NCBI GenBank assembly: GCA_902517495.1
Contig: CABYCO010000012.1
Span: 1-34,096 of the forward strand
Direction of reading: 5' to 3'
DNA length: 34,096 nucleotides
Source of the DNA: an uncultured Pelagibacteraceae bacterium
GTDB taxonomy: Bacteria; Pseudomonadota; Alphaproteobacteria; Pelagibacterales; Pelagibacteraceae
Position numbers and translations under genes: made by a program. Positions 1-34,096 of the stretch are shown here, piece after piece (position 1 is the stretch's first letter; each line of letters opens with the position of its first letter). A model generated the notes under the pieces. That model did not search any database. It saw only the letters and a program-made list of their open reading frames with translations, and was not told where the DNA came from.

Positions 1-248
1 TTCTGTTACTTGGATCAGCTCACAATTTGAAAGAAATTAGAATTAAAGAAAAGCAAAAAGTTGAAGAAATTTTTTTGTCTTCAATTTTTAAAAAAAATAG
101 TAATTTTCTAGGTTTAAAAAAGTTTAAATTATTATCAAATCACTCAAGTAAAAAAATTATAGCTTTAGGGGGTATCTCTAAAAAAAATATAAAATTAATA
201 AATCTTACTAAATCTAGAGGATTTGCAGGAATTTCTTTTTTTTCATAA
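1..248 (+). CDS. Thiamine-phosphate synthase-like protein (TMP-TENI family), C-terminal part only
   Basis: This is the 3' end of a gene cut by the window edge. The frame is open from base 3, so a TTG at 27 is probably internal rather than a start. The visible peptide contains GSAHNLKEI, then IIALGGISKKNI and GFAGISFF. These resemble the phosphate-binding C-terminal strands of the TIM-barrel TMP-TENI fold (thiamine-phosphate synthase and relatives). True ThiE joins the pyrimidine and thiazole moieties of thiamine, but TENI paralogues exist and the catalytic N-terminal half is not visible, so no symbol is given. The protein is very Lys-rich. It converges on the porin gene with a bidirectional terminator between them. 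Confidence 0.6.
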   Translation, partial: LLLGSAHNLKEIRIKEKQKVEEIFLSSIFKKNSNFLGLKKFKLLSNHSSKKIIALGGISKKNIKLINLTKSRGFAGISFFS

Positions 249-279
249 AAAAAGGCCCCTAAAAAGAGGCCTTTTTTTT
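247..279. terminator. Bidirectional rho-independent terminator
   Basis: An A7 run leads into GGCC (254-257), a short loop region, GGCC (268-271) and then T8. The A-stem-T symmetry lets it work in both directions. It starts right after the stop codon of the thiE-like gene and lies just past the 3' end of the convergent porin gene, as expected for a shared terminator. Confidence 0.85.
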
Positions 280-297
280 AAATATTTAACTATTCAA

Positions 298-1245
298 TTA
301 GAATGCAAATATAAAGTTTACTTCGTATCCTGTGTTATCTGCAGCAGCAGCACCAGCTACATTGTCAATAACTGAATGAGTTGCAGAAACAGTCAATCCG
401 CCAGAAGTATAAGAGAAACTTACACCTGTTGCTTCTTGATTTTGTAAAGTTGAAGATTCGTAGTCAACCTCTGATATGTTGTAAGATACTGAAAGATCAT
501 CACTTACCGCATAAGATACACCCGCAGCAGTAAAGTCTCTGTCTGAAGTACCTGTACCAAAATCAACTTCATTGTTTTGGTATCCAACTGTGATTGCACC
601 CATTGCATATTTAATTGCAAAGTTTGATAAGTCAGCGCTGTTAGAAGCATCGTTATTTTCACCCATTGCAGCGTATACTGATAAACCATCAATACCTGTG
701 TACAATGCACCAATTTCAGATGAGCTATCAATTGAAGCTGTAGTGTTTGATGGAGTGTATGATGCTTTAAGAGCAAGACCGTCCATTGCTGTATAGTCAA
801 AGATGAAAATGTTATCATCTGCAGCATCAGAAGTTGCTCCAGTAGCAGTTCCAGCAGTAGCAACACCATGTGCCTCTTCGTTTGCACTTGGAGTTACATC
901 ATCCCACGCACCGATAGGTCCTGATCCACCGTCACCTGAGAAAGTTAATTTACCCATATCACCGAAGTCAATAGCGATACTTCTGTCTGCACCTGCACCA
1001 GTTCCGTTAGTACCAGCAGCATCTAGCTCAATGCTAGTTGAAACTGTGAAACCGTTGTCCATTTCTCCACTTGCTTTAAAGAAAATAGAGTCAGTCATTG
1101 ACCAACCGTTACCCTTATCACTATTGTCTTCACCATTAAAAAAGAGTGACGTAGCACCAGTTACATCCATAGTAGCTGCATGAGCAGAGCTCGCAACTAA
1201 TGCTGTACCTAGTGCTGTCAATCCTATTTTTTTTAGATTGTCCAT
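298..1245 (-). CDS. Outer-membrane porin (Gram-negative 16-strand-type beta-barrel)
   Basis: The predicted 315-residue protein has a signal peptide of about 23 residues (Lys-Lys, hydrophobic stretch, SSAHA cleavage site). The mature part is rich in Gly/Ser/Ala/Asp with alternating hydrophobic residues, and the chain ends in FIFAF; a C-terminal Phe is the usual BAM recognition signal. It is inferred to be a general diffusion porin of the Porin_4 type. The start is set at 1245 because AAAGGT lies just upstream of that ATG; an in-frame ATG at 1281 would put 12 residues before the signal peptide. Its codons are visibly richer in G and C than those of its neighbours (GCA, GCT and GTA repeated), which fits a highly expressed or recently acquired surface gene. 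It is transcribed alone, toward the terminator at 247-279. Confidence 0.85.
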   Translation of the reverse strand: MDNLKKIGLTALGTALVASSAHAATMDVTGATSLFFNGEDNSDKGNGWSMTDSIFFKASGEMDNGFTVSTSIELDAAGTNGTGAGADRSIAIDFGDMGKLTFSGDGGSGPIGAWDDVTPSANEEAHGVATAGTATGATSDAADDNIFIFDYTAMDGLALKASYTPSNTTASIDSSSEIGALYTGIDGLSVYAAMGENNDASNSADLSNFAIKYAMGAITVGYQNNEVDFGTGTSDRDFTAAGVSYAVSDDLSVSYNISEVDYESSTLQNQEATGVSFSYTSGGLTVSATHSVIDNVAGAAAADNTGYEVNFIFAF

Positions 1246-1307
1246 ATTATTACCTTTCGTTAATTGTTTAATATTAAACAAGTCATATTTACCAATAAAA
1301 TTTAATA

Positions 1308-1337
1308 ATTATCTTTAATATTATTTTTTGAGGCCAA
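1308..1337 (-). promoter_or_regulatory. Candidate sigma-70 promoter for the porin
   Basis: On the minus strand TTGGCC (1332-1337) is followed after 18 bases by GATAAT (1308-1313), about 55-60 bases upstream of the porin ATG. The fit is moderate and such matches arise easily in A+T-rich DNA. The 1246-1464 gap separates two divergent genes and must hold promoters for both; I see no good match for the rightward one. Confidence 0.3.
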
Positions 1338-1464
1338 ATTTTACTATTGTGTTGTATTTTTACATCACTAAAAATGTTGAATTAATTGATATTTTAACCC
1401 TTTTTGAAAATATCCTTTTAATTATCACAATTTTTCCTCTATTAGTAAGCTTTAAAGATTTATT

Positions 1465-2037
1465 ATGTCAAAATTAAAGAATTCGAAAATAATAGTATTT
1501 TTAGGATTTGTTTTAATTGCATTAAGTTCATGTGGAGGAATGCCAGGTGCTGATGCAAGAAAATATCCACCAGATCCAAAAGCAAGAGTTAAAAAAAATC
1601 TAGAGGAAGGAAGAGGATTTAGATTAGGAGATGCAATCAAAGGAAATCAAGGTAAAGGTGGAGATTTTATGTTTGCTAGCGCTAATGAACTTTGGAGAGC
1701 GTCATTAGACACTTTAGATTTTATGCCTTTATTGTCGGTTAATTATAGTGGCGGTATTATTATAACTGATTGGTATTCTGATGGTGATAATCTAGATGAG
1801 TCAGTAAAAATATCAATTCGTTTTTTAACAAATGAAGTGAGAGCAGATGCTCTTGATATAAAGATTTTTTATAAAAAATGTAATCAAGTAATGAGCTGTA
1901 AAGTTTCTCAGAAAGTAGGACCACTTTCAGCTGAACTTAAAAAGGAAATTTTAAATAAGGCAACAATTTATAAAAAACAAAATAAAGATAAAAATTTTAG
2001 GCCTTATGAAGGTAAGACTGGCGACCTAAATAACTAA
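1465..2037 (+). CDS. DUF3576 family lipoprotein
   Basis: This 190-residue protein begins with a hydrophobic signal segment ending in a lipobox (LSSC, Cys23), so it is predicted to be a lipoprotein. The rest is hydrophilic, with an NELWRASLDTLDFMPL segment and a GGIIITDWY segment typical of DUF3576. That family is common in alphaproteobacteria and often sits directly upstream of leuS, as here (12-base gap). Its function is unknown. The position next to leuS and lptE hints at an envelope role, but that is only context. The likely start is the ATG at 1465; no strong Shine-Dalgarno sequence is seen. Confidence 0.8.
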   Translation: MSKLKNSKIIVFLGFVLIALSSCGGMPGADARKYPPDPKARVKKNLEEGRGFRLGDAIKGNQGKGGDFMFASANELWRASLDTLDFMPLLSVNYSGGIIITDWYSDGDNLDESVKISIRFLTNEVRADALDIKIFYKKCNQVMSCKVSQKVGPLSAELKKEILNKATIYKKQNKDKNFRPYEGKTGDLNN

Positions 2038-2049
2038 TAAATAAATTCA

Positions 2050-4605
2050 GTGAATTCAACAGAAAGATACAACTTTAAAAAAATTGAACCAAAATGGCAA
2101 GAAAAGTGGTTAAAATCAAAGGTTTTTGAAGCTAGAGTAGATCATTCTAAAGAAAAATTTTATTGTCTTGAGATGTTTCCCTATCCATCAGGTAAAATAC
2201 ACATGGGTCATGTTAGGAACTATACAATTGGTGATGTTTTATCTCGGTATAAATATTTAAAAGGTTTTAATGTTATGCATCCTATGGGATGGGATGCTTT
2301 TGGAATGCCTGCTGAAAATGCTGCAAGAGAGAATAATCTAAATCCAAAAGAATGGACAAACAAAAATATATCAACAATGAAAGAGCAATTAAAACGCCTT
2401 GGCCTTTCAATTGATTGGGATAGAGAAATTTCTACGTGTTCAGAAGAGTATTATAAACATCAGCAATTATTTTTTTTAGAGCTTTATGAAAAAGGATTAG
2501 TTTATAGAAAAGAAAATTATGTGAATTGGGATCCTGTAGACCAAACTGTTCTTGCGAATGAACAAGTAATTGATGGTAAAGGATGGAGATCGGGTGCAGT
2601 AGTTGAACGAAAAAAATTGAATCAGTGGTTTTTTAATATTTCAAAATTCTCTCAGGAACTTCTTGATGGTTTAGATGATCTAAATCAATGGCCTAATAAA
2701 GTAAAAGTCATGCAAAAAAATTGGATTGGAAAATCTTTTGGATGTGAAATTGCATTTAAGACAGAGGGAGATCTTCCTATAAAAGAAATAAAATGTTTCA
2801 CTACGAGACCAGATACACTTTTTGGATTTTCATTTTTAGCATTATCAGTAGATCATGAGATTTCTAAGTACTTTTCAGAAGATAAAAAATTTCAAGAATT
2901 TAAAAAAGAATGCTCTAAAACAGGAACTACTGAAGAAGCGATTGCGATTGGAGAAAAAATTGGTTTTAGAACAAACATAATGGCAATAAATCCACTAAAT
3001 CCAAGCCAAAAAGTACCTGTTTTCTTTGCTAATTTTGTATTAATGGATTATGGATTTGGAGCAGTCTTTGGTTGTCCTGCACATGATCAAAGAGACTTTG
3101 ACTTTGCAAAAAAATATGATCTTGTTATTAAAACTGTAGTTAAGCCTGATAATGAAAAAAATGATTTTGAAGTCAAAAATGAAGCTTATTCGGGGCCTGG
3201 GGTACTAATAAATTCAGAATTTTTAAACGAACTTAAAGTGCCCGAGGAATCGATTCTTAAAACAATTGATATATTAGAGAGAGAGAAAATAGGAAAAAAA
3301 AAGATTAATTTTAGATTAAAAGATTGGGGTGTATCAAGACAGAGATATTGGGGATGCCCAATACCTATGGCTTATGACGAAGATGGAAATGTGATTTCAA
3401 TCCCAAAAAAAGATCTACCTGTAAAACTTCCAGAAAATGTTAATTTAAGTTCCAAAGGAAATCCGTTGGATGGTCAAAACGATTGGAAAAATATAAATAT
3501 TGGAGGAAAAAAATACGTCAGAGAAACTGATACTTTAGATACCTTTGTATGTTCTTCCTGGTATTATTTAAGATTTTGCTCTCCAAATAATAATGATTAC
3601 GGATTTAAGAAGGAAGACGTTGATTATTGGATGCCAGTCGATCAATACATAGGTGGCGTAGAACATGCAATACTTCATTTACTATATTCTCGTTTTTTTA
3701 TGAAAGCTTTAGGTTATAAAAACAAAACTTTTAAATTTAATGAGCCATTTAAAGGATTGTTTACACAAGGAATGGTTTGCCATGAAACATACAAGGACCA
3801 AGATAATAATTGGCTTAGCCCAGATGAAATAGAATGGAGTGGAAAATATTACCAAAAGAAGGGAGACTCAAGTCAAAAAATAAAAGTTGGGCCATCGGAA
3901 TCTATGTCTAAATCTAAAAAGAATGTAATTGACCCTGAAAATATAATTAATAATTATGGAGCTGACGCAGTTAGATTATTTATACTATCAGATAGCCCTC
4001 CCCAAAAAGATGTTCAATGGTCAGAACAAGGAATGTCTGCATCTTATAAATTTTTACAAAAGTTGTGGATACTGCACGGCAAGGTAAAAGAAAAAATAAA
4101 AAAAAATATTAAAGCAAGTAAAGAAAATTTAAATTTTGAGAAATTTACAAACCAAATGATAAGTAAAATAACTCATAACTTAGAAAATTTTAATTACAAT
4201 GTAATTATTGCAAATATTTATGAAACTTATAATTTTATTAATAAAGAAATAGAAAAAAATATAGATAGCAATGTTCTTGAGAAGAATTATAAGGATATTT
4301 TGTTATTATTTTCTCCTGCAATTCCACACTTTGCGTCAGAATGCTTAGAGGATTTAGGATATACAGACTTAGTGAAGTGGCCGAAAATAAAAAAAGAACT
4401 ATTGGATGAAGACAAAGTTGATTATGTAATTCAGATAAATGGAAAAAAAAGGGCTATTTTGAACAAAAGTAGAGATATAGATCAAGACACACTTATTAGT
4501 GCAATAAAATCAGATAAATTGTCAGAAAAGTATCTAAAAGGTAAATCTATTGATAAAATTATTTTTATAAAAAATAAATTAATCAATATTTTAATAAATG
4601 AATAA
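2050..4605 (+). CDS. leuS: Leucyl-tRNA synthetase
   Basis: This class I aminoacyl-tRNA synthetase attaches leucine to tRNA-Leu in the cytoplasm. It is 851 residues long, normal for bacterial LeuRS. The HIGH signature appears as HMGH (51-54) after PYPSGK. The CP1 editing domain has the threonine-rich TTRPDT (251-256) and AHDQRD, whose Asp346 matches the conserved editing aspartate. The KMSKS loop reads MSKSK (619-623). It starts with GTG at 2050 just after the DUF3576 gene, and the N-terminal [13 protein letters not shown] supports that start. Its last bases overlap the start of lptE by 8, so a DUF3576-leuS-lptE-holA transcript is likely. Confidence 0.98.
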
Positions 4606-5074
4606 AATTTTTATAAAAACATTTATACCATTTCTAATTTTTATTTTAACATCGTGCACTTATAAACCTATTTTCTCTGAAAAAAATTATAATTTTGAAA
4701 TCAAGGAAATAGTTTTGATTGGTGAAAAAGATGTTGGCAAAATTATCGATAATAAGCTAGGACTTATTAAAAGTACAGGTGATCCAAACAAAAAAAAATA
4801 CATTCTAATAATAGATTCAGAAAAAAAGAGAAATATTATTTCAAAAGACTCTAAAGGTGATCCTTTAAAGTTTGAAATGTTGATTAAAGTTGAATATAAA
4901 TTAATGCATGAGAACAAATTACTGATTCTTAAAGAAATAGAAAAAAATAATATTTATAATAATGATTCTGATCAGTTTAAGCTTGAGCAAAGCGAAAAAA
5001 TAATTTTACAGAATATTTCAGGGAATATAAGTGATATTATAATTTCTTCAATTATTAATTTAAATGATAATTAA
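4598..5074 (+). CDS. lptE: LPS-assembly lipoprotein LptE
   Basis: This 158-residue protein has a short signal peptide and lipobox LTSC (Cys20) followed by TYKPIF, matching the CGFxPLY-like start of LptE. LptE is the outer-membrane lipoprotein that plugs and assembles the LptD barrel for lipopolysaccharide export. The body is Lys/Ile/Asn-rich and poorly conserved, as is usual for this family. The identification therefore rests on the lipobox context, the size and the leuS-lptE-holA gene order common to many proteobacteria. It overlaps leuS by 8 bases and holA by 11. Confidence 0.8.
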
Positions 5075-6038
5075 AAGCTTTGAATTTGAAAAACTTAAAT
5101 CTAATAAATCTAATTTTCATTTAATTTATGGAAATAACGAAGGGATTAAAGAAGATATTATTGATAAATTTTACCTTAAAAACTTCACTGGAGAATTATT
5201 AAAATATGATGAACAGGAAATTTTAAATAATAAAGATGAATTCATTTCAAGTTTGTTAATGGAGTCCCTTTTTGAAACTAGTAAGTTGATTATAATTTCA
5301 AGAGCAACTGATAAAATGATTGAGACTATTAAATATATATTAGAAAGAAATTTAGAGGCTAGAATTATAATAAAATCCTCTACTCTAGAAAAAAGATCTA
5401 AACTTAGAAGTTTATTCGAAAAAGGAGATCAGATGATCTGTACACCCGTTTATGAAGATGACAATAAATCACTAGGTATAATTATTAACAATTTTCTAAG
5501 AGAATATAAATTAAATTTGTCGCAAGAAATTAAAAATATTCTCATCGAAAGATCAAAAGGAGACAGAATTAATTTAAGAAATGAGTTATTAAAATTGAAA
5601 AATTTGTCAGTTAGTAAGAACAAATTAAGCATCGATGATGTAATTAAACTTTCAAATCTTGCAGAAAATTATAGTGTGTTCGAACTATCTGACAATTATT
5701 TAGCTAAAAATTCAAAGAAAGTTTCTAATATTCTTAATGAAAATAATTATTCATCTGAGGATTGTATACTTATAATAAGAACAATATTGAGCAAATCTAA
5801 AAGACTTTTGAAAATAAGAAATGAAATTGACAATCATGCAAACATTGATCAGGCTATATCCAGCATTAAACCACCTATATTTTGGAAAGAGAAAGATACA
5901 GTTAAAAAACAAGCTCAGTCATGGTCGACTAATGAGGTAAAAGAAATTATTTTTAAGATTAATAACTTAGAAGCTTTAGTTAAGAAAAATACAACAAATT
6001 CTATGCTATTTGTGTCTAATTTTGTAAGCAATTATTAA
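5064..6038 (+). CDS. holA: DNA polymerase III delta subunit
   Basis: This protein is the clamp-loader subunit that opens the beta sliding clamp; it is AAA+-like but does not bind ATP productively. At 324 residues it has the usual HolA length. The N-terminus has FHLIYGNNEGIKED, the HolA substitute for a Walker A region, followed by an all-helical region with GDRINLRNELLKL and the C-terminal collar segment NNLEALVKKN. It lies directly after lptE with an 11-base overlap. Its 3' end overlaps the convergent parB by 4 bases, leaving no room for a separate terminator. Confidence 0.92.
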   Translation: MIIKSFEFEKLKSNKSNFHLIYGNNEGIKEDIIDKFYLKNFTGELLKYDEQEILNNKDEFISSLLMESLFETSKLIIISRATDKMIETIKYILERNLEARIIIKSSTLEKRSKLRSLFEKGDQMICTPVYEDDNKSLGIIINNFLREYKLNLSQEIKNILIERSKGDRINLRNELLKLKNLSVSKNKLSIDDVIKLSNLAENYSVFELSDNYLAKNSKKVSNILNENNYSSEDCILIIRTILSKSKRLLKIRNEIDNHANIDQAISSIKPPIFWKEKDTVKKQAQSWSTNEVKEIIFKINNLEALVKKNTTNSMLFVSNFVSNY

Positions 6039-6886
6039 TAATTTTGCTTAATAATCTCCACTAACCTATCAAGCTGATCAGTCCCTTTATACTCCAAACT
6101 AATAGTTCCGGAATTGTTTCTTTTATTTTTAACAAAAACTCTCATTCCAATCTTATCTGTTAACTCTTCCTCAAGACTTACAATATTTGGATCTTTTTTC
6201 TTAGAAGAACTATTATAATTAGATTTCAACATACGTACTAAACTTTCAGCTTGCCTAACTGATAGTTTTTTTGAGATAATTTTTTTTGCTAAAAATATGG
6301 CATTATCTAAACCAACTAAAATTTTTGCATGACCCTGTGATAATTTTTCATCAATTATTAACTTTATAATCTCTTGTGGTAGAGACAGAAGTCGTAAACA
6401 ATTTGATATGTGCGCTCTACTTTTACCTATGAATTTTGATACTTTGTCCTGATCATAAGCAAATTCATCGATTAATCTTTTATAACCTTCAGCTTCTTCT
6501 ATTGGATTTAAATCTTTCCTTTGAACATTTTCAACAATTGCAAATTCTAATGATTTAAGATTATCTACGTTGATTACGACTACTGGTACTTCATGAAGTC
6601 CAGCAAACTGGGCTGCCTGCCATCTCCTTTCTCCTGCAATTATTTCAAATCTATTTTCTTCATCAGAAGAAGGTCTAACAATTATAGGCTGGATAATACC
6701 TAGCTCTCTTATAGAATTTGTTAATTCCTCTAAACTAGTTTCGTCAAATTTTTTTCTAGGTTGATACTTATTTCTAACTAGTGAGCTTATTGAAACATTC
6801 TTTTTATCTTCAATTTTCTCACTATCGCCTATTAAGCTAGACAATCCTCTTCCTAACCCTTTTTTTGATTTAAACGGATTAATCAT
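6035..6886 (-). CDS. parB: Chromosome-partitioning protein ParB
   Basis: This CTP-dependent DNA clamp loads at parS and works with ParA to segregate the origin region. The 283-residue protein has the N-terminal ParA-interacting KKGLGRGLSSLIG (8-20). It also has the CTP-binding motifs GERRWQAA (85-92) and ENVQRKDLNP (119-128), a helix-turn-helix around 147-165 and a C-terminal dimerisation region. It overlaps parA by 4 bases (ATGA), so the two are translationally coupled. The parS sites at 8258 and 8590, just upstream in the same gene block, are its expected targets. Confidence 0.97.
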   Translation of the reverse strand: MINPFKSKKGLGRGLSSLIGDSEKIEDKKNVSISSLVRNKYQPRKKFDETSLEELTNSIRELGIIQPIIVRPSSDEENRFEIIAGERRWQAAQFAGLHEVPVVVINVDNLKSLEFAIVENVQRKDLNPIEEAEGYKRLIDEFAYDQDKVSKFIGKSRAHISNCLRLLSLPQEIIKLIIDEKLSQGHAKILVGLDNAIFLAKKIISKKLSVRQAESLVRMLKSNYNSSSKKKDPNIVSLEEELTDKIGMRVFVKNKRNNSGTISLEYKGTDQLDRLVEIIKQNY

Positions 6887-7683
6887 GCTGCACTCTCCAC
6901 TGGTTTATCTTGGTTTAAAAATTCTTCTGTGAAATTAAAATATGCTCTACTACCTGGACATGACTTATCATAAATTAAAACTGGGACACCGTGTGATGGC
7001 GCTTCTGATAATCTGACATTTCTTGGAACCGCTGTAGTATAAACTTTATCTTTAAAATAGTTTCTAGCCTCAGTCTCAACCTCACCAGATAATTTATTTC
7101 TCTTGTCATACATTGTCAGAAGTATTCCTCTTATATCTAAAGATGGATTTAGGTTCGACTTTATCCTATCAATTGTTTTCATCAGCTGAGTAAGTCCCTC
7201 TAAAGCAAAAAATTCTGTCTGAAGTGGTACCACAAGAGCATCAGAAGCTACCAATGCCATAATTGTAAGAAGGCTTAAGGATGGTGGGCAGTCAATTATG
7301 ACATAATCATAAGATAGCTCAGAATTGTTTAAAATTAAGGCTAATTCATCTTTTAATTTGAAAGCTCTCCGGCTATCACTGGCTGTCTCCACCTCTAGTC
7401 CAGACAAATCAACATTTGATGAAATCAAATCTAAATTTTTGAAACTTGTAGACTGGATAACATCTGAAATTTTTTTATTTCCATTTAATACATTGTAAAT
7501 TGTTTGATCAGAGCTTGTTGCATTGGATAATCCAAGGCCTGTTGTAGCATTCCCTTGCGGATCAAGATCAATTACAAGAATTTTTTTTTCTTTCATCGTT
7601 AAACCAGCTGCAAGATTGATGACTGTTGTGGTCTTACCCACTCCACCTTTCTGATTTATGACCGATATAATTTTTCTACTCAT
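6883..7683 (-). CDS. parA: Chromosome-partitioning ATPase ParA (Soj)
   Basis: This ATPase binds DNA non-specifically and positions ParB-bound origins. The 266-residue protein has the deviant Walker A motif KGGVGKTT (12-19) with its signature lysine, Walker A' DPQG (41-44), and DCPPSL (131-136) at the Walker B position. There is no N-terminal DNA-binding extension, so it is the chromosomal rather than the plasmid type Ia form. It overlaps rsmG by 8 bases upstream and parB by 4 downstream, in the conserved order mnmG-rsmG-parA-parB. Confidence 0.97.
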   Translation of the reverse strand: MSRKIISVINQKGGVGKTTTVINLAAGLTMKEKKILVIDLDPQGNATTGLGLSNATSSDQTIYNVLNGNKKISDVIQSTSFKNLDLISSNVDLSGLEVETASDSRRAFKLKDELALILNNSELSYDYVIIDCPPSLSLLTIMALVASDALVVPLQTEFFALEGLTQLMKTIDRIKSNLNPSLDIRGILLTMYDKRNKLSGEVETEARNYFKDKVYTTAVPRNVRLSEAPSHGVPVLIYDKSCPGSRAYFNFTEEFLNQDKPVESAA

Positions 7684-8320
7684 GTTTTTTTTTTAAGTTT
7701 GAAATTTTTACTACTGATGACTCATCACTTGTTAGACTTTTCATTTCCTCCAAGTCAAATTTCCATTTTTTTGAAACATCTTCCAAAATCTTTTTTCCAC
7801 TCTTGCCTAAATACATGACTATATATTTAAAATTTTTAAAATTCTTTGTTGCTATCTCAAAAATCACAGGTAAAGGTTTAAATGCTCGACAAATTATTAC
7901 GTCTGTAACTAAATTTTTCTCATCAAATATATTTTTTTGGTGAATTTTTGCTTCCAATTTAAACTTTTTTACCATCTCTTTTAAAAAATTACTCTTATGA
8001 TAGCTCTTCTCATAAAAAATTAGCTTAAAACCTTGCTTTTTGGATTTCATCAAAATACCCAAAACTATACTAGGAAGCCCTGCACCTGAGCCAAGATCAG
8101 TACATACCTTAATATCATTTTTATCAATAAATTCAATGGTTTGTGCGCTATCATAAATATGCCTTGTATTTATTGACTTTTCAGTGCTTGAGCTTATCAA
8201 ATTTATTTTCTTATTTGTGCTCAATATTGACTGAGAATAGTCCCCTAACTCCTTAAGTGTTTCACGTGAAACATTTGGCAGATAAATTTTATCAGTTTTT
8301 ATTATTTTCGAATCAATCAA
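7676..8320 (-). CDS. rsmG: 16S rRNA (guanine-527-N7) methyltransferase
   Basis: This SAM-dependent enzyme (also called GidB) methylates G527 of 16S rRNA. It is 214 residues long. The SAM-binding motif DLGSGAGLP is at 75-83, preceded by the family-typical NLISSS and RHIYDS segments. The start is TTG at 8320, overlapping the mnmG stop codon. VSRET (17-21) is encoded by a perfect parS site, so that peptide is shaped by the DNA site as well as by the protein. It is part of the mnmG-rsmG-parAB block. Confidence 0.95.
8258..8273. promoter_or_regulatory. parS centromere site (perfect 16-bp palindrome)
   Basis: TGTTTCACGTGAAACA is an exact match to the consensus bacterial parS, the ParB loading site. 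It lies inside the rsmG coding sequence and is translated on the minus strand as VSRET. A chance exact match to a 16-mer is negligible. It is about 8.8 kb from the putative origin and about 0.6 kb upstream of parA. Confidence 0.97.
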
Positions 8321-10188
8321 GCTATATGCTTAATAGACTTTCTTTTGACATGAGACAACAAAATATATACTGCAGCTGGAGTAATCCCATCTATTCTAAG
8401 TGCTTGACCAAGTGTTTTTGGCTTTATTTTTTTAAATTTTGACTTAACCTCATTTGATAATCCTGAAAATTGATCATAATTTAGATTTTCTGGGATTTTG
8501 AGGTTTTCATCTCTTTTAAATGCTAAAATGTCTGCATCTTGCTTCTTTAAATATCCTTTATAGTGAGCTTTTATCTCAATTTGCTCATCGATTTCACGTG
8601 AAACATATTTAATTTCAGGCCAAATTTCCCTAATTTTACTCATATTTACTGACTTTTGGCTCAGTATTTCTAATGCATTTCTTTTAACCCCATCTTTGGC
8701 AATGTTAATTCCAAATTTAGATACTTTTGAGGGGGAAATTAAAGAATTTTCCATATTTTTAAGATTTTTTTCCAATTTAGAAGCTTTCTCTTTATATATA
8801 AATTTCCTTTCATTTAATATTAAACCTATATCAATTCCTTTTTGGGTAAGTCTTATATCTGCATTATCAGATCTCAAAGATAGCCTATATTCTGCCCTTG
8901 AAGTGAACATTCTATAAGGCTCTGCAACTCCTTTTGTAACTAGATCATCTATCATAACACCTATGTATGCCTCAGATCTATCAAGTATAAATGGTTCTTT
9001 ACCTTTAATAGAGAGAGCAGCATTTATTCCGGCTATCAATCCTTGTGCTGCAGCTTCTTCATATCCTGTTGTTCCATTTATTTGTCCTGCAAGGTAAAGG
9101 TTTTTAATTTTTTTTGTCTCTAAAGTTAAAAATAACTCCCTTGGGTCCACAAAATCATATTCTATTGCGTATCCAGGTCTTAAAATGTTTACATTTTCTA
9201 AACCATTGATATTATTGCATATTTCTTGCTGTATTTCAGCAGGTAGGGAAGTTGAAATTCCATTAGGGTAGATTGTTTTATCATTTAGACCTTCAGGCTC
9301 TAAAAATATTTGATGTTTTTGCTTATCAGCAAACTTTACAATTTTATCTTCTATGGAAGGACAATATCTAGGGCCAACACCTTGGATACTTCCTGAGTAC
9401 ATAGCACTACTTTTAATGTTTTTAGATATGATCTCATGAACTGCACGATTAGTATATGTCATCCTACATGAAATTTGTCTATTGATATTTTTTTTTGTAA
9501 GGAAAGAAAAAAAATATGGATCTTCGTCTGCGTGCTGCTCTTCGAGTCTTTCGAAATTAATTGTCGTTGCATCCAATCTGGGTGGTGTTCCTGTTTTTAA
9601 TCTTCCAATTTTAAAATCATATTTTTCTAATTGCTCACTTAAACCTGTTGAAGGTTTTTCATTAAATCTTCCTGCAGGTGTTTTTTCTTTACCAATGTGA
9701 ATTAAACCGTTTAAAAAAGTTCCAGTTGTTAGAATTACTTTAGATGATAGTACTTTTTTACCTTCCTGTGTAATAAAACCAATTATATTGTTTTTTGTAA
9801 AAATGAACTCTATTACAGGATCAGAAAAAATGCTTAAATTACAATAATTTACAAGTTTTTCTTGCATATATTTCTTGTATAATGATCTATCACTTTGTGT
9901 ACGGGGTCCACGCACTGCAGGGCCTCTGCTTCTATTTAATAATCTAAATTGTATCCCTGATTTATCTGCAACTTCACCCATTACGCCATCTAGTGCATCT
10001 ATCTCTCTAACAAGGTGCCCTTTGCCTAATCCTCCAATTGCTGGGTTACATGACATTTCGCCAATTGTATCAAATTTATGAGTGAATAAGGCAGTATTTA
10101 CACCCAATCTAGCAGATGCTGCTGCTGCTTCACAACCAGAATGACCACCACCAATTACAACTACATCAAATGATAACTCGTTTTTCAT
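8317..10188 (-). CDS. mnmG: tRNA uridine-5-carboxymethylaminomethyl modification enzyme MnmG
   Basis: This FAD-binding subunit (GidA) forms, with MnmE, the complex that modifies the wobble uridine 34 of several tRNAs. The 623-residue protein has the dinucleotide-binding GGGHSG (13-18), the MnmG signature [18 protein letters not shown] (47-64), [11 protein letters not shown] (89-99 region) and a second FAD contact [17 protein letters not shown]. The helical C-terminus ends in a SHVKR-containing tail. It is the first gene of the mnmG-rsmG-parA-parB run and lies 76 bases downstream of mnmE, its functional partner. It contains the second parS-like site. Confidence 0.98.
8590..8605. promoter_or_regulatory. 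Second, degenerate parS-like site
   Basis: GATTTCACGTGAAACA matches parS at 14 of 16 positions, differing only in the outer two bases on the left. It lies in mnmG and is read as VSRE on the minus strand, like the perfect site 332 bases away. The full inner TTTCACGTGAAA core suggests that ParB could bind it, perhaps more weakly. Confidence 0.75.
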
Positions 10189-10242
10189 AACTTTAATTTA
10201 TTATTGATCTTAAAATTTACAAGAAAACACTTAAAAATGCAC

Positions 10243-10270
10243 AAAAAATAAGCAAATTTAATACTTATTT
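10243..10270 (-). terminator. Possible rho-independent terminator after mnmE
   Basis: On the minus strand AAATAAG (10264-10270) can pair with CTTATTT (10246-10252) and is followed by a short T run. An alternative stem GCAAAT/ATTTGC overlaps it. The stem is A+T-rich and takes in the mnmE stop codon, so it would be weak. Confidence 0.35.
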
Positions 10271-11596
10271 GCCTATACAAAAATCACTAAAAATGGAGCC
10301 TAATATTTCTTCAACATCTACTTTTCCTACAATCATACCTAAGTGTCTTGTTGCTAACCTTAAATCCTCTGCAGCTTTATCGAAATCTTCTTGGGAATTT
10401 TTTTCTTCAAAATTTTTTAAATTTTGAACACAAGCTTCTAAACTTTGTCTATGTCTCTCTCTGGTAATCAGAGTTTCGTTTGAATTAACAAATTTATTTT
10501 TTAATTTATCTTTAATTCTATTTATTAACTCATCTAAATTTGTTTCATTTTTAATTGATAAAAAAATTGGATTAAACTTTTCAATTTGTTGATTTATATT
10601 TTTATGACCAAGATCTATTTTATTGATTACAATTATTGATTTTTCACTAACCAAATCGTTCAAAAATCCAGTAAAATCAATACTTTTTGGCTCAATTACT
10701 ATTATGTTTAAATCGGCATCATCAGCACGTTTAAGGGCTAATTTAATTCCTTTTCTTTCAATCTCATCTTCAGACTCTCTTATTCCAGCAGTATCAGAAA
10801 TCACAACTGGATAACCATCCAAATTTAAATGAGCTTCGATAACATCTCTTGTTGTTCCTGCAATTTCTGAAACGATAGCCACATCTCTGTTAGAAAGATA
10901 ATTTAACAAAGAAGATTTTCCTGCATTTGCCGGTCCAATAATTGCAATCTTAAAACCTTCTCTAATTCTTTCTCCAACTTTTTCATCATTTAAAATTTTT
11001 TCAATTTCATTTCTTATTTTTTCAGAATCTATTTTTATATTTTTAATCACATTTTCTGGGAGGTCCTCTTCAGGAAAATCAATTTTAGCTTCAACGTTTG
11101 ATAAAATTTTTAAAAGTTTTTCTCTAATTGAATTAAATTTTTCAGAACTTCGTCCACTCATTATTTTGATAGCTTGTTGCCTTTGAATTTCTGTTTCAGC
11201 GGAAATTAAATCTGAGATACTTTCAGCTTTTAAAAGATTTATTTTACCATTTTGAAAGGCTTTTTTTGTAAATTCGCCAGGCTCTGCAAGTCGACAATTT
11301 TCAATTTTTGATAATTGATCTAAAATTGCTCTCACAACAGCAATGCTACCATGAACATGTATTTCGGCCATATCCTCACCTGTGTAGCTCCCTGGGCCAG
11401 GAAACCATATCAATATACCCTCATCAATTAGCTCAGAAGTATTGATTTTATTGAATTTTTTTAAAGTTGCTGTCTTTGGTTTAGGAAGTGAACTATTAGT
11501 CAAAGCTTTGATAGCATGCGAACTCTCTATACCTGATATTCTAATTACTGCTATTCCAGAAATTCCGGATCCAGTAGATAATGCGAAAATAGTCAC
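10265..11596 (-). CDS. mnmE: tRNA modification GTPase MnmE
   Basis: This GTPase partners MnmG in modifying U34 of tRNA (also known as TrmE). It is 443 residues long. The N-terminal formyl-THF-binding domain opens with a GSGISGIAVIRISG segment, and a helical domain flanks the G domain. The G domain has G1 GPANAGKSS (221-229), TTRD in the K-loop/G2 region (248-251), G3 DTAG (269-271 region) and G4 NKID. The chain ends in CIGK, the conserved C-terminal CxGK. The start is GTG at 11596, supported by the family-typical TIFALST opening. It is divergent from the sulfotransferase gene, separated by 66 bases. Confidence 0.97.
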   Translation of the reverse strand: MTIFALSTGSGISGIAVIRISGIESSHAIKALTNSSLPKPKTATLKKFNKINTSELIDEGILIWFPGPGSYTGEDMAEIHVHGSIAVVRAILDQLSKIENCRLAEPGEFTKKAFQNGKINLLKAESISDLISAETEIQRQQAIKIMSGRSSEKFNSIREKLLKILSNVEAKIDFPEEDLPENVIKNIKIDSEKIRNEIEKILNDEKVGERIREGFKIAIIGPANAGKSSLLNYLSNRDVAIVSEIAGTTRDVIEAHLNLDGYPVVISDTAGIRESEDEIERKGIKLALKRADDADLNIIVIEPKSIDFTGFLNDLVSEKSIIVINKIDLGHKNINQQIEKFNPIFLSIKNETNLDELINRIKDKLKNKFVNSNETLITRERHRQSLEACVQNLKNFEEKNSQEDFDKAAEDLRLATRHLGMIVGKVDVEEILGSIFSDFCIGK

Positions 11597-11662
11597 AAGA
11601 CTATTATAATTAAATTAAATTAATTGAATATAAATTTTTAAAGAGTTGAGGATATCTTTTTA

Positions 11663-12526
11663 TTGATTATTTGGTTGGCGTCATATCCTAAAAGTGGAAA
11701 TACATGGGTAAGATTTTTTATTATTTCGTTATTAATAGGCGATAAAACAAAATTAAATCTTAATCATTTAAATGCTATATTAGACTTTCCTAACATTAAA
11801 CAATTTGAAGGACTGATATCTGAATTCTCAGATTTAAAAGAAGTTTCTAAAAATTGGATTAATGCTCAAGAAAAAATTAATTCTGATAAAAGTTTTAAAT
11901 TTTTTAAAACACATAATATGCTTGGAAAATTAAATGGATTTTCTTTTACAAACTACGAGAACACGCTTGCAGCTATTCATATTGTAAGAGACCCTAGAAA
12001 TATTATTACATCTCTAAAAAATCATTGGTCTTTAGAAACATACGATGAAACAAAAAAATTGATGTTTAATGATAAACAAATTTTAACACTATCAGTAAAA
12101 GAGCAAAAAAAATTTAAAAAATATAAAAATAAACATTCACTTCCCCAAATGATTGGTTCATGGAAAACAAATTATATTTCATGGAAAAAAATGCGTAAAA
12201 ACTATCTTTTGGTGAAATATGAAAATCTTATTAAAAACCCAAAAACAGAATTTACTAAGATAGCAAGTTTTATAAGTAGTTTAACTAATATTAAGTTTGA
12301 TGATAAGCAGATAAATAATGCAATGAAATTAAGTTCTTTTGAAAAACTTGAGGCTATGGAGAAAGAGTACGGTTTTATAGAGAGCGCGATTAATAAAAAA
12401 GGAGGTAAAAATAAATTTTTTTACTTAGGACCAAAAAATAAATGGCAAGATATATTAGATTCTAAGATCAGTAATAACATTGAGGAAGTTTTTAAAGTAG
12501 AAATGAAAGAGCTAGGGTATTTGTAA
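11663..12526 (+). CDS. Sulfotransferase family protein
   Basis: This 287-residue protein has the 5'-phosphosulfate loop SYPKSGNTW (7-15), a TFLKTH-like FFKTHN (80-85) and the 3'-phosphate motif RDPRNIITS (109-117). Together these define the PAPS-dependent sulfotransferase fold. The acceptor is unknown; candidates in marine bacteria include surface glycans, lipids or small metabolites. No signal peptide is seen. The start is TTG at 11663 with GAGG at 11648-11651, 11 bases upstream, and no in-frame ATG lies near. It is the only rightward gene between mnmE and rho, and its stop abuts the convergent rho end, so it looks like an insertion into a conserved block. Confidence 0.85.
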   Translation: MIIWLASYPKSGNTWVRFFIISLLIGDKTKLNLNHLNAILDFPNIKQFEGLISEFSDLKEVSKNWINAQEKINSDKSFKFFKTHNMLGKLNGFSFTNYENTLAAIHIVRDPRNIITSLKNHWSLETYDETKKLMFNDKQILTLSVKEQKKFKKYKNKHSLPQMIGSWKTNYISWKKMRKNYLLVKYENLIKNPKTEFTKIASFISSLTNIKFDDKQINNAMKLSSFEKLEAMEKEYGFIESAINKKGGKNKFFYLGPKNKWQDILDSKISNNIEEVFKVEMKELGYL

Positions 12527-13799
12527 CTAAGAAGGTTTATTCATAGAGTTAAAAAACTCAGCATTATTTTTTGTTGTCTTTAATTTGGAATTAATAAAAT
12601 CGATAGCATCCATCGATCCCATGGGAGCAATAATTCTTCTTAAAACATTCATTTTTTGCAGATCATTTTTATCAAAAATTAATTCTTCACGTCTTGTCCC
12701 TGATTTAGTTATGTCTATTGCAGGATAAATTCTTTTTTCTGAAATTTTTCTATCTAAAATGGTTTCACTGTTACCTGTTCCTTTAAACTCTTCAAAAATT
12801 ACTTCATCCATTCTGCTTCCTGTATCAATTAAAGCTGTTGCTATTATGGTAAGTGAGCCACCCTCTTCGATATTTCTTGCAGCTCCAAAAAATCTTTTGG
12901 GTCTTTGAAGAGCATTTGCATCTACCCCTCCTGTCAAAACTTTACCAGAACTTGGAACAACAGCATTATAAGCTCTTCCTAATCTTGTGATGGAATCTAA
13001 TAAAATTACAACATCTTTTTTATGTTCAGTCAATCTTTTGGCTTTTTCAATTACCATCTCGGCAACAGCTACATGGCGTTGGGCTGGCTCATCAAAGGTT
13101 GAACTTATTACTTCACCCTTTACAGTTCTTTGCATGTCTGTAACTTCTTCAGGTCTTTCATCAATCAGTAAGACCATTAAATAGCATTCTGGATGATTTG
13201 CAGTTATAGAATTAGCTATGCTTTGTAAAATCATAGTTTTACCTGCTTTCGGTGGTGAAATAATTAACGACCTTTGACCCTTTCCAATCGGGCTGACCAA
13301 ATCAATTAATCTTGGGGTCAAATCTGGTTTTTTTTTCAATTTTATTTGTTTCAACTTCCATACCTAATTGTTTGTTGGGGTAAAGAGGAGTTAAGTTGTC
13401 AAATGCAATTTTGTGTTTGAATTTATCTGGCTCTTCAAAATTTATTTTACTTACTTGTAAAAGTGCAAAATATCTCTCTCCATCTTTCGGGGATCTTATT
13501 GGACCTTCAACTGTATCCCCTGTTCGTAGACCAAATCTTCTTATTTGACTAGGACTAACATATATATCATCAGCTCCAGGTAAATAATTTGACTCCATTG
13601 CCCTAAGGAAACCAAAACCATCTTGCAGTAATTGTAAAACACCTCCACCAGTAATCTCTTCACCTTTTTCGGCAAGTTTTTTTAAAATTGCAAAATAAAT
13701 TTCTTGTCTACGTAGTGTGCTAGCATTCTCTATACCTAGCCTTTCAGCTTCAGTGATTAATTTTTCAGAGCTTTTTTCTTTTAGTTCTTGAATGTTCAT
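12527..13799 (-). CDS. rho: Transcription termination factor Rho, interrupted by an apparent one-base frameshift
   Basis: This hexameric RNA helicase terminates transcription. The N-terminal part (13799 to about 13328) has the helical NIQELKEKS start and the RNA-binding cold-shock-like domain ([20 protein letters not shown]). The C-terminal part (about 13336 to 12527) continues with [19 protein letters not shown], Walker [22 protein letters not shown] and the secondary-channel [20 protein letters not shown]. They lie in different frames, joined at an A9 tract. With eight As the frame would run [10 protein letters not shown] and give about 423 residues, the normal Rho length. No catalytic motif is lost, so a sequencing or assembly indel, or transcript slippage, is more likely than a dead gene. 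Confidence 0.93.
13328..13336 (-). other. A9 homopolymer at the rho frameshift
   Basis: Nine Ts on the plus strand (A9 in the mRNA) mark where the two halves of rho change frame. Removing one A restores a continuous reading frame. Other long runs in the window, such as A10 in coaE (19601-19610) and two A11 runs in lolA (31945-31967), lie in intact frames. Confidence 0.9.
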
Positions 13800-13826
13800 G
13801 TTGGGAGATTGTTATAAGATACAATA

Positions 13827-13854
13827 AATATATATGCAGATTATAAAATTTCAA
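13827..13854 (-). promoter_or_regulatory. Candidate sigma-70 promoter of rho
   Basis: On the minus strand TTGAAA (13849-13854) is followed after 16 bases by TATATT (13827-13832). The predicted transcript start is about 20 bases upstream of the rho ATG. It is a good consensus fit in a short divergent gap, but A+T-rich DNA gives frequent chance matches. Confidence 0.4.
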
Positions 13855-13900
13855 CCCTAGATTTGTTTAAATACTAAAAAAATTCTGTAAAATAAGGTTT

Positions 13901-14308
13901 ATGGACCAAAAAAATAATTTATTCACTGTATTTGGGAGAACTATTGAAGAGTTTTCTTTATATTATGGTATTTTTCTTATTGTCTGGGGAGTAGTTATAA
14001 GCCTTTTGTCTGGAAGTTCTTCGTATACATCCTATATACCAAGTTATCTCGGAGTAATAATTTTTATATTTTCATACCTATCTCTCAAATTTGTAAACAA
14101 AAAAAAACTTTTCATGCATATTGCTGCTACTGTTGGTTTAATAACAATGCTTGGTGGCCTAGATATTCTAAGAACAATGTTAAAAGGAAATTTGTTTGGT
14201 AATTTCTGGGCTGACTTATCAAAATTAATGATGTTAATTACTGGGGGCTTGTTTGTTTATTATTGTTTTAGTTCATTTAAATTTGCAAGGAAAATAAATA
14301 ATTTATAA
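13901..14308 (+). CDS. Small integral membrane protein of unknown function
   Basis: I do not recognise this 135-residue protein. It has four predicted transmembrane segments at about 18-37, 46-64, 70-88 and 106-124, a short hydrophilic N-terminus (MDQKNN) and a basic C-terminal tail (KFARKINN). The intervening loops are very short and there is no obvious catalytic motif. Its size and four-helix layout recall HemJ, which often lies near hemE and rho in alphaproteobacteria. However, I see no HemJ-like histidine/arginine pattern, and hemG next door already supplies that activity. AAGG precedes the ATG by only 3 bases. It is divergent from rho and its end overlaps hemG by 6 bases. Confidence 0.75.
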   Translation: MDQKNNLFTVFGRTIEEFSLYYGIFLIVWGVVISLLSGSSSYTSYIPSYLGVIIFIFSYLSLKFVNKKKLFMHIAATVGLITMLGGLDILRTMLKGNLFGNFWADLSKLMMLITGGLFVYYCFSSFKFARKINNL

Positions 14309-14827
14309 GTCTTTTACTTCTTGAGCAAATCTTTCTACTCTCTGCCAGTCAGTAAACTCATAAGAATTATTGGTATCAGTTGGACCATTGGTAATCCTCA
14401 TAATTAATTTGATAATAATTTTATTTATAAAATTATAATTTGGATAATCTACTTTTCCAGCAAATACATCGACTTTGTCTGGTTTCCACTTTGTTTTTTT
14501 TAGAAATTTTATTACATAGGGATTAGTTTCAGCTTTACTTTTTTCTAATTTTCTTGCAACAACATTAACTGAAAAAAAAGCTGATTTTTTAAAATGTAAC
14601 ACATCTATATTTTTTTTAACAAAATCTAAAACTTTTTTTCTATGTCTTCCATATCTAATGCTTGCTCCAATTATAATTTTATCAAAATTAGATAAATTAA
14701 GATCTTGCATATCGTCTAAAGAGACAATTTTTATATTTTCATCACTTTTAAAATTATTCTTTATGTGTTCACAAATAGATTTTGTATGGCCATCTACAGT
14801 TGAGTAAATTATTAAGGAACTAGACAT
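14303..14827 (-). CDS. hemG: Protoporphyrinogen IX oxidase, flavodoxin type (HemG)
   Basis: This 174-residue flavodoxin-fold protein oxidises protoporphyrinogen IX to protoporphyrin IX, passing electrons to respiratory quinone. The FMN phosphate loop reads IIYSTVDGHTKSI near the N-terminus. Family-typical blocks follow in order: IGASIRYGRHRKKVLDFV, FFSVNVVARKLEKSKAETN, and a basic hydrophobic segment INKIIIKLIMRITNGPTDT that matches the HemG loop proposed to contact the membrane. It lies 13 bases after hemH, so hemE-hemH-hemG form a run for the last steps of haem synthesis. HemG is best known from gammaproteobacteria, while many alphaproteobacteria use HemJ. Confidence 0.9.
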   Translation of the reverse strand: MSSSLIIYSTVDGHTKSICEHIKNNFKSDENIKIVSLDDMQDLNLSNFDKIIIGASIRYGRHRKKVLDFVKKNIDVLHFKKSAFFSVNVVARKLEKSKAETNPYVIKFLKKTKWKPDKVDVFAGKVDYPNYNFINKIIIKLIMRITNGPTDTNNSYEFTDWQRVERFAQEVKDL

Positions 14828-14840
14828 TCTTGAATAATAA

Positions 14841-15959
14841 TTATTTTTTATTCATTATTTGTTGGGGCATTTTTTGATAGTATTTTTGCTCTAGTTTATA
14901 TTCAATATCCTCTTTTTCTTGTGCCGAACCCTCTGCTTGTGTAAAAGTGTATTTTGCAAAATCTTTACACCAATTTTTGTTGGTATTAAGACACTCTACA
15001 GGATGAATATTTCCACCCCATTCTTTTGCTTCATTTACAAGTTCATGCCCTAATTCGTCTGTTGTCTCTAAACAATCTGCAACGAAACTTGGAGAATAAA
15101 TTACAATTTCTTTTTTTCCATTGTCAATTAAATTTTTAACTACATCTTCTGTATAGGGTGTTATCCATTCTTCTGAGCCGAAACGACTTTGAAAACTCAT
15201 CATACATTTGTCTGGTTCAATGTTTTTGAGTTTATTAGTAATAAGACAAAATGTTTCATAACAGTGCCTATAATAATCATCTCCTTTGTTTACTATTCTC
15301 CTTTTTTGCATTCCATGAAAAGTTATTATTAAACCATCAATATTTTTGCCTTGATTAATTAATTCGTTTAACTTCGAATCAACTTGCTTTACAGAATTGT
15401 CTATAAAAGCATGAGTTCTGTGGAAATTTGTTATAACTTCAAAGGTTGGTATTTTTACTCTTTTTGATAATTCTTTTGCTAAAGCATCTATGCCTGAAGC
15501 TATTGTACTTTCAGAATATTGGGGAAACATTGGTATAACAAGTAGCTTTGTTGCGCCAACTCCTTTTCTTAAATCCTCTTCCCAGCTATCGTAAACTTCA
15601 TTTACATAAGGTGGGGATAATAAAAAGGCATAGTTAACCTCCACATGTCCATTTGGGTCAATTTTCTTTAATTCTTCACTAACATTTTCAGTAAAGTCTC
15701 TTGTATTCGTTATTAAAGGAAAACTTTGACCGTCCCAAATTCTAGCATAGAGTTTTGCAGACTTCCTTGGTCTAAATGGCAATACAAAAAAATTTAAAAT
15801 TATTTTCCACAACCATGGATTAATATCTATAACTCTAGGATCCCCTAAAAAGGCTCTTAAATATTTTCTTAGAGCTTTTGGTGTAGGTTCAGAAGGAGAT
15901 CCAAGTTGTACAAAAACAACTTTCGTCTTTCTTTTTGGTGGTATGTAATCTTGACTCAT
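14841..15959 (-). CDS. hemH: Ferrochelatase
   Basis: This enzyme inserts Fe2+ into protoporphyrin IX, the final step of haem b synthesis. It is 372 residues, at the long end for bacterial ferrochelatases. The N-terminus has VVFVQLGSPSEPT followed by YLRAFLGDPRVID. The catalytic histidine is in ITFHGMQKR (His215), then YYRHCYET, SFQSRFGSEEW and FVADCLETTDEL with the conserved acidic residue near 298-302. The tail after about residue 340 is charged and lacks a clear membrane segment. It follows hemE after 2 bases and precedes hemG by 13. Confidence 0.96.
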   Translation of the reverse strand: MSQDYIPPKRKTKVVFVQLGSPSEPTPKALRKYLRAFLGDPRVIDINPWLWKIILNFFVLPFRPRKSAKLYARIWDGQSFPLITNTRDFTENVSEELKKIDPNGHVEVNYAFLLSPPYVNEVYDSWEEDLRKGVGATKLLVIPMFPQYSESTIASGIDALAKELSKRVKIPTFEVITNFHRTHAFIDNSVKQVDSKLNELINQGKNIDGLIITFHGMQKRRIVNKGDDYYRHCYETFCLITNKLKNIEPDKCMMSFQSRFGSEEWITPYTEDVVKNLIDNGKKEIVIYSPSFVADCLETTDELGHELVNEAKEWGGNIHPVECLNTNKNWCKDFAKYTFTQAEGSAQEKEDIEYKLEQKYYQKMPQQIMNKK

Positions 15960-15961
15960 TA

Positions 15962-16960
15962 CTAATAATCTCTTACCATTTTCACTAAATAATCTACCAT
16001 ACTAGGGTCAGTTTGGGGCATTATACCATGTCCTAGATTAAATATATAAGGGTGATCCTTAAATATATCCAGATATCTTTTTGTCTCTCTTGCGAGAGTT
16101 GCCTTATCAGCTAGGAGGATTTTGGGATCCATGCCGCCTTGGATGGGTATATTTATTTCATGCACTATTTTATTTGGGTCGACATCGTAATCTATATTTA
16201 CAGCATCAGGTTTTACGATTTCACAGAAATTTTTATAGTCTTTAATGCCTCTAGGAAAACAAATAACGGGAACTCCTAATTTTTTTACATACTCTACAAT
16301 GCTTAGTGTAGGTATATAAATATATTCTGGAATTTTATCCTCTAATAATCCAGCCCAACTATCGAAAATTTGAATGACTTGAGCTCCTGCTTCAATTTGA
16401 TTTTTTATATGAAGTTTTAAAAATTTTTCTATAATTCCTAAAAATCTATTAATTAAAAAATCATCTTTAAAAAATTCATTTGACAAACCTTTCTTGGGAG
16501 AAGATTTATTAATCATGTAAACTAGTATTGTCCATGGAGCTCCAACAAATCCAATCATATCTCTATTATTCATTAAAGGGTCTTTAGAGGTTTTTTCGAT
16601 TGCTTTATAAACTTTATAAATTTTTTCAGTAAAACTTATTTCATCAACATTTTTTATTGTTTCTAAATTTATATCTCCCAATTTAGGACCAAAATTTTTT
16701 TTAAATTCTACTTTTTGGCCAAGTCCGTACGGTAACATTAAAATATCTGAAAATATTACCGCCCCATCAAATCCAAACCTTTTAATTGGTTGTAGAGTAA
16801 TTTCAGATGCTAAATCACTATTTAGGCAAAGTTTTATAAAATCTTGGTTTTCTTTTCTAATTTCTCTAAACTCTGGAAGATATCTACCCGCTTGTCTCAT
16901 TAACCATATAGGATTAGTTTTAGTATCTTTATTTTTAATACAGTTAGTTATGGGACTCAT
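15962..16960 (-). CDS. hemE: Uroporphyrinogen decarboxylase
   Basis: This enzyme decarboxylates the four acetate groups of uroporphyrinogen III to give coproporphyrinogen III. It is 332 residues long. The signature WLMRQAGRYLPEFREIR starts at residue 19 and includes the conserved arginines, and the substrate-binding aspartate lies in IFSDILMLPYGLG (about 74-86). Later motifs are FVGAPWTILVYM, IFDSWAG, NIDYDV and a GHGIMPQTDP block near the C-terminus. It is the first gene left of the putative origin and is transcribed away from it, as in Caulobacter and Rickettsia. Confidence 0.97.
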   Translation of the reverse strand: MSPITNCIKNKDTKTNPIWLMRQAGRYLPEFREIRKENQDFIKLCLNSDLASEITLQPIKRFGFDGAVIFSDILMLPYGLGQKVEFKKNFGPKLGDINLETIKNVDEISFTEKIYKVYKAIEKTSKDPLMNNRDMIGFVGAPWTILVYMINKSSPKKGLSNEFFKDDFLINRFLGIIEKFLKLHIKNQIEAGAQVIQIFDSWAGLLEDKIPEYIYIPTLSIVEYVKKLGVPVICFPRGIKDYKNFCEIVKPDAVNIDYDVDPNKIVHEINIPIQGGMDPKILLADKATLARETKRYLDIFKDHPYIFNLGHGIMPQTDPSMVDYLVKMVRDY

Positions 16961-17001
16961 ATAAATAGATATATATTATTTACTGTATTAGTATTATGTA
17001 T

Positions 17002-17010
17002 TGTGAATAA
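17002..17010 (-). promoter_or_regulatory. DnaA box (perfect match)
   Basis: TGTGAATAA on the plus strand reads TTATTCACA on the minus strand, an exact match to TTATNCACA. It is the only exact match I see in the hemE-ppsR gap. With about 30% G+C, I estimate roughly a 2% chance of one such match in 284 bases on two strands. Confidence 0.75.
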
Positions 17011-17037
17011 CGTAAATTAGTCAATTATCACACTTGT

Positions 17038-17053
17038 TTAACTATTTATTAAC
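17038..17053 (+). promoter_or_regulatory. CtrA-type binding site overlapping a near-consensus DnaA box
   Basis: TTAACTATTTATTAAC fits TTAA-N7-TTAAC, the CtrA consensus of alphaproteobacteria. It sits inside a larger inverted repeat (TTGTTTAA at 17034-17041, TTAACAA at 17049-17055). TTATTAACA (17046-17054), one mismatch from a DnaA box, overlaps it. In Caulobacter CtrA represses initiation from overlapping origin sites; whether that holds here is inference. Confidence 0.5.
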
Positions 17054-17109
17054 AACTTGTATCTAAAATTAGTCCCATATTTAAGGCATTAATTAAGGTT
17101 TCTCATATT

Positions 17110-17127
17110 TTATGTATATTATGTATA
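17110..17127 (+). repeat. Tandem 9-base repeat in the origin region
   Basis: TTATGTATA occurs twice head to tail with no spacer (17110-17118 and 17119-17127). Each copy differs from a DnaA box (TTATGCACA) by two C-to-T transitions, so these may be weak DnaA sites or part of the unwinding element. This is suggestive only. Confidence 0.6.
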
Positions 17128-17244
17128 ACTTTGTTAACATTTTATAATTTAGTTAATTAAATGGAAGGAAAACTAACTTTAAGTCCTCAGAGGAATAAAT
17201 CTGCATTTTTCTTATTTTACTAATAGTTTATAAACATCTTATAC

Positions 17245-18072
17245 ATGAGAAACTTATATCAAATTTATTTAATATCAGATTCTACTGGCGAAACACTTGA
17301 TAGAATTTTTTTAGCTTTGAAAGCACAATTTCCTAATTTCGAATACGAAACAAATCATTTTTCTTTTACACGTACTGAAAGTCAAACTCTTAGTATACTA
17401 AAACAGGCAAAAGAAGATAAAAACTCAATTATTTTATATACTATTGTTAATAGTAAATTAGCAAAATATCTCACAGAAAAAGCATACGAAAGAAAGATAC
17501 CTTGTTTTGGAGTTTTAGGAGACCTGATTTTAAATTTCTCTAAAGTTTTAAATCAAAAAGCTTCTCACCAACCGAGCGGACAACATATTTTAAATGAAGA
17601 ATATTATGATAGAATTGAAGCTATTCAATTTACGATGAACCATGATGATGGTAATCAAACTGATGATATAGAAAAATCAGATATTATTTTATTAGGTGTA
17701 AGCAGAACCAGTAAAACACCTACTTCCATTTATCTAGCTAATAGAGGGTACAAAACTTCAAATATTCCGTTGGTAAATAAAAATTCTATACCATCTAAAG
17801 TTACTGAAAGAAATTTTAGACCATGCGTTGTTGGTTTAATTACAGAAGCAGAAAGATTATATGATTTGAGAAAAAATAGATTGAATTCATTGAAAGAAGA
17901 TCAAAATAGTGAATATGTAAATATTGATAAGATTAAAGATGAACTTAATAGTGCTAGAAAATTATTCAAAGAGAATAATTGGCCAACTATAGATGTAACA
18001 AGAAAATCAGTTGAGGAAACAGCAGCGTCAGTAATAAAAATTTTTGAGATAAAGAACAAAAAAAATGCCTAA
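17245..18072 (+). CDS. ppsR: Bifunctional kinase/pyrophosphorylase regulating PPDK or PEP synthase (DUF299)
   Basis: Proteins of this family (PpsR/PDRP) inactivate phosphoenolpyruvate synthase or pyruvate phosphate dikinase by ADP-dependent phosphorylation of a threonine, and reactivate it by phosphorolysis. The 275-residue protein opens with YLISDSTGETLDR (8-20). It carries the P-loop GVSRTSKTPTS (151-161) followed by LANRGYK, the family hallmark. The last third holds TRKSVEETAASVI. The sequence does not show which dikinase is the target. It is the first gene right of the putative origin and starts the run ppsR-maf-aroE-coaE-dnaQ, overlapping maf by 8 bases. Confidence 0.94.
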   Translation: MRNLYQIYLISDSTGETLDRIFLALKAQFPNFEYETNHFSFTRTESQTLSILKQAKEDKNSIILYTIVNSKLAKYLTEKAYERKIPCFGVLGDLILNFSKVLNQKASHQPSGQHILNEEYYDRIEAIQFTMNHDDGNQTDDIEKSDIILLGVSRTSKTPTSIYLANRGYKTSNIPLVNKNSIPSKVTERNFRPCVVGLITEAERLYDLRKNRLNSLKEDQNSEYVNIDKIKDELNSARKLFKENNWPTIDVTRKSVEETAASVIKIFEIKNKKNA

Positions 18073-18649
18073 TATAATTTTAGCTTCAAAAAGTAAAGTT
18101 AGAAAAGAAATACTAGATTATCATAAAATTAATAGTAAAGTTGAGGCTTCAAATGTTGATGAGGGCCCTATAAAAGAAAGTTTATTAAAAGAGGGAGCTT
18201 CACCAGAAATTATTTCTAAGAATCTAGCAGAATTAAAAGCAAACAAGGTAAGTCAAAAAATTAATAATGCTCTAGTATTAGGAGCAGATAGTGTCATCGA
18301 TTTAGCTGGAGAATTAATTTCAAAACCAGAAAGTAGAGAAGAGGCTTTGAATATTTTAAAAAAACTCAATGGAAAAAAACATTCTTTGATCAGTTCAGTT
18401 TGTATATCTAAAAATGGATCTATGATTTGGAACTATACCGACAAAGCTTACCTGACCATGAAGGATTTTTCTGAAAATGAATTATCCACATATCTAAATA
18501 AAATAAGTGATGAAACTTTATATGCTTATAATGTTTATCAAATTGAAGGAGAAGGGAGAGTCTTATTCTCAAATATTGATGGCGATGAAGATACTATAAT
18601 GGGCTTACCTATCAAAAAAATTAAGGAATATTTGGAACTTCAAAAATGA
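18065..18649 (+). CDS. maf: Maf-family nucleoside triphosphate pyrophosphatase
   Basis: Maf proteins hydrolyse non-canonical or selected nucleoside triphosphates to monophosphates, a house-cleaning function. The 194-residue protein has the N-terminal signature ILASKSKVRKEIL (5-17), the catalytic GADSVID block and SKPESREEALNILKKLNGKKH with the conserved lysine. The end reads GDEDTIMGLPIKKIKEYL. The subfamily (dTTP/UTP type or YceF-like) cannot be assigned with confidence. It overlaps ppsR by 8 bases and aroE by 4 (ATGA), so it is translationally coupled to both. Confidence 0.92.
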   Translation: MPNIILASKSKVRKEILDYHKINSKVEASNVDEGPIKESLLKEGASPEIISKNLAELKANKVSQKINNALVLGADSVIDLAGELISKPESREEALNILKKLNGKKHSLISSVCISKNGSMIWNYTDKAYLTMKDFSENELSTYLNKISDETLYAYNVYQIEGEGRVLFSNIDGDEDTIMGLPIKKIKEYLELQK

Positions 18650-19440
18650 AAAAATTTTTAGTAATAGGTAATCCTATTGAACATTCTTTGTCTCCAAAGC
18701 TACATAATTATTGGATAAAGAAAAATAATTTAGATGCAATTTACGGAAAATTGGAAACTTATGACAATGATTTGTCTGAACTATGTAAATCTATCAAAAA
18801 TGGAGATTTGGATGGTTTAAATGTTACTGTCCCTTTTAAAAAATCAATAATACCTCACCTTGATATTTTAAGTAGTAATGCACTAAGGACACAATCTGTA
18901 AATACTATCTCGTTAAATAAAGGTCATTTAATTGGGGACAACACTGATATTAATGGGTTTGAATTAAGTATTAGAAAATTGAATTATGAGGTTAGTGACA
19001 AGACAGTTCTAATATTAGGTGCTGGTGGTGTTGTACCATCAATTATTTATTCCCTGTTAAGGATGAAAGCATCAAAAATATTTTTGAGTAACAGAACTAA
19101 AAAAAAAGCTGAATATTTAAAAAATTTGTTCAATGAGATTAATGTTGTAGAATGGGGTGATTTACCAAACTTTGATATGATAATAAATGCCACTACTTTA
19201 GGTTTAAATAAAGTAGATAAATTTGGCATAGACTTTTTTCAGGCTGGTAAAAATAAGCTCTTTTATGATGTTATATACGCACCATTTCAAACAGAGTTTT
19301 CAGAGGCGGGCAATGCGAAGGGTAATTCAATTGAAAATGGTTTAGATATGTTTTTATTTCAGGGCCAAAAAGCTTTTAATATTTGGCATAATGTTGAACC
19401 AGAAATTAATAAAGAATTAATAGAATTTCTAAAAAATTGA
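18646..19440 (+). CDS. aroE: Shikimate dehydrogenase
   Basis: This NADPH-dependent enzyme reduces 3-dehydroshikimate to shikimate in aromatic amino-acid synthesis. The 264-residue protein has the substrate-binding NPIEHSLSPKLHN (9-21), the catalytic Lys65 in NVTVPFK, the catalytic Asp101 in GDNTD, and the nucleotide-binding GAGGVV (125-130). SNRTKKKAEYL follows at the NADP phosphate-binding position. The C-terminal part has ENGLDMFLFQGQKAF. All key residues are present. It follows maf by a 4-base overlap and is separated from coaE by 23 bases. Confidence 0.96.
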   Translation: MKKFLVIGNPIEHSLSPKLHNYWIKKNNLDAIYGKLETYDNDLSELCKSIKNGDLDGLNVTVPFKKSIIPHLDILSSNALRTQSVNTISLNKGHLIGDNTDINGFELSIRKLNYEVSDKTVLILGAGGVVPSIIYSLLRMKASKIFLSNRTKKKAEYLKNLFNEINVVEWGDLPNFDMIINATTLGLNKVDKFGIDFFQAGKNKLFYDVIYAPFQTEFSEAGNAKGNSIENGLDMFLFQGQKAFNIWHNVEPEINKELIEFLKN

Positions 19441-19463
19441 AACTATGAGATTTAAAATTAAAC

Positions 19464-20051
19464 ATGATTAGAGTTGGAATAATTGGTGGTATAGGTTCAG
19501 GGAAATCTTTTATTTCAAAGCTTTTTGGATATCCAGTATTTAATGCAGATGATGAAGTAAAATATATTTATAAAAAAAATAAAGGTTGTTTTAATAAATT
19601 AAAAAAAAAATTACCAAAATTTATAAAAACATTTCCTATTAGAAAAAAGGAGTTAATATCAGCTATTAGCTTAAATAAAAAAAATCTAAAAATAATTTCT
19701 TCTATTGTTCATCCATTGGTTAGAAAAAGAATGAAAAAATTTATAATAAAAAATAAAAAGAGTGAAATGATTATTTTTGATATCCCTTTACTAATTGAAA
19801 ATAATCTAAATAAAAAAAAAGATATAATAATTTTCATAAAATCTAAAAAAACAAATGTTTTAAACAGATTAAAAAAGAGGCCTAACTTCAATGAAAAATT
19901 GATAAAGAATCTTAAAGAAAACCAGGTTATCTTATCTAAAAAAGAAAAATTAGCTGACTATGTCATTAATAATAATTTTTCAGCAAATGTGATGAAAAAA
20001 AAAGTTAAACTAATTAAAAAAGAAATTTTAAATGAAAGAAATAGTTCTTGA
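19464..20051 (+). CDS. coaE: Dephospho-CoA kinase
   Basis: This kinase phosphorylates dephospho-CoA to CoA in the last step of coenzyme A synthesis. The 195-residue protein has the Walker A loop GGIGSGKS (8-15), NADDEVKYIY near residue 29, SSIVHPLVRKRM with the conserved HP-R, and FDIPLLIENN as the CoaE DxPLL(F/I)E block. It is extremely Lys/Ile/Asn-rich and includes an A10 tract (19601-19610) within an intact frame. Its 3' end overlaps dnaQ by 20 bases, one of the larger overlaps in the window. Confidence 0.93.
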   Translation: MIRVGIIGGIGSGKSFISKLFGYPVFNADDEVKYIYKKNKGCFNKLKKKLPKFIKTFPIRKKELISAISLNKKNLKIISSIVHPLVRKRMKKFIIKNKKSEMIIFDIPLLIENNLNKKKDIIIFIKSKKTNVLNRLKKRPNFNEKLIKNLKENQVILSKKEKLADYVINNNFSANVMKKKVKLIKKEILNERNSS

Positions 20052-20697
20052 TACTGAAACAACTGGATTATCCGTTAAGGATGGTCATCGTATTGTTGAA
20101 ATTGGGTGCATAGAGTTAGATGATCTAGTACCAACAAAAAATATATTTCATTTTTATTTAAACCCTGAAAGAAAAGTATCAGCGAAAGCCTTTGAAGTTC
20201 ATGGTTATTCTGATGAATTTTTAGCAACAAAGCAAAAATTTATAGAAATAGCTGATAGTTTTTTAGAATTTATTAAAGAAAAAAAAATTATAATTCACAA
20301 TGCAGAGTTTGACATCGGACATCTAAACAATGAATTATCATTGATTGGAAGGCAAAAAATTAATAGTGCAAATGTTATTGATACATTAGAACTTGCTAGA
20401 AATAAATTTCCAGGTTCAGGCATTAGCTTAGATGCATTATGTAAAAGATTTAGAATTGATAACTCTAAAAGACAGAAACATACAGCTTTAATAGATTGTG
20501 AATTACTTGCCAGGGTCTACATAAATTTGATTGATCAAAAAGAACCAACTTTAAATTTAGTTGAAAACAATGAATCCAGGACATTTATTGGCAGAGGTAG
20601 ATTGGATTATTTTAAAAGAGTTGTGACTCCAAATGAAGAAGAATTATCGAGCCACAAAGAATTTCTTAAGAAATATTTAAAAAAAAATTATTTTTAA
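20032..20697 (+). CDS. dnaQ: DNA polymerase III epsilon subunit (3'-5' proofreading exonuclease)
   Basis: This is the proofreading exonuclease of the replicative polymerase. The 221-residue protein has all DEDDh active-site residues: Asp7 and Glu9 in LDTETTG, Asp94 in HNAEFDIGHLN, and His150 and Asp155 in KHTALIDCELLA. The C-terminal region past about 175 is the segment expected to bind the polymerase alpha subunit. It overlaps coaE by 20 bases at the start, and its stop codon overlaps the convergent secB by 4 bases. Confidence 0.96.
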   Translation: MKEIVLDTETTGLSVKDGHRIVEIGCIELDDLVPTKNIFHFYLNPERKVSAKAFEVHGYSDEFLATKQKFIEIADSFLEFIKEKKIIIHNAEFDIGHLNNELSLIGRQKINSANVIDTLELARNKFPGSGISLDALCKRFRIDNSKRQKHTALIDCELLARVYINLIDQKEPTLNLVENNESRTFIGRGRLDYFKRVVTPNEEELSSHKEFLKKYLKKNYF

Positions 20698-21116
20698 TTT
20701 AATCTTGCTTTATATAATTTCTCAAAATCAATTTTTTTACCAAATTTTAAATCAGGGAGACCTGAACTTTTCAGAATAGTTAAGAATTTTTTTTCTAATT
20801 CTGGATAAATTTTTATTTGTAAATCACATAGTACTATTTGCTCTAACTCATCTTTCTTAATTTGTATATCCAAAATATCAATGACCGTTGCATATTTAAT
20901 TTCAAAAAAACCACTTACTTTTTTTTTATCAGGATTTTCATACCTAAGGGTAGTTAAAACCTCTATCATCTTCATTTTAGAAGGCTTGGAGCTTATATTG
21001 ACTTTCATTTTATATTCTGGAATTGTATTTCGAATTGTAACGAGAGTTTCTGGATTTGGTATTTCAACTGACAAATCTTGAATATAACTTACAACTATTT
21101 TATATTTATTTTTCAT
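20694..21116 (-). CDS. secB: Protein-export chaperone SecB
   Basis: This tetrameric cytoplasmic chaperone keeps precursors unfolded and delivers them to SecA. The 140-residue protein has the SecB N-terminal block YIQDLSVEIPNPETL (11-25 region) and a central beta-sheet region with VLTTLRYENPDKKKVSGFFEIKYATVI. It diverges toward the C-terminus, where the SecA-contacting acidic tail of other SecBs is not obvious. The order dnaQ-secB-fxsA, with secB convergent to dnaQ, is the common alphaproteobacterial arrangement and supports the call. It overlaps fxsA by 11 bases. Confidence 0.88.
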   Translation of the reverse strand: MKNKYKIVVSYIQDLSVEIPNPETLVTIRNTIPEYKMKVNISSKPSKMKMIEVLTTLRYENPDKKKVSGFFEIKYATVIDILDIQIKKDELEQIVLCDLQIKIYPELEKKFLTILKSSGLPDLKFGKKIDFEKLYKARLN

Positions 21117-21534
21117 CTTTATCTTCTATATCTTCAAATTCACCTTCAATGTAATTTTTATTCTTCTGGTTATTTCTTTTCTTTGATGAATATTTTGTTG
21201 AATATTTGCTAAAAATTATTTTTCTAGTCAGTGGGAAAACTAATAAAATTCCTACTATGTCAGTTGCAAACCCCGGAAGGATTAATAACACTGCTGCAAA
21301 AGCTATTGCTGCTCCTGAAACTATTTCATAAAGTGGTAGTTCATTTTTAACCAATTGGGACATACCTGAGCGCAATGTATTAAATCCCTCGTATCTCGCG
21401 TACCAAATACCCACGACCGCGGTTGTAAGTATTAATAAAATGGTATTTAATGCCCCTATTTCTGATCCAACCTTTATAAATAAGTAGATTTCGATAATTG
21501 GTATCCCTAAAATAAGAATTAATGCTGTGTTCAT
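21106..21534 (-). CDS. fxsA: FxsA family membrane protein
   Basis: FxsA (UPF0716) is a cytoplasmic-membrane protein; in E. coli its overproduction relieves phage T7 exclusion by the F plasmid. Its normal role is unclear. The 142-residue protein has hydrophobic segments at about 3-20, 28-45 and 73-102. It carries the family motifs PIIEIYLFIKVG, the WYARYEGFNTL region and LPGFATDIVGILLVFP. The C-terminal tail is charged (KKRNNQKNKN, then acidic). It overlaps secB by 11 bases and is divergent from the Tim44-like gene. Confidence 0.9.
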   Translation of the reverse strand: MNTALILILGIPIIEIYLFIKVGSEIGALNTILLILTTAVVGIWYARYEGFNTLRSGMSQLVKNELPLYEIVSGAAIAFAAVLLILPGFATDIVGILLVFPLTRKIIFSKYSTKYSSKKRNNQKNKNYIEGEFEDIEDKDEK

Positions 21535-21592
21535 TTGTCTATAATGTAAATTGCAGGTTGAAATTAATCAACATAGTAAATATTATTACTAT

Positions 21593-22183
21593 ATGAGTTA
21601 CAGCTTTGAGTACATCGATATAATATTATTAGCAATGATTGCGGGTTTTATTTTCCTTAGATTAAGAGGAATTTTAGGTAAAAAAACGGGTTTTGAGGAA
21701 AATATCAATTCAAGTTTTCCACATGAAGAGGTTCCAGAAACGAAAAGTTCCCCTATTTTAAATGCTGAAACATTTGATGATGCAGCAAAAAAAGACTTCT
21801 TGAATGGCGCCAAAATAGCTTATGAGAGTATTATTACTAGTTTCTCTAAAGGAGATCTAAAATCAATAAAAAATCTTTTAGCAAAAAACGTATATGATCA
21901 ATTTGATGAAGCAATAAAAGATAAAAAGGCAAGAAATGTAACTTCTGAAACCACTTTCATTGGTATTAATTCTGCAGAAATAAAAGAGCATACTCAAAAT
22001 AAAAATATGCTTGAAGTAAGCGTTGAATTTGTAAGTGAAATTATATCTTGCATTAAAGATAAAGATAATAAAGTTTTATCTGGTGACGCACAGAAAGTTA
22101 AAAAAGTTTTAGATACTTGGAAATTTACAAAAGATAGTACTTCAAAAAATCCTAACTGGCTAATAGTAGACACCCAGGCTTAG
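21593..22183 (+). CDS. Tim44/TimA-like inner-membrane-anchored protein
   Basis: This 196-residue protein has an N-terminal membrane anchor (about residues 7-23), then FLRLRGILGKKTGFE, which is highly conserved at the start of alphaproteobacterial Tim44-like proteins. A C-terminal Tim44 domain follows (about 65-195; KKDFLNGAKIAYESIITSFSKGD and WKFTKDSTSKNPNWLIVDTQA). Mitochondrial Tim44 tethers Hsp70 to the import channel; the bacterial proteins are less well understood. The start is placed at the ATG at 21593 because the family begins at this anchor; an upstream in-frame TTG at 21551 would add 14 unconserved residues. It directly abuts the Smr gene. Confidence 0.9.
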   Translation: MSYSFEYIDIILLAMIAGFIFLRLRGILGKKTGFEENINSSFPHEEVPETKSSPILNAETFDDAAKKDFLNGAKIAYESIITSFSKGDLKSIKNLLAKNVYDQFDEAIKDKKARNVTSETTFIGINSAEIKEHTQNKNMLEVSVEFVSEIISCIKDKDNKVLSGDAQKVKKVLDTWKFTKDSTSKNPNWLIVDTQA

Positions 22184-22600
22184 TTGAATAAAAAAATATC
22201 AGATAAAGATAAACAAGATTGGCAAGATTTCTTAAATAGTACTGATAAATTAGAAAATAAAGACCAAAAAATTTCTTCGACACGTAAAAGATATATTGAA
22301 AGATCTATTGATTTGCATGGTTATACCTTAGAGGAAGCAAATCTAAAGATGACTTCTTACATCGAAGAATGTTATGCAAATGGAGTTAACAAAATTAGTG
22401 TCATTACAGGAAAAGGTCTTAGATCTAAAAATTTAAATGATCCATATCAATCTAGAAATTTGAGTATATTAAAACACTCAGTACCTAATTTTATTAAAGG
22501 TAGTGATCATTTAATGGAAAGAATTATAAGTATTGATTTCGAGGCTGTTGAAAACCCATCTGTTGGAAACTTTGATATTTTTTTAAGAAAAAAAAAGTAA
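22184..22600 (+). CDS. Smr-domain protein
   Basis: This 138-residue protein has an N-terminal charged linker followed by an Smr domain. It contains the LHGYT motif (44-48), the EANLKMTSYIEEC helix and the nucleotide/nucleic-acid-binding ITGKG (74-78). It ends in GNFDIFLRKKK, the Smr terminal strand. Smr domains, as in MutS2 and small stand-alone proteins, are nucleases or nucleic-acid binders; the substrate here is unknown. The start is TTG at 22184, immediately after the Tim44-like stop. Many alphaproteobacteria carry mltA between these two genes, and it is absent here. Confidence 0.88.
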   Translation: MNKKISDKDKQDWQDFLNSTDKLENKDQKISSTRKRYIERSIDLHGYTLEEANLKMTSYIEECYANGVNKISVITGKGLRSKNLNDPYQSRNLSILKHSVPNFIKGSDHLMERIISIDFEAVENPSVGNFDIFLRKKK

Positions 22601-22603
22601 TAT

Positions 22604-23974
22604 TTACAAAATAAACTTTGACAGGTCTGCGTCCTTAACAAGCTCACCAATATTTTTCTTAATATAATCTGAGTTTATACTGATCTTTTCACCAGCCCTA
22701 TCTGTTGCTGTAAAACTAATTTCATCTAAAACTCTTTCAATTATGGTATGTAATCTTCTAGCGCCAATATTTTCAACTGTTGTGTTTACTTCGCTTGCAA
22801 TTGTTGCAATTGTGTCAATCCCATCTTCAGTAAATTCTAAATCAACGTTTTCGGTTTTAAGTAAAGCTTTGTATTGTTTAATTAAACTATTGTCTGGCTC
22901 TTTTAAAATTCGCTTAAAATCTTCACTATTCAATGCATCCAGCTCGACTCTGATCGGCAATCTTCCCTGAAGCTCAGGCAATAGATCTGATGGTTTCGCT
23001 AACTGGAAAGCTCCAGACGCTATGAATAATATGTGATCTGTTTTTATTGGACCGTATTTTGTACTCACTGTCGTTCCTTCAATTAGAGGTAGCAAGTCTC
23101 TTTGAACACCTTCTCTTGAAACATCTCCACCAACTCTATCAGTTCGTGCTGAAATTTTATCTATCTCATCTAAAAATACGATACCATTATTTTCAGTTGT
23201 ATTTTTTGCTGATTTAATAATTTTGTCTTGTTCTATTAATTTATCAGCTTCTTCGTTAAGTAATATCTCATGAGATTCTTTTACTGACATTTTCTTTTTC
23301 TTAGCTTTTTGACCCATTGATTTACCAAGCATGTCTGAAATATTAATCATACCAACATTAGCTCCAGGCATTCCTGGGATTTCAAATGATGGCATACCAC
23401 CACCACTTTCAGTAACAGCTACCTCAATTTCATTATCATCTAAATCACCATCTCTTAATCTTTTTCTAAAACTTTCTCTTGTTGCTACACTTGCTTTATT
23501 ACCAACAATTGCATCAAGAACTCTGTCTTCTGCTAGTTTCTGTGCTTTTGAATGAACTTCTTTTCTTTTTTTCACTTTTTCCATTGCAATAGCAATTTCT
23601 AAAAGATCTCTAATTATTTGTTCAACATCTCTTCCAACGTAACCTACTTCGGTAAATCTTGTTGCTTCAACTTTCACAAATGGTGCTTCAGCTAATTTTG
23701 ATAATCTTCTAGATATTTCTGTTTTACCAACACCTGTTGGTCCCATCATTAAAATATTTTTTGGTAGAACTTCATCTTTCATATCACCTTCTAAAGCTTG
23801 TCTTCTCCATCTATTTCTTAAAGCAATAGCAACTGCTCTTTTCGCATTATTTTGCCCAACCACAAATCTATCTAGTTCAGAAACTATTTCTCTTGGAGTT
23901 AATGAGTTTTGAATATTACTTTTTTCTTTTTTTGATTTAGCGTTTGGAAGTGTTGTGACGTTTGATTTTTCCAT
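22604..23974 (-). CDS. hslU: ATP-dependent protease ATPase subunit HslU (ClpY)
   Basis: This AAA+ unfoldase feeds substrates to the HslV peptidase. The 456-residue protein has [17 protein letters not shown] at the N-terminus, Walker A GPTGVGKT (78-85), the pore motif GYVGRDVE (111-118) and an intermediate I domain (about 115-240). Walker B IVFLDEID is at 265-272, and [22 protein letters not shown] lies in the C-terminal small domain. The C-terminal SKFIL tail is the HslV-activating end. It starts 1 base after hslV, and its end faces the convergent Smr gene 3 bases away. Confidence 0.97.
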
Positions 23975-23975
23975 A

Positions 23976-24491
23976 TTAAATTTTTTCTATATTTAAATTA
24001 TCATTTGTAAAAACACATATTTCAGAAGCAACTTTAATTGCCTTCTTTGCAATTTCTTCTGCGGATAAATCAGTATCCATTAATACTTTTGCTGAAGCCA
24101 ATGCATAATTTCCACCTGATCCTATTCCAATAACATCACCTTCAGGCTCTAAAACATCCCCAGTTCCTGAAATAATGAAACTATTTTCTTTATCACCAAC
24201 TGCCATTAAGGCCTCTAATCTTCTTAAATATTTATCAGTCCGCCAATCCTTGGCTAATTCAACAGCTGCTCTTGCTAAATTTCCAGCATGTTTTTCAAGT
24301 TTAGACTCTAATCTTTCAAATAATGTTAAAGCATCTGCAGTAGAACCTGCAAATCCTGCGATCACATTTCTTTTCTCAATCTTACGAACTTTGTTAGCAG
24401 TTTTCTTAATTACTGTATTTCCCATGCTAACTTGGCCATCACCAGCAACTACTACTTCATTGTTTTTTCTTACTAAAACTATTGTTGTCAT
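23976..24491 (-). CDS. hslV: ATP-dependent protease peptidase subunit HslV (ClpQ)
   Basis: This is the proteasome-like threonine peptidase partner of HslU. The 171-residue protein starts MTTIVLV; removal of Met exposes Thr2 as the nucleophile. [22 protein letters not shown] follows, including the conserved active-site lysine region, and [17 protein letters not shown] is typical of Hsl[17 protein letters not shown] lies in the C-terminal half. No Shine-Dalgarno sequence is visible, and a heat-shock-like promoter ends just before the ATG. It heads an hslV-hslU pair. Confidence 0.96.
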
Positions 24492-24498
24492 GGGATAT

Positions 24499-24526
24499 AG
24501 ATGGATATTAAATCTTATAGTTCAAG
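24499..24526 (-). promoter_or_regulatory. Candidate heat-shock (RpoH/sigma-32) promoter for hslVU
   Basis: On the minus strand CTTGAA (24521-24526) is followed after 14 bases by ATCCATCT (24499-24506), which is 6 of 8 to the E. coli sigma-32 -10 (CCCCATNT). hslVU is a classic heat-shock operon. The predicted transcript start falls at or within a few bases of the hslV ATG, implying a leaderless or very short leader. The rest of this 91-base divergent gap offers only a weak rightward candidate for hisB (TTGCCA at 24542, TATACC at 24565). Confidence 0.45.
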
Positions 24527-24582
24527 ACCAAGGCTAGAATTATTGCCATAATTGAATAATAGATATATACCTTTTTCAAACT

Positions 24583-25173
24583 ATGAAACGTAAAGCCAAA
24601 ATAAGTAGAAAAACAAAAGAGACCAACATCAGTGTAGATTTAAATATTGATGGTAAGGGTAAATACAAAGTTGACACAGGTATAGGATTTCTAGATCACA
24701 TGCTTGAGCAATTATCGAAACACTCATCAATGGATATGAATATTAAAGCTAAAGGTGATACGCACATTGATCTTCACCACACAACTGAAGATACAGGAAT
24801 TGCAATTGGTGAATGTTTAAAAAAAGCCTCTAAAAAATTTGTTGGCATTAAAAGATATGCTCATGCAATGATACCAATGGATGAAACATTAACTAGAGTT
24901 GCAATTGATGTTTCAAATAGACCTTATTTAATTTGGAAAGTAAAATTGAAAGTAGAAAAATTAGGTGAGATGGATACAGAACTATTTAAAGAATGGTTCC
25001 AAGCCTTTTCACAGGCTGCAGGAATTACTTTGCACGTTGAAAATATTTATGGAGATAACAGTCACCACATTATCGAGTCCTGCTTTAAAGGTTTAGCAAG
25101 ATCTTTAAGAGCTGCTTTAGAAATGGATCTAAGAAATAAAACTACAATACCTTCTACAAAAGGTTCTTTATAA
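24583..25173 (+). CDS. hisB: Imidazoleglycerol-phosphate dehydratase
   Basis: This manganese enzyme dehydrates imidazole glycerol phosphate to imidazole acetol phosphate in histidine synthesis. The 196-residue protein is the monofunctional dehydratase, without the N-terminal histidinol-phosphatase domain of enteric HisB. Metal-binding histidine motifs are present: [29 protein letters not shown] and [16 protein letters not shown]. It opens the run hisB-hisH-hisA-hisF-hisE. There is no Shine-Dalgarno sequence upstream of the ATG, and no his leader peptide or attenuator is visible in the 91-base gap before it. Confidence 0.97.
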
Positions 25174-25178
25174 ATTTA

Positions 25179-25805
25179 ATGAATGTCACAATTGTTGACT
25201 ACAATTCAGGCAATATAAGTTCTGTAATAAATTCGTTTAAAGAAGTTGCAAAAGATAAAGTAAACATTGAAGTAACATCAGATCTTTCAACCATAAAAAC
25301 TAGCGATAAAGTTGTATTACCTGGGCAAGGATCTTTTAAAAGCTGTATTGACGGTCTCAATAGTATAAATGGTTTGATAGACACTCTTAACGAATTCACA
25401 TTAGAAAGCAAAAAACCACTTCTTGGAATTTGTGTTGGGCTTCAAATGTTTGCAGATGTTGGTTACGAAGAAGTTGAGACTAAAGGACTTGGGTGGATCC
25501 CAGGTAAAGTATCTAAAATTGACAACCAAGGCGGTAAATTTAAGCTTCCACACATTGGTTGGAATGAAATTAATATTAAGAAAGAAAGTAAGATTTTTAA
25601 AGGCATAGAAAACAAATCCCACATGTACTTCGTTCATAGTTATGAATTTGTACCTGAGGATAAATCTGTAATTTCAGCAACAACTGATTATTCATCTAAC
25701 ATTGTTTGTGCTGCAGAAAAAGAAAACATATTTGGTTCTCAATTTCACCCTGAAAAAAGTGATAAAATTGGTCTTAAAATTATAGAAAACTTTATTAGTC
25801 TGTAA
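25179..25805 (+). CDS. hisH: Imidazole glycerol phosphate synthase, glutaminase subunit
   Basis: This class I glutamine amidotransferase supplies ammonia to HisF. The 208-residue protein has an oxyanion PGQGSF (48-53), the catalytic Cys85 in GICVGLQMF, and His190/Glu192 in QFHPEKS, completing the triad. It starts 5 bases after hisB and precedes hisA by 2 bases. Confidence 0.97.
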   Translation: MNVTIVDYNSGNISSVINSFKEVAKDKVNIEVTSDLSTIKTSDKVVLPGQGSFKSCIDGLNSINGLIDTLNEFTLESKKPLLGICVGLQMFADVGYEEVETKGLGWIPGKVSKIDNQGGKFKLPHIGWNEINIKKESKIFKGIENKSHMYFVHSYEFVPEDKSVISATTDYSSNIVCAAEKENIFGSQFHPEKSDKIGLKIIENFISL

Positions 25806-25807
25806 AA

Positions 25808-26533
25808 ATGAAAATATTTCCAGCAATAGATATTAAAGATAAAAAGTGCGTGAGGTTAGTTAAAGGAGACTTTGATAATAAAACTGAATATGACATATCC
25901 CCAGTCGAACAAGCTGGAAAGTATAAAGACCATGGATTTAAAAATTTACACATAGTTGATTTGGATGGAGCATTAACAGGAGAGACTGTAAACATTGAAA
26001 TTATTGAGGAAATTGTAGGTAAATTCGATCTTAAAATTGAAATAGGTGGAGGCGTAAGAAATTTTGAAAGTATTCAAAAGTATGTTGATGCAGGAGTTGA
26101 GAAAGTAATTTTAGGAAGCGCTGCAATCAAAGATAAAAATTTTTTAAAAGAAGCATGTGAAAAATTTCCAGGTAAAATTGCTTTAGGTCTAGATGCTAAA
26201 AATGGTTATTTATCTGTATCTGGATGGAAAGAAAGTTCTAATTTAAAGACTTTGGATTTTTTAAAAGAAGCAAATGATTATGGAGCTAGCAGATTAATTT
26301 ATACTGATATAAATAGAGATGGTATGAAGCTAAGCCCAAATTTTGAGGAAACAGAAAATGTAGCTAATAATTCAAATTGTCCAGTGATTATTTCTGGAGG
26401 AGTTTCTTCAATTAATGATATTAGAAAAGCAAAAGAAATAGGAAATAAAAATATTGAAGGTATTATAGTTGGTAAAGCTATATATGATGGTGATATTAAA
26501 TTAGATGAACTTGCAAAAGAGATAGATGCTTAA
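25808..26533 (+). CDS. hisA: ProFAR isomerase (HisA)
   Basis: This (beta/alpha)8 barrel catalyses the Amadori rearrangement of ProFAR to PRFAR. The 241-residue protein has catalytic Asp8 in [23 protein letters not shown] as the first phosphate-binding loop, YTDINRDGM with the second catalytic Asp, and SGGVSS as the second phosphate loop. The half-barrel duplication shared with HisF is visible. It overlaps hisF by 8 bases. Confidence 0.97.
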
Positions 26534-27281
26534 GAATAGAATTATACCTTGCTTAGATGTAAAAAATGGAAGAGTTGTAAAAGGTATAAACTTTGTTGAT
26601 TTACAAGATGCAGGTGATCCAGTTGAACAAGCAAAGATTTATAGTGATGGTGGTGCAGATGAAATTTGTTTTTTAGACATTACAGCTTCTAATGAAAATA
26701 GGGATACAATTTATGAAGTTGTAAAAGATACTTCTAAAAAATGTTTTGTACCTTTAACTGTTGGTGGTGGCGTAAGAAGTGTAGAAGATATTAGTAAACT
26801 TTTAAATTGTGGAGCTGATAAAGTTTCAATTAATACAGCTGCAGTTCAAAATGCCGATGTTGTTGTTCAAAGTTCAAAAAAGTTTGGTTCCCAATGTATT
26901 GTTGTTGCAATTGATGCTAAGAAAAAAGGTAAGAAATGGGAAGTATTTACTCATGGAGGTAGAAATAATACTGGAATTGATGCTTTAGAATTTGCAAAAA
27001 AGATGGAAGAGAGTGGAGCAGGCGAGTTGTTAGTCACTTCAATGGATAGAGACGGTACTCAGGTAGGTTACGACATTGATCTGATGTCTAAAATTTCTTC
27101 AATGGTAAATATACCCACAATAGCGTCAGGAGGAGTTGGTGATCTTGATCACTTAGTCGATGGCATCAAATTAGGCAATGCTAGTGCGGTTTTGGCAGCA
27201 TCTATATTTCACTATGGAAAATATTCTGTGAAGGAGGCTAAAGAATATTTGGACTCAAAAGGAATACCTGTTAGGATTTGA
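26526..27281 (+). CDS. hisF: Imidazole glycerol phosphate synthase, cyclase subunit
   Basis: This barrel enzyme closes the imidazole ring, using ammonia from HisH to produce IGP and AICAR. The 251-residue protein has catalytic Asp11 in [22 protein letters not shown] as a phosphate loop, [13 protein letters not shown] with the second catalytic Asp, and [10 protein letters not shown] near the end. The start at 26526 overlaps hisA by 8 bases, and hisE begins 1 base after its stop. Confidence 0.97.
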
Positions 27282-27282
27282 G

Positions 27283-27555
27283 ATGCTAAATACCCTTGAG
27301 AGCCTATTTAAACTTGCAAGAGAAAGAAAATCTTCACCAGTTGATGGATCGTATACCAATAAGCTTTTGACTGATAAATCTTTGAGTAAAGCAAAAGTTT
27401 TAGAAGAAATAAATGAATTGATAGAGGCAGTAGAAGTAGATACAAATAAAATTCATGAAGCTGCAGATGTGTTTTATCATCTAGCTATGTACCTTGAAGC
27501 AAATAATATTAAAATTGAAGATGTAATGAGTGAATTAGATAAAAGAAAAAAATGA
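27283..27555 (+). CDS. hisE: Phosphoribosyl-ATP pyrophosphatase
   Basis: This enzyme removes pyrophosphate from phosphoribosyl-ATP, the second step of histidine synthesis. At 90 residues it is the stand-alone MazG-like HisE rather than a HisI-HisE fusion. It shows SSPVDGSYTNKLL, then VLEEINELIEAV and HEAADVFYHLAMYL, the acidic metal-binding helices. It overlaps the malyl-CoA lyase gene by 4 bases (ATGA). hisI, hisG, hisD, hisC and a histidinol phosphatase are not in the window. Confidence 0.95.
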   Translation: MLNTLESLFKLARERKSSPVDGSYTNKLLTDKSLSKAKVLEEINELIEAVEVDTNKIHEAADVFYHLAMYLEANNIKIEDVMSELDKRKK

Positions 27556-28490
27556 GCCATAAATTTTACAAACCTGCAAGATCAAGATTACAAAGAAGTG
27601 AATTAGCAGTTCCAGGTTCATCACCTAAAATGTTTGAAAAAGCTCTTAGTTCTGCAGCAGATTATGTTTTTTTAGATTTGGAAGATGCAGTTTCTCCTAA
27701 TGATAAAATTACTGCTAGAGCAAATGTTATTAAATCTTTAAATGAAATGGATTGGAGAGGAAGTGGTAAAACTATTTCTGTACGAATAAATAGTTTAGAT
27801 ACTCATTACATGTATTCAGATTTAATTGAGATTGTTGAACAAGCTGGAGAAAATGTAGATACAATTTTAGTTCCAAAAGCAGGAACAGCAAGCGATGTTT
27901 ATATGGTTGATTGTTTATTGACTCAAATTGAAACAAATAAAAAATTAAAAAATAAAATTGGAATTGAGTGCTTAATTGAGACTGCTTTAGGAATGTCGAA
28001 TATTAAAGAAATTGCAACATCAAGTGAAAGATTAGAGGCATTACATTTTGGTGTAGCAGATTATGCAGCAAGTTTAAGAGCGCGAACTACAGTTATAGGT
28101 GGGCTTAATGAAAATTATCCAGGAGACCAGTGGCATCATGGCTTATCTGAATTAGTTATGACCTGTAGAGCTTACGGACTAAGGCCAATAGATGGACCCT
28201 TTGGAGATTTTAATGATCCACATGCTTATACAGCAGCTGCAAAAAGGGGTGCTGCAATCGGTATTGAGGGTAAATGGGCAATACATCCTTCACAAATTGA
28301 ACTAGCAAATAATGTATTCTCTCCACCAGAAGCAGAGGTAACTAAGGCTAAAAGGATCTTAGAAGAGTTAGAAAAGGCTGCTAAAGAGGGCAAAGGAGCT
28401 GCTCAGCTTGATGGCAGAATGATAGATGCTGCATCAGCTAGAATGGCTGAAAATATTGTAAATATAGACAAGTTAATCCATAATAAATAA
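27552..28490 (+). CDS. mcl: L-malyl-CoA lyase (CitE-like CoA ester lyase)
   Basis: This HpcH/HpaI-CitE-type lyase is predicted to cleave L-malyl-CoA to acetyl-CoA and glyoxylate, and perhaps beta-methylmalyl-CoA. The 312-residue protein has LAVPGSSPKMFEKAL at the start, LDLEDAVSP (41-49), Arg78 in SVRIN, Glu143 in LIETALGM and Asp170 in FGVADYAAS as the Mg2+ ligands. DGPFGDFNDP and KWAIHPSQI follow. These blocks match Rhodobacter Mcl1 more closely than CitE. The next two genes encode the subunits that would make malyl-CoA, which supports malyl-CoA as the substrate. It overlaps hisE by 4 bases. Confidence 0.88.
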   Translation: MSHKFYKPARSRLQRSELAVPGSSPKMFEKALSSAADYVFLDLEDAVSPNDKITARANVIKSLNEMDWRGSGKTISVRINSLDTHYMYSDLIEIVEQAGENVDTILVPKAGTASDVYMVDCLLTQIETNKKLKNKIGIECLIETALGMSNIKEIATSSERLEALHFGVADYAASLRARTTVIGGLNENYPGDQWHHGLSELVMTCRAYGLRPIDGPFGDFNDPHAYTAAAKRGAAIGIEGKWAIHPSQIELANNVFSPPEAEVTKAKRILEELEKAAKEGKGAAQLDGRMIDAASARMAENIVNIDKLIHNK

Positions 28491-28498
28491 ATAAAATT

Positions 28499-29662
28499 AT
28501 GGATATTCACGAATACCAAGCAAAAAAAATACTTTCAAACTTTGGGGTAACAATTCCTAGAGGTGGAATTGTTTACAGTCCAGAGAATGCTGAGAATAAA
28601 GCTAGAGAAATTGGTGGATCAAGATGGGTAGTAAAAGCACAAATTCATTCTGGTGCTAGAGGAAAAGCTGGAGGGATAATTGTTTGTAATACACCATTAG
28701 AAGTTGCTCAAGCAACAGATAAATTATTAGGAAAAAAATTAGTAACAAATCAAACAGGGCCTGAAGGTAAAATTGTAAATAGAATTTATATTGAAGAAGC
28801 TACAGATATTGAAAAGGAATTATATTTAGGATTGGTTTTTGATAGAAGCTCAGAAAGTATTATGGTTGTTGCATCTACCGAAGGAGGAATGAGTGTTGAA
28901 GAAATTTCAAAGGAAAAACCAGAAACAATTATTAGATCTAAAATTGAAGTTGCAGTTGGTATGCAAAATTTTCAAGCTAGAGAATTAGCATTTGGTCTTG
29001 GTATAGAGCCAGATTTAATTAGAAGAGCTTCTGATACTATTATTGGATGTTATAAAGCTTTTAGTGAATTAGATGCAACAATGGTTGAAGTTAATCCATT
29101 GGTCATTTCAAAACAAAAACAAATTTTAGCATTAGACTGCAAAATGAGTTTTGATAACAACGCAATGTTTAGAAGAAGTCAAGTTTCTGAGCTAAGAGAT
29201 AAAACACAAGAGGATTCAAAAGAAATTTTTGCATCAGACAGAGGTTTAAACTATGTCAGTTTAGATGGAAATATAGGTAATATTATTAACGGAGCAGGTC
29301 TTGCGATGGCATCTATGGACATGATTAAATTGGCTGGAGGGGCTCCTGCAAATTTTTTAGATGTAGGAGGAGGTGCAACGCCAGAAAAAATAGTTAAAGC
29401 TTTTAAATTAGTTACAATGGACGAAAAAGTTAAAGTAATTCTTGTAAATATTTTTGCTGGTATCAATAGATGTGATTGGGTTGCAGAAGGAATTGTAGAT
29501 GCATTAAAAAAAATTCAAATTAAAGTTCCATTAGTTATTCGTTTAGCAGGTACTAATGTCGAAAAAGGGAATAAAATCTTAAAAGAGAGTAAAATAAATT
29601 ATATAGAGGCAAATACTTTAGAGGATGCAGCTAATAAAGCAGTTGCAGCACTAAATAAATAA
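28499..29662 (+). CDS. mtkA: Malate-CoA ligase beta subunit (MtkA; SucC family)
   Basis: This ATP-grasp subunit of an ADP-forming acyl-CoA synthetase is predicted to activate malate with CoA and ATP. The 387-residue protein has MDIHEYQAKKIL at the start, KAQIHSGARGKAGG (46-59) in the nucleotide-binding fold, VEVNPLV, and FLDVGGGATPEKI. GINRCDWVAEG near 320-330 matches MtkA (methylotroph malate-CoA ligase), where SucC usually has GIxxCDxxAxG without the Trp. Sequence alone cannot exclude succinate as substrate, but the adjacent malyl-CoA lyase argues for malate. It begins 8 bases after mcl and is followed by mtkB after 3. Confidence 0.85.
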   Translation: MDIHEYQAKKILSNFGVTIPRGGIVYSPENAENKAREIGGSRWVVKAQIHSGARGKAGGIIVCNTPLEVAQATDKLLGKKLVTNQTGPEGKIVNRIYIEEATDIEKELYLGLVFDRSSESIMVVASTEGGMSVEEISKEKPETIIRSKIEVAVGMQNFQARELAFGLGIEPDLIRRASDTIIGCYKAFSELDATMVEVNPLVISKQKQILALDCKMSFDNNAMFRRSQVSELRDKTQEDSKEIFASDRGLNYVSLDGNIGNIINGAGLAMASMDMIKLAGGAPANFLDVGGGATPEKIVKAFKLVTMDEKVKVILVNIFAGINRCDWVAEGIVDALKKIQIKVPLVIRLAGTNVEKGNKILKESKINYIEANTLEDAANKAVAALNK

Positions 29663-29665
29663 ATC

Positions 29666-30553
29666 ATGACTGTACTGGTTGATAAAAATAGTAAGATAAT
29701 TATTCAAGGTTTTACTGGTAAAATGGGCTCTTTTCATGCAGATGAGATGATTAAATACGGTTCTAATGTTGTTGGTGGAGTAACACCAGGAAAAGGGGGC
29801 TCTAAGCATTTAGATTTGCCAGTATTTAACACAGTTAAAGATGCTGTGAATGAAACAGGGGCTGATGCATCTATTTTATTTGTACCCCCAGCTTTTGCAG
29901 CCGATTCAGCAATGGAAGCAGCTGATGCCGGAATTAAAATATGTGTAGCTATAGTTGACGGAATACCTTCTCACGACATGATCAGAATAAAAAGATACAT
30001 GAGGAGATACACTAAAAGTTCTAAGATGACGTTAGTTGGACCAAACTGTGCTGGAATTATTAGTCCTGGAAAATCAATGTTGGGTATTATGCCAGGTCAT
30101 ATTTACAAAGAAGGAAGAGTTGGAATTATTAGTAGATCAGGTACATTAGGCTATGAAGCTGCACAGCAACTTAAAAATTTAAATATAGGTGTTTCAACAA
30201 GTGTAGGAATCGGAGGTGATCCCATAAACGGAAGTTCTTTTAGAGATATAATTGAAAAGTTTGAAACAGATGATGAGACCGATGCAATATTAATGATTGG
30301 TGAAATTGGCGGTCCCCAGGAAGTAGCTGCAGGAGAATTTGCAAAAGAAAATATGAAGAAGCCAGTTATTGCCTACATAGCTGGATTAACCGCACCAAAA
30401 GGGAGAGTGATGGGCCATGCAGGAGCAATAGTTTCAGCTTATGGTGAAAGCGCAATTGAAAAAGTTGAAATTTTAAAAGAGTGTGGAATTACAATTTCTA
30501 AAAATCCATCTGTTATGGGTGATACAGTAAAATCAGTTATAGAAAAAATGTAA
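29666..30553 (+). CDS. mtkB: Malate-CoA ligase alpha subunit (MtkB; SucD family)
   Basis: This subunit binds CoA and carries the phosphohistidine intermediate. The 295-residue protein has IIQGFTGKMGSFHADEMI at the CoA-binding N-terminus, GGVTPGKGG, VGPNCAGIISPGKSMLGIMP, RSGTLGYEA and GGDPINGSSF. The active-site His251 is in MGHAGAIVS. The RYMRRY segment before the GPNCAG block matches MtkB-type sequences better than SucD. With mtkA it forms the ligase for malyl-CoA. It precedes the HIT gene by 2 bases. Confidence 0.86.
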   Translation: MTVLVDKNSKIIIQGFTGKMGSFHADEMIKYGSNVVGGVTPGKGGSKHLDLPVFNTVKDAVNETGADASILFVPPAFAADSAMEAADAGIKICVAIVDGIPSHDMIRIKRYMRRYTKSSKMTLVGPNCAGIISPGKSMLGIMPGHIYKEGRVGIISRSGTLGYEAAQQLKNLNIGVSTSVGIGGDPINGSSFRDIIEKFETDDETDAILMIGEIGGPQEVAAGEFAKENMKKPVIAYIAGLTAPKGRVMGHAGAIVSAYGESAIEKVEILKECGITISKNPSVMGDTVKSVIEKM

Positions 30554-30555
30554 TC

Positions 30556-30921
30556 ATGAGTTACGATGATAACAATATATTTGCAAAAATATTAAGAAAT
30601 GAGATACCATGTAATAAAATTTATGAGGATGAATTTGTTTTATCCTTTCATGATATAAATCCTCAAAAAAAAATCCATGCTTTAGTAATTCCAAAAGGGA
30701 AATATGTTGATTTAGATGATTTTAGTCAAAACGCTTCTCCTGAAGAAATGGTTGGATTACTCAAGGGTATAAATATTGTTGCAAAGAAATTAAATATATC
30801 TGTTGATACTGGAAAAGGCTATAGAGCTCTAGTGAATGTAAGTGAGGATGGCGGACAAGAAGTTCCTCATTTGCATTTCCATTTGTTTGGTGGAGAGAAA
30901 ATTGGTAAAATGGTCTCGTGA
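30556..30921 (+). CDS. HIT-family (histidine triad) hydrolase
   Basis: This 121-residue HIT protein, probably an HinT-like purine nucleoside phosphoramidase or related AMP-releasing hydrolase, has NIFAKILRNEIPCNKIYEDE at the N-terminus, IPKGKYVDLDDF, and the triad HLHFHLFGG near the C-terminus. The physiological substrate is unknown. It is the ninth gene of the his-mcl-mtk run. Its stop overlaps the GTG start of the next gene (GTGA). Confidence 0.92.
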   Translation: MSYDDNNIFAKILRNEIPCNKIYEDEFVLSFHDINPQKKIHALVIPKGKYVDLDDFSQNASPEEMVGLLKGINIVAKKLNISVDTGKGYRALVNVSEDGGQEVPHLHFHLFGGEKIGKMVS

Positions 30922-31430
30922 AAATTAATGTAGACAGAAGTTTCTTAGAAATAAATTCTGTAAAAGATTTAAACAGCTCAAAGAGTCCTGGACCAAACTT
31001 TAAAATCATTCAAGTAGATCCACCAGATTTCCAATTAAATAAGTTTTTTTATAAACAAATCGGAAGAAAACATAGATGGATAGACAGATTAGCCTGGGGT
31101 GACAAAAAATGGATTGAGTATGTTGAAAATCCAAGAATAAAAACCTTTATTTTAAAAGATAATAATAACTTAGCTGGATATTATGAAACTATCCATGATC
31201 TTGATAATAATCATTCAGAAATTGCATATTTTGGCATCTTAGAGGAATATTTTGGAAAAAAATGTGGTGGTTATCTTCTTTCTGAGGCTATTAAAAAGTT
31301 ATTTAAGGAGGGAATGTCAAGAGTTTGGCTACATACCTGTTCACTGGATCATGAAAATGCAATTAAAAATTATTTAGCTAGAGGAATGCAGGTATTTAAA
31401 TCTGAAAAAATAAATGTTGATCTTACTTAG
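30918..31430 (+). CDS. GNAT-family N-acetyltransferase
   Basis: This 170-residue protein has the acetyl-CoA-binding motif A as EIAYFGILEEYFGKKCGGYLL (GKKCGG in the pyrophosphate loop), preceded by a central WI-Y-V segment. It ends with WLHTCSLDHENAIKNYLARGMQ, a typical GNAT motif B. The acceptor is unknown. The start is GTG at 30918, inside the HIT stop codon. Its last 8 bases overlap the convergent lolA end. Confidence 0.85.
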   Translation: MKINVDRSFLEINSVKDLNSSKSPGPNFKIIQVDPPDFQLNKFFYKQIGRKHRWIDRLAWGDKKWIEYVENPRIKTFILKDNNNLAGYYETIHDLDNNHSEIAYFGILEEYFGKKCGGYLLSEAIKKLFKEGMSRVWLHTCSLDHENAIKNYLARGMQVFKSEKINVDLT

Positions 31431-31983
31431 TATATTTTTGTATTGAAAACATTTCTTCTTCAACTTCAACATTAATACTTATATCACTTAAAAAAGTTTG
31501 TATTATATTTTGATAGATATCTTTAGTTTCCCAACCCATTAAGTCTAAACTTTCTTTATTAAAAAAAACCTTAATTAAGTTACTTTCATACTCAAAATCA
31601 AAGACATAATAAAAAGGGTAATTCTTGTTATCTTCAACTTCATTTATTTTCGAAATTAAAAATTTTTTATCGAGTATAAAATTTAAAGGTGTTTTATCTA
31701 GTGGATATCTGTAGTAATTTTTGATTTTATCTGAATTGATAACTAGTGATTTACCATTAGAAACAAGTATTTTGTTATAAACATCATGATATTCACAAAA
31801 AATTTTCTTGGGATATAAAATAATACACTCTCCTTTCTCAATATTATTATTATCTATCCTTTGGGTAAATTTGAATTGTAAAGAATTTATATTTTCCAAG
31901 TGATCTATAATTTTTTGATTTGAAGAACTGTTAGCATTTAAAATAAAAAAAAAAATAAAAAAAAAAATTAAGTATTTTTTCAT
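31423..31983 (-). CDS. lolA: Outer-membrane lipoprotein carrier protein LolA
   Basis: LolA ferries lipoproteins through the periplasm from LolCDE to the outer membrane. The 186-residue protein has a signal peptide of about 20 residues that is almost all Phe/Ile/Leu (two runs of Phe from A11 tracts on the plus strand). The LolA-like NSLQFKFTQRIDNNN and a GECIILYPKKIFCEY strand follow, with SLVINSDKIKNYYRYPL in the middle. The sequence is divergent but the pattern and place beside ftsK are typical. It overlaps ftsK by 4 bases (ATGA). Confidence 0.82.
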   Translation of the reverse strand: MKKYLIFFFIFFFILNANSSSNQKIIDHLENINSLQFKFTQRIDNNNIEKGECIILYPKKIFCEYHDVYNKILVSNGKSLVINSDKIKNYYRYPLDKTPLNFILDKKFLISKINEVEDNKNYPFYYVFDFEYESNLIKVFFNKESLDLMGWETKDIYQNIIQTFLSDISINVEVEEEMFSIQKYTK

Positions 31984-34067
31984 TTAAGTACTTCTCTTTT
32001 ACCAACGTGATTAGCCTGACTTACCTCTCCATTTGCCTCCATTTGATCAACTATCCTTGCTGCCCTATTATAACCAATTTGTAACTTTCTTTGTAAGAAA
32101 GATGTTGATGCTTTTCTCTCAGACTTAACTATTTCAAGAGCTGTATTATACAATTCATCTAGATTTTCATTATCTTTTGAATCATTATTACTTTCTTTTT
32201 CATCTACAAAATTAAGGATCTCGTCTACATAATCTGGTTCAGCTTGATTTCTCAAAAAATTATTTATTTTTTCTATTTCTCCCTCTGATACAAATGGTGC
32301 ATGTATTCTAGTCATTCTGTTTGCAGAAGTCATATAAAGCATATCACCTTTTCCAAGTAGTTGCTCAGCACCTTGTTCACCAAGAATTGTTCTACTATCT
32401 ATTTTAGATGTAACTTGAAATGATATTCTAGTTGGAAAGTTAGCTTTAATTGTTCCTGTGATTACGTCTACACTTGGTCTCTGTGTTGCCATTATAATAT
32501 GAATACCTGCTGCTCTAGCCATTTGTGAAAGCTTTTGAATATAATTTTCTATATCTTTACCAGCAACCAGCATTAAATCTGACATTTCGTCAACAATTAC
32601 AACGATATATGGCATAGAAATCTTGTGTTTCTCATTGTATCCGTCAATATTTCTCACCCCAACTTTGGTCATTAATTTGTAACGATTTTCCATTTCTTTA
32701 ACTACCCAGCCCAAAACTGAAGCAGCTCTTTTTGCTTCTGTAATCACTGGACATAACAAATGTGGAATTCCCTCATATGTAGATAGTTCTAACATTTTAG
32801 GGTCAATCAATATAAATTTACATTTTTCCGGAGAGTGTTTGTATAAAAGTGATAAAATAATTGTATTAATACAAACCGATTTTCCTGACCCTGTTGTACC
32901 TGCTATAAGTAAATGAGGCATACTGCTTAAGTCTCCTGTTATTGGAAGTCCAGAAATACTTTTTCCAAGAGCTATTGGTAGTTTTATGTCTTTCTTTTTA
33001 TAACTAGGATCAGAAATTATTTCACTCAAGAAAACATTCTCTCTATGAGGTTTAGGTAATTCAATTCCTATAGTATTACTTCCTGGTATTGTTGCAATCC
33101 TAGCGGACTCCGAACTAGTGTTTCTTGCAATATCTTCAGAGAGATTAATTATTTTTGATACTTTTACACCTGGCGCAGGTTCAAACTCATACAATGTAAC
33201 AACAGGACCTTGGCTTACTTTTTTTACTTCTCCCTCAACGCCAAAATCTAATAAAATTTTTTCTAAAATTTTTTCATCAATTTTATTTTCTGATGAATTC
33301 TTATCTTTTTTTGAGAGAGCTTTTAAAAAATCTATTGAAGGTAATTTATATTTTACAACTTTTTTGTCAGAGTATTTAATATTTTGATCAAATGAGAAAT
33401 TTTCCTGGACTCTTGTTCCAGTATTAATGAAGTTATTTTCACTGATTATATTTTCATTGTAGCCCTCTATAATACTCTTGCTAGGTGTTTTTCTAGTCTT
33501 GATAAAAATTTTAAAAATAAATTTAAAGTATTTAAACTTAAAATTTACACTTAAAAAAAATAAGAATAATATTAAAATAATTAAAATTATATAACTTATT
33601 TGATTATTTAAGTTGACTAAATTTATTAAAAAAGTTTCCTCAAATAGATTACCTATAAATCCATTATTTCCATTAATTGTAAGCCAATATGACTCAGTAT
33701 GGAAAACTGTGAAAAATAATGTACCTGTTATTGAGTATAGAATTATAAAAAATAAGCTTTCAATAATATGTAAAATTTTTTTATCAATTATAACTGATAA
33801 AGATATAAATAATAAAGAAATTGGGACTAGCAATGAGATTAAACCGACTGATTGATATAAAATATCAGAGGCATAGCTACCTTTTGCACCCAATAAATTC
33901 TTTATCTCTGCATCTTCAGGAAAAATAAAGTTAGGGTCCTCAGGTGAGTAGCTAATTAATGATGTAAGCAATAAAACAGATAAGCAAAGTAAGGCTAAAC
34001 CTATAAGTTCAGATAGCCTTTTAAAGAGAAAACTAGTGGTTTTATCTACTAAATTTTTAATTTTCAT
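31980..34067 (-). CDS. ftsK: DNA translocase FtsK
   Basis: FtsK couples division to chromosome dimer resolution by pumping DNA toward dif. The 695-residue protein is short for the family; its linker is only about 65 residues rather than the hundreds seen in E. coli. N-terminal membrane segments lie near 22-40, 71-93, 100-122 and 155-175. The motor has GPVVTLYEFEPAPGVKVSKI, Walker A GTTGSGKS (390-397), ILIDPKMLEL and Walker B IVDEMSDLM (491-499). The C-terminal winged-helix gamma domain (FLQRKLQIGYNRAARIVDQME) would read KOPS. It is followed by lolA. Confidence 0.97.
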   Translation of the reverse strand: MKIKNLVDKTTSFLFKRLSELIGLALLCLSVLLLTSLISYSPEDPNFIFPEDAEIKNLLGAKGSYASDILYQSVGLISLLVPISLLFISLSVIIDKKILHIIESLFFIILYSITGTLFFTVFHTESYWLTINGNNGFIGNLFEETFLINLVNLNNQISYIILIILILFLFFLSVNFKFKYFKFIFKIFIKTRKTPSKSIIEGYNENIISENNFINTGTRVQENFSFDQNIKYSDKKVVKYKLPSIDFLKALSKKDKNSSENKIDEKILEKILLDFGVEGEVKKVSQGPVVTLYEFEPAPGVKVSKIINLSEDIARNTSSESARIATIPGSNTIGIELPKPHRENVFLSEIISDPSYKKKDIKLPIALGKSISGLPITGDLSSMPHLLIAGTTGSGKSVCINTIILSLLYKHSPEKCKFILIDPKMLELSTYEGIPHLLCPVITEAKRAASVLGWVVKEMENRYKLMTKVGVRNIDGYNEKHKISMPYIVVIVDEMSDLMLVAGKDIENYIQKLSQMARAAGIHIIMATQRPSVDVITGTIKANFPTRISFQVTSKIDSRTILGEQGAEQLLGKGDMLYMTSANRMTRIHAPFVSEGEIEKINNFLRNQAEPDYVDEILNFVDEKESNNDSKDNENLDELYNTALEIVKSERKASTSFLQRKLQIGYNRAARIVDQMEANGEVSQANHVGKREVLK

Positions 34068-34096
34068 TTTGTCATTAATGATTTGTCACTTTGTAT

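Follow-up and report, generated by a model that had tools for sequence, protein, structure and literature searches.

In oriC of Escherichia coli a strong DnaA box stands beside the unwinding element and is followed by low-affinity DnaA boxes about one turn apart. Closer to the locus considered here are the origins of Caulobacter and Rickettsia, for which the account in PMC1914354 gives hemE and a COG1806 gene as the published origin border and lists an IHF site among the predictive origin features. A further point of comparison is the basal unwinding system (BUS) of Bacillus subtilis and many other bacteria, where, in the rule as presented in PMC8287927, a DnaA box with no more than two mismatches to TTATCCACA lies 0-16 bp from the trios. 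With regard to the regulators of alphaproteobacterial replication, it has already been published that SAR11 lacks CtrA and possesses CcrM, with Pelagibacter described as being without a ctrA orthologue (in the relevant part of PMC2877005) and SAR11 described as having a CcrM homologue (in that of PMC3973325).

The window analyzed here is the whole 34,096-nucleotide stretch of contig CABYCO010000012.1, from an uncultured Pelagibacteraceae bacterium. From its sequence and that of its relatives, the gap between hemE and ppsR in this window is very probably the chromosomal origin of a SAR11 bacterium.

The hemE-ppsR locus and its neighborhood

The gap spans positions 16961-17244 (284 bp) and separates hemE, the uroporphyrinogen decarboxylase gene on the minus strand (15962-16960; TIGR01464, 309.6 bits, above cut-off), from ppsR, a COG1806/DUF299 gene on the plus strand (17245-18072; NF003742, 303.2 bits, above cut-off). 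The PpsR protein is 99% identical to that of the uncultured Pelagibacteraceae (SAR11) genome AG-457-J09. The two genes are adjacent in 139 of 141 loci fetched from the genus, and gaps were excised from these; the other two loci start at ppsR at a contig end and, being without hemE, were left out. Among the 114 unique gaps the length is kept at 261-286 bp, with a mean GC content of 0.17, despite the sequence having largely diverged. Conservation was assessed in 43 representative gaps that are less than 80% identical, with stricter subsets of 20 sequences below 70% and 14 sequences below 60% identity. The window's own genome contains another, weak match to the gap sequence (G000:C13, E 8.8e-4), and Rfam gave nothing in the window at the gathering threshold.

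With names taken from Pfam matches, the genes to the left of the gap run parB-parA-rsmG-mnmG-mnmE-(sulfotransferase ORF)-rho-(unnamed ORF)-(flavodoxin-like ORF)-hemH-hemE, and those to the right run ppsR-maf-aroE-coaE-dnaQ-like-secB-fxsA, continuing to hslU-like-hslV-like. Both parB (6035-6886; Pfam ParB_N, HTH_ParB, and ParB_C) and parA (6883-7683; Pfam AAA_31) are on the minus strand and, together with a perfect parS, lie 8-11 kb from the gap. This parS palindrome sits inside rsmG at 8258-8273, 8.7 kb from the gap, and a copy with two mismatches is found inside mnmG at 8590-8605, both identified with the parS consensus. The relative G009 carries a one-mismatch parS about 7 kb from its gap. 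Two features of this otherwise origin-typical block are worth recording in their own right. A sulfotransferase-domain ORF (11663-12526, plus strand) stands between mnmE and rho, and rho itself is split into two overlapping ORFs in different frames (12527-13354 and 13302-13799, minus strand), dividing the Rho_N/RNA-binding part from the ATPase part; this frameshift is either real or an assembly error.

Probable position of the origin in related genomes

Because the window's own genome (1.05 Mb, 79% complete) is assembled in 46 contigs, too fragmented for skew analysis, three single-contig congeners were sampled, namely G009 (1,343,202 bases, of which 800 kb were sampled), G080 (800 kb), and G109 (769 kb), covering 56-64% of each genome. 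An exact fit of the cumulative-skew minimum of G009 to the gap was discarded as interpolation-dependent and not robust: with another bridging of the unsampled stretches the minimum falls at 1,269 kb for GC and 1,315 kb for AT skew, the gap being at 1,262 kb. Because this minimum shifts with interpolation, a two-arm test was used instead, in which the mean skew of one half-genome minus that of the other is calculated for each candidate origin, with origin and terminus taken as half a genome apart, and compared with block permutations.

In this test the GC-skew optimum lies +8 kb from the gap in G009 (none of 300 permutations as high); the offset is -29 kb for G080, where 3 of 1000 permutations are as high, and +25 kb for G109, where 2 of 1000 are. 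The positions outscoring the gap amount to 2.8, 0.8, and 0.5%, respectively. The GC-skew switch is thus within 29 kb of the gap in all three relatives, where a hemE-linked origin would place it, and this supports the origin reading. The A-T optimum is found +25 kb from the gap in G109 (7/1000) and 81 kb off in G009 (9/300); in G080 it is not significant (595/1000), and A-T skew there gives the origin no support. Skew is weak in these genomes and tracks gene direction. With half the sampling, the GC skew of G080 and G109 is not significant (69/300 and 49/300), and third-position skew over 20 stretches of G009 contains no clear replication component.

In many bacteria the origin lies near dnaA-dnaN, and if this were so here the gap would merely be a divergent promoter regulated by DnaA. 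This explanation can draw on the position of dnaA, whose separation from the gap (61-64 kb in these relatives) is too small for the skew estimate to resolve. However, the GC optimum is 8, 29, and 25 kb from the gap vs. approximately 72, 90, and 39 kb from dnaA, synteny and parS favor the gap, and five dnaA loci hold 0-1 TTATNNACA boxes each in 3.2 kb with no box cluster, making an origin at dnaA very improbable. The near constancy of the dnaA-to-gap distance (61-64 kb) in three diverged genomes, each a single contig (G009, G080, and G109), is an observation in its own right. DnaA retains RPRQ, SLPEIGR, and RDHTTV in domain IV, which also counts in favor of the origin reading.

The relatives' skew, synteny of the Caulobacter/Rickettsia type with parAB and parS, and a conserved DnaA-box anatomy all support an origin at the hemE-ppsR gap, as had been proposed from the single sequence, and this location is the expected alphaproteobacterial one.

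DnaA boxes and their spacing

The elements first listed for the gap (the DnaA boxes, TTAA-N7-TTAAC, two repeats, and the lack of GANTC) are all found where they were placed. In the window alone they are within chance, with two TTATNCACA boxes vs. 2.29 expected and one TTAA-N7-TTAAC vs. 1.75 expected, and therefore the case rests on relatives. Across the 43 representatives, TTATNCACA occurs 32 times vs. 1.4 in shuffles, TTATTAACA 45 times vs. 2.6, and TTATNNACA, which is present in every representative, 125 times vs. 15.5 in dinucleotide shuffles. DnaA boxes in excess of chance are a mark of the alphaproteobacterial hemE-linked origin. The gap also holds the densest TTATNNACA cluster of the window (three boxes; elsewhere one), and the same is true of the gap within the 800 kb sampled from G009 (three; elsewhere at most two).

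The conserved core comprises four T-A-N trios in an AT-rich end, the box R1 (TGTGAATAA) with a weak abutting box, and box positions at +22, +33, and +44 from R1. In the window R1 is the DnaA box TTATTCACA (17002-17010, minus strand), oriented toward the trios and the highest-scoring of 14 positions. Six or more of its seven specified bases are kept in 40/43 representatives and all seven in 30/43, compared with 5.9 and 0.4 of 43 in shuffles treated alike. Abutting R1 is the weak DnaA-like box TAATTTACG (17011-17019, minus strand), which forms a tandem with it; the identical word is found in 22/43 representatives and at least five of seven bases in 36/43. A ladder of plus-strand boxes follows, beginning at +22 with ATTATCACA (17024-17032), which is degenerate here (4/7) but has at least five of seven bases in 32/43 representatives (z 4.4), and continuing at +33 with TGTTTAACT (17035-17043), likewise degenerate here (4/7; at least five of seven in 37/43; z 4.6), and at +44 with TTATTAACA (17046-17054), which is complete (7/7; at least five of seven in 40/43; z 5.3). 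No other forward offset from R1 rises above z 2.8, and the same three remain the top offsets in both the 20-sequence and the 14-sequence subset. When forward boxes with at least six of seven bases are collected from +12 to +59 (n = 82), 66 are at multiples of 11, and a further 10 are at +20, +31, or +42. The conservation of DnaA boxes anticipated for SAR11 gaps is seen in 43 representatives both as enrichment and as locking to position.

Information content follows the same anatomy, at 1.59 bits per column for R1, 1.36 for the trios, 1.35 for the abutting box, and 1.08 for the ladder vs. 0.46-0.84 for the remainder. Conservation is poor over the right half of the gap, at 0.46-0.51 bits per column. 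Few words of the gap are as conserved as TTATAAACA (17228-17236, plus strand), a 9-mer 9-17 nt before the ppsR start which keeps at least six of seven bases in 34/43 representatives when anchored on the ppsR end; it may be either a weak DnaA box or a ppsR leader element. Both repeats are local: the tandem TTATGTATA, two copies at 17110-17127, is found twice in one of the 43 representatives (12 of the 114 unique gaps), and the AAATTAGTC pair (17014-17022 and 17066-17074) also in one (two of 114). The IHF site WATCAN5WTR, treated here as accessory rather than as a required criterion, shows no enrichment in the representatives (14 vs. 16.1 in shuffles) and is present in 10/43.

Proposed trios and unwinding region

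The AT-rich segment adjoining hemE (16961-17001) is proposed as the duplex unwinding element. Calculated over 41 bp, its melting energy falls within the lowest 0.18% of window positions, with five other separate places in the window melting lower. Within it are four T-A-N trios (TAT TAG TAT TAT; 16986-16997, plus strand), proposed as DnaA-trios and separated from R1 by a 4-nt spacer (16998-17001). The mean score for four consecutive T-A-N at this offset is 3.40 of 4 vs. a median of 0.60, the best offset in the gap, and it is still the best among the 14 sequences less than 60% identical. Four trios are found in 27/43 representatives and at least three in 37/43, with column conservation of 93-100% for T, 74-93% for A, and 58-86% for the third base. 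Boxes and trios are thus conserved in sequence and in spacing.

The window follows both of these sequence rules of the BUS. TTATTCACA has one mismatch to TTATCCACA and a 4-nt spacer, and the four trios exceed the minimum of three with a middle A, with the pattern leaving the strand unfixed. Because TA is self-complementary, a shift of one base gives the minus strand an equal T-A-N score, and the pattern alone does not determine the strand. A plus-strand reading yields 100 TAT, 44 TAG, and 2 TAA, whereas on the minus strand the trios read TAA, TAC, and TAT, with no TAG.

The T-A-N periodicity could also belong to an AT-rich unwinding element without trio function, in an origin otherwise as proposed. 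Three N-A-N in a row is a permissive pattern in AT-rich DNA, the self-complementarity of TA leaves the strand unfixed, and in the second family, described below, 14 of the 21 gaps are without a trio run. Set against this are the frame and the distance to R1, which are kept even among the 14 most divergent sequences, the stronger conservation of T and A than of the third base, and the plus-strand TAT/TAG trios, which include the commonest BUS trio. Overall, an unwinding element without trios seems rather unlikely to us, and we favor trios that function in opening.

A second family of the order

In the family f2 of the same order, a PpsR match was found in 0/24 genomes. All 21 f2 loci examined have hemE, then a gap of 262-275 bp, and then maf (e.g., L241 1673-1947; L281-L301). 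The hemE-side end of the gap carries three to four consecutive TAG/TAT trios in 7/21 and a single T-A-N in 14/21, and support for the trio reading in this family is accordingly mixed. The TTATNNACA box was not found in 14/21 of these gaps. With the gap kept and the boxes mostly not, the exact boxes look younger than the gap and its size.

These loci also bear on the role of transcription, as the left core and the 3' element could be promoters, of hemE and ppsR respectively, with conservation owing nothing to replication. The gap is indeed the sole upstream region of the divergent hemE and ppsR, and TTATAAACA lies 9-17 nt before ppsR. However, one sigma-70-like site is found vs. 4.2 in shuffles, and it is outside the core; moreover, promoters predict neither the 11-bp DnaA ladder, nor the T-A-N periodicity beside R1, nor a gap length kept without ppsR. 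We consider conservation through transcription improbable and the origin the better account of the core.

The apparent CtrA site

The sequence-only reading took TTAA-N7-TTAAC at 17038-17053 (plus strand) for a CtrA site and concluded that CtrA control of the origin had been kept. This does not hold. None of 59 genus genomes, the window's own included, exceeds the cut-off of the NCBIfam CtrA model (best 142 of 350 bits), a model for which 1 of 14 control genomes is above cut-off. In the window's own genome two PF00486 regulators were found, with 132 and 99 bits on the CtrA model. With no CtrA found, CtrA probably plays no part at this origin.

The motif itself follows from the ladder, its two halves being the centers of the +33 and +44 boxes. 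TTAA-N7-TTAAC is enriched in the 43 representatives (17 vs. 2.6 in shuffles), and of the TTAA pairs those with N7 spacing number 34 vs. 12.1 in shuffles, compared with 17 vs. 11.6 for N6 and 18 vs. 11.5 for N8. Measured from R1, every plus-strand copy (13/13) is at +25 or +36, positions at which ladder-box centers are spaced 11 bp apart, while the four minus-strand copies include one at ladder phase (+35) and three at +144, +146, and +176. As 14 of 17 copies are at ladder phases, the motif is not independent of the DnaA boxes; it is enriched among relatives, yet mostly locked to DnaA-box phase. Additionally, the DnaA-box columns carry 1.32 bits vs. 0.81 for the TTAA middle columns, and CtrA would predict the reverse. 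From this pattern we read the apparent CtrA site as a by-product of the DnaA ladder.

An origin repressed by CtrA through a TTAA-N7-TTAAC that overlaps a DnaA box, with CcrM methylation lost, has in its favor the enrichment of the motif and an overlap like that in Caulobacter. It is extremely improbable in view of the genus-wide CtrA result and the published lack of a Pelagibacter ctrA (PMC2877005, as far as that source is drawn on here), the ladder phasing and low information of the TTAA middle, and the presence of an encoded CcrM. The simplest reading is loss of the origin brake, not its substitution.

CcrM, GcrA, and GANTC

The idea that CcrM had been lost was wrong. A PF01555 DNA methylase is above cut-off in 56/59 genus genomes, the window's own included, where it is a CcrM homologue of 357 aa that contains a RAMA domain and matches the solved CcrM 6pbd over the full length (E 7e-141); this protein alone was characterized in detail. 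It scores 577.6 bits on the NCBIfam CcrM model, below the cut-off of 830, and the CcrM call therefore rests on the RAMA domain, the 6pbd match, and PMC3973325. GcrA is above cut-off in 36/40 genomes.

The accompanying observation on GANTC was accurate, with none in the gap and the nearest sites at 16954-16958 and 17278-17282. Since about 0.16 GANTC are expected per gap, absence from one gap carries little information. The 43 representatives contain three vs. 6.9 (sd 2.4) in shuffles, slightly below composition, and 5 of the 114 unique gaps have the site. Over 800 kb of G009, GANTC is at 0.44 of second-order expectation, the lowest of 16 comparable palindromes. The survey in PMC3973325, in the part relevant here, reports under-representation of GANTC in alphaproteobacterial orders except Rickettsiales, and includes Magnetococcales, which are without CcrM, so that the G009 deficit is suggestive only. 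A GANTC at ppsR codons 12-13, present in 43/43 representatives, was considered as a CcrM signal and rejected: the adjoining Ser11 is also TCN in 43/43, and codon constraint suffices to explain it. Serine codons of G009 are TCN at a frequency of 0.54 after Asp and 0.45 after Glu vs. 0.73 overall, which suggests that GANTC avoidance shapes SAR11 codon choice.

Proposed mechanism and significance

Taken together, the gap is probably oriC, with R1, its tandem box, and the ladder predicted to bind DnaA, the trios and AT-rich end to open, no involvement of CtrA, and GANTC kept outside the gap. DnaA binding and strand opening are proposed by analogy with the BUS, whose sequence rules, as given in PMC8287927, the window follows. 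We infer the DnaA occupancy, the direction of the filament, the site of unwinding, and the absence of another brake. DnaA would nucleate on R1 (17002-17010), the strong box, together with the weak box in tandem with it, and further DnaA would fill the weaker ladder boxes (+22, +33, and +44), which are spaced by one turn of the helix. Growing leftwards from R1, the filament would then cover the T-A-N trios (16986-16997); the AT-rich segment adjoining hemE (16961-17001) would melt, and the helicase would be loaded there. CcrM is encoded, with its GANTC sites outside the gap.

A broader possibility, which we advance tentatively, is that of a stripped-down origin in which the CtrA brake is gone, CcrM-GcrA is kept but nearly siteless, and DnaA acts through a strong box, a trio-like opener, and a one-turn TTATTAACA ladder, with TTAA-N7-TTAA a by-product of phasing. 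If this is true, some predicted CtrA sites in AT-rich rickettsial origins are perhaps the same illusion. Two misreadings of an AT-rich origin are corrected here, namely TTAA-N7-TTAA as a CtrA site and missing GANTC as loss of CcrM.

As far as the open-access matches listed show, the box ladder, the trio core, and the by-product CtrA site of SAR11 origins are new. In the parts of PMC2031905 and PMC2099444 concerned, Pelagibacter is named only in skew surveys. Among the open-access matches listed, no title describes a SAR11 origin, subscription journals and DoriC being outside that scope. Predicted Pelagibacter origins are probably held in DoriC. SAR11 bacteria are among the most abundant cell lineages of the ocean, and to our knowledge little is understood of how they time their replication. 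Mapping the origin and defining its boxes would give peak-to-trough estimates of growth an anchor, and the gap offers a small target for studying DnaA-only control in an alphaproteobacterium free of CtrA.

Comparison with known origins

The SAR11 gap resembles Caulobacter Cori and Rickettsia oriC, as these are presented in PMC1914354, in its border genes, its DnaA boxes, and its AT-richness. It is the shorter, at 261-286 bp vs. 383-404 bp in Table 1 of that source, and the description of a compact origin is upheld. Unlike Cori, the SAR11 origin is without CtrA, and CtrA-like sites are found across 43 gaps only at ladder phase and at three other places. GANTC is nearly absent from the SAR11 gap despite CcrM, whereas the C. 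crescentus origin has several (PMC3973325, in the passage concerned).

With the BUS, in the form set out in PMC8287927, the SAR11 gap shares a DnaA box, a tandem weak box, a short spacer, and trios with a middle A. The SAR11 trios are mostly TAT with some TAG, whereas the commonest BUS trio given there is 3'-GAT-5'. Also unlike the BUS as described, it is the better box that adjoins the trios in SAR11, and a ladder of opposite orientation lies on the other side.

Finally, the candidate origin recalls the layout we gave at the outset for E. coli oriC, with a strong box beside the unwinding element and weak boxes about one turn apart. It differs from E. coli oriC in having three ladder positions only, a weak word (TTATTAACA), and no enrichment of the IHF site.
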